Of a stretch of 64,000 nucleotides of DNA, positions 1 to 64,000 are shown piece after piece. A program made the position numbers and the translations under genes. Position 1 is the stretch's first letter. The number at the start of each line of letters is the position of its first letter. This DNA is from Gemmatimonadota bacterium (GTDB lineage: Bacteria > Gemmatimonadota > Gemmatimonadetes > Gemmatimonadales > GWC2-71-9): assembly GCA_016874005.1 (NCBI GenBank), contig VGVQ01000001.1, forward strand, positions 372,001 to 436,000. The letters are read 5' to 3'. The notes beneath the pieces were generated by a model that saw only the letters and a list, made by a program, of their open reading frames with translations, was not told the origin of the DNA and ran no database searches.

Positions 1-97
1 CGACTGGGTCACCCAGCAAGGTCGTGATGTCGCGAAACAGGATTCCCGGCTTGGGATGGTCAGGAATCGTTCGGATCAGCCGTTTGTAGTCGATCAC
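1..97 (-). CDS. apt: Adenine phosphoribosyltransferase, N-terminal fragment cut by window edge
   Basis: Only the first 32 codons lie in the window. The reading begins [20 protein letters not shown] and goes on to FRDITTLL, which matches the conserved start of adenine phosphoribosyltransferase (adenine plus PRPP to AMP). The start is a GTG at 95-97 that overlaps the stop of mtnP (TGA at 94-96) as GTGA, so the two genes are translationally coupled. The pairing makes sense: MtnP releases adenine from methylthioadenosine and Apt returns it to AMP. The short length is due to the window edge, not to a broken gene. Confidence 0.85.
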
Positions 98-951
98 AGC
101 ACTCTTCCGGCAATGCTCCGGACTCGCGCAACCACCGCGGGATCGCGGGCTTCGGGAGCGGTCATGATGGCGGCATCGAGGGCCCGGTCGCAGCCATGCC
201 CACAGGCCGCGGGCCGATTCGAGAGGCGAGGCGCCAGCGCTCGGACCAGACGGCGGGCGGACTCGGCGTTGTGGTGAAGCACCCGGACCACCTCATCGAG
301 GGTGACATGGCCATGGGTCGGATGCCAACAGTCGTAGTCGGTGACCATGGCGACGGTGGCATAGCACAGTTCGGCTTCGCGGGCGAGCTTCGCTTCCGGC
401 ATGTTGGTCATCCCGATGACGCTCATGCCCCACGAACGGTAGAGAGCGGACTCCGCCTTGGTCGAGAATTGGGGCCCCTCCATCACCAGGTAGGCTCCCC
501 CCCGGACGAACGGCAGCTGGAGGGAACGGGCCTCCGCCTCGATCGCATCGCCGAGCCGGGCGCAAACCGGGTCCGCGACCGAAACGTGGGCGACCAGACC
601 GGTGGCGAAGAAGCTCTTGACCCGGGCGAAGGTCCGGTCGACGAACTGATCGACGATCACGAAGGTACCCGGGGGGAGATCCTCCCGGAGCGAGCCGACG
701 GCGGACAGCGAGACGATGTCGGTGACTCCAAGTTGCTTCAACGCCGCGATGTTGGCTCGAAAGTTCAGCTCGGTTGGAGGGATCCGGTGGCCCCGGCCAT
801 GCCGGGGCAAGAAGGCGACCTGCGCCCCAGCGAGGACCCCGACCAGGATCGCATCCGACGGACTGCCCCACGGCGTCGACACCTCGCGCCATTCGGCCCG
901 TTCGAGTCCATCGACCTGATAGATCCCGCTTCCACCGATGATTCCCAGCAC
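94..951 (-). CDS. mtnP: S-methyl-5'-thioadenosine phosphorylase
   Basis: This 285-residue cytoplasmic enzyme cleaves methylthioadenosine with phosphate to adenine and methylthioribose-1-phosphate, in methionine and polyamine salvage. The PNP/MTAP family signatures are in order: GGSGIY at residues 6-11, the phosphate-binding RHGRGH at 50-55, MEGPQFST near 160, GMTNMPEA near 185 and DYDCW near 210. Length is normal for the family. The start is a GTG preceded by GGAGA at 957-961, about six bases upstream. It overlaps apt by four bases. A purine nucleoside phosphorylase is the main alternative, but the MTNMPE region and the apt neighbour favour MTAP. Confidence 0.92.
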
Positions 952-967
952 GACGGTCTCCGATGGC

Positions 968-996
968 TTGACAAGGGTTGGCTCGACCGGACAATT
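968..996 (+). promoter_or_regulatory. Sigma-70-like promoter for the cyclase-family gene
   Basis: TTGACA at 968-973 and GACAAT at 990-995 (16-base spacer; ACAATT at 991-996 gives 17) lie in the short divergent gap between mtnP and the plus-strand gene at 1031. The expected transcript start near 1003 leaves a leader of about 28 bases with GGAG at 1020-1023. Confidence 0.5.
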
Positions 997-1030
997 CTAA
1001 CGTTCAATCCCTCGAACTCGGAGCCCTCCC

Positions 1031-2005
1031 GTGCGACTGACCGTGGCCGCCCTCGTTCTCGTGGTCTGCGCTTGCCCCGTCGCTGGCCAGACTCGCCAGC
1101 AAGGCCCCTGGTGGCCTCACCCGATCTGGGGTGCCTCGGACCAGGCCGGCGGATCGAACTGGATCACCCCGGAGAAGATCCTCCAGGCGCTCCAACTGGT
1201 GAAGACCGGCCGGGTCATCGAACTCGGCCAGGTCTACGAGGCCGGGATGCCGTTGTTCGGGCAGCGGACCTTCAGCCTGACCATCCCCACCGCCGATTCC
1301 GGCGCCTTCGGCAGCAACCGGCTGGTCGGCAACGACGAATTCATCGTCGGCGAACTGGGCCAGGTAGGGACTCAATTCGACGGTCCGGGCCACATCGGCA
1401 CTCGGCTGACGATGGCTGACGGCACCACCCAGGACATCTACTACAACGGGGTGCCGTGGAGCGAGATGGCCGGCCGGTACGGCCTGGCCAAACTGGGGGT
1501 CGAGCACATCAAGCCCATCATCACCCGAGGCGTTCTCATCGACATCGCCGGGTACAAGGGTGTCCCGACACTGCCGGGCAACTACGAGGTCACTGTCGCC
1601 GACGTCCGCGGGGCTCTGGCGCGTCAGGGGCAAAGCGAGGCCGACCTCCGTCCCGGCGACGCGCTGTTCTTCAACTACGGGTGGTCCGCCCTGTGGCGGC
1701 GGCCCCGGGAATACGCCGCCTCTCAGCCCGGGATCGGCCTCGAAGTGGCTCGCTGGATCGTCGAACGGAAACCCGCGATGGTCGGGTCCGACTCGCCCGG
1801 GTTGGAGGTGACTCCCAATCCGAACCGGACGCTGGCCTACCCCGTTCACCAGGAGCTGATTACCAAGAACGGGATCTGGAATCAGGAGAACCTCCAATTC
1901 GAGGAACTCCTCGCGGAGCGCGCCTACCAGTTCCTCTTCGTGTTCACCCCGATCCGATTCAAAGGCGCGACCGGATCGCCCGGACGGCCGATCGCGATCC
2001 GCTAG
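1031..2005 (+). CDS. Secreted cyclase-family hydrolase (kynurenine-formamidase-like)
   Basis: A 324-residue protein of the cyclase / kynurenine formamidase metal hydrolase superfamily (PF04199 type). Residues 1-20 form a signal peptide ending AGQ. The family metal motif HxGTHxDxPxH is present in altered form as GTQFDGPGHIG near residue 117, so the first His positions are not canonical. The rest (PGDALFFNYGW, GSDSPGLEV) matches the long, exported branch of the family. The GTG start at 1031 has GGAG seven bases upstream. The gene ends convergently with the deacetylase, the two stops overlapping by four bases (2002-2005). The substrate is unknown; family members hydrolyse formamides, lactones or esters. 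Confidence 0.8.
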   Translation: MRLTVAALVLVVCACPVAGQTRQQGPWWPHPIWGASDQAGGSNWITPEKILQALQLVKTGRVIELGQVYEAGMPLFGQRTFSLTIPTADSGAFGSNRLVGNDEFIVGELGQVGTQFDGPGHIGTRLTMADGTTQDIYYNGVPWSEMAGRYGLAKLGVEHIKPIITRGVLIDIAGYKGVPTLPGNYEVTVADVRGALARQGQSEADLRPGDALFFNYGWSALWRRPREYAASQPGIGLEVARWIVERKPAMVGSDSPGLEVTPNPNRTLAYPVHQELITKNGIWNQENLQFEELLAERAYQFLFVFTPIRFKGATGSPGRPIAIR

Positions 2006-2982
2006 GGCGCGGCCTGGAGGAGCGGCCGGACGTGCTCGGCGGCCGCCCGGTGGGTACCGAACCAAACCCCGGGGCGGGCCCGGATGTAATCGATCAACGC
2101 CTCGAGCACCACGATCCGGGAGCGATGGCCGATTACGTGGGGATGCATGGTGAGCAGAAACATGCCGCCCTCGCGGTAGGCGACGTCAAACTCGTCCTTC
2201 CAGACCTGAAGCACGTCCCGCGGGGGGCTATAGCGATCGCCCTGGGGGTTGAACAGCGGGGCGTCGTCGAGAATCCACTCGACGGGTAGCTCGATCACCC
2301 CGGTCGGGGCGCCGTTGGCTTCGAGCTCGTAGGGCACGTCGTCGGCCATCAACGAACTCTCGTAGAGAAACCCGAGGTCCTTGACGATGGCCATCGTCGC
2401 CGGGCTCATGTTCCACGACGGCGCTCGGTACCCGACCGGGCGGCTCCCGGTGAGCCGGGTCAAGGTATCCACGGCCCGCTGCACCAGTTCCCGCTCGACG
2501 GCCGCCGGGACCGCCGTGTTGAGCTCGTGGATCCAGCCGTGGACGGCGAACTCGTGCCGGCCACTCGCCTTGATCTGGCCGGCCATCTCCGGGGACAGCA
2601 AGAGGCTCACGGCCGGAATGAAGAAGGTGGCCGGAATCCCCCGACCATCCAGCACCTCCAGGACCCGTCCGAGACCGACCCTGGCTCCGTACTGACCCTG
2701 AGACAGTGCCCCGACGGTCGGCTCGCCGAAACGAAGCGGAATGGTCTCGTTGTCGACATCGAACGAGAGGAGTACAGCGACCTTGGCCCCACCGGGCCAG
2801 GAGGCCGGCTTGAGCCGCTTCCCCGCCCGAACGGCGCCCACCACCTGACGAACCGAGTCGAGCGACCACTCCCAACCCTGCTTGACGGCCGCCGTCCGAG
2901 CAATCGACTGGTCGCTGCCCCCGCCGGCGCACGCCGCGCTCAAGACGAGCAACGCCGGAAGCCCGCGGCGGCGGGAGGTCAG
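2002..2982 (-). CDS. Polysaccharide deacetylase family lipoprotein
   Basis: NodB-fold deacetylase. The order seen is SFDVDNE near residue 55 (catalytic and metal Asp), VHGWIHE (metal His, HxxxH type), GYRAPSWNMS, and a final MHPHVIGHRSR. This layout is typical of PuuE/PgdA-like enzymes with a C-terminal LTMHP. The N-terminus is LPALLVLSAACAGGGS, a plausible but imperfect lipobox, so an envelope location is likely. The start is uncertain: I chose CTG at 2980-2982, which overlaps the stop of the small ORF upstream (CTGA) and has GGAG seven bases before it. The longer frame to 3174 would run through a terminator hairpin and has no leader-like sequence. Function is probably de-N- or de-O-acetylation of cell-wall or imported glycans. 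Confidence 0.8.
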   Translation of the reverse strand: MTSRRRGLPALLVLSAACAGGGSDQSIARTAAVKQGWEWSLDSVRQVVGAVRAGKRLKPASWPGGAKVAVLLSFDVDNETIPLRFGEPTVGALSQGQYGARVGLGRVLEVLDGRGIPATFFIPAVSLLLSPEMAGQIKASGRHEFAVHGWIHELNTAVPAAVERELVQRAVDTLTRLTGSRPVGYRAPSWNMSPATMAIVKDLGFLYESSLMADDVPYELEANGAPTGVIELPVEWILDDAPLFNPQGDRYSPPRDVLQVWKDEFDVAYREGGMFLLTMHPHVIGHRSRIVVLEALIDYIRARPGVWFGTHRAAAEHVRPLLQAAP

Positions 2983-3089
2983 GGCCGGCTCCGCATGATC
3001 ATTACGAACAGTTGGGTCAGGAGATACAGTGCCAGCAGCGGCAACAGAGCTCGAGCGAGCGGAGCGGATTCTCTTCGACGCGGGGGCAC
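2979..3089 (-). CDS. Possible small one-helix membrane protein
   Basis: A 36-codon frame from a GTG at 3087-3089 ends in TGA at 2979-2981, overlapping the deacetylase start. It has a basic front (PPRRRESAPLARA) and one strongly hydrophobic stretch (LLPLLALYLLTQLFVMIM), ending RSRP. The composition is what a single-pass membrane peptide would show, and the frame sits between the Hsp20 terminator and the deacetylase with coupled translation. There is no good Shine-Dalgarno, so it could also be an untranslated leader. I recognise no family. Confidence 0.35.
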   Translation of the reverse strand: MPPRRRESAPLARALLPLLALYLLTQLFVMIMRSRP

Positions 3090-3139
3090 CGGGAGAAGTT
3101 ACTTCCCAACGACGGCGGCGGAAGGAGGCCAGCAATGAA

Positions 3140-3163
3140 GAGGGGCCGATCGCTCGGCCCCTC
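3140..3163 (-). terminator. Terminator hairpin after hsp20
   Basis: A perfect 10-base inverted repeat (GAGGGGCCGA / TCGGCCCCTC) with a four-base loop lies 22 bases past the hsp20 stop. On the minus strand it is followed by TTCATTGC, a poor U-tract. It separates hsp20 from the deacetylase unit. Confidence 0.6.
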
Positions 3164-3185
3164 CGGGTTCCCAACCGCGCCGCTG

Positions 3186-3593
3186 TTACCCCGCGACCGG
3201 AATCGACCGAGGCTTCGCGACGGGCTTCTTGAGCAGCCGCACCGAGAGCACCCCATCGACCAGCTTGGCCGCGATCGACTCGCGATCGACCGTATCCGGG
3301 ACCGTAAAGGCTCGCCGGAAGGCGCCGAACCGTCGCTCGACGCGATGAAGCCGATCGGTCTGATCGGTCGTCTCCTGCTTCTTCTCACCGGTGATGACGA
3401 GACGTCCGCCGTCGAGGTCGACCTGCACCTCGCTGGCCTTGACGCCCGGCAATTCCAACTCGATGGTGTAGCCGGCTTCGTCCTCCGAGACATCGGCCAG
3501 CGGGGCCGCCGCGGTCGGCGCGACACCGAACCAAGGGTCCTGAGCCAGCCAACGGGCGATCTGCGCGGGACGACTATTCCAGTGCACCAACAT
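3186..3593 (-). CDS. Hsp20/alpha-crystallin small heat shock protein
   Basis: A 135-residue ATP-independent holdase chaperone that keeps unfolding proteins soluble. The alpha-crystallin domain occupies about residues 33-130: VSEDEAGYTIELELPGV, the strand DLDGGRLVITGEKK, FRRAFTVPDTVD, and the hallmark A-x-x-x-(D/N)-GVL-x-V as AKLVDGVLSVRL. A short basic PVAKPRSIPVAG tail follows. The ATG at 3591-3593 is chosen because GAGGAGAGG lies directly upstream; a longer frame to 3674 has no ribosome site. No CIRCE or clear heat-shock sigma promoter was seen. Confidence 0.92.
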   Translation of the reverse strand: MLVHWNSRPAQIARWLAQDPWFGVAPTAAAPLADVSEDEAGYTIELELPGVKASEVQVDLDGGRLVITGEKKQETTDQTDRLHRVERRFGAFRRAFTVPDTVDRESIAAKLVDGVLSVRLLKKPVAKPRSIPVAG

Positions 3594-3690
3594 TTTCCTC
3601 TCCTCCGCTGACGGTGTTTTGAGTGTCGAGTACGGCCACCTAACGCCGTTCTCGTTGCTCGTCACCGGAGGCATCCGTCGTGCCCGTCGC

Positions 3691-3752
3691 CATCGGCCAC
3701 TTTGACCGGCCTTCGACCTGGCCCAGTCGCGGGTCGGTCAATTTGGCCGATG
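3691..3752. repeat. Long imperfect inverted repeat between hsp20 and the persulfide dioxygenase
   Basis: Arms at 3691-3711 (starting CATCGGCCACTTTGACC) and 3732-3752 (ending TTGGCCGATG) pair at 18 of 21 positions around a 20-base loop. The dyad starts four bases past the stop of the minus-strand CstB-like gene. No U-run follows on either strand. It could end transcription, protect the mRNA end, or be a binding site in the hsp20 upstream region. Confidence 0.5.
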
Positions 3753-3755
3753 CCC

Positions 3756-5174
3756 TCAACGGGCGATCGGGCCACCCGCCGCCACCCAGGCAGAAAAGCC
3801 GCCCTCGAGGTTGGAGACGTCTCGGTGTCCGGCCCGCTTGAGTACGCTCGCGGCGATCGCCGAGCGCCCCCCGCCCTGGCAGTGCACCACGATCGCCCGA
3901 TCTCTCGGAACCTCGCCGAGGCGGTCCATCAATTCGGGCAACGGGATCAGCGAGGCACCGGCGATGTGGCCTGTGTCCCATTCAGACCGGTTGCGGACAT
4001 CGATGAGCATCGGGGCGCCATTCCCCCGCCGGAGATCGCCGACGGCCAGCTGCGCGGTGGTCCCCAGGACCCGGCCGGCCCGCGTCCACGCCGTGGCGGC
4101 CTCCGGGGCGATCACTCCACCGACCCGATCGAAGCCGATCGACGCGAGCGCGATCTGCAGCTGGCGGGCGAAGTCGGACCCGCCGTCGAGGGCGATGAAC
4201 CACAGATCGGTGTCGTACGGCAGCAGCGACCCGGCATAGCTCACGAAGTTCTTCGAGAACGGGATGTTGACGGTACCGGGGATGAACCCGGTCGCGTATT
4301 CGACCGTCGGGCGGCAATCGACGACCAGGGCACCGCCATCGATCAGCCCGACGACCCGGTCCGCCGCCAGCCGGGCCGGGGCGGCGACCGGACCCAGGAT
4401 CGGTGGGCCGTCCCGGTTTACCACCTTCATTCGGCCGAAATACTTCGGCGGTTCCGGCTGGCCAGCCAGCACCTGCCTAACGAACTCCCCTTCCGACGTC
4501 GCCCCGAAGGCCCAACTCACCCGCTTTTCGTAGCCCACCGTGCTGGTCGGCACCGCCCCGAGGCCCTTCCCGCAGGCCGAGCCAGCTCCGTGACCCGGCC
4601 ACACCTGAAGGTGATCGGGCAAGGTCCGAAACCACGCCAGGCTGCGCCACAGTTGTCGCGCCCCGATCTCCGCCGTGTCGGCCACCCGCGCGGCCTTCTC
4701 GAGGAGGTCGGGTCGGCCCACGTCGCCGACGAACACGAAGTCGCCCGTCACGACCCCCATCGGTTCATCGGAGGCGGCACCGTCGGTCACCAGGAAGACC
4801 AGGTGCTCCGGAGTATGGCCCGGGGTGTGAACGGCGGTGATCCGAACGTTGCCAACAGCGATTCGATCTCCGTCCTGGAGCAACACGACGGAGGGCTCGC
4901 CGCGAAACCCGTACTGCCATTCGGCGGGCCCGCAGGCCGACAGGTATTGAGTCGCTCCTGTTGCGGCAGCCAACTCGCGAAGCCCGGACAGGAAGTCGGC
5001 GTGAATGTGGGTCTCGGTCACCGCCCGAATGCGGAGCCCCTCGGCGGCCGCGACCTCGAGGTACGGTGTCACCTCGCGGGCCGGGTCGATTACGATCGCG
5101 TCACCGTTGGCTTGGCATCCGATCAAGTAACTCGCCTGGGCCAAGCGTTCATCGTAGAATCGCCGAAAGTACAT
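3756..5174 (-). CDS. Persulfide dioxygenase-rhodanese fusion (CstB-like)
   Basis: A 472-residue fusion. Residues about 1-240 are a metallo-beta-lactamase-fold persulfide dioxygenase: THIHADFLSG, HTPGHTPEH, GDFVFVGDVGRPDL, and WPGHGAGSACG, all typical of ETHE1/CstB. Then come two rhodanese domains: about 265-350 (VDCRPTVEYATGFIPG, no active-site Cys in its loop) and about 370-470 with the active-site loop VVHCQGGGRS. This MBL, pseudo-rhodanese, rhodanese order is that of CstB, which oxidises low-molecular-weight persulfides and makes thiosulfate. It starts seven bases after the stop of the TauE-type exporter, so both are one operon for sulfide or persulfide detoxification. The ATG at 5172-5174 begins MYFRRFYDERLAQ, the usual family start. 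Confidence 0.9.
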   Translation of the reverse strand: MYFRRFYDERLAQASYLIGCQANGDAIVIDPAREVTPYLEVAAAEGLRIRAVTETHIHADFLSGLRELAAATGATQYLSACGPAEWQYGFRGEPSVVLLQDGDRIAVGNVRITAVHTPGHTPEHLVFLVTDGAASDEPMGVVTGDFVFVGDVGRPDLLEKAARVADTAEIGARQLWRSLAWFRTLPDHLQVWPGHGAGSACGKGLGAVPTSTVGYEKRVSWAFGATSEGEFVRQVLAGQPEPPKYFGRMKVVNRDGPPILGPVAAPARLAADRVVGLIDGGALVVDCRPTVEYATGFIPGTVNIPFSKNFVSYAGSLLPYDTDLWFIALDGGSDFARQLQIALASIGFDRVGGVIAPEAATAWTRAGRVLGTTAQLAVGDLRRGNGAPMLIDVRNRSEWDTGHIAGASLIPLPELMDRLGEVPRDRAIVVHCQGGGRSAIAASVLKRAGHRDVSNLEGGFSAWVAAGGPIAR

Positions 5175-5181
5175 GAGACAC

Positions 5182-5991
5182 TCAACGTGGTTTGAGGAGG
5201 ACGAAAACGCCCATCGCCACCAGCAATAACGCAAAGCCCCGGCGAAGCTTGTCGGCCGGTACCACGGCCACCAGCCGACTCCCGAGCTGAACTCCGACCA
5301 CGGCCAATCCGGTGAAGACGGTCGCCGCTACCCAGTCGAGCTCGAGGTGGCCGAGGTAGCTCGCCAGTCCCGCCGCGCAACTCATCACGATGAGGGCGAG
5401 ACTGGTGCCCACCGCCCGTTTCATCGTGACCCCCCCGAGCAGAACGAGGGCCGGGACGTAAAGAAACCCGCCCCCGACCCCGACCAGACCCGTGAGTGTC
5501 CCGACCGCCGCGCCCAAGGCCGCCAACACCGGCAGCGGACGAGCTGGCCGAGCGATTTCGGCCGACCCCCTGGCCCAAATCGGCCCCAGGTACATCGAGA
5601 CGGCAGCCGCGATCATCAGCACCGCGAAGACCATCAGCTGGAAGCGACTCGACACCTGCAAGGCGAGCTTGGCCCCCAGGAAAGCACCGAGGAGAGCCGT
5701 CGGACCGAAGGCGGCCGCCGCCGACCACTGGACCGTTCCGGCTCGATGGTGGGCAGCCACCCCGAACCCGCTGGTCACGCCGACCACGACCAAGCTGAGC
5801 GGAACCGCGATCTTCATGGAGTATCCCAGCACGTAGACCAACACGGGCACCGTGAGAATCGACCCGCCGCCACCGAGTAGGCCGAGTGCCAGCCCGATCA
5901 CCAGGGCCAAGCCGTAGCCGATGGCGGCCGTTGCCGACAGCGGGCCCAAGGCTCCGGCCGGCAGCAGGGGCGGATTCGGCGGTATTTCCAT
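5182..5991 (-). CDS. TauE/SafE family sulfite/anion exporter
   Basis: A 269-residue inner-membrane protein with about eight hydrophobic helices in two halves. Family signatures are the glycine-rich GLLGGGGSILTVPVLVYVLG near residue 37 and the second-half repeat GLVGVGGGFLYVPALVLLGG near 170. Members export sulfite, sulfoacetate or related anions. The next gene downstream oxidises persulfide to sulfite, so sulfite efflux is a reasonable role. The start codon overlaps the CATG palindrome at 5989-5992, divergent from the prolyl-tRNA editing gene. TAGATT lies nine bases before the ATG. Confidence 0.88.
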   Translation of the reverse strand: MEIPPNPPLLPAGALGPLSATAAIGYGLALVIGLALGLLGGGGSILTVPVLVYVLGYSMKIAVPLSLVVVGVTSGFGVAAHHRAGTVQWSAAAAFGPTALLGAFLGAKLALQVSSRFQLMVFAVLMIAAAVSMYLGPIWARGSAEIARPARPLPVLAALGAAVGTLTGLVGVGGGFLYVPALVLLGGVTMKRAVGTSLALIVMSCAAGLASYLGHLELDWVAATVFTGLAVVGVQLGSRLVAVVPADKLRRGFALLLVAMGVFVLLKPR

Positions 5992-6013
5992 GGCAACGGC
6001 AATCTACCTGGAT

Positions 6014-6019
6014 TATCAT
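6014..6019 (+). promoter_or_regulatory. TANNNT hexamer six bases before an ATG (leaderless -10)
   Basis: TATCAT with a six-base gap to the ATG at 6026. There is no Shine-Dalgarno in front of that ATG, which supports it as both the start codon and the transcript 5' end. Confidence 0.4.
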
Positions 6020-6025
6020 GGCTCG

Positions 6026-6547
6026 ATGATCGGCGAATCGGCCTTGCTCGGAGAGCTCGACCGGCTCGGGGTGAGCTATCGGCGCTTCGAACATCCGGCG
6101 GTCTTCACCTGCGACGAGGCGGATCGAGCGGTTCCCGACACCGTCGGCGGAGCCCACACCAAGAACCTGTTTCTTCGAGACGCCAAAGGGCGGCGCCACT
6201 GGCTCTTGGTCACCAGTTGTGCCAAAGCCGTGGACCTGTCGGCGCTGTCCGGGATGCTCGACAGCGGCAAGTTGGGCTTCGCTTCCCCGGACCGGCTGGC
6301 GAGGTACTTGGGTGTCACCCCTGGGGCAGTGACGGTGCTCGGCCTCGTCAACGATGCCGAACGGGCCGTGGAACTCCTCGTGGATCGTGAGGTATGGGAC
6401 GCTCCGGCCTGGCGGTGTCATCCCTTGGTGAACACCGCCACCCTGGTGATCGATCGGGCTGCCGTCGAGCGCTTCCTCGAGGCAACTGGCCATCGGCCTC
6501 GAGTCGTCGACGTTCGGGCGAGAGCGCCAGGAAGCCCGGGCGGCTAA
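6026..6547 (+). CDS. Prolyl-tRNA deacylase-type editing protein (YbaK/ProX family)
   Basis: A 173-residue free-standing editing domain of the INS/YbaK superfamily. It resembles the PrdX/ProXp-ala branch, which hydrolyses Ala-tRNA(Pro). The features of that branch are present: HPAVFTCDEA near residue 22, GGAHTKNLFLRD near 41 (catalytic Lys in TKNLFL), LGVTPGAVTVLGLVND near 97, and HPLVNTATLVI near 132. I start at the ATG at 6026 because homologues begin just before the ELDRLGVSYRRFEH segment. An earlier in-frame ATG at 5990 would add 12 residues that look unlike the family. Confidence 0.85.
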   Translation: MIGESALLGELDRLGVSYRRFEHPAVFTCDEADRAVPDTVGGAHTKNLFLRDAKGRRHWLLVTSCAKAVDLSALSGMLDSGKLGFASPDRLARYLGVTPGAVTVLGLVNDAERAVELLVDREVWDAPAWRCHPLVNTATLVIDRAAVERFLEATGHRPRVVDVRARAPGSPGG

Positions 6548-6579
6548 GGACCGTTCCAGCAGCCGTCAGGCATCGCGGC

Positions 6580-7035
6580 CTAACGGGCCAGGGCCAGGCA
6601 CTCGATCTCCACCCGGGCATTGGCCACCAGACCGGCGACCGCCACGGTGGACCGAGTCGGTGGGTCCTTGGGGAAGAAGGTGCGATACACTTCGTTCATC
6701 TGGCCGAACTCGGCGATGTCCGCCAGGAACACGGTGCACTTCACCACCCGGTCCATCGAGCTGCCAGCCGCTTCGACAACCCGCTTGATGTTCTCCAGGG
6801 TCGCCTGGGTTTCCGGCTTGATCCCACCAGGGGCCAATCCCCGTCCGCCGGGGATGAAGCCGAGTTGTCCCGAGAGGTAGAGCATGTCGCCGACCCGAAT
6901 CGCGGCGGACAGCACCGGATTGGTGGCCCCCGGGATCGAAACCACCTCCTTGGTGACCTGGGCCGCCAGGGTGCCCTTTCCGAGTCCCAGACCGCACGTC
7001 AGACCGAGCGCCATCCCCGCCAACCGTCGAACCAT
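6580..7035 (-). CDS. Exported RidA/YjgF-family protein
   Basis: A 152-residue protein. Residues 1-26 are a signal peptide (MVRRLAGMALGLTCGLGLG ... AAQ), then a chorismate-mutase-like RidA fold: NPVLSAAIRVGDMLYLSGQLG, ETQATLENIKRVVEAAG, VKCTVFLADIAEFGQMNEVY and a final VEIECLALAR. Classical RidA deaminates enamine and imine intermediates in the cytoplasm through an Arg in the CTVFL/R region. That Arg is not seen in the usual spot near the C-terminus (RVEIEC is kept), so activity is uncertain. Export is also unusual. The ATG at 7033-7035 has GGAGG four bases upstream. The stop lies inside a CCTAACG heptamer. Confidence 0.8.
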   Translation of the reverse strand: MVRRLAGMALGLTCGLGLGKGTLAAQVTKEVVSIPGATNPVLSAAIRVGDMLYLSGQLGFIPGGRGLAPGGIKPETQATLENIKRVVEAAGSSMDRVVKCTVFLADIAEFGQMNEVYRTFFPKDPPTRSTVAVAGLVANARVEIECLALAR

Positions 7036-7132
7036 GATGCCTCCGAATTGAGAGTCCCAGAACGTTGTCCATCCTACCCCGACGGCGGGCGGATCGCGAG
7101 GTCCCATTGACTTCGCCGTCGGAGGGCGGAAT

Positions 7133-7627
7133 TTGCAGGCCATGCCAAGCCCTCGTGATCGCCTCGCTCGCCGCTGGAGACGCCTGGGAGGCTCGGCCCT
7201 CGGTCGGCGGATATTCGCCCTGGGACTCCGGCTCGCCGTTCCCTACAGCGGAGCATTGGGCGCCCAGGTGGTGCAGCTCGAACCCGGTTTCTGCCGCGCC
7301 ACGCTGGGCGACCGCCGCGGGGTCCGGAATCACCTCGACTCCGTTCACGCCGTCGCGCTGATCAACCTTGGAGAACTGACCAGCGGTCTGGCGATGACCA
7401 TGGCGCTGCCGGACGAGGTGCGGGGCATCGTCACGGCGCTCGGGGCGACCTACCACAAGAAAGCGCGCGGCACCCTGACCGCCAAGTCGACCGTCGTCAT
7501 TCCGGCCGTTGGCGAGGCCGGGGCGGACGTCTCGGTCGCCGCGGTGATCACCGATGCCTCCGGCGAGATGGTCTGTCGAGTGGAAGCGGTTTGGCGCCTC
7601 GAGCGGCGGGCCCAACGGCAACGATGA
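7133..7627 (+). CDS. Hotdog-fold DUF4442-type protein (thioesterase-like)
   Basis: A 164-residue protein with the single hotdog domain of the DUF4442 / PaaI-like group: PYSGALGAQVVQLEPGFCRATL, then RNHLDSVHAVALINLGELTSGLAM, the helix and loop where acyl-CoA thioesterases carry their acidic or Asn residue, and ARGTLTAKSTVVIP in the late sheet. It probably binds or cleaves an acyl thioester. The TTG at 7133 has GGAGG seven bases upstream; the ATG at 7142 would be 16 away, so TTG is preferred. Its stop overlaps the next start as ATGA, coupling it to the nitronate monooxygenase. Confidence 0.75.
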   Translation: MQAMPSPRDRLARRWRRLGGSALGRRIFALGLRLAVPYSGALGAQVVQLEPGFCRATLGDRRGVRNHLDSVHAVALINLGELTSGLAMTMALPDEVRGIVTALGATYHKKARGTLTAKSTVVIPAVGEAGADVSVAAVITDASGEMVCRVEAVWRLERRAQRQR

Positions 7628-8631
7628 ATCTCGACACGCCGTTCACCCGGCACTCCGGCGTTTCGGTCCCGATCATCGGCGGGCCGATGTTCCCATGCAG
7701 CAACCCGGAGTTGGTGGGCGCGGTGTCGGCCGCCGGCGGCCTCGGCGTTCTCCAACCGATCTCCCTCACGTACATCCACGGCCACGAGTACCGCGCCGGT
7801 GTCCGGCTGATCAAGCAATTGGCGGGCGGCCGCCCCTTCGGGATGAATGCGTTGATCGAAGCTTCCTCCTCGACCTATCACCAGCGGATGGTTCGCTGGG
7901 TGAATATCGCCCTCGAAGAAGGGGTCCGGTTCTTCGTCACCTCCCTCGGCAATCCCCGCTGGGTCGTCGATGCCGTGACTCCGCATGGCGGTGTCGTCTA
8001 TCACGATGTCACCGAGCGGAAATGGGCGGACAAGGGTCGCGACGCCGGGGTGCACGGGCTGATCGCGGTGAATGCGAGGGCGGGCGGCCACTCCGGGTCA
8101 CGGTCCCCCGAGGCGTTGTACCAAGAGCTCGCTCCGCTCGGGCTGCCGCTGGTCTGCGCCGGAGGGGTCGGGTCGGCCGACGAGTTCGTGGCGGCGCTCC
8201 GGCTCGGCTACGCCGCGGTCCAGATGGGAACCCGGTTCATCGCCACTCCGGAGTGCACCGCCAGTCCCGCCTACCAGCAAGCCATCGTCGCGGCCACCGA
8301 ACGGGACATCGTGCACACCGAGCGACTGAGCGGTGTCCCGCTCGCCGTGATCGCGACCCCCTACGTGCGCCGAGTCGGCACCTCGGTGGGCCCGCTGGCG
8401 CGCTGGCTCTTTCGAGGCCGGCGGACCAAGCGCCTGATCCGGACCTGGTACGCGCTCAAGGCCGCCTGGGCGCTCAAGCGCTCGGCGACGGGGCGCGGGC
8501 GCTTCGCGGACGACCCCGACCGGGCCATCTGGCAGGCCGGCATGAGCGTGGCCTCGATCAGGGCGATCGAGCCGGTCGCCACCATCGTCCGTCAGTTCAC
8601 CGATGCCGCCCGCCAAGCGCCCCCACCATGA
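7624..8631 (+). CDS. Nitronate monooxygenase / 2-nitropropane dioxygenase family flavoprotein
   Basis: A 335-residue FMN TIM-barrel enzyme. Seen in order are PIIGGPMFPCSNPELVGAVSAAGGLGVL at the N-terminus, RPFGMNALIE, NARAGGHSGSRSPE (the GGH flavin and active-site region), LPLVCAGGVGSADEF and MGTRFIATPECTASPAYQQAI. The layout is that of nitronate monooxygenase and enoyl-reductase-like FMN proteins. The C-terminal part contains basic segments (RRTKRLIRTWY) seen in the longer members. The ATG overlaps the hotdog stop by four bases. True substrates could be nitroalkanes or unsaturated acyl thioesters; the coupled hotdog protein hints at the latter. Confidence 0.85.
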   Translation: MNLDTPFTRHSGVSVPIIGGPMFPCSNPELVGAVSAAGGLGVLQPISLTYIHGHEYRAGVRLIKQLAGGRPFGMNALIEASSSTYHQRMVRWVNIALEEGVRFFVTSLGNPRWVVDAVTPHGGVVYHDVTERKWADKGRDAGVHGLIAVNARAGGHSGSRSPEALYQELAPLGLPLVCAGGVGSADEFVAALRLGYAAVQMGTRFIATPECTASPAYQQAIVAATERDIVHTERLSGVPLAVIATPYVRRVGTSVGPLARWLFRGRRTKRLIRTWYALKAAWALKRSATGRGRFADDPDRAIWQAGMSVASIRAIEPVATIVRQFTDAARQAPPP

Positions 8632-8648
8632 CCCTGGCGGCAACGCGG

Positions 8649-8654
8649 TATATT
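8649..8654 (+). promoter_or_regulatory. TANNNT hexamer seven bases before an ATG (leaderless -10)
   Basis: TATATT with a seven-base gap to the ATG at 8662. No Shine-Dalgarno is present. Confidence 0.45.
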
Positions 8655-8661
8655 GCGATCC

Positions 8662-9855
8662 ATGATCCGCGTCCTGCTCCTGGCCAGCCTGGTGGCTGTA
8701 CCCGGGTGGCTCCCGTCCGGACAGCCTGACCGGTTCGACTGGTCCGGGCCCGTGGGAAGCTCGAAATCGTTTCTCACCGCGACCGGGCATGGCTCCCTGC
8801 TGCTGACTTGGTTCGAGCGCCGGGTTGGCAACCACCACGCCCTGATGATCGCGGAGCGCCGCGACGGTCGTTGGTCGACGCCCCGAGTCGTGGCCGAATC
8901 GGATCGGTTCTTCGTCAACTGGGCCGATTTCCCGTCGGTGGCCCAGAGCAGCACCGGAACCTGGGCGGTTCACTGGCTCGAGAAGACCGCGGCGAAATCC
9001 TACGCCTATCATGTGAGGCTGACCACTTCGGCCGACCAGGGTCGGACCTGGACAGCTCCAATCACTGTCCATCGCGACACCACTCCGACGGAACATGGTT
9101 TCGTTGCCATGGTCCCCGGCGCCAACGGTTCCATTCAAATCACCTGGCTCGACGGCCGGGCGATGGTGGATACGGCGGGCGCGATGTCGGTGCGGACCAC
9201 TGCCTGGCTGCCCGGCGGCGGCCTGGCGCCCGAGACGATGCTCGACCCCAGAACTTGCGAATGCTGCCAGGTCTCGATGGCCAGGACCAGCACCGGTCTG
9301 ATCGCCGCCTACCGCGACCGCTCCCTGGAGGAGGTCCGGGATATCGCCGTGGTCCGTGAGGTCGGCGGCAGGTGGACCGAACCGAAGATCGTCGCCGATG
9401 ATCGGTGGGTCTGGAAGGCCTGTCCGGTCAACGGACCCGCTATTGCCGCGAATGGCCAGGACGTCGGCGTCGCCTGGTTCACCGCCGCTGGAGGGAAGAA
9501 CGCCGTCAAGTTCGCTGGTTCCGCCAACGGCGGTGCCACCTTCAATCCCCCAGTTCGGGTCGACTTGGGCAACACCCTAGGGCGAGTCCACCTGCAGATG
9601 ACCGGGCCGGCCACGGCGGTTGTCACCTGGCTCGAAGCGTCGGGTGATGGGGCGGCATGGTACGCTCGCCGAATCGCAAGGCAGCAGCTTGGTCGACCAG
9701 TCTTGGTCGGCCAGACCGCTCGGACCCGGGACGGCGGTTTCGCCCGCACAGCCATACTTAATGAAGATATCTTCATTACTTGGACCGATCCAGGATCGAA
9801 CCAGGTGGAATCGAGGATTCGGGTCAAGCGAATCCCCCTCGCTCAAGTCAAGTAG
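8662..9855 (+). CDS. Secreted sialidase-like (BNR-type beta-propeller) protein
   Basis: A 397-residue exported protein with a signal peptide of about 20 residues. It has recurring sialidase-fold strands: SADQGRTWTAPITV (an Asp-box-like S-x-D-x-G-x-TW), GANGSIQITWLDGRA, SANGGATFNPPVRV and a last FITWTDPG. A TCECCQVS cluster near residue 196 is probably structural or metal-binding and is typical of this uncharacterised sialidase-like group. Catalytic residues of true sialidases (Arg triad, Tyr/Glu pair) cannot be assigned by eye, so the substrate is open. The ATG is chosen over a TTG nine bases earlier because the signal peptide starts there. Confidence 0.72.
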   Translation: MIRVLLLASLVAVPGWLPSGQPDRFDWSGPVGSSKSFLTATGHGSLLLTWFERRVGNHHALMIAERRDGRWSTPRVVAESDRFFVNWADFPSVAQSSTGTWAVHWLEKTAAKSYAYHVRLTTSADQGRTWTAPITVHRDTTPTEHGFVAMVPGANGSIQITWLDGRAMVDTAGAMSVRTTAWLPGGGLAPETMLDPRTCECCQVSMARTSTGLIAAYRDRSLEEVRDIAVVREVGGRWTEPKIVADDRWVWKACPVNGPAIAANGQDVGVAWFTAAGGKNAVKFAGSANGGATFNPPVRVDLGNTLGRVHLQMTGPATAVVTWLEASGDGAAWYARRIARQQLGRPVLVGQTARTRDGGFARTAILNEDIFITWTDPGSNQVESRIRVKRIPLAQVK

Positions 9856-9954
9856 CGGCCAAGGGCGGTCTGGGAGGAACACCCTTGCCTCCCCTTGGTC
9901 GAAGATGCACCTTTTCCCGCGAATTTTGCCCTCGGAACTCAGGTGGTGACCCCG

Positions 9955-12513
9955 ATGATCAGCCTCATTCGTCGAGCCGTTGGGCTCGTGACCCTTATCG
10001 CCGCAGCTGGCCCCTCTCTGGTGACCGCCCAGGGAATCGGGACGGTCCGCGGTACAGTGACCCGATCGGATGACGGCGCACCGCTGGTCGGGGTGACCGT
10101 GACCGTGAAGGGTGTCGGTGGCGGCGCTTCCACGGGGCCGAGCGGTCGCTATGTGTTGGAGCGAGTTCCGGCCGGCAGCCAGACCCTGGTTTTCCGGTGG
10201 CTCGGCTATCGGCCGGTCGAGGTCGCGGTGACCGTGACGGCGGGCGGGACCGCCACCGCCGACGCCAAGATGGAACCGGCCCCGATCGCGCTGAACGATC
10301 TCGTCGTCGAGTCGGCGTCCAAGGTCCCGGAACGGGCCGTGGAGGCCCCAGCGGCGATCTCCGTGGTCGACCCCCAGGTGCTCCAATCGACCTCGGTGAC
10401 CGGTCAGCTTCCCCTTGCCCTGGCGACCGTCCCGGGGGTGGATATCGCTCAGAACGGGGTCAACGACTTCAACGTCAACGCTCGAGGATTCAACTCCTCG
10501 CTCAATCGTCGGGTCTTGGTGTTGGTCGACGGTCGCGACGTTTCGACCGGATTCCTCGGCAACCAGGAGTGGAATGCACTACCGGTCCCGATGGAAGACA
10601 TCAGCAGTCTCGAGTTCGTCCGGGGACCTGGCTCGGCGCTTTATGGGGCGAACGCGTATTCCGGCGTGATCAACATCACCACGCCTTCGGCCCGTGAAGT
10701 GGTCGGCACCAAGTTCTCGATGGGTGGCGGACAATTGTCGACCTTCAAGGCCGACCTCCGCCACGCCGGCCTCTGGGCGGAGGGCCGGGTGGGGTATCGG
10801 GTCAACCTCGGGTATTACCGGAGTGACTCCTGGACCCGCTCCCGCACCACCACCGGCGCCTTCGCCGACGAATATCGAGTGGCGACCGACTCCGCTTTCC
10901 GGGCAATCTGTTCTGCCTGCGCCCGCCGTGAACTCCGGGCGTTGAACGGCCAGACGGCCGATCTCGCCACGGGCGCGCTCTCGGGTGACCCCGACCCGGT
11001 CAAGAACATCTACGGCTCGGCGCGGCTCGACTACTACGCCGACAATGGCGAGGTAATCACCGGCGAGTTCGGGATCGCCCAGGCCGAGAACGAGGTCGCG
11101 GTGACGGGCATTGGCCGGGTTCAGATCTCTCAGACGGCCCGCCCGTTCGGGCGACTCAACTGGGCCGGCAAGAACTTCGACGTGATGGGCTACTGGAGTG
11201 GCCGAGACACCAAGAAGCCGCAATACTCGCTGGCGTCGACGGCGGGGCTCGAGGAGACCTCCAACATTCTCCATCTCGAAGGTCAGCAGAACAACTCGTT
11301 CGACGACGGCCGGGGCCGCTTCGTGCTGGGTGGATCGATCCGCAACATCCAGGTCGACACCAAACGGACCCTGATGGGGGCCGCCAGGGACGATCGCAGC
11401 GATTATTACTATGCGCTCTTCAGCCAGTTCGAATACAAGGTCAGCGACAAGGTGAAGGCCGTGGTGGCGGCCCGGTACGACGTCGGATCGCTGATCAAGG
11501 GCCAGTTCTCGCCCAAGGCGGCGCTGGTGGTGACCCCGAACGATCGCCATTCGGTTCGGTTCACCTACAATCGCGCCTTCCAGACCCCGAACTACTCCGA
11601 GTTCTTCCTCGATGTGGCGGCGGGTGCTCCGGCCAACCTGAGCGCGCTCGAGGCGGGGTTGCGTGCCAACGCCAGCCTGGCCCCAATCCTGGCCACCGTG
11701 CCGGCCGGCACCCTCTTCACCAACTCGGCCGCGGTTGCGGTTCGGGCCCGCGGCAACGGCTCGCTCCAGGTCGAGACCAATCAGGGATTCGAGGTGGGCT
11801 ATCGGGGCGACCTGACCAACAGGTTCTATTTCTCGGCCGACGTCTACCTCAACTCGCTCAGCAACTTCGTCACCGATCTCTTGCCCGGGGTGAATCCGAG
11901 CTTTGGACAATGGACGGCGCCGGCGACCGCCGCGACCGCGCTACCCGCGGCCAACCAGGCGGCCGCCCGGGCAGCGCTCGCCGCCGCGGTGCGGGGCGCC
12001 TTGCTCGGTAGCCCGGCCACCCGAACCGCTGGTCTCGGGCTCACCCGTCTCGAAGACGGCGCCACGGCGATCGTGCTGTCGTACACCAACGCCGGTAAGG
12101 CCATCCAGTATGGCGTCGAATTCGGCGCCGGCCTCCAGCTCAGCAACGAATTCCGCGCCGATGGGTCCTTCACGCTGTTCCGGTTCGACATCAAGGAACA
12201 GCAGCAAGGTGATCAGCTCCTGCCCAACACGCCCCGAGCCAAGGGCAACCTCTCGGTGTCTTACGCCGGTCGCTCCGGCTTCGATGCCGGAGTCACTTTC
12301 CGGGCCACCAAAGGGTACGATTGGGCGGCCGGCGTCTACGCTGGCTTCATCGAGCCGGCTTCGAGCTTTGACGCGAACGTTGGCTACGCCGTCAACAACA
12401 ACCTCCGGGTCTACTTGACCGGGCACAACATCTTCGATCAGGAGCGGTTCTCGATCTTCGGCGGCTCCGTCAATGGCCGTCGGATTCTCGGAGGACTGAC
12501 GACCCGCTTCTAG
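9955..12513 (+). CDS. TonB-dependent outer membrane receptor
   Basis: An 852-residue receptor. Signal peptide 1-26 ends AQ, then a carboxypeptidase-regulatory-like beta-sandwich (GTVRGTVTRSDDGAPLVGVT ... FRWLGYRPVEVAVTV), then a plug of about residues 120-245 (PEAISV-like APAAISVVDPQVLQ, DFNVNARGF, LVDGRDVSTG, EFVRGPGSALYGANAYSGVI). A large beta-barrel follows, ending GRRILGGLTTRF with an aromatic C-terminus. It carries a substrate across the outer membrane using TonB energy. The ligand is unknown and no SusD partner follows. The ATG at 9955 has AGGTGG eight bases upstream. A strong hairpin follows the stop. Confidence 0.93.
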   Translation: MISLIRRAVGLVTLIAAAGPSLVTAQGIGTVRGTVTRSDDGAPLVGVTVTVKGVGGGASTGPSGRYVLERVPAGSQTLVFRWLGYRPVEVAVTVTAGGTATADAKMEPAPIALNDLVVESASKVPERAVEAPAAISVVDPQVLQSTSVTGQLPLALATVPGVDIAQNGVNDFNVNARGFNSSLNRRVLVLVDGRDVSTGFLGNQEWNALPVPMEDISSLEFVRGPGSALYGANAYSGVINITTPSAREVVGTKFSMGGGQLSTFKADLRHAGLWAEGRVGYRVNLGYYRSDSWTRSRTTTGAFADEYRVATDSAFRAICSACARRELRALNGQTADLATGALSGDPDPVKNIYGSARLDYYADNGEVITGEFGIAQAENEVAVTGIGRVQISQTARPFGRLNWAGKNFDVMGYWSGRDTKKPQYSLASTAGLEETSNILHLEGQQNNSFDDGRGRFVLGGSIRNIQVDTKRTLMGAARDDRSDYYYALFSQFEYKVSDKVKAVVAARYDVGSLIKGQFSPKAALVVTPNDRHSVRFTYNRAFQTPNYSEFFLDVAAGAPANLSALEAGLRANASLAPILATVPAGTLFTNSAAVAVRARGNGSLQVETNQGFEVGYRGDLTNRFYFSADVYLNSLSNFVTDLLPGVNPSFGQWTAPATAATALPAANQAAARAALAAAVRGALLGSPATRTAGLGLTRLEDGATAIVLSYTNAGKAIQYGVEFGAGLQLSNEFRADGSFTLFRFDIKEQQQGDQLLPNTPRAKGNLSVSYAGRSGFDAGVTFRATKGYDWAAGVYAGFIEPASSFDANVGYAVNNNLRVYLTGHNIFDQERFSIFGGSVNGRRILGGLTTRF

Positions 12514-12540
12514 GGCTGGACCCACTCGATGAGGATCGAA

Positions 12541-12573
12541 CGCGGGAGGCGGGCGCCACGCTCGCCTCCCGCG
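12541..12573 (+). terminator. Strong GC hairpin after the TonB receptor gene
   Basis: A perfect 11-base stem (CGCGGGAGGCG / CGCCTCCCGCG) extends inward by about four more pairs to a three-base loop, 27 bases past the receptor stop. It has no U-tract, so it may work with Rho or protect the mRNA end. Confidence 0.55.
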
Positions 12574-12589
12574 ACCGCGATGGCTCACG

Positions 12590-13429
12590 ATGACTGACCC
12601 GATCCCTCCGCGCTGGAGGCCCTACCCGACCGTCGGCTCCAATCCGGGTATCGACCTCGTCGTCCGCCGAGTGCTGAGCCCCCAGTTTCACAATTTTCGC
12701 AATGTCATGGTGGCGTTGCCGCCGTCATACCGGGGCGACCAGGAGAGGCGTTATCCGGTCGTCTACATGCAGGACGGCCAGAATCTCTTCGATCCGACCA
12801 CGAGCTACGCGGGCGCCTGGAACCTGACGGCGATCCTAGCCCGTCTGGCCGGCGACGGGATCGAGGCCTTGGTCGTGGCGATTGCCAATGCCGGCAAGCG
12901 GCGGATCTACGAGTACGCGCCGTTCGCGGATCGCCGTCACGGCGGGGGTGGCGGCGATCGCTACGTCGCCTTCGTGATCGACACGCTCAAGCCCATCATC
13001 GATCGCGACTTCCGGACCCTCCGAGACCGAGCCCACACCGCCATCGCGGGGTCGTCGATGGGAGGGCTGATCAGCCTGTACGCGGCGTTCCACCGAGCCG
13101 ACGTGTTCGGGGCGGTCGGCGCCCTGAGCCCCTCGCTCTGGTTTGGAGAGCGGGCGTTCCTTCGCTACCTTCGGTCTCATCCCCGGATCGTCTCCCCGCG
13201 GGTGCACCTCGACATCGGCCTCCACGAACCGAGCCATGCCGTCGCCGACGTCCGAGCCCTGAGGGAGACGCTCGAGAAGGTCGGGCACACTGGTGGCTCC
13301 GGTCTCCAGTACCTCGAGGACGAGACCGGCGCCCACGACGAAGAAACTTGGGGTCGTCGATTCAGCCGGGCGATGCCGTTCCTGGTCAGCGGCGCGCCCA
13401 GCGGCTCGAGCGACGGCCAGACCGGCTGA
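12590..13429 (+). CDS. Alpha/beta-hydrolase esterase (putative esterase family, Fes/EsterD-like)
   Basis: A 279-residue serine hydrolase of the PF00756 type. Signatures are RRYPVVYMQDGQNLFD near residue 45, the nucleophile elbow AGSSMGGLISLY near 147, LSPSLWFG near 175, and the late GLHEPSH / GAHDEETW regions that supply Asp and His. There is no signal peptide, so it is probably cytoplasmic. Family members cleave siderophore esters, S-formylglutathione or acyl-sugars. Following a TonB receptor, release of an imported ligand is possible but unproven. Confidence 0.83.
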   Translation: MTDPIPPRWRPYPTVGSNPGIDLVVRRVLSPQFHNFRNVMVALPPSYRGDQERRYPVVYMQDGQNLFDPTTSYAGAWNLTAILARLAGDGIEALVVAIANAGKRRIYEYAPFADRRHGGGGGDRYVAFVIDTLKPIIDRDFRTLRDRAHTAIAGSSMGGLISLYAAFHRADVFGAVGALSPSLWFGERAFLRYLRSHPRIVSPRVHLDIGLHEPSHAVADVRALRETLEKVGHTGGSGLQYLEDETGAHDEETWGRRFSRAMPFLVSGAPSGSSDGQTG

Positions 13430-13464
13430 GCGGTCGTCAACCTCGAACCCGAAGACCCCGCGCG

Positions 13465-14952
13465 ATGACCGCCAACGACCCCCCATTCGATTTGGCCGAA
13501 ACCCTCACCCGGCTGGCTCGGCTCGAGCGGGCCGCGCGCCCCCTCGAGCCGGGCGCGACGCGCCGACGCCGGCTGCGCGACCCGGTCGTGGCGTCCGCCG
13601 AAAAATTCCTCCGCCGAATCGACACCCTCAAGGCGTTCGCGGACACCGAGGACAAGGGCGCCCGCCTGCTCGAGTCACCGATCTCGGAGTCGGGGCTGCC
13701 GATCGGGGCCGTGCTCGAGTCCTTCGAGCGGGACGTCGTGACGCCGGGACTGAACCCGGCCTCCGCGGGCCACCTGGCCTATGTGCCGGGCGGGGGCATC
13801 TATCATTCGGCGTTAGGCGACTACCTCGCCGCCGTAACCAACAAGTACGCCGGAATCTTCTTCACCGGGCCAGGGCCGGTGCGGATGGAACATCAACTGA
13901 TCCGATGGGTGGCCGACCTGGTCGGCTATCCGGCGGGTGCGACCGGCAACTTGGCCTCCGGGGGCAGCATCGCGAATCTCATTGCGATCTGCACCGCTCG
14001 CGACGCCCACGGCGTCGGCGCCGAGTCGGTTCGCCGCGCGGTGGTCTACCTCACCAACCAGGCTCACCATTGCATCGAGAAAGCCCTTCGGATCGCCGGT
14101 TTGGCCGCAGCGCAGGTCCGCCAGGTGCCGGTGGATGACAGCTTTCGAATGCGACCGGACGCCTTAGCGGCCGCGATCGAGGCCGACCGAAGCGCCGGGC
14201 TCACGCCTTGGCTCGTCATCGCGGCGGCGGGCACCACCGACACCGGCGCGGTTGACCCCCTCGCCGCGATCGGCGAGATCGCCAAGCGTCATCGATGCTG
14301 GTTTCACGTCGATGCGGCGTATGGCGGTTTCTTCGCCCTGACCGAGTACGGACGGGACGCGCTCGCGGGGATCGAGACCAGCGATTCGATCGTCCTGGAT
14401 CCGCATAAGAGCCTGTTTCTCCCCTACGGCATCGGCGTGGTCTTGGTTCGCGACTCGCACGCCGTGATGGCGACCCATCACTATTTCGCGAACTACATGC
14501 AGGACGCTGCCCGGGAGACCGAAATCTCGCCGGCGGACGTCTCCCCCGAGCTGACCAAGCACTTCCGGGCGGTTCGAATGTGGCTCCCGCTCAAATTGCT
14601 CGGCGTGGCCCCGTTCCGGGCCGCGCTCGACGAGAAACTCCTCTTGGCTCGTTACTTCCGGGCCAAGATCGCCGAGCGTGGGTTCGAGGTCGGTCCGCCG
14701 CCCGACCTGTCGATCGTCACCTTTCGGTGGGCCCCGGCGGGTACCACCACCGAGGAGGCCAATCGCGTCAACCAGCGGATCGTCGACCACGTCCGTCGTG
14801 ACGGCCGGGTGTTCTTGTCATCGACGATGTTGGAGGATCGGTTCACCCTCCGCCTGGTCGCCTTGGCCTTTCGGACCCACCGCCGGACCATCGACCGCGC
14901 CCTGACCGTGCTTGACGAGGCGGTTGACGCCGCCACTCGAGTCGCCCGCTAG
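13465..14952 (+). CDS. Group II PLP-dependent amino acid decarboxylase
   Basis: A 495-residue fold-type I PLP enzyme of the aromatic-L-amino-acid / glutamate decarboxylase family. HLAYVPGGGIYHSALGDYLAA lies near residue 105; NLASGGSIANLIAI near 155 and HVDAAYGG near 285 hold the cofactor; the Schiff-base lysine is in SIVLDPHKSLFLPYG near 315. The C-terminal domain is complete. The product would be an amine from an aromatic or similar amino acid; the exact substrate is not readable. The ATG at 13465 has only a weak GAAGA upstream. Confidence 0.88.
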   Translation: MTANDPPFDLAETLTRLARLERAARPLEPGATRRRRLRDPVVASAEKFLRRIDTLKAFADTEDKGARLLESPISESGLPIGAVLESFERDVVTPGLNPASAGHLAYVPGGGIYHSALGDYLAAVTNKYAGIFFTGPGPVRMEHQLIRWVADLVGYPAGATGNLASGGSIANLIAICTARDAHGVGAESVRRAVVYLTNQAHHCIEKALRIAGLAAAQVRQVPVDDSFRMRPDALAAAIEADRSAGLTPWLVIAAAGTTDTGAVDPLAAIGEIAKRHRCWFHVDAAYGGFFALTEYGRDALAGIETSDSIVLDPHKSLFLPYGIGVVLVRDSHAVMATHHYFANYMQDAARETEISPADVSPELTKHFRAVRMWLPLKLLGVAPFRAALDEKLLLARYFRAKIAERGFEVGPPPDLSIVTFRWAPAGTTTEEANRVNQRIVDHVRRDGRVFLSSTMLEDRFTLRLVALAFRTHRRTIDRALTVLDEAVDAATRVAR

Positions 14953-15096
14953 GTCCTAAGCGGCAGCCGAACCCGATCCCCTCCCCCCCCCGCTCGTGGT
15001 CCAGCCGACAGCCTTCCGGCTTTCCTCCCTTCCCCATACATTCGGCCCAGCGCTCTCGGGCCACGCCCGATTCCCTTACCCTTAAGGACCGTCCCC

Positions 15097-15930
15097 ATGG
15101 CGTCCGAACCGCTTCGAGTGGGTCTCATCGTGGGCCGCGAGTGGAGTTTTCCGCCCGCTTTCATCGAGGAAGTCAACAGCCGCGATCAGGGGGTCGTCGC
15201 CGAGTACATCAAACTCGGTGCCCCCCACATGGACGACCCGGCACGATATCGGGTCATCATCGATCGGATCTCCCACGAGGTTCCCTTTTATCGCACCTAC
15301 CTGAAGCACGCGGCTCTCCAGGGCGCCACGATCGTTAACAACCCCTTCATGTGGACTGCCGACGACAAGTTCTTCGGCGCAACATTGGCTACCTCGCTCG
15401 GACTGGCCAGCCCCCAAGACCCTGGTGCTCCCCAACAAGGAGTACGTCCCCGGCATCGTCCACTCCGAGAGTCTCCGGAACCTGGTCTTTCCGTTGGACT
15501 GGCAGGCGGTGATCGACTACGTCGGGCTCCCTTGTATACTCAAGGACGCCCACGGCGGCGGCTGGAAGGAAGTCTACGTCTGCAAGAGCCTGGAGGAACT
15601 GCTCTACAACTACGACCGGTCCGGGCTTCTCACCATGATCGTCCAGGAGTTCATCCACTGGGATGAGTTCGTCCGCTGTATCTGCCTCGGTCAAGAGACC
15701 GTTCGCCCGATCAAGTATGACCCCAAGGCCCGGAAGTACCACACCGAGCTCGATTTCCTTCCTCCCGACCTGCACCAACGGGTGGTCGACGACTCGTTGA
15801 CCCTGGTCCGCGCCCTCGGCTACGACATGAACTCGATGGAGTGGGCGATCAAGGATGGGGTGCCCTACGCCATCGATTTCATGAATCCCGCGCCGGACAT
15901 GGATATCTACTCTCTGACTCCGACTTGTCC
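15097..15930 (+). pseudogene. ATP-grasp ligase, frameshifted and missing its C-terminus
   Basis: The first frame starts MASEPLRVGLIVGREWSFPP and runs to TSLGLASP. It breaks in a run of five C at 15411-15415; one base fewer restores SPKTLVLPNKEYVPG. The second frame carries the ATP-grasp core: YVGLPCILKDAHGGGWKEVY, MIVQEFIHWDEFVRC, YDMNSMEWAIKDGVPYAIDFMNPAPDMDIYSLTP. These are the nucleotide Lys, glycine loop and Mg-binding Glu/Asn of a RimK-like amide-forming ligase. After MDIYSLTPT the frame leaves the family, about 40-60 residues early, and meets a GCS2 fragment. The ATG has AAGGA eight bases upstream. Either a real lesion or two sequence or assembly faults. Confidence 0.75.
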
Positions 15931-16685
15931 TGGTTCAGCGGCTCTTGATCTTCGGAACCCACGTCCACGTGGGGATCGAGGACCGGAGCTTCCTGATCGA
16001 CGCCATGAACGCGGCCCGCTACATGATGCCACACCTCCTGGCCCTGTCGACCAGTTCACCGTTTTGGCTCGGGAGGAAGACCGGCCTCAAATCGTACCGC
16101 AGCATCGTCTTCCGGAGCTTCCCCCGCACCGGGATCCCCCGGAGCCTGGGCTCCTGGAGCGAATTCGAAGAGATGATCACCACGCTGGTGGAAACCGGCA
16201 GCATCCCCAACGCCTCGAAGATCTGGTGGGATATCCGGCCGAGTTGGAGCTACCCCACCCTCGAGATGCGGATCTGCGACGTCTGCACCCGAGTCGACGA
16301 AGCGGTCTGCGTCGCCGCGCTCTTCCAGGCCATCATCGCCAAGCTCTGGAAACTCCGCTGCGACAACCTGTCCTGGCGGCAGTACTCGGCGGCGTTCATC
16401 GAGGAGAACAAGTGGCGGGCCTGCCGCTACGGTCTCGATGGCCAATTGATCGACTTCGGCAAGAGCCGCCAGCTCCCGGCTCGGCAGCTGATCGAAGAGC
16501 TGGTCGGCTGGTTCGTCGACGACGTGGTCGACGACCTCGGCAGCCGCAAAGAGGTGGAGTACGCCCTGACCATTCTCAAGAGTGGCACCAGTGCCGACCG
16601 GCAGCTGGCAACCTACCAGCGGACCGGCGACCTCAAGGCCGTGGTCGACGAGCTGATCAAGGAGACCGCCGAGGGCGTGCTTTGA
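15918..16685 (+). pseudogene. GCS2-type carboxylate-amine ligase, 5'-truncated
   Basis: The frame opens after a stop at 15915-15917 and at once reads VQRLLIFGTHVHVGIEDRSF, then MPHLLALSTSSPFWLGRKTGLKSYR, WWDIRPSWSYPTLEMRICDV, NKWRACRYGLDG and a complete C-terminus. This is the glutamate-cysteine ligase family 2 (YbdK-like), which joins a carboxylate to an amine with ATP. Family members are about 370 residues; roughly the first 115-125, with the LGIEEEY start motif, are missing. There is no proper start: the first candidate is a TTG at 15945. The junction with the ATP-grasp gene suggests one deletion of about 500 bases. Confidence 0.75.
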
Positions 16686-16772
16686 GTCACCCCGGGGCGG
16701 CCGGCCGACCCGGGGGGCCCGGAACCGGCCGACCGGGCATGGCGTTTGCGCATGTACCTGGCGCCTAACTGT

Positions 16773-16778
16773 TATCTT
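16773..16778 (+). promoter_or_regulatory. TANNNT hexamer seven bases before an ATG (leaderless -10)
   Basis: TATCTT with a seven-base gap to the ATG at 16786. It would let the amidotransferase-like gene be expressed apart from the damaged genes upstream. Confidence 0.45.
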
Positions 16779-16785
16779 TACGGCC

Positions 16786-17547
16786 ATGAGCTATCGCCCG
16801 ACAATCGGCATTCCGACCCAGACGCTTCACGCGATCGACGGGATCCCCCCGGGGCTGCCGCACTCGTGGGTGATGAACCAGCGGTACTACTACGCCGCCA
16901 TCGGCGCCGGCGCGGTCCCCTGGATGGTCCCGCTGGTCGACGACGATCTCGATACCCTCCGGGCCATCTACGACCGGCTTGACGGCGTCTTCCTGGCCGG
17001 CGGGGTCGACCTCGACCCGGCGACATACGGGGCGGAGCCGCATCCCAAGCTGGGCAACACCGATCCGGCGCGCGACACGGTCGAGCTGGCGCTGGCCCGG
17101 TGGGCCCTCGAAGAAGACAAGCCGCTGCTGGGTCTCTGCCGCGGCCTTCAGGTCATCAACGTGGCGTTGGGCGGGTCGCTCCATCAAGATCTCGAGGCCG
17201 AGTGCCCGGATTTCATCAAGCACGACTACTTCCCTAACGCTGGGTACGAACGAGACCATCTGGCCCACGAAGTCCAGTTGGTTTCTGGTTCGCGACTCGC
17301 CGCCACTTTCCGGACACCGCGGGTAACGGTCAACAGCATGCACCACCAGGGGATCAAGGATCTCGGCACCGACCTCGTGGCCACCGCGTTCGCTCCCGAC
17401 GGTCTCGTCGAAGCGATCGAATTGGCGGATCGCGGGTTCGTGGTCGGGGTCCAATGGCATCCCGAAATGCTCGAGGAACGCGACCCGAGGACCCGGCAGC
17501 TTTTCCGCGAATTCGCGGCCGCAGCAAGCCAGTTCGCCGGTCACTGA
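16786..17547 (+). CDS. Class I glutamine-amidotransferase-like hydrolase (peptidase C26, PuuD-like)
   Basis: A 253-residue protein with the GATase1 / gamma-glutamyl hydrolase fold. VFLAGGVDLDPATYG near residue 67 and the nucleophile elbow LLGLCRGLQVINVALGG near 110 (Cys in CRG) are complete, as is VGVQWHPEM near 225 (catalytic His, followed by Glu). PuuD-type members cleave gamma-glutamyl amides such as gamma-glutamyl-GABA. Located 100 bases after an ATP-grasp and a GCS2-type ligase, it may act on the amide those enzymes make. It is intact, unlike its neighbours. Confidence 0.87.
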   Translation: MSYRPTIGIPTQTLHAIDGIPPGLPHSWVMNQRYYYAAIGAGAVPWMVPLVDDDLDTLRAIYDRLDGVFLAGGVDLDPATYGAEPHPKLGNTDPARDTVELALARWALEEDKPLLGLCRGLQVINVALGGSLHQDLEAECPDFIKHDYFPNAGYERDHLAHEVQLVSGSRLAATFRTPRVTVNSMHHQGIKDLGTDLVATAFAPDGLVEAIELADRGFVVGVQWHPEMLEERDPRTRQLFREFAAAASQFAGH

Positions 17548-17646
17548 GACCCGCCGAGTGTGCGAGCGCCCTCCCCAGCGCTCGTCACCAAACTGGCCGG
17601 GCGAGATGGCACCCTCCTTGCCCGCCTCGCGATTGGCCAGAGACCC

Positions 17647-18078
17647 ATGCCGATTCGTCCACGCCTCTTGACCTCGATTCTCCTCGCCGCCGCCACCGCG
17701 GCGAGCGCGACCGCGCAGCCACCTGCAGTCGCCTACCTGACCCCGGCCGAGCCGGTCATCCAGTACTCCCGGAACGAAAGCGGCGGCCGGGTCTCTCTCT
17801 CGTTCCCTGGCGCCGATTCTACCCTGTTGGAAAGGCGTCGCTTGCAGCTCATCGAACTGACCGCGGCGATTCGACGAGGCGATTTTCGGTCGGTATGGAT
17901 CTTTCCGCAGGGCCATCCGGCAGTGCAGGTTCTTGCCGACAGACGAGAGCGGCTTCGTTGCACGTTCCGATCGACCCCGCGAGGCGGCGACCTGGTCCTG
18001 TTGAGCGACGACGACGTAGTTGTTGCCGCCATCCACCAAATGCTCGCCGAGCCGCCACCACGCGCCGTTAGGCTGTAG
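17647..18078 (+). CDS. Secreted protein of unknown function
   Basis: 143 residues. The first 25 form a signal peptide (LLTSILLAAATAASATAQ). The mature part reads QYSRNESGGRVSLSFPGADS, then ELTAAIRRGDFRSVWIFPQGHPAVQVL, then RCTFRSTPRGGDLVLLSDDDVVVAAIHQML. It is a compact mixed alpha/beta domain with no motif I recognise. The ATG is chosen for the signal peptide; the frame is open 29 codons further upstream. It probably acts in the periplasm. Confidence 0.6.
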   Translation: MPIRPRLLTSILLAAATAASATAQPPAVAYLTPAEPVIQYSRNESGGRVSLSFPGADSTLLERRRLQLIELTAAIRRGDFRSVWIFPQGHPAVQVLADRRERLRCTFRSTPRGGDLVLLSDDDVVVAAIHQMLAEPPPRAVRL

Positions 18079-18116
18079 GGCCCCCGTTTCGGCTGGTCCC
18101 CCGGCCGCCCAGGCAG

Positions 18117-18122
18117 TACCAT
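18117..18122 (+). promoter_or_regulatory. TANNNT hexamer seven bases before an ATG (leaderless -10)
   Basis: TACCAT with a seven-base gap to the crcB ATG at 18130. No Shine-Dalgarno, and no fluoride riboswitch in the 50 bases before it. Confidence 0.4.
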
Positions 18123-18129
18123 TCCCGCC

Positions 18130-18513
18130 ATGCTCTGGATCGTTGCCCTGGGAAGCGCCGTCGGCGGCGCTGCCCGCTACCTCGCCGGGACCGCGGCCGC
18201 ACGAGTCTTCGGAACCGCCTTCCCGATCGGAACGCTGCTGATCAATCTGTCGGGATCGCTTGCCATCGGCGTTCTGATGCGTTGGTCTTTTCACGGCGGT
18301 CACAGCCCCGCCATCCGAGCCTTCCTCACCATTGGCGTGTGTGGGGGATACACCACCTTCTCGGCGTTGACCTTCGAGACGATCGCTCTCGCCCAGGACG
18401 GGGCTTGGGGCAAGGCGGTCGGGTACGCCGGCGGCAGCTTACTGCTGGGGCTCCTGGCCACCGGGGCCGGTTTGGCGCTCGGCGACCAGCTTGGTTTGGG
18501 CGGCAACGGCTGA
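18130..18513 (+). CDS. crcB: Fluoride ion channel CrcB/Fluc
   Basis: A 127-residue inner-membrane protein with four hydrophobic helices. It carries the CrcB hallmarks: GGAARYL near residue 12, FPIGTLLINLSGS near 31 (the conserved Asn in the pore), and GGYTTFSALTFE near 73. It exports fluoride passively as a dual-topology dimer. Only one copy is seen here, as in homodimeric types. Confidence 0.95.
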   Translation: MLWIVALGSAVGGAARYLAGTAAARVFGTAFPIGTLLINLSGSLAIGVLMRWSFHGGHSPAIRAFLTIGVCGGYTTFSALTFETIALAQDGAWGKAVGYAGGSLLLGLLATGAGLALGDQLGLGGNG

Positions 18514-18831
18514 ACGCTGCAGAGCGCTGCAGATGCTGGGCGCTCGTGGATCGAACTCCACACAATGATGTGGCGGCGGCGAACACGAGGGCCGGAAGTT
18601 CCATCCGGCCGTCGCTCGATGATTCAGCTGTATATCGTTGTTGTGGAACGACTTAGACGAGATTCGCCAACTCGCGGGAACCCGGGCACACCGCTTGCCA
18701 TTTTTCGCAGTCGGCCGAGGAGCCCTTGGGTCTCGACGGCCAAACCTCAGATCCGGTTTCCTGTCTCCCCCCAGGGCCGAATCTATCCCCTCGGAAGGCG
18801 TCGGATCCCCCCCGATCCGACGTTTTCCATT
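18514..18831. other. Intergenic region between crcB and the oxidoreductase
   Basis: 318 bases with no credible coding frame. It holds short palindromes (CTGCAG twice near 18520-18535; GGCCGGA-N7-TCCGGCC near 18590), an AT-rich patch near 18620-18650, and the terminator at 18799. A T-arm-like GTGGATCGAACTCCAC is present, but no tRNA can be folded around it. Confidence 0.6.
18799..18826 (+). terminator. Rho-independent terminator
   Basis: A perfect nine-base stem (CGTCGGATC / GATCCGACG), a six-C loop, then TTTTCCATTTT on the plus strand. It sits just after the stop of the minus-strand oxidoreductase but its U-tract is on the plus strand. It would end a plus-strand transcript reading out of crcB, or act on both. 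Confidence 0.7.
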
Positions 18832-19809
18832 TTACGGAACCAAGACGGCTTTCCCGTACGCGCCGGGGCTCAAGACCGCATCGTGAGCCCGCGCCGCTTC
18901 CGCGAGCGGGATCTCCTGGCCAATGACCGGTACGAGAACACCCTCCTCGAGCCCTTGAACGATCTCCCGGTACACCGCGTCCAGCTCGTCCAGGCTGGCG
19001 TTCCACAGCGACAGGCCGACGATCGTGGCGTCTTTCGACATCGTCTTTCGAGGGTCGATCTCGACCCGCCCTCGGTTGCCGATCACCACCACCCGGCCCC
19101 TGGGCGCCAGCATGTCGAGGTCGTAGTCGAGATTCTCGTTCGCCAACATCTCGAGAATTACGTCCGGCCCCCGGCCGTTGTTCGCCGCGGCCTGAATCTG
19201 GTCTCGATATAGCGCCGCGCGGTGGCTGACGGCGAAGTGGGCACCGTTGCCACGGACCAACTCCAGACCGTCCTCGGACCCGGCCGTCCCGATGACGCCC
19301 AGACCACGCCACCGGGCCAATTGGAGGGCCGCGATCCCGACCCCGCCGCTCGCGCCGTGCACCAGCACGATGTCCGGCGGCTTGGCTCCGGCTTTGGCGA
19401 AGAGGGCTCGATGAGCGGTGGCGTAGGGAACCCCGATCGCGGCCCCTTGACCGAAGCTGATGCTCGCGGGCATTCGGTACAGGCGCGACTCGTCGCACAC
19501 CGTGAATTCCGCATAGGCGCCGATCGGGCGGCCGCTCGCGGTACCGTGAAAGAAGACCCGATCGTTGACCTTCCAGGCGCTGGCGCCCGGCCCGAGGGCC
19601 GCGACGACACCGGCGCCGTCAGATCCCGGGACATAGGGCAGCGCGGGCAGGGCGCCGTACCGGCCGCTGCGGATGTAGGTGTCTACCGGGTTGACGCCGA
19701 TCGCGCCGATCTTGACCAGGACTTGACCCGGCCCCGGCTCCGGCGTCGGCACTTCCTCGTATCGGAGTACCGACGGATCGCCGAACTGGTGAACCCGAAC
19801 GGCGTACAT
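18832..19809 (-). CDS. Zinc-independent MDR quinone oxidoreductase
   Basis: A 325-residue medium-chain dehydrogenase/reductase. The N-terminal GroES-like part reads MYAVRVHQFGDPSVLRYEEV with GAIGVNPVDTYIRSG. The NADPH-binding loop is VLVHGASGGVGIAALQLA near residue 145 (AxxGVG type), and the end is HDAVLSPGAYGKAVLVP. The Cys/His zinc ligands of alcohol dehydrogenases are absent, which points to a QOR/zeta-crystallin enzyme reducing quinones or enones. Its ATG is two bases after the bicupin stop, so both are one operon. A terminator-like hairpin follows. Confidence 0.88.
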   Translation of the reverse strand: MYAVRVHQFGDPSVLRYEEVPTPEPGPGQVLVKIGAIGVNPVDTYIRSGRYGALPALPYVPGSDGAGVVAALGPGASAWKVNDRVFFHGTASGRPIGAYAEFTVCDESRLYRMPASISFGQGAAIGVPYATAHRALFAKAGAKPPDIVLVHGASGGVGIAALQLARWRGLGVIGTAGSEDGLELVRGNGAHFAVSHRAALYRDQIQAAANNGRGPDVILEMLANENLDYDLDMLAPRGRVVVIGNRGRVEIDPRKTMSKDATIVGLSLWNASLDELDAVYREIVQGLEEGVLVPVIGQEIPLAEAARAHDAVLSPGAYGKAVLVP

Positions 19810-19811
19810 GC

Positions 19812-20579
19812 CTAACGGTTCCCCTGGCGCAGGTAGTGATCGGTCTTGGCGATCCAGTCCTCCCGCCTCGGGCTGAACAGGTCGATCGCTTTGGTGTCCT
19901 CGAGGGCGACCGCGCTGTGAGGGACGTTGGACGGGATGAGGATCGTCGTCCCCGCGGCGACGTCGACGGTCTCGTCCGCGATCGTGAAACGGAGCCGACC
20001 GCCGCGAACCCAGGTGAGTTGCTCGCTCTCGTGGTGGTGGGCCGGCACCACGGCGCCCTTCCGTAAGGTGAAGTCGCAGAAGGTGATGTTCGCCCCACTT
20101 TGGTAGACTCGATCGATCTGCTCGCTGATCCGCTCGACCGGCTGCTCCGACCAATTCACCAGCCGGGCCGGGTTGGCGCTGGTCGCCGGGTTGTTGAGAT
20201 CGGCGGGCTGGGTGGCTGGGCCCTTGAAGTACGAGTCGGTCTTGGAAAGCCAGTCGTACCGAATCGGGCTGAACACGTCCATCTCGTGGGTGTCCTCGAG
20301 CGCGACGGCCTCGTGGGGCTCCCACGCCGGGATGATGAGCAGTTGTCCCGGCCTGGCCACGAAGGTCTCTCCCGCGATGACGAACTTGAGAGCCCCGGAG
20401 AAGGTATAGGAGAACTGCTCCGCCTCGTGGGAGTGGCGCGGGACCACACAACCCTTCTTGAGGTGAATATGCGCGGCCATCACCTTCTCACCAGTGACGA
20501 TTCTCCGCGACAGCATGTCCGTCACCATCTCCCAAGGAAGGTCATCCCAGCGAACCAAACGTGGACTGGTGGTCTCCAT
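19812..20579 (-). CDS. Two-domain cupin (bicupin) protein
   Basis: 255 residues made of two related cupin domains. Domain 1 (about 1-115) has PRHSHEAEQFSYTFSG and PAWEPHEAVALEDT; domain 2 (about 150-250) has PAHHHESEQLTWVRGG and PSNVPHSAVALEDT. Each carries the H-x-H-x(n)-E and late His metal set. Each domain ends with a similar FSP(I/R)R-DW segment, so this is an internal duplication. It is cytoplasmic, with no signal peptide. Bicupins include oxalate decarboxylases, quercetinases and isomerases; none can be chosen here. The ATG at 20577-20579 has GAGAGA upstream. The stop lies in a CCTAACG heptamer. Confidence 0.82.
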   Translation of the reverse strand: METTSPRLVRWDDLPWEMVTDMLSRRIVTGEKVMAAHIHLKKGCVVPRHSHEAEQFSYTFSGALKFVIAGETFVARPGQLLIIPAWEPHEAVALEDTHEMDVFSPIRYDWLSKTDSYFKGPATQPADLNNPATSANPARLVNWSEQPVERISEQIDRVYQSGANITFCDFTLRKGAVVPAHHHESEQLTWVRGGRLRFTIADETVDVAAGTTILIPSNVPHSAVALEDTKAIDLFSPRREDWIAKTDHYLRQGNR

Positions 20580-20712
20580 CGTCGATCTCTCGCGTTGGGG
20601 GGGGAGGCCGGCTACCGCACCATTGCCCGAGCGCGGCTCGGGGTGGATACTACGTGACGGCGGCCCCAGCGGCAATTGCGAGACGGCCGACACCCCGAGA
20701 CCCCGGAACGGC

Positions 20713-21672
20713 ATGCTGACCCTGAACCAGGCCGATTTTGTCGCCGCCCGCGAGCGGATCGCCCCCTACATCCACCGCACCCCGTTGCTGGGCTCCCGCC
20801 AGCTCTCCGAGCGTACCGGGTTCGATATCCGCCTCAAGGCCGAGATGTTTCAGCGGGTCGGGTCGTACAAGGTCAGAGGCCCCCTCAACAAGTTCAACTT
20901 CCTGAGCACCGAGGAGAAACGACGGGGGGTGGTGTGTTCCTCCGCGGGCAACCACGCCCAAGGCGTCGCCTTCGCAGCCAAGATCCACGGAATTCGGGCC
21001 GTCGTCTGCATGGCCGAAAACGCCACCCCGGCCAAGATCGCGGCGACCCGCGAGTATGGCGCCGAGGTCGTCCTCCATGGAAAGATCTGGGACGAGGCCA
21101 ACGAGAAGGCGATGGAACTGGTCCGGACCGAGGGCCTCACCTACATCAGCCCGTTCGACGACGCCGACCTGATCGCGGGCCAAGGGACCCTCGGCCTGGA
21201 GGTCGCCCAAGACTGGCCCGAACTCGATGCCATCGTGGTTCCCATCGGCGGCGGCGGGCTGATCTCCGGGGTCTCGATGGCCGTCAAGAGCCATAATCCC
21301 CGGATCCGTGTCATCGGCGTGGAATCCTCCGACGGCCCCGCGATGCAGGAGTCGCTCGCCGCCGGGGCGCTCAAGACGATCGACTGCCGCACGATCATCG
21401 ATGGTCTCCGGGTCAAGCGGGTCGGTGTCAACACCTTCTCGGTCTGCCAGCGATTCGTCGACGAGGTGGTTGCCCTCCCCGACCGCGAGATCTTCGACGC
21501 CATGATCTGGGTCATGGAACGCTGTAAACTGGTGCTCGAGGGTGCCGCGGCCGCTCCGGTCGCGGCGCTGCTCCACGGCCTGGTCAGGCTTCCGCCGGGG
21601 GCCCGGGTCGTCGCGGTCTTGAGCGGCGGGAACCTCAATCTCGATCAGATCAGGAACCTCAAATGGAACTGA
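20713..21672 (+). CDS. Threonine/serine ammonia-lyase (short, no ACT domain)
   Basis: A 319-residue fold-type II PLP enzyme. The PLP lysine is in RVGSYKVRGPLNKF near residue 55, the substrate loop SSAGNHAQGVA near 80, the phosphate-binding glycine loop PIGGGGLISG near 180, and the end VLSGGNLNLD. This is the catabolic threonine/serine dehydratase type (TdcB-like), giving 2-oxobutyrate or pyruvate via an enamine. Serine racemase is a close alternative. The ATG at 20713 is chosen for the family N-terminus. Its last ten bases overlap the next gene, so they share an mRNA. Confidence 0.87.
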   Translation: MLTLNQADFVAARERIAPYIHRTPLLGSRQLSERTGFDIRLKAEMFQRVGSYKVRGPLNKFNFLSTEEKRRGVVCSSAGNHAQGVAFAAKIHGIRAVVCMAENATPAKIAATREYGAEVVLHGKIWDEANEKAMELVRTEGLTYISPFDDADLIAGQGTLGLEVAQDWPELDAIVVPIGGGGLISGVSMAVKSHNPRIRVIGVESSDGPAMQESLAAGALKTIDCRTIIDGLRVKRVGVNTFSVCQRFVDEVVALPDREIFDAMIWVMERCKLVLEGAAAAPVAALLHGLVRLPPGARVVAVLSGGNLNLDQIRNLKWN

Positions 21673-23291
21673 CTCCAATGCTCCGCATCGTCACGGTCGC
21701 GGCACTCGTCTGGTCGGCCCCCGTCGCGGCCCAAGCCCGGTACGACATCGTCATCCACGGCGGTCGGGTGGTGGACGGGACCGGAGCGCCCTGGTTCTCC
21801 GCCGACCTGGCGATCCAGGACGGGAAGATCGCCGCCATCGGGCGGATCCCGTCCTCGGCTGGGCGCCGGGCCCTCGACGCGTCCGGCAAGGTGGTCGCAC
21901 CCGGGTTCGTCGATATGATGGGACAAACCGCGGCGCCGTTCATCCGCGACCCTGCCACCGCGTTCAATCTCTTGAGCCAGGGTATCACCACACTCAACGC
22001 CGGTGAGGGCGCCAGCGACGCACCCCTGTCCGACAAGGAGGCCGCCGAGCGAGGCTGGCGAACCATGCGGGAGTACTTCGCCAAGCTGGAACAGGCCGGC
22101 TTGCCGATGAACATGGTCCAGACCATCGGCCACACCCAGGTGCGCGAGATCGTCATCGGCGATGTCGACCGTCAGGCCACGACGGCCGAATTGGACCGGA
22201 TGCGGGCCATGGTTCGCGAGGCCATGGAGGCCGGGGCGATCGGACTGTCGACCTCGCTGATCTACCCCCCCGCGATCTACGCCTCGGAATCCGAGATCAC
22301 CGAGCTGGCGAAAGTCGCCGGAGAATATGGCGGGCGGTACTTCACCCACATGCGCAACGAAGGCGACCGACTCCTCGAGGCCATCGATGAAGCCCTTCGG
22401 ATTGGAACCGCCGCCAAGACGCCGGTGCATATCTACCACCTCAAGACCGCCGGCCAGGGAAACTGGGGCAAGATGGATCTGGCCCTCGCCCGGGTTCACG
22501 CGGCCCGCGCGGCCGGCCAACAGGTCGGCGTCGACGTCTACCCCTATGTCAACAACGGCCTCGGCATCCGAGCGCTGATCCACCCTCGTCACGCGGCGGC
22601 CGGCCAGGAGGCTTTGCTCAAGAAGCTCGGCGATCCGGCCGCCCGCGCCGAGATCCGTCGGGAGATGGAGACGGTGGGTGGCTGGGAGAACTGGTTTGCC
22701 CACGCCGGCCGCGATTGGGATCGTATCATCGTGGCCAGGATGCAGGCGCCCTACGATGGCTACAATGGCCAAACCGTCGCCACGATCGCCAAAGCGACCG
22801 GCAAGGACCCTTGGGAGGTGTTCTTTGACCTCTGCCGGACCGACGCCGCCGCCATGCCGCAGTCGATGTCCGAGGCCAACAAGATCAAAGCGATGCAGGC
22901 ACCCTTCACCTCATTCGACACCGATGCCGGCCCCGCCGCCTTCGGCTGGGCGGTGCACCCCCGTGGCTACGGCGCGTTCCCCCGGGTGTTCGCCCGCTAC
23001 GTTCGCGACCTCGGGGCCTTGTCCCTCGAGGCGGCGGTTCACAAGGCAGCGGCCGTCGCCGCTAATGAGGTGGCCGCGTATGACCGGGGCAAGCTGGCTC
23101 CGGGACTCGCCGCCGACGTGGTGGTGTTCGACCCACTCACCATCCGCGATCGGGCGACCTTCGCGGAGCCGAGCCTCCCGTCGGAGGGGATCAGCCTCGT
23201 CTTGGTGAACGGCCAAGTCGTGTTCGAGAACGGGAAGTACACCGGGGCCAAACCGGGTCGAGTCCTCCGGGGCCCGGGCTACCGGCCCTAG
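21663..23291 (+). CDS. Secreted D-aminoacylase-type amidohydrolase with altered metal site
   Basis: A 542-residue protein with a signal peptide to AAQ (residue 25). It has the N-acyl-D-amino-acid deacylase layout: RYDIVIHGGRVVDGTGAPWFSADLAI, GAIGLSTSLIYPP, THMRNEGDRLLEAI, IYHLKTAGQGNWGKM and a final HPRGYGAFPRVFARYVRDLG. The usual PGFID-x-HxH metal motif reads PGFVDMMGQTAA, with no His, and the GNCG segment that gives the bridging Cys reads AGEGASD. The two later His remain. It may be a single-metal or non-catalytic relative. The ATG at 21663 has AGGA upstream; a second ATG at 21678 is possible. Confidence 0.8.
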   Translation: MELTPMLRIVTVAALVWSAPVAAQARYDIVIHGGRVVDGTGAPWFSADLAIQDGKIAAIGRIPSSAGRRALDASGKVVAPGFVDMMGQTAAPFIRDPATAFNLLSQGITTLNAGEGASDAPLSDKEAAERGWRTMREYFAKLEQAGLPMNMVQTIGHTQVREIVIGDVDRQATTAELDRMRAMVREAMEAGAIGLSTSLIYPPAIYASESEITELAKVAGEYGGRYFTHMRNEGDRLLEAIDEALRIGTAAKTPVHIYHLKTAGQGNWGKMDLALARVHAARAAGQQVGVDVYPYVNNGLGIRALIHPRHAAAGQEALLKKLGDPAARAEIRREMETVGGWENWFAHAGRDWDRIIVARMQAPYDGYNGQTVATIAKATGKDPWEVFFDLCRTDAAAMPQSMSEANKIKAMQAPFTSFDTDAGPAAFGWAVHPRGYGAFPRVFARYVRDLGALSLEAAVHKAAAVAANEVAAYDRGKLAPGLAADVVVFDPLTIRDRATFAEPSLPSEGISLVLVNGQVVFENGKYTGAKPGRVLRGPGYRP

Positions 23292-23305
23292 GCGGAGAAG
23301 GTCGG

Positions 23306-24655
23306 ATGCAGCGACGAGATTGGCTCGAGTACGCGGCGCTCGCCTCCGCGACCATCGGCCTCCCCAAACTCGGCTATTCCGTCGACCGGCGGGCCTCCAC
23401 CCGCCCATACCTGGATCTCGCCCTCGACGCGGCCCGATGGATCGAGCGAAGCCGCCAAACCACCGACCGAGGCCCGGTGTACCCCGCCAACCCGCTCGAC
23501 CCCACTTCGGTCGGGCTCGACTTCTATAACGGGATGCCAGGCGTAACGGCCTTCCACGCCGCGCTGGCGTACGCCACCGGCGCTCCCGCCTGGCTGGACG
23601 CGGCCGAGGCCGGCGCCGACTCGCTGGTTCGCTTGGTCGATCAAACCGACCGCATCGACGCGGGACTCTATACCGGCCTGGCTGGCCTGGCCTACACCTG
23701 CGACTGTGTGGCGGCCGCCGGAGGTGCCCGCCGCCACCACGAGGCCGCGGTCCGGTTGACCGCCCGGATCACCGCCGCCGCGCGCCGCGATGCCAGCGGG
23801 GCGCGCTGGAGTGAATCGTGGGACATCATCAGCGGCGCGGCTGGCACCGGGCTCTACCTGCTCGAGGCCGGACGGGCCCGAGGAGACCGCGCCCTCGTCG
23901 ACCTCGCGGGCCAAGCCGGCCACGCGCTCCTAGCCGCCGCCCGCCCCCGCGAGTCCGGACTGATGTGGTACCCAGCTGAGCATTTCAACCGGAACTACCC
24001 CAACTTCTCGCACGGGACGTCCGGGGTTGGCTATTTCCTCGCCAGCCTCTATCGGGCGACCAGGGAACGAGCCTTTCTGGAGGGAGCGCTGGCAGCCGCC
24101 CGGTACCTCGACGCCGTGGCGGCCCGCGACGGCAACGGCATCAAGGTGTTCCACCAGGACGGTGGTGGCGAGAACCGCTTCTACCTGAGCTGGTGCCACG
24201 GCCCACCGGGGACGGCGCGGTTGTTCTATCGCCTCTCCCAGATCACCGGCGAGGCTCGCTGGTCGACCTGGATCGATGGCCTCACCAACGCGGTGTTCGA
24301 CAGCGGGGCCCCGGAACGGCGATCGGCCGGCTATTGGGACAACATCTCCCAGTGCTGTGGCAACGTCGGGATCGGCCAGTATTGCATCGACCTGATTCGG
24401 TGGCGCCCGACCGCGGGGACCGAGGCGTTGCTGGAGCGGGTGGTGGATGACACCAGGCGCCGGGCAACCAAGGACGATACCGGCCTTCGCTGGATCCAGG
24501 CCGAGAACCGAACCCAACCTGACAACCTCGTCGCCCAGACCGGATTCATGCAGGGCGCCGCCGGCGTCGGGATGTTCTATCTCCAGCTCGACGCGCTCCA
24601 GCGAGGCGCGGCGTGGCCGTTCCCGCTTCCGGACACGCCCTGGGTGGCGGGGTAG
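23306..24655 (+). CDS. Exported LanC-like (lanthionine synthetase C-type) protein
   Basis: A 449-residue alpha/alpha-barrel protein. The N-terminus QRRDWLEYAALASATIGLPK is a Tat-like twin-arginine leader. LanC repeats are visible: GLYTGLAGLAY, SHGTSGVGYFLA, then the zinc motifs SWCHGPPGTARLF near residue 294 and SQCCGNVGIGQYC near 350, and the last GFMQGAAGVGMFYLQL. LanC enzymes hold zinc with Cys (WCxG) and Cys-His (CHG). Here CHG is CCG, so the ligand set would be Cys-Cys-Cys. No precursor peptide, LanB or LanM is nearby. GGAGAAGG precedes the ATG, 14 bases after the amidohydrolase stop. Confidence 0.8.
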   Translation: MQRRDWLEYAALASATIGLPKLGYSVDRRASTRPYLDLALDAARWIERSRQTTDRGPVYPANPLDPTSVGLDFYNGMPGVTAFHAALAYATGAPAWLDAAEAGADSLVRLVDQTDRIDAGLYTGLAGLAYTCDCVAAAGGARRHHEAAVRLTARITAAARRDASGARWSESWDIISGAAGTGLYLLEAGRARGDRALVDLAGQAGHALLAAARPRESGLMWYPAEHFNRNYPNFSHGTSGVGYFLASLYRATRERAFLEGALAAARYLDAVAARDGNGIKVFHQDGGGENRFYLSWCHGPPGTARLFYRLSQITGEARWSTWIDGLTNAVFDSGAPERRSAGYWDNISQCCGNVGIGQYCIDLIRWRPTAGTEALLERVVDDTRRRATKDDTGLRWIQAENRTQPDNLVAQTGFMQGAAGVGMFYLQLDALQRGAAWPFPLPDTPWVAG

Positions 24656-24659
24656 GACG

Positions 24660-27600
24660 CTATTGCCCGATCCGCGCCTCGAGACGGTAGCGACCGGTAT
24701 GGGGCGCGGGATTCTGCGAGTTGGTGCCACCACTCGCCTCGACCACCAGGTAATAGGTTCCCGGGGTGAGCTGGCGCCGGATCCGTGAGCAGCGGTTGCC
24801 TACCAACGACCCTCCGTCCTGGGGATCGATGTCGTCGTGGCTCTCGAGTGGCGTCGCTTGGGCGTCCTGGAGGGTGATCTTGGTATTCAGCTCGAGCGCG
24901 AATCGGCAGAAGGCGCCGCCGAACCCCGACGTCTCGAAGGTATAGGTTCCGCTGACCGGGATCAGAATCCGGTACACGTCCGCGGCGTCCCCCGCCTGGA
25001 TCTCGCCATGGACCGTCGTGCCGGGCAGCAGAAGTCCAGCCGTCGCGATGGTGTTATTGGGCTCCGATTCCGCGGCCGTGCCTAACACAAAGAAGGCCGA
25101 GCCACCCGCTTGGGCCGTGGCCCTGACGGTGGTGGGCGTGTGGGCCCCACCGAACCCGCCCCACCGCCGTCCCGGAGCACCGACGACACCGTCGTTATCC
25201 TCGTCGTCGCCACCGAAGACCCAGTAGTCACCGGGCGCCACGCCACTGAAGGTGAAGTTCTGGCCGGTCGTCGGCACGGTGGCCACGGTCGCGCCGCTGG
25301 CGGCGTTGAACAATCGGGCGAACAAACGCCGCGGGGGCCCCAGCGTCTGGGTGAGACTGTTGCGGGCGTTGAGCAGCCCCGCGCCGTAGACTTGGTCGAC
25401 CCCAGCCGCGCCGACGTCCACCGCGTAGTTGAGCAGCCGATTGCGGAGCCCCTGCACCGTCAGCGCCGGCGTCTGGGCCAGCAGCAGGGCCGCGACCCCG
25501 CTCACGTGCGGCGACGCCATCGAGGTCCCACCGTACCGGGCATACCCTGGGATACAGGGCGTCTGACGGAAATCGCAGACCGCCGAGTGCACCAGCCAGG
25601 TGCCGTCGGGCTGGGCGGGGAGAATGTCACCGCCGGGCGCGGCGATGTCGACCGCCGGCCCGGTGTTGGAGTAGCTCGCGATCGTGCCTAACGGGCCGAC
25701 CGCCGACACCGTGAGCGGCTCGTCGTAGCCAGCCGGACAATGGCGGCTGGTCGTCGAGTTCTCGTTCCCGGCCGACACCACCACCAGCGCCCCGGCCGCG
25801 GTCGCCGCGGCGATCGCGTCCTTGAGCGGACTCGGGTTGCTGGGATTGCAGTCCCCCCCCAAGCTCATGTTGATGATCCGGGCCGGCACCGCCGGAGGCG
25901 CGAGCGTTCCGGCTCCGCCGTCCGACGCCGGCAGACCGGCGGCATAGAGCACCCCTTGCGAGATCCCGAAGAACGACCCGCTCCCCCCGACCCCCAGGAC
26001 CCGGATTGGACGAATCTTGACCCTCCAGCTCGCGCCCGTTCCCCCGATACCGTCGTTGCCCGCGGCACCCACCGTGCCGCTGACGTGGAGCCCGTGACCT
26101 CCGGCTTGGTCGGGTTCGCCCCAGCAAGGCGGGTTGCGGGCCGGGTCCGAGGGACGGTCACTCGGTTGGGTCGGGTCCGGATCGAACCCATCGCCATCGC
26201 CGGCGTTGTCGAATCTCCCCCCGGCACACAGCGTCAGCGAATCGGTGGCGACGAAATCGTAGCCGTCCGCCGTGAGATTGCCCGTGAACACCGGGTGATC
26301 GAACCGGATGCCGGTGTCGAGGACCGCGACGATGACGTTCGCGCTGCCCGTGGTGATGCTCCAGGCACGCGGCAGGTCGACCATCACGTAGTGCCAGGAC
26401 TGATTGGGATAGAGCGGATCGTTCGGGATCGCCGGCGGAGCCGCGAACGACGCCCTATGGGCCCAAGCCACTTGGTCGGGTACGACCCACTCCACCGCGG
26501 GGTCGGCGGCGATGGCCTGCCGCACCGAATCGATATCGACACCGGGTCCGACCACCAGTCGGGCGGACTGAATCACCGGACTGATACCGGCTAGCCGGGT
26601 TCCCGCCCGCACGTGGGTCGTCAGCCGCTGGCCGATCGACCGCGATACCGACGCCGCGAACGAGGTCCCCCCGCGGAACGAGGCGGGAGTCGCTCCCGCC
26701 GCACCGACCGCCGCCGACCGGAACCGGATCACCAAGGCACGAATGCCACCGACGCTACCGCTCGTCCGGGGAAGCCGCACCAATTCCGGACCGAAGGATC
26801 CGAGCCGAAGACGAACGGGCTGATTCAGCCGCTCGAGGGCCGCGGCCAGCGTTGTCTGAGGCGCCGGAACCGCCTGGTCGGCGATCTGGCCGACGATCTG
26901 GCCGGCCGGCGGAACGAGGGCCGTTGCGGTGAACGCGGCCGGTGCGCCAGCCAACGTCGGGACCACCGCGTTCAGCCCCTGCGCCCCACCAACCGGCCCG
27001 AGGGTCCACCGGACCGACGCCCGACCGTTGACGTCGGTAGTCGCGGATGCCGCGTCGGCGGTTCCGCCGCCAGCGACAACGTTCCATTGGACGGCCACCC
27101 CCTGGACCCCTTGGCCGCCCGGACTGCGGGCAACGACCCGAAGCGGGGCCAGCAGCGGACTGTTAGGCGACCCCGTCTGCTGATTGCCCGATTCGATCGA
27201 CAAGGTCCCCGCCGTGAATCGACCGGTGGCGAACGCCACGGTCGACACCCCCGATCCATCGACCCCGATCAACAGTTGGTTGCCATTCTCGACCGCGTTG
27301 GCCGGCCCGAGCGTGAACTGGGTCGCCACCCGTCCCTGGTCATTGCTCACCGCGGAAGTGGGCGACGCCTGCCCACCGCCGGCGATCGGCTGAAAATTCA
27401 TCCTGATCCCGCCCACCGGATTCCCGAACTGGTCCTTGACAGTCGCCCGGATTGAATCTGCCAACGCCACCCCCAAGGCACCGGCCTGCCCCCCGCCAGC
27501 GGAAAGCTCGACGGACGCCGGAGTGCCGACCTGACCGGTCGCGACGAACCCAACCGGCGAGCCGGTCAAACCGGTCGCCGTCGCGGTTACCCGTTGGCCG

Positions 27601-27923
27601 TTGGGTCCGATGGTTGGGCCCAAGGTCCAGATGGTGCTCGCCTCGCCATTGGCCAACGTCGTGGCGGTGGCGGCCGTCACCGCCCCGCCGCCCAGGGCAA
27701 CCTCGAACCGAACCGATACGCCCGCCACCCCGGCTCCAGCCGAGTTCGCCGCTCTGACGGTCAGCGGGACCGAAAGCGGCGAGCCGACGGGGCCGGTCTG
27801 TCCATCGCCGGTCACCAGTTGCAGTTGGGTCGCCCGGGCGGTGTCGTCCGGCCCCTCGTCCTTGCCGCCGCACCCGACCACTGTTCCCAGGCCAACCAGA
27901 AGTACGAGTTGTCGAGAGGTCAT
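24660..27923 (-). CDS. Subtilisin-family (S8) protease lipoprotein with Ig-like repeats and PPC domain
   Basis: 1087 residues. The leader LVLLVGLGTVVGCGGKD has a clear lipobox (VVGC). Three bacterial Ig-like domains of about 100 residues follow, each with the pattern GxGQ-G-P and NGxAxxxWTLGP. A propeptide-like region leads to the S8 catalytic domain: Asp in AVLDTGIRFDHP, His in GGHGLHVSGTVG, Ser in GGTSMASPHVSGVAALL. After it come a small beta domain (PGDYWVFGGDDEDNDG) and a C-terminal PPC domain (SEPNNTIATAG ... GTYYLVVEASGG). It is probably a surface-anchored endopeptidase. The ATG at 27921-27923 has GGAG six bases upstream. Confidence 0.9.
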   Translation of the reverse strand: MTSRQLVLLVGLGTVVGCGGKDEGPDDTARATQLQLVTGDGQTGPVGSPLSVPLTVRAANSAGAGVAGVSVRFEVALGGGAVTAATATTLANGEASTIWTLGPTIGPNGQRVTATATGLTGSPVGFVATGQVGTPASVELSAGGGQAGALGVALADSIRATVKDQFGNPVGGIRMNFQPIAGGGQASPTSAVSNDQGRVATQFTLGPANAVENGNQLLIGVDGSGVSTVAFATGRFTAGTLSIESGNQQTGSPNSPLLAPLRVVARSPGGQGVQGVAVQWNVVAGGGTADAASATTDVNGRASVRWTLGPVGGAQGLNAVVPTLAGAPAAFTATALVPPAGQIVGQIADQAVPAPQTTLAAALERLNQPVRLRLGSFGPELVRLPRTSGSVGGIRALVIRFRSAAVGAAGATPASFRGGTSFAASVSRSIGQRLTTHVRAGTRLAGISPVIQSARLVVGPGVDIDSVRQAIAADPAVEWVVPDQVAWAHRASFAAPPAIPNDPLYPNQSWHYVMVDLPRAWSITTGSANVIVAVLDTGIRFDHPVFTGNLTADGYDFVATDSLTLCAGGRFDNAGDGDGFDPDPTQPSDRPSDPARNPPCWGEPDQAGGHGLHVSGTVGAAGNDGIGGTGASWRVKIRPIRVLGVGGSGSFFGISQGVLYAAGLPASDGGAGTLAPPAVPARIINMSLGGDCNPSNPSPLKDAIAAATAAGALVVVSAGNENSTTSRHCPAGYDEPLTVSAVGPLGTIASYSNTGPAVDIAAPGGDILPAQPDGTWLVHSAVCDFRQTPCIPGYARYGGTSMASPHVSGVAALLLAQTPALTVQGLRNRLLNYAVDVGAAGVDQVYGAGLLNARNSLTQTLGPPRRLFARLFNAASGATVATVPTTGQNFTFSGVAPGDYWVFGGDDEDNDGVVGAPGRRWGGFGGAHTPTTVRATAQAGGSAFFVLGTAAESEPNNTIATAGLLLPGTTVHGEIQAGDAADVYRILIPVSGTYTFETSGFGGAFCRFALELNTKITLQDAQATPLESHDDIDPQDGGSLVGNRCSRIRRQLTPGTYYLVVEASGGTNSQNPAPHTGRYRLEARIGQ

Positions 27924-27962
27924 CGAGACTCCATCCCGCGAAGGAACCGACCGCGCCGCACA

Positions 27963-27991
27963 ATTCTTGTATCCGGGAAGACCGCTGTCAA
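27963..27991 (-). promoter_or_regulatory. Sigma-70-like promoter for the S8 protease
   Basis: On the minus strand TTGACA (27991-27986) and AAGAAT (27968-27963) are 17 bases apart. The transcript would start near 27956, leaving a leader of about 33 bases with GGAG before the ATG. It makes the protease a unit separate from the S9 operon upstream. Confidence 0.5.
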
Positions 27992-28058
27992 CATCGACCG
28001 GCGATCGAACAACCAGTTTCTTGACACCCGGTCCGGCCAACCCCCCTGGCGCCGATCC

Positions 28059-30056
28059 TCAGGGCACCGGCGCCGGTTGGACAAACCGCTCCCACCAGGT
28101 GTAATACCTGGTCATGATGTCGTATCGGTGGCTGGGCGCGCTCGGTCCGTGGAACATGCCGGGATAAACCACCAGCTTGGTCTCCACCCCAGTGGACTTG
28201 AGGGCCTGGTACATCTGCTCCGAACCGATGATCGGGACGTTGAAGTCTTTCTCGCCGCCCATGAAGAGGGTAGGCGTGGTGATCCGATCGGCCTTGAAGA
28301 ACGGATACGAGACTTTCATCCAGGCCTCCGGGCTCTTCCACGGCACCCCGAGCTCCTGCTCGTACTGATAGACGTATTGATCGGATCCGTACATCGACAA
28401 CTGGAGGGCGCTACCCGCGCCGCTGACCCCCGCCTTGAACCGGGTGTCGGTGGCGATCGTGTAGTCGGTCAGAATGCCGCCGTAACTCCAGCCTCCGAGG
28501 ACCAATCGGTCGGGGTCGGCGTACCCCTTCGCGACGGCCTCATCGACCGCCCCGAGGAGGTCGACGACCTCCTTGTTGCCCCAGTCGGCGAAGATCGCCC
28601 GGCTGAACGCTTCGCCCCGTCCCGAGCTGCCTCGATAGTTGGGCGCCAGCACCGCAAACCCCCGGGCCGCAAGCACCCGCCGGAGAAGATCGAAATCGTG
28701 ACCATCCTGGCCGAACGGTCCGCCATGGATCTGCAGCGCCAGCGGGTACCTCTGGCCCGCTCGATACCCCGGAGGGAGATAGAGCATGCTCCCCACGGCC
28801 GTCCCATCCTTGCTCTTCGAGTCGAGCCGCAACGCCGGACCCAAGTCGATCGTGGCCATCAGGGAATCATTGTGGGTCGACAACCGCCGGAAACCGCCTT
28901 GCTCGAGCGCGGCGATCTCGGTGGGCTCACCGTCGGTGCTGGTCGCCACCGCGATCTTCGACCCCCTCACCGACATCCCGGTGATGCCCCGTTTGGCGTC
29001 GACGATCACCTCTACCGCGCCGCTTGCCAGGGCCACCCTGCCCACCGGTACCGATCGGTCGTCGTCGTACAGGAAGTAGAGCGAACCGCCGTCCGCCGAC
29101 CACCGCAATTCGGCCACCGGCCGGTCGAGACGCTCCGTCAACACCCGGGTCTCGCCGCCAGCGCTCGGGACCACGGCCGCCCGAGTGTTGTTGTAGGCCC
29201 AGTACTTGGGATCGCCGCCTCGGAGGAAGGCGATCCATTTGCCGTCTGGACTGAACGTGGGCCTACCACCCCGCCCTCCATCGGCTCCCGGGAAGCTGGT
29301 GAGGGCCCTCGGCTCGGAGCCAGGCTTGGCGTCGATCAGATAGATGTCGGAGTTGTCGTTGCGATCACTCCCGGGGGCCCGTTTGCTGACGAACGCGATC
29401 TGGGTCCCGTCCGGCGACCAGGCCGGCCCGCCGTCGTCGTAGTCTCCGCGGGTCAGTTGCTCGATCGTCCGGCTGGCGAGGTCGAACAGATAGAGATGAT
29501 CGCGCCGCCGGTTGAGATAGCCGGCATAGTCTCGCTTGAAATCCCACCGGTCGATCTCCAGGGGCTTGGGTGTCTTCTTCTCCTTCCCGGCAGTCGTGTC
29601 CGGATCGGGGTCGGTTACCACCAGCACGAATCGCTTCGCATCCGGCGACCATTCGTAGTCGCCCACTCCCTGCTTGAGGTCGGTCACTTTCCGGGCCTCG
29701 CCACCCAGTCGATCGAGCAACCAGATCTGGGCCCCCTTCTCCTCCTCGCCCCGGCTGCTGGTGAAGGCGAGGAACCGATTGTCGGGACTCCATTTCGGAT
29801 TGCCCTCGGCGTCCGGCGACGAGGTTACCTGCACGGTCTTGCTGCCGTCCCAGCTGACCATGTAGATGTCGGTGTTCCGCTTGTCCTTCGCGGAGTCCGA
29901 CGTCGTCACGGTATAGGCAACCCATTGTCCGTCGGGCGAGATCACCGGCGCGCCGACGTCCTTCAGCCGGTAGATATCCCCCGGCACCAAGCGACGCTTT
30001 GCCTGCGCGGCGACCACCGTGGGCACCAGCCAGAACAGCAGCAACAGTTGTCTCAT
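28059..30056 (-). CDS. S9 family prolyl-oligopeptidase-type peptidase
   Basis: A 665-residue exported protein; residues 1-18 are a signal peptide. A WD40-like/TolB beta-propeller covers about 25-390, with repeats of the SPDGxxxAF type (PVISPDGQWVAYT, KWSPDNRFLAFT, AWSPDGTQIAFVS, TFSPDGKWIAFLR). The alpha/beta-hydrolase domain has LQIHGGPFGQDG, the nucleophile in GGWSYGGILTDY near residue 530, the Asp in GGEKDFNVP and the His in PGMFHGPS. It cleaves short peptides in the periplasm (DPP IV / acylaminoacyl-peptidase group). The ATG overlaps the GT2 stop by four bases. Confidence 0.92.
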   Translation of the reverse strand: MRQLLLLFWLVPTVVAAQAKRRLVPGDIYRLKDVGAPVISPDGQWVAYTVTTSDSAKDKRNTDIYMVSWDGSKTVQVTSSPDAEGNPKWSPDNRFLAFTSSRGEEEKGAQIWLLDRLGGEARKVTDLKQGVGDYEWSPDAKRFVLVVTDPDPDTTAGKEKKTPKPLEIDRWDFKRDYAGYLNRRRDHLYLFDLASRTIEQLTRGDYDDGGPAWSPDGTQIAFVSKRAPGSDRNDNSDIYLIDAKPGSEPRALTSFPGADGGRGGRPTFSPDGKWIAFLRGGDPKYWAYNNTRAAVVPSAGGETRVLTERLDRPVAELRWSADGGSLYFLYDDDRSVPVGRVALASGAVEVIVDAKRGITGMSVRGSKIAVATSTDGEPTEIAALEQGGFRRLSTHNDSLMATIDLGPALRLDSKSKDGTAVGSMLYLPPGYRAGQRYPLALQIHGGPFGQDGHDFDLLRRVLAARGFAVLAPNYRGSSGRGEAFSRAIFADWGNKEVVDLLGAVDEAVAKGYADPDRLVLGGWSYGGILTDYTIATDTRFKAGVSGAGSALQLSMYGSDQYVYQYEQELGVPWKSPEAWMKVSYPFFKADRITTPTLFMGGEKDFNVPIIGSEQMYQALKSTGVETKLVVYPGMFHGPSAPSHRYDIMTRYYTWWERFVQPAPVP

Positions 30057-31195
30057 ACTCGGTTGGCCTTGAGTTCGCGAAGGGAATAGAACGTCCCGCG
30101 CCATTGGAGGCCGCCGTGGACGAGGTTGAGCAGCATCGTTCGCCACATGATGAAGACGAACAGCAGGACCACCACCGGAAACAGCAGCACCGACCAGGGC
30201 CGAATGTCGGCCTCGCGGGCAAGTCGCCAGAGGGTGGTGATCAAGACCGCGATCTGTAGTCCGAACAGCAAGCGGGTCTCGCCGCCGGTCACCGCCAAGC
30301 CCGCCACCGGAACCACCCCGAAGCACAGCTGGGTCAGCCCGCCCACCACCGATAGCGCCACGTTGTAATCGATTCCGGCGAACATGTTCTTCTCCAAGCC
30401 GCGAATCATCTGCCCGAGCGAATGGTACCACTCGACCTCGAGGGGCCCGGCACCCATCAGGCAGTCGGATCGATACCCGGCGGCTTTGATGATCTTCCCC
30501 AGTTTCATGTCGTCGTCGGGCCGCATCGCGATCCGGCTATGGCCACCCAATTCCTGATACGTCGTCCGCCGAACCAGGTTGAACGCCCCGATCCCGACAA
30601 AATACCGGCTCTTGGCGTCTTTGACCCTCCAGGGCCGGGTGAAGCATAGGAACGACAGGAGGAAGTGGGCGGTGAACGCTTCGAGCAGCACGCCTGGCAT
30701 CCTGATCCGCGGGGCCACCGCGAGGTGATCCAGCTGCTCCCGCTCGGCGTATCCGACGGCTCGGCGGAGCGCGTCGGGCGCCATCACGATATCGGCGTCG
30801 GTGAACAGGATCCAGTCACCGGTCGCCGCCCGAGCGCCGACATCGAGTGCGTGGTTCTTGCCGAGCCAGCCCGCCGGGAGGTCCGACACCGTAACCGGCC
30901 GGAGGCGATTGTCGGCGGCTGCGAGTGCCGCCACCACATCTCCGGTACCGTCGGTCGACCGATCGTCGACGGCAATCACCTCGAGCCGCGGATAGTCTTG
31001 GCCCAACATGGTGCCGAGGGCGGCCCCGATGTGCGGCGCTTCGTCCCGGGCCGCCACGACGATCGAGACCGGTGGCGCATCGGCCGAGGATCTGGGGCCC
31101 TGATCGGCGAGCCGCCGCAGCGTTCGGAGACCCACAAGAACGTCGAGCGCGGCCCCGATCGTGACGGCCAGCAGCACCCCGGCAAGCCAGATCAT
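30053..31195 (-). CDS. Membrane-bound glycosyltransferase family 2
   Basis: A 380-residue protein. One N-terminal helix is followed by a GT-A domain: PPVSIVVAARDEAPHIGAAL, VIAVDDRSTDGTGDVV, DWILFTDADIVMAP (DxD metal site) and the acceptor region around MRPDDDMKLGK. Three to four C-terminal helices end in FIMWRTMLLNLVHGGLQWRGT. The layout resembles GT2 enzymes that glycosylate lipid carriers or hopanoids, including HpnB-like proteins. Donor and acceptor are not readable. It overlaps both neighbours by four bases (ATGA). Confidence 0.85.
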   Translation of the reverse strand: MIWLAGVLLAVTIGAALDVLVGLRTLRRLADQGPRSSADAPPVSIVVAARDEAPHIGAALGTMLGQDYPRLEVIAVDDRSTDGTGDVVAALAAADNRLRPVTVSDLPAGWLGKNHALDVGARAATGDWILFTDADIVMAPDALRRAVGYAEREQLDHLAVAPRIRMPGVLLEAFTAHFLLSFLCFTRPWRVKDAKSRYFVGIGAFNLVRRTTYQELGGHSRIAMRPDDDMKLGKIIKAAGYRSDCLMGAGPLEVEWYHSLGQMIRGLEKNMFAGIDYNVALSVVGGLTQLCFGVVPVAGLAVTGGETRLLFGLQIAVLITTLWRLAREADIRPWSVLLFPVVVLLFVFIMWRTMLLNLVHGGLQWRGTFYSLRELKANRV

Positions 31196-32580
31196 GGGCT
31201 CTCGTCGAAGAAGATCTTGCCGGGGTTCATCAGGCCGCGGGGGTCGAGGGCCCGTTTGATCGCCCGCATCACCGCAACGCCGTTGCGGTGCTCCTTGAGC
31301 AACGAGTCCCGCTTCCCGATGCCGACGCCGTGCTCGCCGGTGCAGGTGCCTCCCAGCGCGATGGCCCGCTCGACCATCCGGTCGTTGAGCCGCTTCGCCT
31401 CCGTTTGCTCCTCGGGCTTCGCCGGATCGATCAGGTAGGCGACGTGGTAGTTGCCGTCGCCGACGTGCCCCAGAATCGCCCCCAAGAGCGGCGAGCCGGC
31501 GACATCCTTCTTGGTTTCGAGAATCGACTCGGCCAGCCGCGAGATCGGGACGCAGACATCCGTCACCAGCGGACGGGAACCGGGTCGGAGCGCCAGCCCC
31601 GCGAAATACCCCTCGTGACGCGCCTTCCAGAGCTTGGCTCGGGAGGCCTCATCGGTCGCCCACTCGAAGGCCGAGCCGCCGTGTTGCTCGACGATCTCCT
31701 TGACGATCTCGGCATCCTCACCCACGGCCCGCTCCGAGCCGCCATGGAACTCGAAGAAGAGGGTCGGCATTGGTGCGTAGCTCAGGTTGGCGAACCGGGC
31801 AACGGCATCCATGAACAACTCGTCGAGCAGTTCGATTCGGGCCACCGGAACGCCGAGCTGGATGGTTTGAATGACCGCGTTCACCGCGCCCTCGAGGGAG
31901 CGGAACTGGCACACCGCGGCCGCGATCGCGGCAGGCACCCCGTTCAGCCGGACGGTCACCTCGGTGATGATCCCGAGGGTTCCCTCGGCCCCGACAAACA
32001 GCCGGGTGAGGTCGTATCCGGCCGATGACTTCTTGGCGCGGCCACCGGTGCGGATCACCTCCCCGTGGGGCAAGACCACCGTCAGCCCGAGGACGTTCTC
32101 CCGCATCGTCCCGTATCGAACGGCGGTGGTACCCGATGCCCGGGTCGAGGCCATCCCGCCGATCGTGGCGTCCGCGCCCGGGTCGACGTAGAACGCCAGC
32201 CCCGTTCCCTTGAGCGCCTCGTTCAACTGACCCCGCGTCACCCCTGCCTCCACCGTCGCATCGAGGTCGTCCTGGCCGATCCGGAGAATCCGGTTCATCG
32301 ACGACAGGTCGATCGAGACGCCCCCGCGGACGGCCGCGATGTGCCCCTCGAGCGAACTGCCCGCGCCGAACGGGATCATCGGCACCGAGGCCTCGAAGCA
32401 GATCCGCGCGATCGCGCTGACCTCCGCCGTGGTGGCCGGATAGACGACCGCGTCCGGTGGATGCGGAATCGGGTACGCTTCGGCCTGCCCGTGATGGTCT
32501 CGGATCGATCGATTGGTCGTGAACCGATCGCCGAGCAATGCGGCCAGTTGTTCGAAGGCGCCCGGCGGCACGGCGCTCAT
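31192..32580 (-). CDS. FAD-linked oxidase, glycolate/D-lactate dehydrogenase type (GlcD-like)
   Basis: A 462-residue flavoprotein. The FAD-binding PCMH domain has VVYPATTAEVSAIARICFE, PMIPFGAGSSLEGH, VDPGADATIGGMASTRASGTTAVRYG and FVGAEGTLGIITEV. The C-terminal oxidase domain has ILGHVGDGNYHVAYLIDP and GGTCTGEHGVGIGKR, where the His residues bind the 2-hydroxy acid. It oxidises D-lactate, glycolate or a related 2-hydroxy acid to the keto acid. There is no signal peptide. It lies within the operon between the CocE hydrolases and GT2 with four-base overlaps at both ends. Confidence 0.92.
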   Translation of the reverse strand: MSAVPPGAFEQLAALLGDRFTTNRSIRDHHGQAEAYPIPHPPDAVVYPATTAEVSAIARICFEASVPMIPFGAGSSLEGHIAAVRGGVSIDLSSMNRILRIGQDDLDATVEAGVTRGQLNEALKGTGLAFYVDPGADATIGGMASTRASGTTAVRYGTMRENVLGLTVVLPHGEVIRTGGRAKKSSAGYDLTRLFVGAEGTLGIITEVTVRLNGVPAAIAAAVCQFRSLEGAVNAVIQTIQLGVPVARIELLDELFMDAVARFANLSYAPMPTLFFEFHGGSERAVGEDAEIVKEIVEQHGGSAFEWATDEASRAKLWKARHEGYFAGLALRPGSRPLVTDVCVPISRLAESILETKKDVAGSPLLGAILGHVGDGNYHVAYLIDPAKPEEQTEAKRLNDRMVERAIALGGTCTGEHGVGIGKRDSLLKEHRNGVAVMRAIKRALDPRGLMNPGKIFFDESP

Positions 32581-34427
32581 CGCGAAGCCGCGGACCGGTC
32601 GGCTACCGATACGGTGAGGTGCGACGGATACCGCGCGCTGCGATAGACCCGATGAGTCGCGGCTCGGTAGTCGGCGTCGCTGGCGTTGAAGATGTTGGGC
32701 ACGAACTTCTGCGGGTTTCGATCGATCAACGGAAACCAGGTGCTCTGCACTTGCACCATGATCCGGTGGCCCCGCAGAAAGGTGTAGTCGGCCGCATGGA
32801 GGTTGATCCGGTACCGGTCGACCCGATTGGGCACCAGCGGAACCGCTCGTTCGAACCCGTTCAGGAACCGGCCTCGAAAAACATCGCCGAGGACCATTAG
32901 CTGGTAGCCTGCCATGGTCGGATTGGCGGGATAATCCTCGGGATACACGTCGATCAGCTTCACGATCCAGTCGGCGTCGGTTCCGGTGGTCGTCGCGAAC
33001 AGGTTGGCCAGGACCTTCCCGGAAATGGTCACCGGTTCGGCGAGGGGATCGGTCTCGAAGCTCAGGACGTCGGGCCGAAGGTGACTGTGGCGCTGGTCGT
33101 CAACCTGCCAGCGCGACCACGTCGAAGGCGGACGCCCGCCGTACAGGGGCACGATCGGGCGGGCTCGGTAGGGGACCGGGCGAGCCGGATCGGAAACGAA
33201 CGATTCGACCCCGGCGGTAGCGGTCGGCTTGGTCCAGGAAAGCCGCCCACCCTCCCGGAAGTACAGCTGGCGCTCCACCACACCGGTCTTCGGCGGCCAG
33301 GAGTCGTGGCGTTGCCACGCGTTCGATCCGGGCCGGAACGTCAGCGCCTCCGGTAGATCGAGCGGCCCCTTGTTCTTGAGCCAATGCCCGAACCAACGAG
33401 CCTCGACCTCCTTGAACTGACGGCTGGTCGGCTCCCCGAACTGAATCGGCCCGAGAGCACGGCCGTCCCACCCGGCCCAGCCGCCGTGATTCCAGGGTCC
33501 GACGACGAGGTAATTCAGTCCCTGGCGGTCGAGCGACTCCATCTTCTCGTAGATCGTGAGCGGTCCGTAGAAGTCCTCCTGATCCCACCAGCCGGCCACC
33601 GTGAGGGTCGGCACGGTCACTTTGGTGATGTGCCGGGTGACCTTACGGGCCTTCCAATAGTCGTCGAAGGTGTTGTGGGTGGCGAAGTCGGTCCAGGCGG
33701 GCTTCTGACGGTGGAGGTATTTTGCGTCCGCATTCGCCAGTCCGCCCAGTCCGAGGAACCACTCGTAGGTATCCAGGCGGTCGAACGGAAACGGGGTGAA
33801 CCGTTGACCGTCGACCGCGGCGACGTACTCGAAGGCATAGCTCAAGCGCAGGGCACCGTTATGGTGAAAGTCGTCCCCGAGGAACATGTCGTCGGGCGAG
33901 GCCTGCGGCGAAGCGGCCTTGAATGCCGGGTGGGGGTCGAGTAACGCCATCATCGTCGTCCAACCGCCGTACGAAATCCCCCGCATTCCGATCATCCCGC
34001 TGCCGCCAGCCAGGTTACCCGACAACCACTCCATGGTGTCGTAGGCGTCCGTGGTCTCGTCGATCGCCTGCCGGTCCTTCGGGTCACGAGTCGGCCGGAT
34101 CATCGAGAAGACACCTTCGGAGCCATACTTGCCGCGGAGGTCCTGACAGACGAAGAGATAGCCCTCGGCGACCAGGAGCGAGTCCACCTCCAGCACCCCG
34201 CGGCAGAGCGACTCGGCATCGTACGGGGTGCGCTCCAACAAGATCGGGAGCGACGCTGGCCCTCCCACGGGGCGCCAGATCACGGTGTGGAGCTTGACAC
34301 CGTCCCGCATCGCGATCGCGGTCGTGCTCCTGAGGTATCCAGCCACGGTATCCTGGCTGAAGGCCTGACCCGAGCCGCTCCCGAGCATCGCCGCGATCGC
34401 CGCGGCCCGCCAGAGGCGCGGCCTCAT
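32577..34427 (-). CDS. Secreted CocE/NonD-family hydrolase, copy 2
   Basis: A 616-residue protein with a signal peptide of about 25 residues. The X-Pro dipeptidyl-peptidase (S15) alpha/beta-hydrolase has LLERTPYDAE near residue 63, the nucleophile in GMRGISYGGWTTMM near 147, an all-helical cap, LTVAGWWDQEDFYGP (catalytic Asp region) and VGPWNHGGWAGW (catalytic His). A C-terminal jelly-roll ends FLRGHRIMVQVQSTWFPLIDRN. Such enzymes open ester or amide bonds in acylated substrates such as beta-lactam side chains or cocaine-like esters. It is clearly a paralogue of the gene just upstream, with long identical stretches. Confidence 0.9.
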   Translation of the reverse strand: MRPRLWRAAAIAAMLGSGSGQAFSQDTVAGYLRSTTAIAMRDGVKLHTVIWRPVGGPASLPILLERTPYDAESLCRGVLEVDSLLVAEGYLFVCQDLRGKYGSEGVFSMIRPTRDPKDRQAIDETTDAYDTMEWLSGNLAGGSGMIGMRGISYGGWTTMMALLDPHPAFKAASPQASPDDMFLGDDFHHNGALRLSYAFEYVAAVDGQRFTPFPFDRLDTYEWFLGLGGLANADAKYLHRQKPAWTDFATHNTFDDYWKARKVTRHITKVTVPTLTVAGWWDQEDFYGPLTIYEKMESLDRQGLNYLVVGPWNHGGWAGWDGRALGPIQFGEPTSRQFKEVEARWFGHWLKNKGPLDLPEALTFRPGSNAWQRHDSWPPKTGVVERQLYFREGGRLSWTKPTATAGVESFVSDPARPVPYRARPIVPLYGGRPPSTWSRWQVDDQRHSHLRPDVLSFETDPLAEPVTISGKVLANLFATTTGTDADWIVKLIDVYPEDYPANPTMAGYQLMVLGDVFRGRFLNGFERAVPLVPNRVDRYRINLHAADYTFLRGHRIMVQVQSTWFPLIDRNPQKFVPNIFNASDADYRAATHRVYRSARYPSHLTVSVADRSAASR

Positions 34428-36256
34428 CGGGTCACCACCGAGACATCGAGGTGGCTCGCGGCGGTTGCCGACCGATACACTCGGTGGGTCGCCGTCCTGA
34501 AGTCGCCGTCTGCCGCGCGATAGATGTTCGGGACGAAGCGCTGCGGATTCCGGTCGATCAGAGGAAACCAGGTGCTCTGCACCTGCACCATGATGCGATG
34601 GCCTTTCTTGAAGGTGTAGTCGGCGGCGTGCAGGTCGATCTTGATCGGGGTGAGTTGGTTTGGAGCCAGCGGCACCGGCCGTTCGAAGCCGTTGCGGAAC
34701 CGAGCCCGGAACACGTCGTTGGCCACCATCAGCTGGTAGCCACGCATGGCTACGGGCTCGGTGTCCTCGGAATAGACGTCGATCAGCTTCACGATCCAGT
34801 CGGCGTCGGTTCCGGTCGTCGCCGTGTAGAGTTGCGCCAGAACTCGCCCGGAAATCGTCACCTCGCTCTCCAGCGGTTCGGATTCATAGCTCAAGACGTC
34901 GGGTCGCAAGTGGGCGTGGCGCTGATCGTCCACCAGCCAAACCGACCAGGTCGACGGCACCTTACCACCGTAGAGCGGAGCGATCGGACGGACCCGGTAA
35001 GGAACCGGACGGGCCGGGTCGGAGACGAAGCTGTCGAATCCTTGCCCGGCCCGTGGTGGGGTCCAGTCGAGGCGGCCATCGGGGTGAAAGTAGAGCTTTC
35101 GGGGAGTGACCCCTTCGCGGGGCGGCCAGTGAGCGTGACGTTGCCAGCCGTTTGACCCCGGCCGAAACACCAATGCCTCCGGGAGATCGAGTCGCCCCTC
35201 GTCCTTGAGCCAGTAGCGGAACCAAGGTGCCTCAACCGTCTCGCGGAACCAGGCCGCGGTATTGGATCCGAACTGGATCGGCCCAAGCGACTGGCCCTCA
35301 CCCCGGGCCCAGCCGCCATGATTCCACGGCCCGATGACGAGGTGATTGATGCCTTTGCCGTCGTTACGCTCGAGCGTTTCGTAGAGCGTGAGGGGGCCGT
35401 AGAAGTCTTCCTGATCCCACCAGCCAGCCACGGTCAGCGTCGGTACGGTCACCGGCTTGTCACGGAACACCGGGCTCACTTTCCGGCGTTTCCAGAAGTC
35501 GTCAAAATTGGGGTGAGCGACAAAATCGGTCCAGGTCGGGCGGGCCCCTTTGAAATAGAGCCGATCGGCGTTTCGAAGCCCGCCCAACCGAAGGAACCAT
35601 TCGTAGGTGTCGGCCCGGTCGAAGCGAAACGGCTCGCTCACCCTGCCGGCCTCGAGGTTGGCCACGTACTCGAAGCCATAACTCAGCCGGAACGCGCCAT
35701 TGTGGTGGAAATCGTCGCCGAGGAACATGTCATCGGGCGACGCCTGCGGTGAGGCCGCCTTGAGCGCCGGGTGGGGCTCGACCAGACCCATCATGGTCGT
35801 CCAACCGCCGTAGGAAATGCCGACCATCCCGACTCGGCCGTTGTGGCCCGCCACGTTCCGAAGGAGCCACTCGATGGTGTCGTGGGTGTCGGTGCCCTCG
35901 TCGACGACCTCGCCTCGCTTCGGGTCGCGGGGCGGGCGGATCATCATGAACTGGCCGTCGGACTGGTATTTGCCGCGGAGATCCTGAAAGACGAAGATGT
36001 AGCCGTCGTCGGCCAGGAGCCGATATCGGTTGGCGAGCCGTGGGCCGATCAGTTGCGCGTTGTACGGGGTTCGTTCCATGATGATCGGAAGGCGAGCCCG
36101 AGGCGCGGCCGGGGTGAAGATCTCGGTGTAGAGCGCCACCCCGTCCCGCATCACGATCCGCTCGACCCGTCGCTGATAATCGGGCCGGATCTCCTGACCG
36201 ACGGCGGCTTTTGCGACGGCCGCGCCGGCGAGGAGGAGAATCAGTGTCGATTTCAC
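34424..36256 (-). CDS. Secreted CocE/NonD-family hydrolase, copy 1
   Basis: A 610-residue protein, signal peptide MKSTLILLLAGAAVAKAAVGQ, with the same domain order as copy 2: IMERTPYNAQ, the nucleophile in GMVGISYGGWTTMMG, LTVAGWWDQEDFYGP, IGPWNHGGWARGEG and a jelly-roll ending FKKGHRIMVQVQSTWFPLIDRN. It is the first gene of a run in which every junction is an ATGA overlap. The start is GTG at 36254-36256 with AGGGG upstream. Tandem duplication with later divergence is the simplest origin of the pair. Confidence 0.9.
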   Translation of the reverse strand: MKSTLILLLAGAAVAKAAVGQEIRPDYQRRVERIVMRDGVALYTEIFTPAAPRARLPIIMERTPYNAQLIGPRLANRYRLLADDGYIFVFQDLRGKYQSDGQFMMIRPPRDPKRGEVVDEGTDTHDTIEWLLRNVAGHNGRVGMVGISYGGWTTMMGLVEPHPALKAASPQASPDDMFLGDDFHHNGAFRLSYGFEYVANLEAGRVSEPFRFDRADTYEWFLRLGGLRNADRLYFKGARPTWTDFVAHPNFDDFWKRRKVSPVFRDKPVTVPTLTVAGWWDQEDFYGPLTLYETLERNDGKGINHLVIGPWNHGGWARGEGQSLGPIQFGSNTAAWFRETVEAPWFRYWLKDEGRLDLPEALVFRPGSNGWQRHAHWPPREGVTPRKLYFHPDGRLDWTPPRAGQGFDSFVSDPARPVPYRVRPIAPLYGGKVPSTWSVWLVDDQRHAHLRPDVLSYESEPLESEVTISGRVLAQLYTATTGTDADWIVKLIDVYSEDTEPVAMRGYQLMVANDVFRARFRNGFERPVPLAPNQLTPIKIDLHAADYTFKKGHRIMVQVQSTWFPLIDRNPQRFVPNIYRAADGDFRTATHRVYRSATAASHLDVSVVTR

Positions 36257-36317
36257 GAGCTGCCCCTGGCGGCGAGACCCTCGAATCTCCCCGGCCGCCG
36301 CGCTCGCCGCAAGCGGG

Positions 36318-37097
36318 CTAGAACTCCTCCCGATCGAAGCGCCAGAGAGCCAACCCGAGCGCCACGACCGTCAGGATCGACGAGGCGACCATGGGGACCC
36401 AGAGCGGGAAGGCGAGCGGCTGCCACACCGCGATCGAGGCGGCGGCCGGGGCGAGCAGCCAAGGGGTGCCGAGTAGCAGCCATGGTGGGACGAAATTGGG
36501 GAGGATATTCCCGGCCAGCCAGAAGCCGAGCGCGATCCCGGCAACCGGGCCCCTCGACCGGAAAAACGCACCCAACATCAGGGTAATCGCGATGTAGCAC
36601 ACGTGGTGCAGCCCGACGATGGCAACCGCCTCGGAAAAATGCACCAGATCCGGAGTGCGCCCCCAAACCGTCTGACACACCAGCAGGACCGCGATCGCTG
36701 GAAGGACCAGCCCCAGGGTGAGAAAGCTCCCTGAAATGCCGGCCATCTTGGCGAGAACCATGCTCTTGCGGGTGGTCGGCTTGGTGAGAACCCAGGCCGC
36801 GGTGCCAGAGGCCTTCTCGCCGACGATGGCCCCCTGGGTTACCAAGACCGCACCGATGAGCCCGAAGAATCCGCCCGCCTGGAAAAAGACCTGCATGGCC
36901 TCGTTGACCCCCCGCTGAGCCGTGGTGTCGCCGCGTTGCTCCAGGCTGACCAGCAGGATGAAGCCGGTGATGACGACCTGCCACAGCACCAGGTGAACCA
37001 GCCACCGTCGAGTCCGCCACCACGACCCCAGTTCCTTGTCCAGCAAGTTGCCGAACCCGGTCAAGGCCCCGCGCGCCGCAACGGTCGTAAGGCTCAT
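36318..37097 (-). CDS. ABC-2 type transporter permease
   Basis: A 259-residue inner-membrane protein with six hydrophobic segments. The cytoplasmic start LTGFGNLLDKELGSWWRTRRWL is followed by helix one. The segment GAIVGEKASGTAAWVLTKPTTRKSMVLAK is the typical ABC-2 coupling region between helices two and three. It pairs with the ATPase just upstream (four-base overlap), forming an exporter. The last residues are LWRFDREEF. Substrate unknown. Confidence 0.85.
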   Translation of the reverse strand: MSLTTVAARGALTGFGNLLDKELGSWWRTRRWLVHLVLWQVVITGFILLVSLEQRGDTTAQRGVNEAMQVFFQAGGFFGLIGAVLVTQGAIVGEKASGTAAWVLTKPTTRKSMVLAKMAGISGSFLTLGLVLPAIAVLLVCQTVWGRTPDLVHFSEAVAIVGLHHVCYIAITLMLGAFFRSRGPVAGIALGFWLAGNILPNFVPPWLLLGTPWLLAPAAASIAVWQPLAFPLWVPMVASSILTVVALGLALWRFDREEF

Positions 37098-38048
37098 CGG
37101 GAGTTCCCTTCGATCAGATTCATGAACACGTCCTCGAGTTGGAAACGGCGCCGGCCAAAGGCGGTCACCCGAACCGAATCGTCCGCCAGGATCTCGCGCA
37201 GCAGCCGCGACTCGGCGGCCTGATCGTCGGAGACCGCCACATGCCATTCCACCTTCCCGTTGTCCCCGGGCCGGGGTTCGTCCAGCTGAACCACCCACGG
37301 GAGTCCAGCCACCCGCCGCCGAGCCGCATCGGCGGAGCCGGCCAGCTCTATCACGTAAGTGGTGTGCCCGCTACCGACCAGCAGCTCGCCAATCGGCGCC
37401 TGGGCGACCAACGCCCCGTGGTGGAGAATGGCAACCGTGTCGCTGACTCGCTGAACATCCTCAAGAATGTGGGTCGAGTAAAAGATGGTGGTATGGGATC
37501 GGAGCCGCGCCATGATTTCCAGCACGTCGCGACGCCCCATTGGGTCGAGCGACGCTGCCGGCTCGTCGAGAATCAGCAACTCCGGCTTGCTGATCTGGGC
37601 CTGCGCGATTCCCAACCGCTGCCGCTCACCGCCGGAAAACCCCCCGATCGGTCGGTCCGCCTTCCCCGCCAAGCCAACCAACTCCAGGGTCTCGTCGAGG
37701 TGCCGCTCCAGCGCCTGACCGGGCCGGAAAAAGAACCGGGCGGTGAACCGCAGAGTCTCCCGCGCGGTCATGTAGTCGTAGTAACGGGGATCCTGGGCCA
37801 GGTACCCGATCCGCCGCCGGACTTCGAGGGTGTCTCGCTCGGCGTCGAAACCAAACAACGTGGCCGAACCGCCGGTGGGTTTGGCCAACCCCCAGCAGCA
37901 GTTTGATCGTCGTGGTCTTTCCGGCGCCGTTGGGCCCGAGAAAGCCGAAGATCGAATTGCGGCGAACCTGCAGGTCGAGGGCCTTCAACGCCACGACCCC
38001 GCCGCGGTAGGACTTCGATAGCCCCCGAGTTTCGATTACCCAATCCAT
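37094..38048 (-). pseudogene. ABC transporter ATPase interrupted by a one-base frameshift
   Basis: The N-terminal frame from the ATG at 38046-38048 reads [17 protein letters not shown] and the Walker [20 protein letters not shown]. It then breaks in a run of five G on the minus strand (37889-37893). Removing one base gives [18 protein letters not shown] and an intact remainder: [14 protein letters not shown] (signature), PELLILDEPAASLDP (Walker B), STHILEDVQ (H-loop) and a DrrA-like C-terminal extension. All domains are otherwise complete. The gene is probably functional with a sequence error, or freshly mutated. It forms one unit with the permease. Confidence 0.8.
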
Positions 38049-38214
38049 GTGCCCACCCGTGCTGGAGCCCAACCCCCGACCCCAAGAAATGGAGCGTCGG
38101 CGGACGCCGACGGGTCCTCAACGACGGCTGACTGGTGTTGTTTTGGTACGGAAGTAATCCGCTATCGTTTCAGAATGCAACCAGCGAACATTCGGCCGCT
38201 TGATAGGTCGTGAA

Positions 38215-38246
38215 ACATGTCGCACGATATGTCGTACTGTATATCG
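38215..38246. promoter_or_regulatory. Overlapping dyads upstream of padR (operator candidate)
   Basis: CGATAT-N10-ATATCG is a perfect inverted repeat (38225-38246) and ACAT-N10-ATGT overlaps it (38215-38232). The same stretch reads as near-direct repeats ATGTCG, ATGTCG, ATATCG every 12 bases. PadR proteins bind AT-rich dyads of this kind, so autoregulation and control of the divergent ABC operon are likely. Confidence 0.5.
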
Positions 38247-38272
38247 CTCTCCAACTACGAAGCGAGCACGTT

Positions 38273-38854
38273 ATGGCTAAACACAATGATGACTGGGGTT
38301 TAGGCGATATCCTCGGGTTCGCGTTCGACCCATTCAAGTTCGAAGCAAAGTTCAACAGAGGACCCGGCCCATGGGGGCGACGACGACGCCAGATGTTCGA
38401 ATCTGGTGAAGTCAAGTTCGTCATCCTCCGGCTCCTCAGAGAAAAGCCCCGCCATGGCTACGACATCATCAAGGCGCTCGAGGAACGGCTCGCCGGCTGC
38501 TACACCCCTTCGGCCGGGACCGTTTACCCGACCCTCCAACTCCTGGTAGACCAGGGTTACGTCCGAGCCGAGGAGCAGGAGGGGAAGAAGGTCTACCACA
38601 TCACCCCCGAGGGTGAGCGGTTCCTCGACGAGAACCGGGATACCCTCGACGACATTTTCGACCGGGTGCGCGATACCGTCCGCGACTTCGCCGGCGGGCG
38701 GATGGGCGATCTCAACCATGCGTTCGCGAAGGTCGCCTTGGCCACGTTCAAACGGGCTTGGCGCTGGGGACCCGATCACCCGGCGATGCCGAAGGTGATC
38801 GAGATCCTGCGGCAGGCAGCCGTCGACATCGAACGGGAATGGGACAAGGCCTAA
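38273..38854 (+). CDS. PadR-family transcriptional regulator
   Basis: 193 residues. After an N-terminal extension of about 45 residues (MAKHNDDWGLGDILGFAFDP) comes the winged helix: SGEVKFVILRLLREKPRHGYDIIKALEE, SAGTVYPTLQLLVDQGYVRAEEQEGKKVYHITPEG. This is the PadR N-domain with its beta-wing. A helical C-terminal region follows (DIFDRVRDTVRDF ... RQAAVDIEREWDKA) that dimerises. It lies between two ABC exporter units, a common place for PadR regulators of drug efflux. The ATG at 38273 is the start of the MAKHNDD form; a frame to 38210 would run through the operator dyads. Confidence 0.88.
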   Translation: MAKHNDDWGLGDILGFAFDPFKFEAKFNRGPGPWGRRRRQMFESGEVKFVILRLLREKPRHGYDIIKALEERLAGCYTPSAGTVYPTLQLLVDQGYVRAEEQEGKKVYHITPEGERFLDENRDTLDDIFDRVRDTVRDFAGGRMGDLNHAFAKVALATFKRAWRWGPDHPAMPKVIEILRQAAVDIEREWDKA

Positions 38855-38872
38855 CGTCACCGGAGGCTGGGC

Positions 38873-39190
38873 ATGGAATACCAGGCGGCCGACTGGAGCG
38901 GGATCGGGATCTTGCTGCTCCTTTTCGTGATCCTGCCATCGATCGGCCGTCAGGTCCGATGGGGCGGCCGGGGCACTTGGTGGGACCACCGGCCTTTCAG
39001 CCGCCGCGACGGCCAGCCGGCCCACCGCGAACTCGAGGCACTGCGGGCCGAACTCGACGACAAGGCGGCGGAAGTCGATCTCCTCTCCGCCCGCGTCTCG
39101 GAGCTCGAGAACCGTCTCGATTTCGCCGAGCGGCTGCTCACCCAGCCGGACGGAACGAGAGGGCGACCCGATCCGATCCAGACTCCGTGA
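38873..39190 (+). CDS. Small membrane-anchored coiled-coil protein
   Basis: 105 residues: one N-terminal transmembrane helix (IGILLLLFVILPSIG), a Trp/Arg-rich linker (RWGGRGTWWDHRPFSRRDG) and a heptad coiled coil (ELEALRAELDDKAAEVDLLSARVSELENRLDFAERLL). The layout recalls PspB of the phage-shock system, without clear sequence identity. GGAGG lies six bases before the ATG, 18 bases after padR, so it is co-transcribed and may help the regulator or exporter sense envelope stress. Confidence 0.65.
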   Translation: MEYQAADWSGIGILLLLFVILPSIGRQVRWGGRGTWWDHRPFSRRDGQPAHRELEALRAELDDKAAEVDLLSARVSELENRLDFAERLLTQPDGTRGRPDPIQTP

Positions 39191-39250
39191 CCACTCGCCT
39201 TCCGAGACCGCGCGGCTAGCGTTACCCTTTGGGCCCCCGACCTCGGCTTT

Positions 39251-40195
39251 GTGACCGCTTCTCCCGCCCTTCCCCTCCCGGCGCTCGCGATTCGCGGGCT
39301 CCAGAAACGATACGGCCCGGTGCAAGCCGTGGCCGGCATCGACCTCACCGTGGCTCGGGGCGAGTGCTTTGGCCTTCTCGGTCCCAATGGCGCCGGAAAA
39401 ACCACCACGATCGAGATCTGCGAGGGCCTCACCGAGGCGGACGCGGGTGAGGTCAGCATTCTTGGCCTGACCCACCGCGAGCACGCCGCCGAGATCCGGG
39501 AGCGGATCGGAATCTCGCTCCAAGAAACCCAACTGACCGAGAAGTTGACCGTCGAAGAGACCATCGCCTTGTTTCACAGTTTCTATCGGCGCCGGCGCCC
39601 GATCGCCGAGGTGATCGCGGCGGTGCAGCTGGGTGAGAAACGCACCGCCCGGGTCGGCCAGTTGTCCGGCGGACAGAAGCAGCGCTTGGCGCTGGCATGT
39701 GCCTTGGTGGGCGATCCGGATCTGTTCTTCCTCGACGAGCCGACCACCGGGCTCGATCCGCAGTCCCGGCGACAACTCTGGGATCTGATCACGGGCTTCA
39801 AGGCGGAGGGCCGAACCATCGTGATCACCACCCATTACATGGACGAGGCAGAACATCTCTGCGATCGAGTCGCGATCGTCGACCACGGCAAGGTGATCGC
39901 CCTGGGCACCCCTCGCCAGTTGATCGCGATGTTGGGAAGCGAGCACGTCGTCGAGTTCGCGCTCGACGGCCTCCTGGTCGACGAGTCCGAATTGATCGGG
40001 CTCCCGGGCGTCACCGGGGTCAGCCGGAGCGACCACCGCTACCAGCTCGACGTGACCCACGTCCATCGCACCATTCCGGCATTGCTGGCCCACTTGAAGG
40101 CGCGCCAGTCCGTCATCGCCGAGTTGACGACCCACACGGCGACCCTGGAAGACGTGTTCGTCCACCTCACCGGCCGGCACCTCCGCGATGGCTGA
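39251..40195 (+). CDS. ABC transporter ATP-binding protein
   Basis: A 314-residue DrrA/CcmA-type ATPase. Walker [20 protein letters not shown] near residue 42, Q-loop ISLQETQ, signature QLSGGQKQRLALACAL near 140, Walker B LFFLDEPTTGLDP near 160, H-loop TTHYMDEAEHLCDRV. The C-terminal region (VVEFALDGLLVDESELI ... LEDVFVHLTGRHLRDG) is the regulatory extension of export ATPases. The GTG start at 39251 has no strong ribosome site. It overlaps the permease by eight bases. Drug, lipid or peptide export is the usual role. Confidence 0.92.
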   Translation: MTASPALPLPALAIRGLQKRYGPVQAVAGIDLTVARGECFGLLGPNGAGKTTTIEICEGLTEADAGEVSILGLTHREHAAEIRERIGISLQETQLTEKLTVEETIALFHSFYRRRRPIAEVIAAVQLGEKRTARVGQLSGGQKQRLALACALVGDPDLFFLDEPTTGLDPQSRRQLWDLITGFKAEGRTIVITTHYMDEAEHLCDRVAIVDHGKVIALGTPRQLIAMLGSEHVVEFALDGLLVDESELIGLPGVTGVSRSDHRYQLDVTHVHRTIPALLAHLKARQSVIAELTTHTATLEDVFVHLTGRHLRDG

Positions 40196-41270
40196 CGCCA
40201 GACCGCGCGGGGAGGATACTCCGAGGACCTGGCGCGAGTACCCGATCGTCCAGTTGACACTGGCTCGCTATCGGGAGTTCTACCGCGAGCCGGAAGCGAT
40301 GTTCTGGACGTTCGTCTTCCCGCTCCTGATGGCCGCCGGCCTCGGTGTCGCGTTCCGAAGCCGGCCCCCGGAAGTCATCCCCATCGCGCTGGTGCAAGAA
40401 CTCGCCGGAACGAGCGCGGCCGCCACCGCGCTGAGCAAGGAACGGCAACTCGACCTCCGAACAGTGTCGGATTCGACCGGCCGGCGCTTGCTGCGCACCG
40501 GCAAAGTTGCCCTGCTCGTGGTGCCCACCGACTCGCAAGCGGTTGAGTTCCGATTCGACAACACCCGGCCCGAAGCCGTCACCGCCCGGCGGATCGTCGA
40601 CGACGCCCTCCAACGGGGACGGGGCCGGACCGATCCGGTGGCCGTTGGCGAGGATATCGTCACCGATCGGGGCTCTCGCTACATCGACTTCCTGGTTCCC
40701 GGCCTGCTCGGCATGAACCTGATGTCGAGCAGTATGTGGGGCATCGGTTTCTCGGTCGTCGACCAGCGTCGGAAACGACTTCTCAAGCGATTCGTCGCCA
40801 CGCCGATGTCGCGGCCCCAATACCTCGCATCGTTCGTGTTGGCCCGGCTGAGCCTCTTGGTGATCGAGGTCGCCTTCCTGGTCGGGATGGGCGCTCTCGT
40901 TTTCGATGTCCCGGTGCGGGGATCGCTCCTGGCTCTGGGTGTCGTGTCGCTCCTCGGTACCCTGGCCTTCGGCGGACTCGGCCTCTTGGTGGCGGCCCGG
41001 CCCAAGACGGTGGAGGCGGCCTCCGGGATGATGAACTTCTCGATGCTGCCGATGTGGGTTCTCTCCGGGGTGTTCTTCTCCTCGAGCAATTTTCCCGACG
41101 CGATTCAGCCGTTCATCCAGGCTCTTCCGCTCACGGCGCTCAACGATGCCCTTCGCGCCAACATGTTGGAGGGGGCCGGCTTCCTTCAACTTGCCGGGGA
41201 ACTGGGAATCATGGCGGCGTGGCTCCTCGCCACCTTCCCGATCGCGCTCAAGATCTTCCGCTGGCAATAG
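40188..41270 (+). CDS. ABC-2 type export permease
   Basis: A 360-residue membrane protein. One helix near residue 35 (AMFWTFVFPLLMAAGLGVAF), then an external domain of about 110 residues (PIALVQELAGTSAAATALSK ... VAVGEDIVTDRG), then five helices. The ABC-2 core includes FLVPGLLGMNLMSSSMWGIGF, RKRLLKRFVATPMSRPQYL (coupling helix) and the late SMLPMWVLSGVFFSSSNFPD. The large external loop is typical of YhhJ/DrrB-like exporters. It works with the ATPase upstream. Confidence 0.9.
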   Translation: MADARPRGEDTPRTWREYPIVQLTLARYREFYREPEAMFWTFVFPLLMAAGLGVAFRSRPPEVIPIALVQELAGTSAAATALSKERQLDLRTVSDSTGRRLLRTGKVALLVVPTDSQAVEFRFDNTRPEAVTARRIVDDALQRGRGRTDPVAVGEDIVTDRGSRYIDFLVPGLLGMNLMSSSMWGIGFSVVDQRRKRLLKRFVATPMSRPQYLASFVLARLSLLVIEVAFLVGMGALVFDVPVRGSLLALGVVSLLGTLAFGGLGLLVAARPKTVEAASGMMNFSMLPMWVLSGVFFSSSNFPDAIQPFIQALPLTALNDALRANMLEGAGFLQLAGELGIMAAWLLATFPIALKIFRWQ

Positions 41271-41357
41271 GCCAGGGCGGTAACTCTTCGCCGCCCCCTC
41301 ACGACTCCTTCACGGTCTTCCGGCCAACGTTAGGGCGACAGTTGACGGAGCGCGACG

Positions 41358-41855
41358 ATGAAACCCGTTATCCATTTCCTTACCACCGCCGGGATCGCCG
41401 TGGCGGCGCTGGGCGGCTGCCAGGCCACCACTTTGCCGGTTCCCGTCCGCGGAACGGTCGAGCCGCTGGTCGGAGAATGGGCAGGCGAATACGTCAGCCC
41501 GGAAACCGGCCGGAGTGGGTCGATCGTCTTCTCCCTGGCCGCCGGACGCGACACCGCCTTCGGGGACGTGCTGATGGTCCCGGCCAACGTCGATATCCCG
41601 GCCGCCGCCCGCTCAACCGATCCGACCAGTCGGCCGCCTCGAGTCTTACAAATCAGCTTCGTTAGGTGCGAGGGCAACGCGGTGACGGGGTGGTTGGACC
41701 CTTATCCTGACCCGGACACCGGGGAAAACACCGCCACCACCTTCGACGGAATCATCAAGGGCGACAAGCTCGAAGGGACTTTCGTCTCGTACCTGGAACG
41801 TTCGGGAGTCCGGCGGACCGGGAAGTGGTCGGTCCACCGGAAGGCGGTTAAGTAG
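41358..41855 (+). CDS. Small lipoprotein of unknown function
   Basis: 165 residues with a lipoprotein leader (TTAGIAVAALGGCQATT; lipobox ALGGC). The mature part is a small beta-rich domain: PLVGEWAGEYVSPETGRSGSIVFSLAAG, then CEGNAVTGWLDPYPDPDTGE, then DGIIKGDKLEGTFVSYLERSG ending RRTGKWSVHRK. The alternating WxGxY and GxKLxGTF strands suggest a lipocalin-like or immunoglobulin-like barrel. GGAG is seven bases before the ATG. No recognised family. Confidence 0.6.
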   Translation: MKPVIHFLTTAGIAVAALGGCQATTLPVPVRGTVEPLVGEWAGEYVSPETGRSGSIVFSLAAGRDTAFGDVLMVPANVDIPAAARSTDPTSRPPRVLQISFVRCEGNAVTGWLDPYPDPDTGENTATTFDGIIKGDKLEGTFVSYLERSGVRRTGKWSVHRKAVK

Positions 41856-41861
41856 CGGGGG

Positions 41862-42398
41862 TCAGGTGCCTGGGCATTTGACCTTCTTGAAGCGCACCTC
41901 CACGCTGTTCTGACCTTCGCCCTCGTTGCGGGGAATGAGGGCCCCGTCCGAGGCAAGTCGATAGATGATCCTCTGCGGGAAGGTCTTCTTGAGGTTCTCG
42001 AAGACGACGTACTCGTCCACCAATGTCTTGACGGTGTACTCGTCGAACGGCTTGCCTTCGCTCGACGCCGCGAACACGATGGTGGTGTCCCGCACCTCGA
42101 TCTTGCTGAACTCGAATGACGTCGCGCGGTTCTTCCGGATGTACCGGGTCGTGGCGGTCATCAGGTTCTCGGTCGGCGTGTTCCAGATCTCTTCGACCTC
42201 GGTCTCCCGATCGAGTTGGCCGAGCCAGCACCCCGCCATGAACTTGAGCTTGTCGTCCAGCTTGTAGCTGGATTTCTTGCGCTTCTCACCATCCTTGGCG
42301 GCTGGGCCCGCCGAGTCGGTCGCCTGCGCCGCTAGCGAGCCGGTCCCGGAGAGGGCAACCAGCCCCGCCACCATCATCCACATCGAGAAACGTTTCAC
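41862..42398 (-). CDS. Exported DUF6265-like beta-barrel protein
   Basis: 178 residues, signal peptide to AAQ (residue 25). A basic linker is followed by the domain LKFMAGCWLGQLDRETEVEEIWNTPT, NLMTATTRYIRKN, FEFSKIEVRDTTIVFAASSEGKP and a Lys-rich tail ending KVKCPGT. The W-x-G ... EE-x-W ... M-x-x-x-x-R pattern matches the DUF6265 group of lipocalin-like secreted proteins with unknown ligands. The start is GTG with GAGG eight bases upstream. It is convergent with the lipoprotein gene. Confidence 0.7.
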   Translation of the reverse strand: MKRFSMWMMVAGLVALSGTGSLAAQATDSAGPAAKDGEKRKKSSYKLDDKLKFMAGCWLGQLDRETEVEEIWNTPTENLMTATTRYIRKNRATSFEFSKIEVRDTTIVFAASSEGKPFDEYTVKTLVDEYVVFENLKKTFPQRIIYRLASDGALIPRNEGEGQNSVEVRFKKVKCPGT

Positions 42399-42539
42399 GT
42401 TCGCTACCTCACACCAGTGATTGACCGCTGCCCCGACCTGCCTCCAAAGACAAGGTGCCCTACCAAGACCCCTACGGCAGGGCGGACTCCCGAAGTTACC
42501 ATCTCGGCGGGATCACCGGGACTGGAGCGGCCGACGGGC

Positions 42540-42545
42540 TACATT
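42540..42545 (+). promoter_or_regulatory. TANNNT hexamer seven bases before an ATG (leaderless -10)
   Basis: TACATT with a seven-base gap to the amidase ATG at 42553. No Shine-Dalgarno. Confidence 0.45.
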
Positions 42546-42552
42546 TGGCGGC

Positions 42553-43950
42553 ATGACCTCCGACCCCTGCTCGTTCGGACTCAAAGAGGCAGCGCAGGCA
42601 ATCGCCCGTCGCCGGCTTTCCCCATCCGAGCTGCTCGCCGCGGTGCGGGCCCGGATCGCGGAATGCTCCCATTTGGGAGCGTTCATCGACGTTGCCGGCG
42701 AGGGAGCCGAAGCCCAGGCTCGGCTGATCGAAGAGCGGCTCGCCAAGCGACGCCGAGTCGGCCCCCTGGCGGGTGTGCCGATCTCCGTCAAGGACTTGAT
42801 CTTGACCGCCGACGCCCTGACTACCTGCGGCTCCCGGGTTTTCGGCGATGGCCTCCCGGCGGGCTCGGATGCCCCGGTGGTCGCGGCGGTGCGCGGGGCG
42901 GGGGCGATCATCCTCGGAAAGGCCAACCTGCACGAAGTCGCCCTGGGCGTCACCACCGTCAACGAGCACTTCGGCCCGGCCCGAAACCCATGGTCGCCGG
43001 ATCGTGTCGCCGGCGGCTCGAGCGGTGGATCGGCTGTGGCGGTCGCGGCCGGCCTCGGCCCGGGGTCCATCGGGACCGACACCCGGGGCTCGATTCGCAT
43101 TCCGGCCGCCTGTTGCGGCGTGACCGGGTTCAAGCCGTCCTACGGCTTGGTCTCGACCGAAGGCGTCCTCCCCCTGGCGGCGACCCTCGACCACGTGGGC
43201 CCCCTGACCCGGTCGGCCGAGGACGCGGCCTGGCTCCTGGCGGCGATGACGCGGCGGTCTCGCCTCGCGGCAAACTTCACCCGCGCCGTCGGACGCAAGC
43301 CGCCTCGGGCCACGATCGCGGTGATCGACTACTTCTTCGAGCAGGCGGTGCCCGAGGTCGCCGACGCGGTGGCGGGGGTCGTCGGGTTGCTCGGCCGGCA
43401 GGGCCATAAGATTGTTAGAACGTCTCTCCCCGAGCTCGAGCCGGCGATGGAGGCGTCCCGAGTCATCGTGCTGGCGGAAGCGATCGCCTTCCACGATCCG
43501 CACCTCAAGCGCAACCCGGACGGCTACGGCCCCCTGCTTCGATCCCGCCTCGAGGGCGGCTACCAGCTCTCCGCTCTCCAGTACGTCAAAGCCGAGGAGG
43601 CCAGGATTGCCCTGATGGCCGGGTATCATCAGTTGTTCCGCGAAGTCGATTTCCTGGTCGCGCCAACTCTGCCTCTCGCCGCCGTCCCGATCGGGACCCA
43701 ACACGTCTCGCTCGAAGACCGGGAGATCTCGATCTCCGAGGCCTACTGTCGTTACACCGCACCCCACAACATGACCGGCGCGCCCGCCGTGTCGGTCCCC
43801 TGCGGTTTCACCAGCGAGCGACTGCCAATCGGGGTCCAGTTCGTCGCCGGCCTCGGACGCGACGCCGCGGTTCTTGGCCTCGGCGCGGCGTATCAGCGGG
43901 CTACCGATTGGCACCAGCGTCGGCCCAAGATCGCGGGAATCGGCAAGTAG
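42553..43950 (+). CDS. Amidase signature family protein
   Basis: 465 residues with the Ser-cisSer-Lys triad layout: Lys in LAGVPISVKDLILT near residue 82, the signature AGGSSGGSAVAVAAG near 154, and the nucleophile region GTDTRGSIRIPAACCG near 178. In most members this last motif is GTDTGGS; here the second Gly is Arg. FKPSYGLVSTEGVLP and a late APHNMTGAPAVSVPCG complete the fold. It hydrolyses an amide, and GatA-like function in tRNA transamidation is unlikely because gatB and gatC are absent. It is cytoplasmic. Confidence 0.87.
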   Translation: MTSDPCSFGLKEAAQAIARRRLSPSELLAAVRARIAECSHLGAFIDVAGEGAEAQARLIEERLAKRRRVGPLAGVPISVKDLILTADALTTCGSRVFGDGLPAGSDAPVVAAVRGAGAIILGKANLHEVALGVTTVNEHFGPARNPWSPDRVAGGSSGGSAVAVAAGLGPGSIGTDTRGSIRIPAACCGVTGFKPSYGLVSTEGVLPLAATLDHVGPLTRSAEDAAWLLAAMTRRSRLAANFTRAVGRKPPRATIAVIDYFFEQAVPEVADAVAGVVGLLGRQGHKIVRTSLPELEPAMEASRVIVLAEAIAFHDPHLKRNPDGYGPLLRSRLEGGYQLSALQYVKAEEARIALMAGYHQLFREVDFLVAPTLPLAAVPIGTQHVSLEDREISISEAYCRYTAPHNMTGAPAVSVPCGFTSERLPIGVQFVAGLGRDAAVLGLGAAYQRATDWHQRRPKIAGIGK

Positions 43951-43985
43951 TTGGGAATCGCGGTTCCCTCTGGTGTTGATCGCAT

Positions 43986-44016
43986 AAGTTATTTAAGTAC
44001 AACAGTTTAACTACTT
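43986..44016. promoter_or_regulatory. AT-rich dyad upstream of the SahR-like regulator
   Basis: AAGTTATTTAA (43986-43996) and TTTAACTACTT (44006-44016) form an inverted repeat with 8 of 11 pairs and a nine-base centre, in an AT-rich island that stands out from the GC-rich surroundings. It lies just before the promoter of an ArsR-type gene, the usual place for an ArsR operator. Confidence 0.5.
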
Positions 44017-44020
44017 CATA

Positions 44021-44046
44021 TTGACCTGGCGGCCCCATGGTATGAT
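44021..44046 (+). promoter_or_regulatory. Extended -10 promoter for the SAM-cycle operon
   Basis: TATGAT at 44041-44046 is preceded by TGG (extended -10, TGN). TTGACC at 44021-44026 is only 14 bases upstream, too close for a standard -35, so recognition probably rests on the extended -10. The transcript would start near 44053. Confidence 0.5.
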
Positions 44047-44066
44047 CTTTCCATCCGGATAATCGG

Positions 44067-45016
44067 ATGATTGCCGCCGTTCACGACCATCTCGCCGCTT
44101 TGGCTGATCAGACCCGGTGCCGGGTTCTCCTGGCGCTGGAGGGCCAGGAGCTGGCGGTGAACGAACTCAAGACGGTGCTCCAGCTTCCTCAATCCACGGT
44201 CAGTCGCCATCTCCGCGTCCTTGGCGACGAGGGCTGGTTGAGCAGCCGAACTCACGGACCGAGCAATTGGTATCGGATGGCGGGCCGCGACTTGGCCCCA
44301 TCGGCTCGCCGCCTGTGGCAGGCCGTCCGGGAGGAACTCGCCGCGAGTCCCGCGGCGCGGCGCGACGCCGAGCGCCTGAAATCGGTGCTCGCGGATCGGC
44401 ACACCAAGAGCCAGGAGTTTTTCGCGACCAGCGCTGGCCAGTGGGACCGCCTCCGCCTCGAGTTGTTTGGCTCGGGAGTCGAGTGGTTCGCTTTCACCGG
44501 CCTCCTCGATCCGTCCTGGACAGTTGCCGACCTCGGTACCGGCACGGGCCATCTCGCCGCGACCCTGGCGCCGCACGTGGCCAGAGTGATCGCGATCGAC
44601 GAATCAGGGGCGATGCTCGAGGCAACCGCCCGACGAGTCGATCCCGCCGCCAACGTCGACCTTCGGCGAGCTGTCCTCGAATCACTGCCGATCGGCGACG
44701 CCACCGTCGACGTCGCGTTCATTGCGCTGGTGTTGCATCACCTCGCTGAGCCGCATCGGGCAATCGACGAGGCCGGACGAATCCTCAAACCGGGCGGACG
44801 GCTCGTCATCGTCGACATGATGCCCCATGAGCGGGCCGAATACCGTGAAACGATGGGCCACCAGTGGCTCGGGTTTGATCGAACCTCGCTGGCCGATTTC
44901 TGTCGCCGGGCCCGGCTGCGAGAGCCGTCCTATCGGCCCATAGCTCCCGTTCCTAACGCCAGCGGCCCGCTGCTGTTCGTCGCGGCCGCTACCAAACCGC
45001 TGTCCCAGGAGAGATC

Positions 45017-45020
<4 letters not shown>
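44067..45020 (+). CDS. ArsR-type regulator fused to a SAM-binding methyltransferase domain (SahR-like)
   Basis: 317 residues. About 1-85 is an ArsR winged helix: [44 protein letters not shown]. About 110-310 is a class I methyltransferase fold: motif [18 protein letters not shown], the acidic [17 protein letters not shown], then [16 protein letters not shown] and [16 protein letters not shown]. SahR regulators of Proteobacteria have this architecture, sense S-adenosylhomocysteine and control ahcY. Here the stop overlaps the ahcY start as GTGA, which strongly supports that role. It may also be an active methyltransferase. Upstream dyad suggests autoregulation. Confidence 0.87.
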
Positions 45021-46507
<1,487 letters not shown>

Positions 46508-46527
46508 TCCTCGCTCGCTGAGCGTCT

Positions 46528-46558
46528 GGCAACCCCGTCGTCACCGGGCGGGGTTGCC
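46528..46558 (+). terminator. GC hairpin between ahcY and the cyclophilin gene
   Basis: A perfect 10-base inverted repeat (GGCAACCCCG / CGGGGTTGCC) with an 11-base loop lies 20 bases after the ahcY stop. It has no U-tract. Since the next gene is convergent, it may act on both strands. Confidence 0.6.
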
Positions 46559-46594
46559 CTGGCGCCGGCATCGTCGCCCGGAGAAAGCGACCAG

Positions 46595-47251
46595 TCATCG
46601 TCGCCAAGCCCGGGTGACGCGAGCGGTGCTGATGTAGTCGAGGCGGGGATAGAGCCGAGCCAGGTAAGCGTTCCCCGCCACCCGGATCGAGTCCTGCGAA
46701 GGGCCTGGCTTCCGATCGGTGCGGGTACCGCCGTATTCGAAGTTGAGCGAATCCACCGCCGCCATCCCCTCGATCACCTCGCCGATCGGCGGGAACCCGA
46801 AGGTGTTGAGAGTATCGAGACGACCGTTGTCGCCGTAGTTGAGGTAGAGTTGCACCGTGCGGGTGTTGGGGCCGCCCCGCGCGAAGGCGATCCGTCCTCG
46901 GGTGTTCGAGGCTTGCACCGGTTCGTCGGGGATCGACTTGCCCTCCCATGCCCGGTTCACCGCGGGATCGCCCGACAAGCCCCACTGGGCGACGAATCCG
47001 CCGACCACCCGAAAGAACCGATTCTCGTCGAAGTACCGGTGGCTCACCAGATAGTGGAATCGATCGACGCCCAGAGGTGACCAGTGCCGGCGCGCTCGTA
47101 TCACGAAGGGTCCCCGGCTCGACCGGACCAAGACGTCGAAGCTGTCGGGCGCTGCCGCGGCAAGCCGCTTTGGGGCGGGGGCGAGCAGCGGGTCGGGCCC
47201 CTGACATCCGGCCCCAAGCCCGATCGCCGCGACCAGGAGTAGTCGTCTCAT
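46595..47251 (-). CDS. Cyclophilin-type peptidylprolyl isomerase lipoprotein
   Basis: 218 residues. Leader LLLVAAIGLGAGCQGPDP has a lipobox (GAGC). The cyclophilin domain reads SRGPFVIRARRHWSPLGVDRFHYL, YFDENRFFRVVGGFVAQWG (the conserved FHR-like segment as FFRVV, with Arg kept), GRIAFARGGPNTRTVQLYLNYGDN and FPPIGEVIEGMAAVDSL. It catalyses proline cis-trans isomerisation in the envelope. The Trp of cyclosporin-binding members is not evident. It lies 80 bases downstream of the multicopper oxidase, possibly in the same unit. Confidence 0.87.
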   Translation of the reverse strand: MRRLLLVAAIGLGAGCQGPDPLLAPAPKRLAAAAPDSFDVLVRSSRGPFVIRARRHWSPLGVDRFHYLVSHRYFDENRFFRVVGGFVAQWGLSGDPAVNRAWEGKSIPDEPVQASNTRGRIAFARGGPNTRTVQLYLNYGDNGRLDTLNTFGFPPIGEVIEGMAAVDSLNFEYGGTRTDRKPGPSQDSIRVAGNAYLARLYPRLDYISTARVTRAWRR

Positions 47252-47331
47252 TGCGGCAATCTCGGCCCGGTCGATAACGGCTGGCAAGAGATCGATCGGG
47301 CTCCGCCTGACTCGGAGTCGCTCGGTCCCCG

Positions 47332-48315
47332 TCAAATGGCCGCGAACCACCCCATCGCCCCGGCCTCCGCAAGATCGGTCTGGTGCGGATGAAACATGTA
47401 GCGGCCCCGCCGAGGCAACCGGAACTCGAGCACGGCGCGCTCCGCCGGACCCAACGTCACGATATCGGTCCGCTCCTGCGGCACCGCCGAGGTGCCCGAT
47501 CGATAGAGGTCGAACGTTTCGGCGTGGAGATGAAACGACGCGAGGGGCCGGTCCATGACCATGTTGGCGAGATAGACCCGCACCAATTCGCCGACCCCGA
47601 CCTTGATCGGGAACTTGGCGTAGTAGCCGGCGACACCGTTCCAGCCGAACAGCTCGCTCCGCCCATCGCCGTCGACGTCGAACCCGCCCAGGACGAGCGC
47701 GATCTCGCGGGCCTTGGGACGTCGCCGAACGGGGTCGACGACGAGCAGGCCATACAACCCCGCGCCGATGTGATCCTCGGTGGGGGTGAAGTCGCAGTGA
47801 TACGGGTGAAGGCCGGGCGGCCCCGCCTCCAGGCGATAGACCGTCTCACCGCCCGGCGCGACTGGCTCCCAACCGTCGGCATCGACGTCGTGGCGCCCGT
47901 GAAAATGCAGGTTGTGGGGACGTCGGGTCCGATTGCGCAGGGTGATCTCCAGCCGATCACCGTCGTAGCCGCGAAGCACCGGACCGGGCAGGCCACCCCC
48001 GAACGTCCAGGCATCAATCGCCTGATCGACCGACACCGGATGCCGCGACTCGAGCACGTCCAAGGTGTAGACCCGCGGACCGCGGCTGGGCGGCGGCGCC
48101 GGCGGGAGGTAGGTCACCGAATCGAGGCTCAGCGGGCCAAGCGATTCCGGTGGCATTGCGCCGTGCCCGTACCGCCGGAGAGCTGCATTCGGATTGGCTA
48201 CCCGGTCAGGCAGGGCAGGCGGGCCAGAGGTCGAGCGCCGTTGCCACCAAGCCACCGCGCCGCTTCCCAGCGCCAGGCCGGCGCCGATCATCAGGGCATC
48301 CCGCCGGGTGGGCAT
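47332..48315 (-). CDS. Two-domain multicopper oxidase, Tat-exported
   Basis: 327 residues. The leader MPTRRDALMIGAGLALGSG is twin-arginine. Cupredoxin domain 1 has RRPHNLHFHGRHDVDADG (HxH copper ligands) and GLHPYHCDFTPTEDHIGAGLYG, holding a type 1 copper Cys with flanking His. Domain 2 has ASFHLHAETFDLY and a final RYMFHPHQTDLAEAGAMGWF with HxH but no Cys. The type 1 site is therefore in domain 1 only, as in one class of two-domain laccases, and a trimer with interdomain trinuclear copper is expected. Substrate unknown; a nitrite reductase is less likely. Confidence 0.83.
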   Translation of the reverse strand: MPTRRDALMIGAGLALGSGAVAWWQRRSTSGPPALPDRVANPNAALRRYGHGAMPPESLGPLSLDSVTYLPPAPPPSRGPRVYTLDVLESRHPVSVDQAIDAWTFGGGLPGPVLRGYDGDRLEITLRNRTRRPHNLHFHGRHDVDADGWEPVAPGGETVYRLEAGPPGLHPYHCDFTPTEDHIGAGLYGLLVVDPVRRRPKAREIALVLGGFDVDGDGRSELFGWNGVAGYYAKFPIKVGVGELVRVYLANMVMDRPLASFHLHAETFDLYRSGTSAVPQERTDIVTLGPAERAVLEFRLPRRGRYMFHPHQTDLAEAGAMGWFAAI

Positions 48316-48349
48316 CAAAGGAGTCCGACGGAGGCCGGCATGCGGATCG

Positions 48350-48378
48350 TTGGCGCTTTCTGACGAGTGGCGTAACAT
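48350..48378 (+). promoter_or_regulatory. Promoter for the acyltransferase gene with very short leader
   Basis: TTGGCG at 48350-48355 and TAACAT at 48373-48378 are 17 bases apart. The hexamer ends 11 bases before the ATG at 48390, so the leader would be only a few bases and no Shine-Dalgarno is present. Confidence 0.45.
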
Positions 48379-48389
48379 ATCACCCACGG

Positions 48390-49526
48390 ATGACACCGCC
48401 AGATCGCTCCACCCGGTGGGTCGCCCTCGATGCGTTTCGAGGCGCGACGGTCGCGGCGATGCTCTTGGTCAACAACCCGGGGACCTGGGAGGCGGTCTAC
48501 CCCCCGCTTCGCCATGCCGCCTGGCACGGATGGACACCGACCGACTTGATCTTCCCGTTCTTCCTGTTCGTCGTCGGAATCACGACTGAACTCTCGCTCC
48601 AGCGCCGAGCGAATGGTGGAGCCGGCGATGCCGCCATCCGCCGCCACGTTTTGATCCGGGCAGCGATCATCGTCGGCGCCGGACTCGCCCTCCACGCGTT
48701 CCCTTTCGTGCCGCTGACCCGAATCACCGAGATTCGGATTCCAGGCGTCCTCCAGCGGATTGGCGTCTGCTACGCGATCGCGGCGCTAATCGCCTGGCGG
48801 CGGCCAACCCGCTCCCTCGCCGTGGTGGTCGCCGCACTGCTGCTGGGCTACTGGGCCATCCTCACCCTGGTGACTCCTCCGGGGCAGGACTCGCCGACCA
48901 TCGACATCCCGGATCGGACCATCGCCGCCTACCTCGACCGCTTGCTGCTCGATGGCCATCTCTGGGCCGTGACCAGACGGTGGGACCCGGAAGGCCCGCT
49001 GTCGACCATCGGAGCCCTGGCGACCGTTCTCCTTGGCATCGGGGCCGCCCGATTTTCCCAGAGCCACGCCGACCTCCGACAACGACAAAAGTGGTTTCTC
49101 GTTGTCGGCCTTTTCGCGACCTTGGGAGGCCTCGGCTGGGGCCTGGTGCTGCCGATCAACAAAAACCTCTGGACGAGTTCGTACGTCATCTTCAGCGCGG
49201 GAGCGGCGCTGTTGCTCCTGGCGGCGGTCGACGCTGCGGCCGGGATGCGGTCGGCTCGACCGCTCGTCCGGCCCCTGGTGATCTACGGCTCGAACCCGCT
49301 GATCGCCTTCGTGGGATCCGGGCTCATGGCGCGAATCATCGGATCCCTCGTGGTCGTCCCCTGGGCTGGCGATGACCTGCCGCTGCAGCAGGTCATTTTC
49401 CGGGCTGGCTACTCGTCCTGGCTCCCACCGGCGGCCGCGTCGTTGGCGTATGCGGTGTCGTTCGTCGGATGCTGGTATCTGGTCTTGTGGTGGCTCGACC
49501 GCCGGGGCTGGTACCTCAAGGCCTGA
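48390..49526 (+). CDS. HGSNAT-type membrane acyltransferase (DUF5009-like)
   Basis: A 378-residue inner-membrane protein with about ten helices. The start RWVALDAFRGATVAAMLLVNN and HAAWHGWTPTDLIFPFFLFVVGIT are the signature of the heparan-alpha-glucosaminide N-acetyltransferase family (the His in the AAWHGW loop carries the acetyl group in the human enzyme). RIPGVLQRIGVCYAIAALIAW, INKNLWTSSYVIFSAG and IYGSNPLIAFVGSG complete the family pattern. In bacteria it probably moves an acetyl group across the membrane to a sugar. It is divergent from the multicopper oxidase. Confidence 0.87.
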   Translation: MTPPDRSTRWVALDAFRGATVAAMLLVNNPGTWEAVYPPLRHAAWHGWTPTDLIFPFFLFVVGITTELSLQRRANGGAGDAAIRRHVLIRAAIIVGAGLALHAFPFVPLTRITEIRIPGVLQRIGVCYAIAALIAWRRPTRSLAVVVAALLLGYWAILTLVTPPGQDSPTIDIPDRTIAAYLDRLLLDGHLWAVTRRWDPEGPLSTIGALATVLLGIGAARFSQSHADLRQRQKWFLVVGLFATLGGLGWGLVLPINKNLWTSSYVIFSAGAALLLLAAVDAAAGMRSARPLVRPLVIYGSNPLIAFVGSGLMARIIGSLVVVPWAGDDLPLQQVIFRAGYSSWLPPAAASLAYAVSFVGCWYLVLWWLDRRGWYLKA

Positions 49527-49542
49527 AGTGCGGCGCCGCTGG

Positions 49543-50649
49543 TTACGGGGTGAGCGGCAGCGCGTCCTGGGTCACCAGCTCCCAATAGGACACGCTATCC
49601 GGCTGCGCGGTTCGCCGCCGAAAGCTCTCCGCGGTTTGAACCAACTGGACCGAGGCGTACCCCGGCCGGGCCTGCGGGTGCGATTGGCCGAGCACGCCGC
49701 CGAAATAGCTGCGAGCGATGAGACCGTTCCTGGCCCAGGGCAAGGCATTGACGTTGTCGACGTAGCGCCGGAACGCTCCCTGACGAAAGACGTAGAACTC
49801 GACGTTGGAAGTGTAGAACAGCGAGACCGCCAGGTTGCCTTCCGTCAGAAAGCGGCCCATCTCGCGAAAGGCCCTGGTGCCACCGAAGTCGCCCACGATC
49901 GGGACTACTCGACCCCGCCGCTGGAGCGACTGCAGGAAACGGAAGTTCTCCTCGGTGGCGAGGAAGCTTGCCTCCCGGCCGGACAGGTCTCTCTCCAAGT
50001 ACAGCTGCCTGATCGTCGGGTAGTAGGTTCGTGGCCCCCGGCCGTAGCTGGTGAAGCGAAGTCCCAGGCCGGCCCGGACGAATTCATCGTGAAACCTCCG
50101 AATCGTCGGATGGTCGACCATCGCGGCCGGGAGGCCATACCCGCGGATTCGATCGGCGAGCTGGGCGTGCGTCCTCCGATGGCGGGCGGTGTCCGCCGGG
50201 GTCGCGGCGATGTAGTCGAGCAGCTCGCTCAACGGCCGATTGTTCCAGCTAGCCAGCGTCTGGGGGGCCGGCCGACCGAACAACAGCGCCAGGAACTCGA
50301 GCCGGTTGCGGGACGCTTCGAACAGGGACTTGAACAACAAGTGGAGCAGGAGGTTGTCCCGGCGCAGATCGACGATGAACGCGACCGACGGCCGCACCGC
50401 CGTGATGTATGAGAAGTTCTGGTCCGGACCGACGCCGACGTAGGCCCCCCCTTTGACTCCTTGGGCCTTGACCCGACCGAGGATGTGCAGGTAGGACGAT
50501 TCGTTCGAAATCAGGTTGTCGGTATCGAAGTACCCCCCGGGCTCGGACAACTGCTCCACCAGACGAGCGAAGGGAACCGAATCGCTCGCCTGGGTCCGAA
50601 CCGCGACCGGCGCGGAGACAGCTTGGAGCAAAACGAGCAGGACGCCCAT
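49543..50649 (-). CDS. Conserved secreted protein of unknown function
   Basis: 368 residues; the first 20 are hydrophobic with a signal-like end. Strong internal patterns are PGGYFDTDNLISNESSYLHI, GGAYVGVGPDQNFSYITAVRP, VAFIVDLRRDNLLLHLLFKSLFE, SFLATEENFRFLQSLQRRG, VVPIVGDFGGTRAFREMGRF and SLFYTSNVEFYVF. The VGVGPDQNF-YI and FIVDLRR stretches recall the motif I and acidic loop of a Rossmann methyltransferase fold, and the late VGDFGG and SNVEFYVF fit later strands of such a fold. I cannot assign a reaction. TACCAT lies five bases before the ATG, with no Shine-Dalgarno. Confidence 0.68.
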   Translation of the reverse strand: MGVLLVLLQAVSAPVAVRTQASDSVPFARLVEQLSEPGGYFDTDNLISNESSYLHILGRVKAQGVKGGAYVGVGPDQNFSYITAVRPSVAFIVDLRRDNLLLHLLFKSLFEASRNRLEFLALLFGRPAPQTLASWNNRPLSELLDYIAATPADTARHRRTHAQLADRIRGYGLPAAMVDHPTIRRFHDEFVRAGLGLRFTSYGRGPRTYYPTIRQLYLERDLSGREASFLATEENFRFLQSLQRRGRVVPIVGDFGGTRAFREMGRFLTEGNLAVSLFYTSNVEFYVFRQGAFRRYVDNVNALPWARNGLIARSYFGGVLGQSHPQARPGYASVQLVQTAESFRRRTAQPDSVSYWELVTQDALPLTP

Positions 50650-50701
50650 GCTGCATGGTACTACGGGAGCGGGGTCGGAGTCGAGTCAGCCCCCCAGCGG
50701 G

Positions 50702-51268
50702 CTATTCCTTGGCGCGGTCGATGTACTCGCCGGTCTCCGGGTTGACTCGGACTCGTTCACCGGTCTGGATGAACTCCGGCACGTTGACGGTGATGCCATT
50801 GTTGAGGAGAGCCGGCTTGTTCGACGCGGTCTTGGTGGCGGTCTTCATGACCGGCGCCGTTTCGGTCACCTCGAAGGTCAGGGCGTTGGGCATCTGGATC
50901 CCGATCGGGCGCCCCTCATAGAATTCGGCGATGATCCGCATTCCCTCGGTCATCCACTTGGCGCTATCGCCCAGATCCTCTTCTTCCACCTCGAGCTGAT
51001 CGTAGTTCTCGGTGTTCATGAAGTGGTAGGTGGTACCGCTCTTGTACATGAAATCCAGTTCGTGGGTCTCGAGCTCGGCCACATCGAGGCTATCCGTGGC
51101 CCGGAACCGGTGCTCGAACTGAATGCCAGTCTTGAGTTTGCGAAGCTTTGCCTGAACCAACGCCCGGAGATTGCCAGGCGTATGATGATGGAAGTCGAGG
51201 ACCCGGACCGGCTCCCCGTTGAACATGATGGCCATACCGCGCCGGATATTGCTAGCGATGATACCCAT
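50702..51268 (-). CDS. efp: Elongation factor P with Asn at the tip position
   Basis: A 188-residue translation factor that helps ribosomes through polyproline stretches. All three domains are present: KOW-like MGIIASNIRRGMAIMFNGEPVRV, middle ATDSLDVAELETHELDFMYKSG, and C-terminal KTATKTASNKPALLNNGITVNVP ... VRVNPETGEYI. The domain I loop, FVKPGKGQA in E. coli, reads FHHHTPGNLRA here. The residue normally modified (Lys34 or Arg32) is Asn and the loop is two residues longer. No EpmA/EpmB or EarP gene is in view. The 5' leader contains a CTCCCG-N5-CGGGAG hairpin (51304-51320). Confidence 0.93.
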   Translation of the reverse strand: MGIIASNIRRGMAIMFNGEPVRVLDFHHHTPGNLRALVQAKLRKLKTGIQFEHRFRATDSLDVAELETHELDFMYKSGTTYHFMNTENYDQLEVEEEDLGDSAKWMTEGMRIIAEFYEGRPIGIQMPNALTFEVTETAPVMKTATKTASNKPALLNNGITVNVPEFIQTGERVRVNPETGEYIDRAKE

Positions 51269-51445
51269 GACGACCCAAAACCGTGGTAGATGTCCCCGAA
51301 ATTCTCCCGCCCGTCGGGAGCCCCTAAATGTATCTCCTTCAACGGCTTGGGGCCAGACCGAGGGCACCGAGAACGTCGCTAAGCTCCACAATTGCAAGGT
51401 TTTCCCTAGCTTGACCGGGGACCGAATTCAGGGGAAACTTGTGTC

Positions 51446-53524
51446 GTGACCGCCCCGGTTCTCGAATGCCCTTCCTGCGGTGCCTCCCCCCTCCCGGAGG
51501 GGGCGGCGTTTTGCTTCATGTGCGGCGCCCGGACCCCCCAGGCGATCGACAAGGCCACTGGCGAAATCAGGGAGACCTCGACTGGTCGCCTGCCCTCCCC
51601 TGACTTCGGTCGGCTCAAGCGTGCCCTGGGTGACAACTACGAGTTGGGCAAGCTGATCGGCCGGGGCGGATTTGCCGAAGTGTTCTTGGTCCACGACAAA
51701 CGCCTCAAACGAGACCTGGCCCTCAAGGCGTTGCGGCCCGACTTGATCATGTCGGACAAATTGCTCGCCCGCTTTCGGCGCGAGGCGGAGACGGTAGCGG
51801 CCCTTCGCCATCCTCACATCGTCCCGATCTACGACGTCGGCGAGGCAGATGGGATCGGCTACATCTTGATGCCCTACATCCAGGGCGAAAGCCTCCGCGC
51901 GCTCCTTCTCCGCGAGGGACCACGGCCGATCCGAGAGGCCACCCGAATCCTCCTCGAGGCGTCCGACGGCCTTGGCGCCGCGCACGAAGCGGGGGTCGTC
52001 CATCGCGACATCAAACCCGAGAACATCATGCTCGATGGCAAAGCCCGCCGAGTGCAGCTGATGGATTTCGGGATCTCGAAAGCCATCGATGCGAGCGAGG
52101 GGAGCGGTCTGACGAGCACCGGCATGTTGGTGGGGACGCCGCACTACATGAGCCCTGAGCAGGCGGCCGGCGAGCCCAACCTGGATCACCGGAGCGATCA
52201 GTACTCCTTGGCGGTGGTTGGCTTCCAGATGATCACGGGTTCGCTGCCCTTCGATGGAGAATCGACCCGGGCGGTGTTGTTCCAGCAGATGGTTGGCGTC
52301 CCGAAGAACCTCAGGGACCTGGTTCCCGACGTGCCGGCCTCGATCGCGTTTGCGATCGACCGGGCGCTGGCGAAGGACGCCAAGGACCGGTTCCCGTCGA
52401 TGGAGGCCTTCCGAGAGGCGATCGTCGGGCCTGACGCCTGGCCCCTGGGTGGTGGCCCCGATACCGTGGCTGCCGCCCGCCAAAGCGCGCCGACCACCAC
52501 GGGGGCGGCGGTGGTAGCGGTCCCCGCCGCCAAGGCACCCCGACGCCGGCCCTGGTTGATTCCAGCGGTTGGCCTCGCGGCGGCAGCCGTTGTCGCGGTG
52601 GCGCTGCTGAACCGGACACCCTCGTCTCCACCGCCAGCCACTGAGCAGTTTCCGGGACCCGCGGAACCGGCACCCGGTCCGCCTCCGGCTTCCGCAACCG
52701 GGGCGGCCCAAGGCATAGCGGGCAGCCCGCCGCCCCCGGCGGCCTCGCTACCGGCGGCAGCGCCCCCCCCGCCTCCCCCGCAACCAACGCGACGGCCGGC
52801 TTCGGCCCAGGCAGCCGCGCCTGGAGCCAGCGCGCCTGCCCCCGCGGCCGCGGCCGCGGTGACCAGCTGCGCTGCGGCGGTTCGGGCGAGCAAGTGGCCT
52901 GAAGCGGCGAATCTCTGCCGCGCCGAAGGTGAGGGCGGAAGTGCCGCCGCGGCCACCGCGATGGCGTCGCTGCATCAACGCGGTCGCGGGGTGGCCCAGT
53001 CCGATTCGGCCGTCGCCTTCTGGTACCGAAAGGCGGCATCGCTCGGCGATGCGCCGGCGGCCTATCGCTTGGGCACCATGTACGCCAGCGGCACCGGAGT
53101 GATCACCAACGACGTCGAGGCAACTCGGCTGCTTCGGCAGGCCGCGGACGCCGGGGTCTCCGAGGCCTTCGCCCAATTGGCCGAACGCTATCAGCAGGGA
53201 CTCGGGGCCCGGAAAGACGAGAAGGAAGCGGCGGCCTGGTTCCGGAAGGCAGCTGAGAACAACGATCGTTTGGCTCAGTTCAACCTCGGGCAGATGTACC
53301 TTCGAGGCCGAGGGGTCGAGAAGAGCGAGAACGAGGCCGCCGTCTGGATCAGCAAGGCAGCCGAACAGTCGCTTCCCGCCGCGGAGTATGAGTTGGGCAT
53401 GATGTACCTGCGCGGTCGCGGGCTTCCGAAGGACGAAGCCGTGGGACTCCAATGGCTCGAGCGGGCCGCGCAGCACGGTCATGCGGAGGCCCAGAAGGAG
53501 TTCGACAAACGACGGCGTCCCTGA
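51446..53524 (+). CDS. Zinc-ribbon Ser/Thr protein kinase with external Sel1 repeats, copy 1
   Basis: 692 residues. A zinc ribbon (Cys 8, 11, 23, 26) leads to a Hanks kinase at about 60-330: LIGRGGFAEVFLVHD, catalytic loop VVHRDIKPENIML, DFGISKA, activation loop GTPHYMSPEQAAG. One transmembrane helix (PWLIPAVGLAAAAVVAVALL near 372) precedes a Pro/Ala-rich linker and about five Sel1-like repeats (YRLGTMYASGTGV, FNLGQMYLRGRGV, YELGMMYLRGRGL). Kinase and zinc ribbon are cytoplasmic; the repeats face the periplasm and may bind a peptide or wall ligand. The GTG start has AGGGGA upstream. All catalytic residues are intact. Confidence 0.9.
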   Translation: MTAPVLECPSCGASPLPEGAAFCFMCGARTPQAIDKATGEIRETSTGRLPSPDFGRLKRALGDNYELGKLIGRGGFAEVFLVHDKRLKRDLALKALRPDLIMSDKLLARFRREAETVAALRHPHIVPIYDVGEADGIGYILMPYIQGESLRALLLREGPRPIREATRILLEASDGLGAAHEAGVVHRDIKPENIMLDGKARRVQLMDFGISKAIDASEGSGLTSTGMLVGTPHYMSPEQAAGEPNLDHRSDQYSLAVVGFQMITGSLPFDGESTRAVLFQQMVGVPKNLRDLVPDVPASIAFAIDRALAKDAKDRFPSMEAFREAIVGPDAWPLGGGPDTVAAARQSAPTTTGAAVVAVPAAKAPRRRPWLIPAVGLAAAAVVAVALLNRTPSSPPPATEQFPGPAEPAPGPPPASATGAAQGIAGSPPPPAASLPAAAPPPPPPQPTRRPASAQAAAPGASAPAPAAAAAVTSCAAAVRASKWPEAANLCRAEGEGGSAAAATAMASLHQRGRGVAQSDSAVAFWYRKAASLGDAPAAYRLGTMYASGTGVITNDVEATRLLRQAADAGVSEAFAQLAERYQQGLGARKDEKEAAAWFRKAAENNDRLAQFNLGQMYLRGRGVEKSENEAAVWISKAAEQSLPAAEYELGMMYLRGRGLPKDEAVGLQWLERAAQHGHAEAQKEFDKRRRP

Positions 53525-53538
53525 CCCCCCCGCAGCCA

Positions 53539-55518
53539 GTGCCTGCCCGTCCCTGCCCCGCCTGCAGCCAGCCGGTCGCCGCGGACGCGGCGTTCTGCGC
53601 CCACTGCGGCGCGGCCGCCGCGACTCAGATCTTCGGAGAAACACCTTCGGGCTCGCCCTCGGAGGCGGGTCCGGGCATCAGCTACGAACGAGAACCTGAC
53701 CGGCTGCGGCGCGCCCTCGGACCCAACTTCGAACTCGGTCGCCTGATCGGGCGGGGTGGCTATGCCGAGGTCTTTGCGGTTCGCGATCTCAGACTCAAGC
53801 GCGAACTGGCGGCCAAGGTGCTGCGACCCGACTTGATCGTGACACCCGCCATTCTGGCGCGCTTTCGCCGCGAAGCGGAGGCCGTGGCGACCCTGGCGCA
53901 TCCCAACATCGTGCCGGTCTTCGACGTCGGCGAAGCTGAGGGCGTCTGCTTCATCCTGATGCCGCTGATTCGCGGGGAGAGCCTCAAAGCAGCGGTCCAC
54001 CGCCAGCGACGACTGCCGCTCGACGAGGTAATTCGTATCGTGACCGAAGCGGCGGGTGCCCTCGGTGCCGCCCACCGGGCTGGTGTCATCCATCGGGACA
54101 TCAAGCCGGAAAACATCATGCTCGAGGGCGATGACCGGCGGGTCCGTTTGATGGACTTCGGGATCTCGAAGGCGATGGATTCGAGCGAAACGCAACTGAC
54201 CGGGACCGGAGTCATCGTCGGCACGCCGCAGTACATGAGCCCGGAGCAGGCCAGCGGCGACCCCAACGTCGACCACCGCTCCGATCAGTACTCGTTGGCG
54301 GTCTGCGCCTACCAGATGATCGGTGGACGGGCACCATTCGATGGCGACACCGCTCGAGCGGTCATGACCAAACAGCTGCTCGAGGACCCGGTCCCGCTGC
54401 CCGAGTTGGTGGACCATCTTCCTCCGGCGGTCTCGGCCGGGCTGTTCAGGGCGCTCCAGAAGGATCCGGCGAAGCGGTTCGATTCGATCGAGGCCTTCGC
54501 GAAGGCGCTGGTCGATCCGACCATCACGGCCGCCCCGGCGTGGCATCGAGGGACCGAGCCAGAACCGGTGCCGGTCCGCCGCCAGCGGCGAGCGCTCCCC
54601 TGGATCGTCGCGGCCGCGACGTTAGGTATCGTGGCCGTAGCCGCAACCCAGCTGCGGACCCCAACGGCGGCCCCTCGTTCGGTCGACTCGACGGCGGCGC
54701 CGGCACCCACCCCTCCGCCCCCCCCGCCGCCGACCGTGCAGCGGGATACCGCGGCCCGTCGACCCTTGCCCGTAGTGGTCACGCCGGTGAAGGTCGACAG
54801 TCAGGTCGTGCCGCCGCGCCAGCCGCCGGACACCTCGACGCCACCGGTCGCCACGGTGGTCGACTGCGCCGGCGCCGTTGCCAGACAGGACTGGGAGATC
54901 GCGTTCGAGCGTTGCCAAGCCGAGGGCCGAACCAATCCGATGGCCGCGCGGCGAGTCGCCGAGATGGCGTCGAGCGGTCGTGGCACCGGGGTCGATGAAC
55001 GCCTGGCCACCAATTGGTACGAGATTGCGGCCCCGAACGACCCGATCGCCAGGTTCGCGTTGGCCGGTCGCTACGATCGGGGCATAGGCACCACCAAGGA
55101 TCCGAGCCGCGCGACCGATCTGTATCTCGAGGCAGCCAGAGGCGGCGTCACCGATGCGTACCCGATCATTGCCGACCGACTCGCCCAGGGGATCGGACGA
55201 CCGCGGGACGAGGTCGAAGCGGTCCGCTGGTTCGAACGAGGGGCGAACTCGGCACACGTGGGCAGTCAGGTGCGCCTGGGCCTCTCATACCTCAATGGCC
55301 GCGGCGTCGCCCGTAACGACTCCGCCGCTCGGCGCTGGTTCGGGATTGCGGCGGAACGGGAAAGCGCCGTCGCCCAATACGAGCTGGGCCGCCTACTCCT
55401 CCGCGGTGGTCGGGGCGTGCCAAAGGACGAAGCGGCGGGTTTGCTGTGGCTCGAGCGGGCGGCGAATTCGGGCCACGACGGCGCCCGCCAGGAGTTGGGC
55501 AGGCGAAAGCCGCGTTAG
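53539..55518 (+). CDS. Zinc-ribbon Ser/Thr protein kinase with external Sel1 repeats, copy 2
   Basis: 659 residues with the same architecture as the gene before it: zinc ribbon (CPACSQP ... CAHCG), kinase with LIGRGGYAEVFAVRD, VIHRDIKPENIML, DFGISKAMD and GTPQYMSPEQASG, one transmembrane helix (LPWIVAAATLGIVAVAAT), a Pro-rich linker and four to five Sel1 repeats (FALAGRYDRGIGT, VRLGLSYLNGRGV, YELGRLLLRGGRGV). The start is uncertain: GTG at 53539, or CTG at 53521, which overlaps the copy 1 stop as CTGA. It is probably a tandem duplicate that now answers a different ligand. The stop lies in a CGTTAGG heptamer. Confidence 0.88.
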   Translation: MPARPCPACSQPVAADAAFCAHCGAAAATQIFGETPSGSPSEAGPGISYEREPDRLRRALGPNFELGRLIGRGGYAEVFAVRDLRLKRELAAKVLRPDLIVTPAILARFRREAEAVATLAHPNIVPVFDVGEAEGVCFILMPLIRGESLKAAVHRQRRLPLDEVIRIVTEAAGALGAAHRAGVIHRDIKPENIMLEGDDRRVRLMDFGISKAMDSSETQLTGTGVIVGTPQYMSPEQASGDPNVDHRSDQYSLAVCAYQMIGGRAPFDGDTARAVMTKQLLEDPVPLPELVDHLPPAVSAGLFRALQKDPAKRFDSIEAFAKALVDPTITAAPAWHRGTEPEPVPVRRQRRALPWIVAAATLGIVAVAATQLRTPTAAPRSVDSTAAPAPTPPPPPPPTVQRDTAARRPLPVVVTPVKVDSQVVPPRQPPDTSTPPVATVVDCAGAVARQDWEIAFERCQAEGRTNPMAARRVAEMASSGRGTGVDERLATNWYEIAAPNDPIARFALAGRYDRGIGTTKDPSRATDLYLEAARGGVTDAYPIIADRLAQGIGRPRDEVEAVRWFERGANSAHVGSQVRLGLSYLNGRGVARNDSAARRWFGIAAERESAVAQYELGRLLLRGGRGVPKDEAAGLLWLERAANSGHDGARQELGRRKPR

Positions 55519-55519
55519 G

Positions 55520-57742
55520 CTACCAGTCGACCACCGCCCCGATGCTGATGACCCGACCTCGCAGCGGCGCCCACGGTGCCACGGTCCGGCGTCCGCCGGC
55601 CCCTGGTGCCGGCAGCAGCACGGCGTGGTAGTTCCGCAGCTTCCGGTCGGTCAGGTTCTCGCCGTTCAAATACAAGCGAGCTCGCCCCGAGCGCAGGGAC
55701 GCCAGACCGTTGACGACCAGGTAACCGGGGGTTCGGTCGAGATACGGGTTGTCGATCAGTGACTGGGGACCGGTGTACCCTGTCTCGAGGCTTGCGATTG
55801 GCTGCCCCGCGATCTCGGGGCGCCACAAGATCGAAGCCCCGAACGAGTGTTTTGGCGTGAGGGTCAGATCTCGGCGCCCGATGCCGCTGAGATCTCCCTC
55901 GGATCCCGACACGATGGCATAGTAGACTCGGAGGGCGGTGGTCTCGGCCAGATAGGAGGCCGCGAATTCGCCCCCGAACACCCGAGTCGGCTCGCTCAGG
56001 TTGAGGAGGCGGAGGCGACCGGCCGGGTCGTTCGCGACCGGCACCAACCGAACCGGCGAAGCAACCCGGGCGTATTGAATCGCGGCGTCCAACATCCACC
56101 CATCTCGGCGATACCGAGCGTTTAGAGACGCGCTCCTGACCCGCTCCGCTCGAGCGGCGACCGGCACCGTTCCATGCAGCCCGATGGTCTCGACTTCGTC
56201 AGTCAAGGGCGTCGGAGCGTAATAGCCCTCTCCGACCGACATCCGTCCTTCGAACCCGGACTCGCCCCGAGCCAGCAAGCTGACCCGCGGCATGCATTGC
56301 AGGCCGTGGAGGTTGTGCTGGTCACAGCGGCCGGAGAGCGACCCAGTGACACCGGAGCCAAGGGGCACCAGCACCCGGCCGAAGACGCTCGGGAAGCTGT
56401 GGTTGTAGTCGAATGCCGGGAAGTCGTCCTGCCGGAGCGCCTCGTAGGTCAGGGACGCCCCGGCGACCGCGGTGGCGGGCCCGACGGCCCGAGCGTAGCT
56501 CAGCTCAGCGAAGGCGGCGTAACGGTTGTCTCGTTCCCGCAGGTCATCGAAGCGGTGGCTCGTCGATTGTATCGCGCCGCTCACCCGGGCGTCGACACGG
56601 CCACCGGTGACCAAGCGGTGCGCCGCGATCGCCAGGTCGCCGCGGGCCGTGCGGCGTTCCTCCCGATACGGGTTAGGATCGTTGATCGCAGTGAGGAAAC
56701 CACCCGTTCGGTCTTCGCTGGAGAAACCCGCGGTCGCGGTCATCCCGTCGCCGCTCGGCCGGTCGACGACCACGCGGGGCCGAATCGAGAGGCGAATGGC
56801 GCGGGGGAACTCGCCCCACTGGTCGTCGTCCGCGTCGACGAGGCGCTGTTGGTGGAAGTCGACCGCGAGGGTCCCCGCCGTGGTCGGACTGAAGCGACGG
56901 GCCCCCCAGAAGAAAGCGTCGCCCCCCTTCTCCGATGATTGGTCGAGACCGATCCGAACCCGATCGCGATCGGGGCCGCGTGAGACCAGGTTGACCGCGC
57001 CGCTCGCCGCGGCGGGCCCATGCAGCGCGGTCGCGGTGCCGAGGATCAGTTCGATTGCCGCCAAATCGGTCGGAGCGGTCTGCAGCAGGCCGAACAGGCC
57101 GGAGCGACCGGCCTGAAGCGGTGCCCCGTCGACCAGGAGTCCGGTGTAGTGACCGGGCAGCCCATGGATCTGAAGACGGGTGGCGTCGAGCGCACCACCC
57201 ACGGCTTGGAGCCGGGCCGCCCCGCCCGGAAAGAGCCCGAGAAGATCGCCCGGCCGACGCTGTAGCGCGCGGATGATGGCTGGATCGTCGAGGAACACCA
57301 CCGGGAGCGGTTCGCTTTCGGCGGGAACCGCGAGCTTGGTCACTTGGTACGGGGCTGCCGGATGGCCGTCGGCGTCAGCCAGGTAGATGGTGGCACTCTG
57401 GGCCACGTTTGGGACGATCGTCATCTCGAAGGTGGCGGTCTTGTGCCCGGGATGGGCCACCGCGATCGACCACAAACGGGCCTCGAGTTCGAGGCGCGCG
57501 AGGCCAACCGAGTTGGTCACGGCAGACCCCGTCCTCGAACTCGGGCGCACGAACGCCCCCGCGATCGGCACTGAATCGCGCAACCTCACGACCGTGACTA
57601 GAAGGGAGCCCGTGCCGCTCTGGGCCCCGGCGATCGCAGGCCAGGCAGCGATCCCGAGCGCCCCCAATATCGCCGCCCAAAAAACGGTCAGCCGGCCGAA
57701 CGGCTGAGCGGCAGGCCAATGGAAGAATCGACGCGGTGTCAC
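55520..57742 (-). CDS. TonB-dependent outer membrane receptor
   Basis: 740 residues. A signal peptide (LGALGIAAWPAIAGAQ) is followed by a carboxypeptidase-regulatory-like domain (GSLLVTVVRLRDSVPIAGAFV), a plug (DATRLQIHGLPGHYTGLLVDG ... IELILGTATALHGPAAASGAVNLVS) and a barrel ending RGRVISIGAVVDW. A Cys pair (CDQHNLHGLQC) sits where most receptors have a Cys-free turn. The GTG at 57740-57742 is 13 bases after the MFS permease stop, so both transport one substrate class in series. A longer frame to 57811 would overlap the permease. Confidence 0.87.
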   Translation of the reverse strand: MTPRRFFHWPAAQPFGRLTVFWAAILGALGIAAWPAIAGAQSGTGSLLVTVVRLRDSVPIAGAFVRPSSRTGSAVTNSVGLARLELEARLWSIAVAHPGHKTATFEMTIVPNVAQSATIYLADADGHPAAPYQVTKLAVPAESEPLPVVFLDDPAIIRALQRRPGDLLGLFPGGAARLQAVGGALDATRLQIHGLPGHYTGLLVDGAPLQAGRSGLFGLLQTAPTDLAAIELILGTATALHGPAAASGAVNLVSRGPDRDRVRIGLDQSSEKGGDAFFWGARRFSPTTAGTLAVDFHQQRLVDADDDQWGEFPRAIRLSIRPRVVVDRPSGDGMTATAGFSSEDRTGGFLTAINDPNPYREERRTARGDLAIAAHRLVTGGRVDARVSGAIQSTSHRFDDLRERDNRYAAFAELSYARAVGPATAVAGASLTYEALRQDDFPAFDYNHSFPSVFGRVLVPLGSGVTGSLSGRCDQHNLHGLQCMPRVSLLARGESGFEGRMSVGEGYYAPTPLTDEVETIGLHGTVPVAARAERVRSASLNARYRRDGWMLDAAIQYARVASPVRLVPVANDPAGRLRLLNLSEPTRVFGGEFAASYLAETTALRVYYAIVSGSEGDLSGIGRRDLTLTPKHSFGASILWRPEIAGQPIASLETGYTGPQSLIDNPYLDRTPGYLVVNGLASLRSGRARLYLNGENLTDRKLRNYHAVLLPAPGAGGRRTVAPWAPLRGRVISIGAVVDW

Positions 57743-57755
57743 CGCCGAAAAGTAA

Positions 57756-59033
57756 TCAGACCCCTTGCGCTCGCCGCGGCGAATCGTCGCGGTCGCGAAA
57801 GAAGAGCGCAAATCCGATCGCGGTTATGAGTCCGAGTACCGACACCACCCGCCAGAGCGCCGCGAAGTCGAGGCTGCCGCCCGCTAGCGCGAACCGGTCC
57901 GCCAGATAGCCAGAGAGAAGGCCGCCGAGCACCGGCCCACCCCCCAGAATGACGATCCCGAACACGGTCTGCACCGAGTGGCGAATGTCGGCCGGTGCGA
58001 CCCGATCGGCGTAGATATAGGCGGCCGCGAAAAAGCAGGCATAGCAGACCCCGTGGAGGGCCTGGCTGGCGACGTGCACCTCGACCGGAAGGCCAGGGAT
58101 GCTCCAGATGAAGTACCGAACGAAGTAGGCCAGGGCCCCGATCGCAATGATCCGACGAAACCCGAATCGAGACAACAGAAAGCCGAGACCGGCCATCACG
58201 GCAATTTCGCTGAACTGACCGATCGTCATCGCCGGCCCGATCTGACTATCGGCGAGGCCAAGGTTGGAGAGAAAGGCCGGCGTCTGAATGAAGTAGATCT
58301 GGTGAATGATGCTGATTGGCAGACTCGCCGCCACCAGGACCGCGAAGGAAGGTCGACGCAATAGTCGGAAGGCGGCGGCAAAGGCCAGCTTCTCGACCGC
58401 GTTGCGTTTTGGCGGCGTCGCGGGGAGCATCAGGCAGTAGGCGGAATATCCCCAGGAAATCAGGGCGGAGAATCGGAGCGAATCCGCCAAGCGTGCCGTC
58501 ACGTTGGTCTGTTCCGGACCCACCAGAAACGGCGGCAGCCACTGGAGAGAAAGGTCGGACTGGAGGTAGAGCATCGGGAAGAGCCAACTCACCGCGATCC
58601 ATCCGATGGTACCCCAAACCCGCACCCTCGGAAACTGCCGGTCGCGGTCCTCGAGATGGGCAAACGCCATCGAGTTGGAGAGGGCCAAAGTCGGCATGTA
58701 GACGACGCTATAGAGAATCGAAAGCCACAGCCACGACGGGTAGTCGGTGCGAGCTGCCGTCACCCACTTGACCACCCCACCCACGGCCAGGAGGAACGCC
58801 AGGAACCGCTCCGTCCGGAAATAGCGATCGGCGAACTGGCCCGCGATGAAAGGCGAGGCCAGAGCGCCGATCGATCCCGCGAGGCCGAGTATCAGGCCGA
58901 TCTGGCCACCGGAGAACCCCAGTCCGCCTTCCGACACTGGAGCCGAGAGGTACCGACCGGCAACCGGAAGCCAGGCCCCCCAGACTGCGTACTGAAGGAA
59001 CATCATCAGCGACAAACGGGGCAGGGTTTTCAT
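57756..59033 (-). CDS. MFS permease, nucleoside/sugar:H+ symporter-like
   Basis: A 425-residue inner-membrane protein with twelve hydrophobic helices. MKTLPRLSLMMFLQYAVWGAWLPV at the start and LSNSMAFAHLEDRDRQFPRVRVWGTIGWI (MFS motif A region between halves) are typical of the NupG / XapB nucleoside:H+ symporter family, which in this kind of organism often sits with sugar dehydrogenases. It lies between the TonB receptor and a Gfo/Idh oxidoreductase, which favours a carbohydrate or nucleoside cargo. Confidence 0.85.
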   Translation of the reverse strand: MKTLPRLSLMMFLQYAVWGAWLPVAGRYLSAPVSEGGLGFSGGQIGLILGLAGSIGALASPFIAGQFADRYFRTERFLAFLLAVGGVVKWVTAARTDYPSWLWLSILYSVVYMPTLALSNSMAFAHLEDRDRQFPRVRVWGTIGWIAVSWLFPMLYLQSDLSLQWLPPFLVGPEQTNVTARLADSLRFSALISWGYSAYCLMLPATPPKRNAVEKLAFAAAFRLLRRPSFAVLVAASLPISIIHQIYFIQTPAFLSNLGLADSQIGPAMTIGQFSEIAVMAGLGFLLSRFGFRRIIAIGALAYFVRYFIWSIPGLPVEVHVASQALHGVCYACFFAAAYIYADRVAPADIRHSVQTVFGIVILGGGPVLGGLLSGYLADRFALAGGSLDFAALWRVVSVLGLITAIGFALFFRDRDDSPRRAQGV

Positions 59034-59099
59034 AATTAAAGAAATACTCCGTTACTTCGATGTGTTTGTCGCTCAATAGTTTGATAGATCAAGGACTTG

Positions 59100-60356
59100 T
59101 CAGACACGAGCACGCTTCAACCTGCTCCCGCTCCGACCAACATCGGGTACAAACCGGTCGATCCCCGACGGCGGGAACCGCAACGACTTGCCCGTCTCGG
59201 CGCTCTGGTATGCCGCCATCAGGAGCCGAACCACCTCGACCCCGTCATCGAAGGTCAGCCGACACGGCTCCTTCCCGAGAAAGGCCCGAACGAAGTGCCG
59301 GTTCTCCGCCTCGTAGCCGTAGGCAACCGCCTCGTTTGCGACGACCGGCATCAGGCCAACCTCGGCGTTCTGTTTCTCGACCAGATCCTCCCCGATTTTG
59401 CCCCGGACTTCGCGACTGAAGAACAGTTTGAGACCGCTGTCCAGGGTGTTCCACTGCATCGAGTACTCAGGGCCGAGCAACTCGGCGGAAAGCCGCAACC
59501 CGGCACCGACAAAACTCCATGAGGTGGTGGCCTCCCCGAAGACGCGATACCCATCGGACGTCACGAATTCCACCGTCATGGTCGCGAAGTCCTCGGCCGG
59601 GGTCGTTCGATAATCCACCCGGCGACCCATCGACTCGGCCAGCCGCTTGGCATACTCCGGTCGGGTCCACTTGAGACTGCCGATATGCGCCGAGACCCGA
59701 ACCGGCCGAACCGTCTCGAGGCTCTCGCCAGGCTTGGTGAGGAGATGGCGGACCACCAGCGCTGAATGGCACATCATGTCGTTGAGAACCCCGCCGCCCT
59801 GGAGCTTGCCCTGCCAGAACCAAGGCATGTGAGGGCCACTGTGCTCCTCGGCAGCCCGGGCCAGGTACGGCCGGCCGGTATTGCTGGCACCGCGGGCCCA
59901 GAGCAGTGCCCGTCCTCGTTCCACCTGCGGGGCGAAGCACTGATTCTCGAGGTAGCCATGACGGAGACCCGCTCGCTTCACCAGCGCCGCGACCGCCTTC
60001 GCCTCCTTGACGTTCCTGCCCAAGGGTTTTTCGCAGGCGACCCCGATCAGGCTGGCGCGACCGCGGAGCACCGGGTCGACGATGGCCTCGAGGTTCTCGA
60101 TTCGAGCCTGATTGGGACCCGAAACCCAGATGGCGTCGATGGCGGGATCGGCGACCATTTCCTCGATAGACCGATACGGCTTGCAGGCTCCCACGTCGAG
60201 CGACCGGGCATAGCGTGCCGCATCCGCCGCTCGAGTCCGGTTGGGACTCCAAACGCCGAGAACGTCCGCGTCGCGGACACCCTGCCATGACAGCATGTGG
60301 AACCGAGCATTGAAGCCACTTCCGACGAACCCGACACCGAGGCGCTTGTCAGACAT
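59100..60356 (-). CDS. Gfo/Idh/MocA family oxidoreductase
   Basis: A 418-residue NAD(P)-dependent sugar dehydrogenase-like protein. The Rossmann start is LGVGFVGSGFNARFHMLSWQG, with AIWVSGPNQARIENL and the catalytic-region ACEKPLGRNVKEAK (EKP motif near residue 108). HSGPHMPWFWQGKLQGGGVLNDMMCH carries the usual Gly-rich turn, Asp and His of the substrate site. Members oxidise or epimerise sugars and inositols. There is no leader, so it is cytoplasmic. The gap to the MFS gene (66 bases) is AT-rich and holds a TTGATAGATCAA palindrome at 59081-59092. Confidence 0.88.
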   Translation of the reverse strand: MSDKRLGVGFVGSGFNARFHMLSWQGVRDADVLGVWSPNRTRAADAARYARSLDVGACKPYRSIEEMVADPAIDAIWVSGPNQARIENLEAIVDPVLRGRASLIGVACEKPLGRNVKEAKAVAALVKRAGLRHGYLENQCFAPQVERGRALLWARGASNTGRPYLARAAEEHSGPHMPWFWQGKLQGGGVLNDMMCHSALVVRHLLTKPGESLETVRPVRVSAHIGSLKWTRPEYAKRLAESMGRRVDYRTTPAEDFATMTVEFVTSDGYRVFGEATTSWSFVGAGLRLSAELLGPEYSMQWNTLDSGLKLFFSREVRGKIGEDLVEKQNAEVGLMPVVANEAVAYGYEAENRHFVRAFLGKEPCRLTFDDGVEVVRLLMAAYQSAETGKSLRFPPSGIDRFVPDVGRSGSRLKRARV

Positions 60357-60413
60357 GAGTCACGGCCGATGGGAGCGAGACCGCGAGAAGCTAGTCTGCG
60401 CCCTCGGGACCGA

Positions 60414-61676
60414 CTAGGGGGACGGCGTGGCCGACATCACCCGGGTAGCGACCAGCAACACCTCACCGCTCTGACACCGAAAGGCCGATTTGACGGGCCA
60501 ATCCGCTGGCGAGAGAGCCGGCTCATCGGTGAATCGCTGGGGTAGTCCCATCTGGAGGTCGACGTTGCGGGCCAGCAGGGAAGCCCGTACCCTGCCGGCA
60601 ACCGTGCTGACGATCTCGTCGAGCACGCCGGCCTCGTCGCCGTTCGGTGCGGACGGCTGGCCGAGCATCTTCCCGGCGAGCCCCCGGATGGAGTCGGCGT
60701 CGCTCAGGATCGAGATTTCGACGATCGCCCCCGACCGGTCCTCGATCTGGAGCGCCGCGCGGAGCGGCAACACCAAGGCATCGGCCTCCGCGGCCGGCAG
60801 TCGGGCAACGTCCTGGCTTGCCAGCGCACCGATTGTTTGCTGAGTGGCCGATTGAAGCTCGGGTTGAAGGTCCCCTTCAAGCAGCTGTTGCAGCCGCTCG
60901 GTCGGCGACGCCGTTCGCAGGACCGTCCGGCGAAAGGCGCTCATGGACTGGTCTGGGACGAAGGATTTCGTCAGGACCCCGTGGAACCGGCGCGCCTTCT
61001 CCGCTTCGAACTGGTCGGAGAAAGCCAGCAGGAACACCTCCGGCGGCGTCGCCTGAAACTGGGCGGCGACTCGGCGGAGTGTCTCGACCACGAGATCCTC
61101 GTTCAGAAGGTTGAGCCCTTGCGCCACCAGCACCACGCTCGGCGGTGGGGATCGTTGCTGGAAGGCGGCGACCCCCTGCATGCCCGAGGACGCCTCGATG
61201 ACGTCGTACGAAGCCCCCAGTAACGGTCGCGCGAACGCGAGGAAATTGGGATCGCTGTCGATGATCAGGAGGCCGTCGATCGACCCGCTCGTCATCCGCT
61301 CCCGCCAACGGGTCGCCCCTCGGACGGCATGGCGGAGGCGAGGGATCGCTTGGTCCACCCGAATCGGCTTGAGGAGATAGTCGGCGACGCCAAGGGCCAG
61401 GAGTTGCCGGACGTCGTCGGCGTTGGACAGAGCACTGACGAAGACGATCGGCATATCGCGATGCTTGGGCGACGAACGGATCGCCCGGAGAGTGTCCATC
61501 CCGTTCAGGATCGGCATCTCGAAGTCGAGTACGACCAGGTCCGGCTCAGCCACCTCGAGTCGGGAAAGCAAGTCGAGCCCGTTCTCGAATTCTTCCACCT
61601 CGAGACCAAGCTGCTCCAACATCCGCTTGATCATGGTGCGGTGGGCGCGTTCGTCGTCGGCGATCAGAGCTAGCAC
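60414..61676 (-). CDS. Response regulator with two REC domains and a CheX-like C-terminus
   Basis: 420 residues. REC1 (about 1-120) is complete: LIADDERAHRTM acidic pair, LVVLDFEMPILNG with the phosphoacceptor Asp near residue 52, and YLLKPI with the Lys. REC2 (about 130-250) begins LLIIDSDPNFLAFARPLL, but the acceptor strand reads SVVLVAQGLN with no Asp, so it is probably a pseudo-receiver. The C-terminal 170 residues (GDLQPELQSATQQTIGAL ... VLDEIVSTVAGRVRASLL) resemble CheC/CheX-type phosphatase folds, though I cannot confirm the catalytic Glu-Asn pair. The GTG at 61674-61676 has GGACG upstream. No histidine kinase is adjacent. Confidence 0.78.
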   Translation of the reverse strand: MLALIADDERAHRTMIKRMLEQLGLEVEEFENGLDLLSRLEVAEPDLVVLDFEMPILNGMDTLRAIRSSPKHRDMPIVFVSALSNADDVRQLLALGVADYLLKPIRVDQAIPRLRHAVRGATRWRERMTSGSIDGLLIIDSDPNFLAFARPLLGASYDVIEASSGMQGVAAFQQRSPPPSVVLVAQGLNLLNEDLVVETLRRVAAQFQATPPEVFLLAFSDQFEAEKARRFHGVLTKSFVPDQSMSAFRRTVLRTASPTERLQQLLEGDLQPELQSATQQTIGALASQDVARLPAAEADALVLPLRAALQIEDRSGAIVEISILSDADSIRGLAGKMLGQPSAPNGDEAGVLDEIVSTVAGRVRASLLARNVDLQMGLPQRFTDEPALSPADWPVKSAFRCQSGEVLLVATRVMSATPSP

Positions 61677-61796
61677 TGGACGTCCTCGACTGGGGCAGTG
61701 CGGGGCCGGGCCGGTCCCCGCCTCCGGTAGCATCGGTCGGGGCCGGCCCGGCTTGAGATCGCCCCCGCGCGACTCCCGGAACCGATCCCGGGGCGG

Positions 61797-61802
61797 TAAG
61801 AT
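61797..61802 (+). promoter_or_regulatory. TANNNT hexamer six bases before an ATG (leaderless -10)
   Basis: TAAGAT with a six-base gap to the ATG at 61809; no convincing Shine-Dalgarno. Confidence 0.4.
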
Positions 61803-61808
61803 CTTCGG

Positions 61809-62681
61809 ATGAACCGTCGAGACGTCGTCCTTGCCGCGGCCGGTTTCGCGGTCCCGTGGCCCCAGGTCGTCGGGGAGCCCCTCTTTCGGATCTCGCTGGC
61901 GCAATGGTCGCTTCATTGGGCCCTCTTCGCCAAGGAGCTCGATCACCTCGATTTCGCCCGAACCGCCCGGCGGGACTTCGGCATCGAGGCGATCGAATAC
62001 GTCAACGTCTTCTTCAAGGAGCGCGCGAGCGACGCGGGGTATCTTGCGGAGATGAATCGGCGAGCCGCCGGCGAAGGCGTCTATCAGCACTTGATCATGT
62101 GCGATGGCGAGGGCCGGCTGGGCGATCCCGACGCGACGAAACGGACCCAGGCGGTCGAGAATCACCGGAAGTGGCTCGAAGCCGCCAAGACGCTCGGATG
62201 CGCCACCATTCGGGTCAACGCGGCCAGCGACGGAAGCTACGAGGAACAACAGAAGTTGGCCGCGGCCGGCCTCCGAGCCCTCACCGAACTGGCCGACCCT
62301 CTCGCGCTGAACGTAATCGTCGAGAATCACGGAGGGCTGTCGTCGAATGGGCGGTGGCTCGCCGGGGTCATGCGGATGGTCGACCACCCGCGCTGCGGGA
62401 CCTTGCCCGACTTCGGCAACTTCTACGAGTACGATCGCTACCAGGGCGTGGCGGATCTGATGCCGTTCGCCAAGGCGGTGAGCGCCAAATCCCACGATTT
62501 CGATGGCTTCGGCGAGGAGCGGACCAAGGACTATCGCCGCCTCCTGCGAACCGTGGTGGATTCCGGGTTCCGATCGTGGGTCGGGATCGAGTACGAGGGC
62601 GATCGCCTGCCAGAACGGGTGGGCATCGAGCGAACTCTCGAACTTCTCCGCCGAATCGAAGGGGAGATGAGAACACGATGA
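61809..62681 (+). CDS. Exported TIM-barrel sugar isomerase/epimerase-like protein
   Basis: A 290-residue xylose-isomerase-like TIM barrel (PF01261 type). [18 protein letters not shown] is a Tat-like leader. [67 protein letters not shown] (metal Glu/His), [16 protein letters not shown] and [11 protein letters not shown] supply the usual acidic and His metal ligands. It overlaps the next Gfo/Idh gene by four bases (ATGA), a pairing typical of keto-sugar or inositol pathways. Confidence 0.87.
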
Positions 62682-63973
62682 CACGACCCGATCGGCGTGA
62701 GTTCGTCTCGACCACGGCCGCCGCGGCCGGCTTTGCCGCCGTCCAAGGCCGGCGCTTCGAACCGGGCCCGATACCCATTGCCCCACCGCCGGCGCCGCTG
62801 TCAACCGACGAGCCGGTCCGGATCGGGATCATTGGCACCGGCGGGATGGGCACCGGGCACGCGGAAGCCCTTGCGGCCATTGGCAAGGACGGCCGAGCGA
62901 ACGTCAGGGTGGTCGGTCTCGCCGACGTCTGCGCCGCCCGGCTCGCCGAGGCCAAGGCCAAACTCGAGGCGATCCAGGGTTCGGGAACGGTCGAGACTTA
63001 CTACCCCAACTACCGAGCGCTGCTTGGCAACACCGAGGTGCACGGCGTCGTGATCGCCAGCCCGGAGCACTGGCACGCCCGGATGGTGGAGGAGGCCATC
63101 GCCGAAGGCAAAGCCGTCTACGTCGAGAAGCCGATGACCCTCAGGCTCCCAGAGGCGCTTCGGCTGCTTGCGGTCGCCAAGGCCAATCCCCAGGCGCTGA
63201 TCACGGTCGGGACCCAGTTCGTGATGCAGCCGAGTTACCGGAAGGCACGGGAACTGATCGCCAGTGGCGCGATCGGCAAGCCAGTGTGGAGCCAAACCAG
63301 CTATTGCCGAAACTCCAAAGAAGGCGAATGGCTCTATTACTCGATCGATCCGGCCTGGAAGCCAGGCGAGAACCTCGATTGGAAACAGTGGTGCGGCCCG
63401 CTCGGCGAGGTGCCCTGGGACCCCGAGGTCTACGCCCGGTGGCGCCGTTATCGCCGTTACTCGACCGGGATCATCGGCGACCTTCTGGTGCATCGGATCA
63501 CCCCGCTGATCATGGCCCTCGATCTGGGTTGGCCCACCCGAGTGGTCGCGTCAGGCGGGCACTATGTCGACAAGGCAATGGAGAACCACGATCAGGTCAA
63601 CATCAACATCGAATTCGAAGGCGACCACACCATGATCGTCGCGGGCTCGACCGCCAACGAGGTCGGGCTGGAAACGGTGATCCGCGGTCACAGGGGCAAC
63701 ATCTACCTCGGCGGCCGGAATGCCGTGATGCGCCCGGAGCGCCTTTACGCCGACGAAATCGAAGAGCGGAGCATCGAGGGGGAGGATCTCGGCGACGAGC
63801 AAGATCAACTCCGAATCCACTGGCTCAACGCGATTCGGAGCAAGACTCCGTCGGCGAGCCCGGTGGAACTCGGGGCCAAAGTCATGGTCGTGGTGGACTT
63901 GGCGACCAGGTCGCTCTGGGAGGGATCGGCCTTCGGGTTCGACCCGGCGACGCTTCGCGCCCGTAAGCTCTAG
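62678..63973 (+). CDS. Tat-exported Gfo/Idh/MocA family oxidoreductase
   Basis: 431 residues. The leader [20 protein letters not shown] is twin-arginine. A Pro-rich spacer leads to the Rossmann domain [20 protein letters not shown], then [31 protein letters not shown] (the EKP motif) and the C-terminal domain with [25 protein letters not shown] and [21 protein letters not shown] (His of the active site). The long exported forms usually carry tightly bound NAD(P) and act on glycosides in the periplasm. It is translationally coupled to the TIM-barrel gene. Confidence 0.9.
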
Positions 63974-63977
63974 GGCC

Positions 63978-64000
63978 ATGACCGCGGCGGCACCCGCTTC
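63978..64000 (+). CDS. Possible start of a further gene, cut by window edge
   Basis: ATG four bases after the preceding stop, reading MTAAAPA before the window ends. Its position suggests the next gene of the same operon. Nothing more can be said from seven codons. Confidence 0.25.

Follow-up and report, generated by a model that had tools for sequence, protein, structure and literature searches.

A standalone LanC-like protein with a predicted twin-arginine export signal in Gemmatimonadota and its possible part in peptide scavenging

The open reading frame at 23306-24655 (+) of the window, by which we mean the whole 64,000-nucleotide stretch of DNA analysed here from a soil-type Gemmatimonadota bacterium, encodes a LanC-like protein of 449 amino acids, and both its LanC identity and its export signal are well supported. 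LanC-family enzymes close the thioether rings of lanthipeptides, yet this one, with its catalytic set intact, carries an export signal and has genes for the breakdown of peptides and amino acids as neighbours in place of lanthipeptide genes, which suggests a role in extracytoplasmic thiol chemistry on peptides. The reading that we favour, tentatively and at a probability of roughly 0.4, is that of a zinc-dependent LanC enzyme exported through the Tat system and engaged in reversible thiol/dehydroamino-acid chemistry during peptide scavenging, not in lanthipeptide synthesis. The features on which the argument draws are the following.

20713-21672, + strand: PLP threonine/serine dehydratase-like gene (TIGR01127, 368 bits against a cutoff of 379).
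21663-23291 (start 21663 or 21678), + strand: exported amidohydrolase related to N-acyl-D-amino-acid deacylases (PF07969).
23306-24655, + strand: standalone LanC-like protein, 449 aa, with twin-arginine leader and putative CCC zinc triad (PF05147, AlphaFold2/Foldseek, 38 family members).
23306-23380, + strand: predicted twin-arginine leader MQRRDWLEYAALASATIGLPKLGYS, with R3-R4 invariant.
23822-23836, + strand: DIISG motif with D173, at the position of NisC Asp141 by motif; D173 and G177 invariant.
24005-24016, + strand: FSHG motif (NFSHG) with the acid H236, at the position of LanCL1 His219; invariant.
24191-24202, + strand: WCHG motif (SWCHG) with C297 and H298, at the positions of LanCL1 Cys276 and His277; invariant (roles in PMC9934072).
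24353-24361, + strand: CCG motif (QCCG) with the putative zinc ligands C350 and C351.
24491-24565, + strand: C-terminal family-specific motif WxQAExRxxP...AQTGxMQGAAG, from a 12-row alignment.

The frame opens with ATG, with GGAGAAGG a few bases 5' of it, and its product matches PF05147 (LANC_like) over residues 69-439, that is, over the full barrel, at 5.7e-35 and 121 bits against a cutoff of 23.2; all LanC motifs were found, in agreement with the sequence-only reading, which had taken the product for a LanC-like protein. According to profile search this is the sole domain of the protein, no DUF4135 dehydratase being fused at the N-terminus, and among NCBIfam models it comes closest to the cyclase end of LanM, though short of the cutoff of that model, which describes a two-domain protein. 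An AlphaFold2 model built with nine relatives reached a mean pLDDT of 83.7 and a pTM of 0.86, with lower confidence near the putative zinc site. Its fold is an (alpha/alpha) toroid, and the top 20 PDB matches returned by Foldseek are all of LanC, LanCL, LanM or LanL type, the nearest being MadC, CuvL, plant GCR2, LanCL1, LicM2, ThurKC, LanCL2 and NisC. Other proteins of this general fold, GH76 mannanases and sugar epimerases, rank lower; since LanC-type structures come nearest and glycosidases later, the product is better described as a LanC-type protein than as just an (alpha/alpha) barrel.

By position, Cys297 and the pair Cys350-Cys351 correspond to Cys284, Cys330 and His331 of NisC, C351 replacing the usual His, and HMMER alignment places SWCHG against WCHG of LANCL2 and QCCG against QCCG of CuvL (PDB 8CAR). 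The Cys/Cys-Cys set proposed from the letters holds throughout the family: SWCHG and xCCG, and with them the three cysteines, are present in all 38 distinct sequences (window protein included), which rules out CCG as an oddity of one genome or a sequencing error. Selenocysteine was also considered and discarded, the in-frame TGA of many relatives being an ordinary stop after LPDDPW that a match of the phylum search had overrun. Across the 12 aligned rows D173, H236, C297, H298, C350 and C351 are invariant, as are W396, Q398, E400, R402, Q411 and Q416 of the C-terminal motif and H283, for which a ligand role is conceivable. In LanCL1, His277 stabilises the enolate and His219 serves as the acid (PMC9934072), and with H298 and H236 at these positions the catalytic set is complete. 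CCG, which the sequence-only reading had singled out as odd, is not so in itself: the Cys/Cys-Cys triad (CCC or CCG) is already known from ProcM/SyncM-type LanMs (PMC10027976, PMC11251773) and occurs in CuvL.

The twin-arginine leader, likewise claimed earlier, is a trait of the whole family. R3-R4 are the sole invariant residues at the extreme N-terminus of the 12-row alignment, and 38 of 38 members carry RR, in forms such as RRSFL, RRDFL and RRTFL, followed by an alanine-rich stretch; 35 of the 38 pass an automatic filter for RR plus a hydrophobic stretch, and the window protein, L010 and L073 were scored RR by eye. Because the hydrophobic part of the window leader is weak (EYAALASATIGLP), the case for export is drawn from the family and not from this one leader; TatC is encoded in the genome, and export of the family is strongly predicted. 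Tat transports folded, metal-loaded proteins, and this route would suit a putative enzyme that holds its metal on three thiolates. In the literature searched, which lay mostly outside subscription journals, we found neither an exported LanC cyclase nor a LanC family with export signals, and the unusual feature is the predicted export of a cyclase, CCG itself being known. The earlier claim that all known lanthipeptide enzymes work in the cytoplasm was too broad, the lanthipeptide leader protease NisP acting outside the cell.

Several known systems resemble the protein in part. Eukaryotic LanCL1 and LanCL2, glutathione transferases acting on dehydroamino acids, are likewise standalone, have both the acid His and the WCHG His and no lanthipeptide partner, but they differ by a Cys/Cys-His zinc set, are not exported by Tat and are about 15% identical to the LanC-like protein in the fold comparison. 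The cyclase domains of ProcM/SyncM-type LanMs have the Cys/Cys-Cys set in common with it, ProcM also having the WCHG His, and CuvL (PDB 8CAR/8CAV), the best PDB profile match by E-value, has QCCG in common; the former, however, are fused to a dehydratase and served by precursor peptides, and the latter is a trifunctional synthetase that includes a kinase and has a precursor peptide, whereas the Gemmatimonadota protein stands alone behind an export leader. The class I cyclases NisC and MadC are alike in fold (TM-score 0.60-0.70) but are cytoplasmic, with Cys/Cys-His and a LanB partner, NisC having Tyr after the first ligand. Cytoplasmic standalone proteins recorded as "lanthionine synthetase LanC family protein" in Mesobacillus, Streptomyces and Nonomuraea have CCG and equal length in common with the exported family, identity being about 30% across about 90% for the three best cytoplasmic relatives; they differ by the lack of the twin-arginine leader and by a separate tree branch of moderate support, and the Mesobacillus and Nonomuraea proteins are devoid of the acid His.

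The gene is the only LanC in its own genome. A close full-length relative is present in about 37 of the 395 phylum genomes sampled, scattered across several families, and further relatives come from records titled Gemmatimonadetes and from two contigs titled Acidobacteria; L021 and L022 are single MAG contigs of putative Acidobacteriota assignment, and L022, whose protein is 75% identical to that of the window, may be a mis-binned Gemmatimonadota contig. In the tree the exported proteins form one group with moderate support (76/78); it lies apart from the LanM cyclases (100/99) and adjoins standalone CCG proteins from the cytoplasm of Actinomycetota and Bacillota. The leader is absent from the cytoplasmic standalone relatives, and the acid His is lost in two of four of them; at L083:6929-8257 and L085:6869-8284 CCG is kept and the sequences FYGTSG and LAGTAG stand where the acid His is lost, and their function is probably another one. 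A different arrangement was seen at L031:6198-8264 (-), where an alpha/beta hydrolase carries a LanC-like domain behind it with the zinc motifs lost (WAHG, FGLAG), and in L060 and L071 (G122 contig 37) the reading frame of one exported LanC copy is interrupted behind SWCHG by an in-frame TAG, a sign of a pseudogene or a sequence error.

Throughout the genus the operon runs in the order threonine/serine dehydratase, exported D-aminoacylase-like amidohydrolase, LanC last. The amidohydrolase, which has a signal peptide and is of D-aminoacylase type (its similarity to PRK09061 lying below cutoff), ends 14 bp upstream of LanC, a synteny kept in five genomes of the genus; the dehydratase-like gene, syntenic in the genus too, overlaps the amidohydrolase start or precedes it by 5 bp, according to which of the two starts is taken. 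On the opposite strand, window positions 24660-28040 (-) encode a large subtilase that contains Big_1 domains and runs towards LanC across a 4 bp gap; in related genomes other genes take its place. Window positions 28059-30056 (-) hold an exported S9 peptidase (Dpp5-like), syntenic in the genus, that resembles lasso-peptide isopeptidases far under the cutoff of that model.

In other lineages the neighbours differ in identity and recur in kind. LanC is preceded in L076 by a diaminopropionate ammonia-lyase (above the NCBI cutoff) and an M20 peptidase; it is followed in L018 by an M19 dipeptidase and both halves of an SdaA-type serine dehydratase, and in L021 by a PLP dehydratase, M28 and an M55 D-aminopeptidase. 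In L020 and its genus a TolB-like amidohydrolase stands before LanC and a PLP decarboxylase after it, the latter lying beside LanC in three genera (that of L020 and two more), while penicillin-acylase family proteins, prolyl oligopeptidase and amidohydrolases occur near LanC in further lineages. Several lineages (L027, L062) have none of these genes, the neighbourhood differing by lineage. In a leave-lineage-out test, with all genes handled alike and each compared solely with other lineages, cross-lineage resemblance was found for 21 of 82 genes within two places of LanC versus 18 of 162 farther ones (p = 0.004), a modest enrichment that partly reflects shared synteny (transketolase, HerA-type ATPase) and is to be read with functional categories named post hoc in genomes rich in secreted peptidases.

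That neither a precursor nor a dehydratase of lantibiotic type lies near the gene had been remarked earlier and proved correct. The LanM-type dehydratase (PF13575, DUF4135) was not found anywhere in the genome by a search that was positive in four other genomes, and it occurs in only 2 of the 18 genomes with an exported LanC (G001, G043); LanB (PF04738) gave no match in the genome in a search run without a positive control. No precursor frame adjoins the LanC gene, since the nearest genes lie 14 bp away on the upstream side and 4 bp away on the downstream side and leave no room for one.

Conserved chemistry, export signal and the recurrence of exported amide hydrolases and cytosolic beta-eliminating PLP enzymes together suggest the scavenging of peptides or amino acids. 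In this scheme a LanC-type enzyme would fold and take up zinc in the cytoplasm, cross the membrane folded by way of Tat and work on small peptides in the envelope, where zinc on Cys297, Cys350 and Cys351 would activate a thiol, His298 would stabilise the enolate and His236 would give or take the alpha proton. Thiols might be added to dehydroalanine or dehydrobutyrine residues, or thioethers split in the reverse direction, and the enzyme would serve peptide and amino-acid scavenging alongside hydrolases that are exported and PLP lyases that stay in the cytosol. The parts of this scheme that we infer are actual export, zinc binding, catalysis, substrate and direction; as to direction, the retro-Michael reaction is documented for LanC-type enzymes in a passage of PMC9934072 that cites Yang and van der Donk (2015). 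A narrower version, which we hold to be improbable, is an exported "delanthionase" that would run LanC chemistry backwards, opening thioether rings or stripping thiols to leave dehydroamino acids.

The main rival to peptide scavenging, unlikely though it seems to us, is an envelope counterpart of LanCL, in which a small thiol would quench dehydroamino acids arising from damage to envelope proteins or brought in by foreign peptides. The protein does keep the WCHG His used by LanCL1 and, like LanCL, is standalone, with the LanM-type dehydratase absent from the genome; the same His is present in ProcM and HalM2, however, and is hence not diagnostic, low-molecular-weight thiols are not a known feature of the envelope in these bacteria, the peptidase neighbours would be tied to this role only loosely, and the recurrence of PLP lyases and peptidases is left unexplained. 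Somewhat less probable again is an (alpha/alpha) barrel turned to a new use, the hydrolysis or binding of some other ligand such as a sugar, with a zinc site that is structural, an idea to which the GH76 mannanases and sugar epimerases among the lower Foldseek ranks and the Bacteroidales standalone "LanC" genes judged likely glycosidases (PMC10352776) lend some colour. Those Bacteroidales proteins, though, are without the LanC residues (PMC10352776), every one of which the exported family keeps, LanC structures come clearly first in Foldseek, and most lineages have no carbohydrate genes as LanC neighbours; a misannotated glycosidase of the Bacteroidales kind was accordingly rejected as the leading view.

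The thiol trap or binder of modified peptides that the sequence-only reading had put forward, in effect a zinc-thiolate binder or sensor without catalysis, would agree with export and with a three-thiolate zinc site suited to metal or thiol binding. It is possible, yet we give it a low probability and consider catalysis likelier because neither the two catalytic His nor the Asp ever varies; together with the barrel motifs, the acid His, the enolate His and this Asp are more conserved than a binder requires. Least probable of all is a lanthipeptide cyclase acting on a peptide that a dehydratase encoded at another locus would have modified and that would be exported on its own. Membership of the LanC family and the action of CCC-type LanMs on peptides scattered genome-wide (PMC10027976) speak for it; the lack of the LanM dehydratase in the genome, the missing LanB match (from the search without positive control), the want of space for an adjoining precursor and the RR leader in all relatives speak against it.

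A LanC protein in a bacterium is nearly always taken for a maker of lanthipeptides, and genome miners flag the surrounding genes as a biosynthetic cluster. An exported family that is conserved, keeps its site intact and has neither dehydratase nor precursor would show another bacterial use of LanC chemistry, parallel to that of eukaryotic LanCL, and its three-gene operon would offer a tractable system for finding the role of LanC. If thioethers are broken, the activity would be a lantibiotic-degrading one; should the "delanthionase" version be true, exported D-acylases, M19/M20/M55 peptidases and cytosolic beta-eliminating PLP lyases could together degrade lantibiotics and other peptides with D-residues or thioethers, for food or for immunity.
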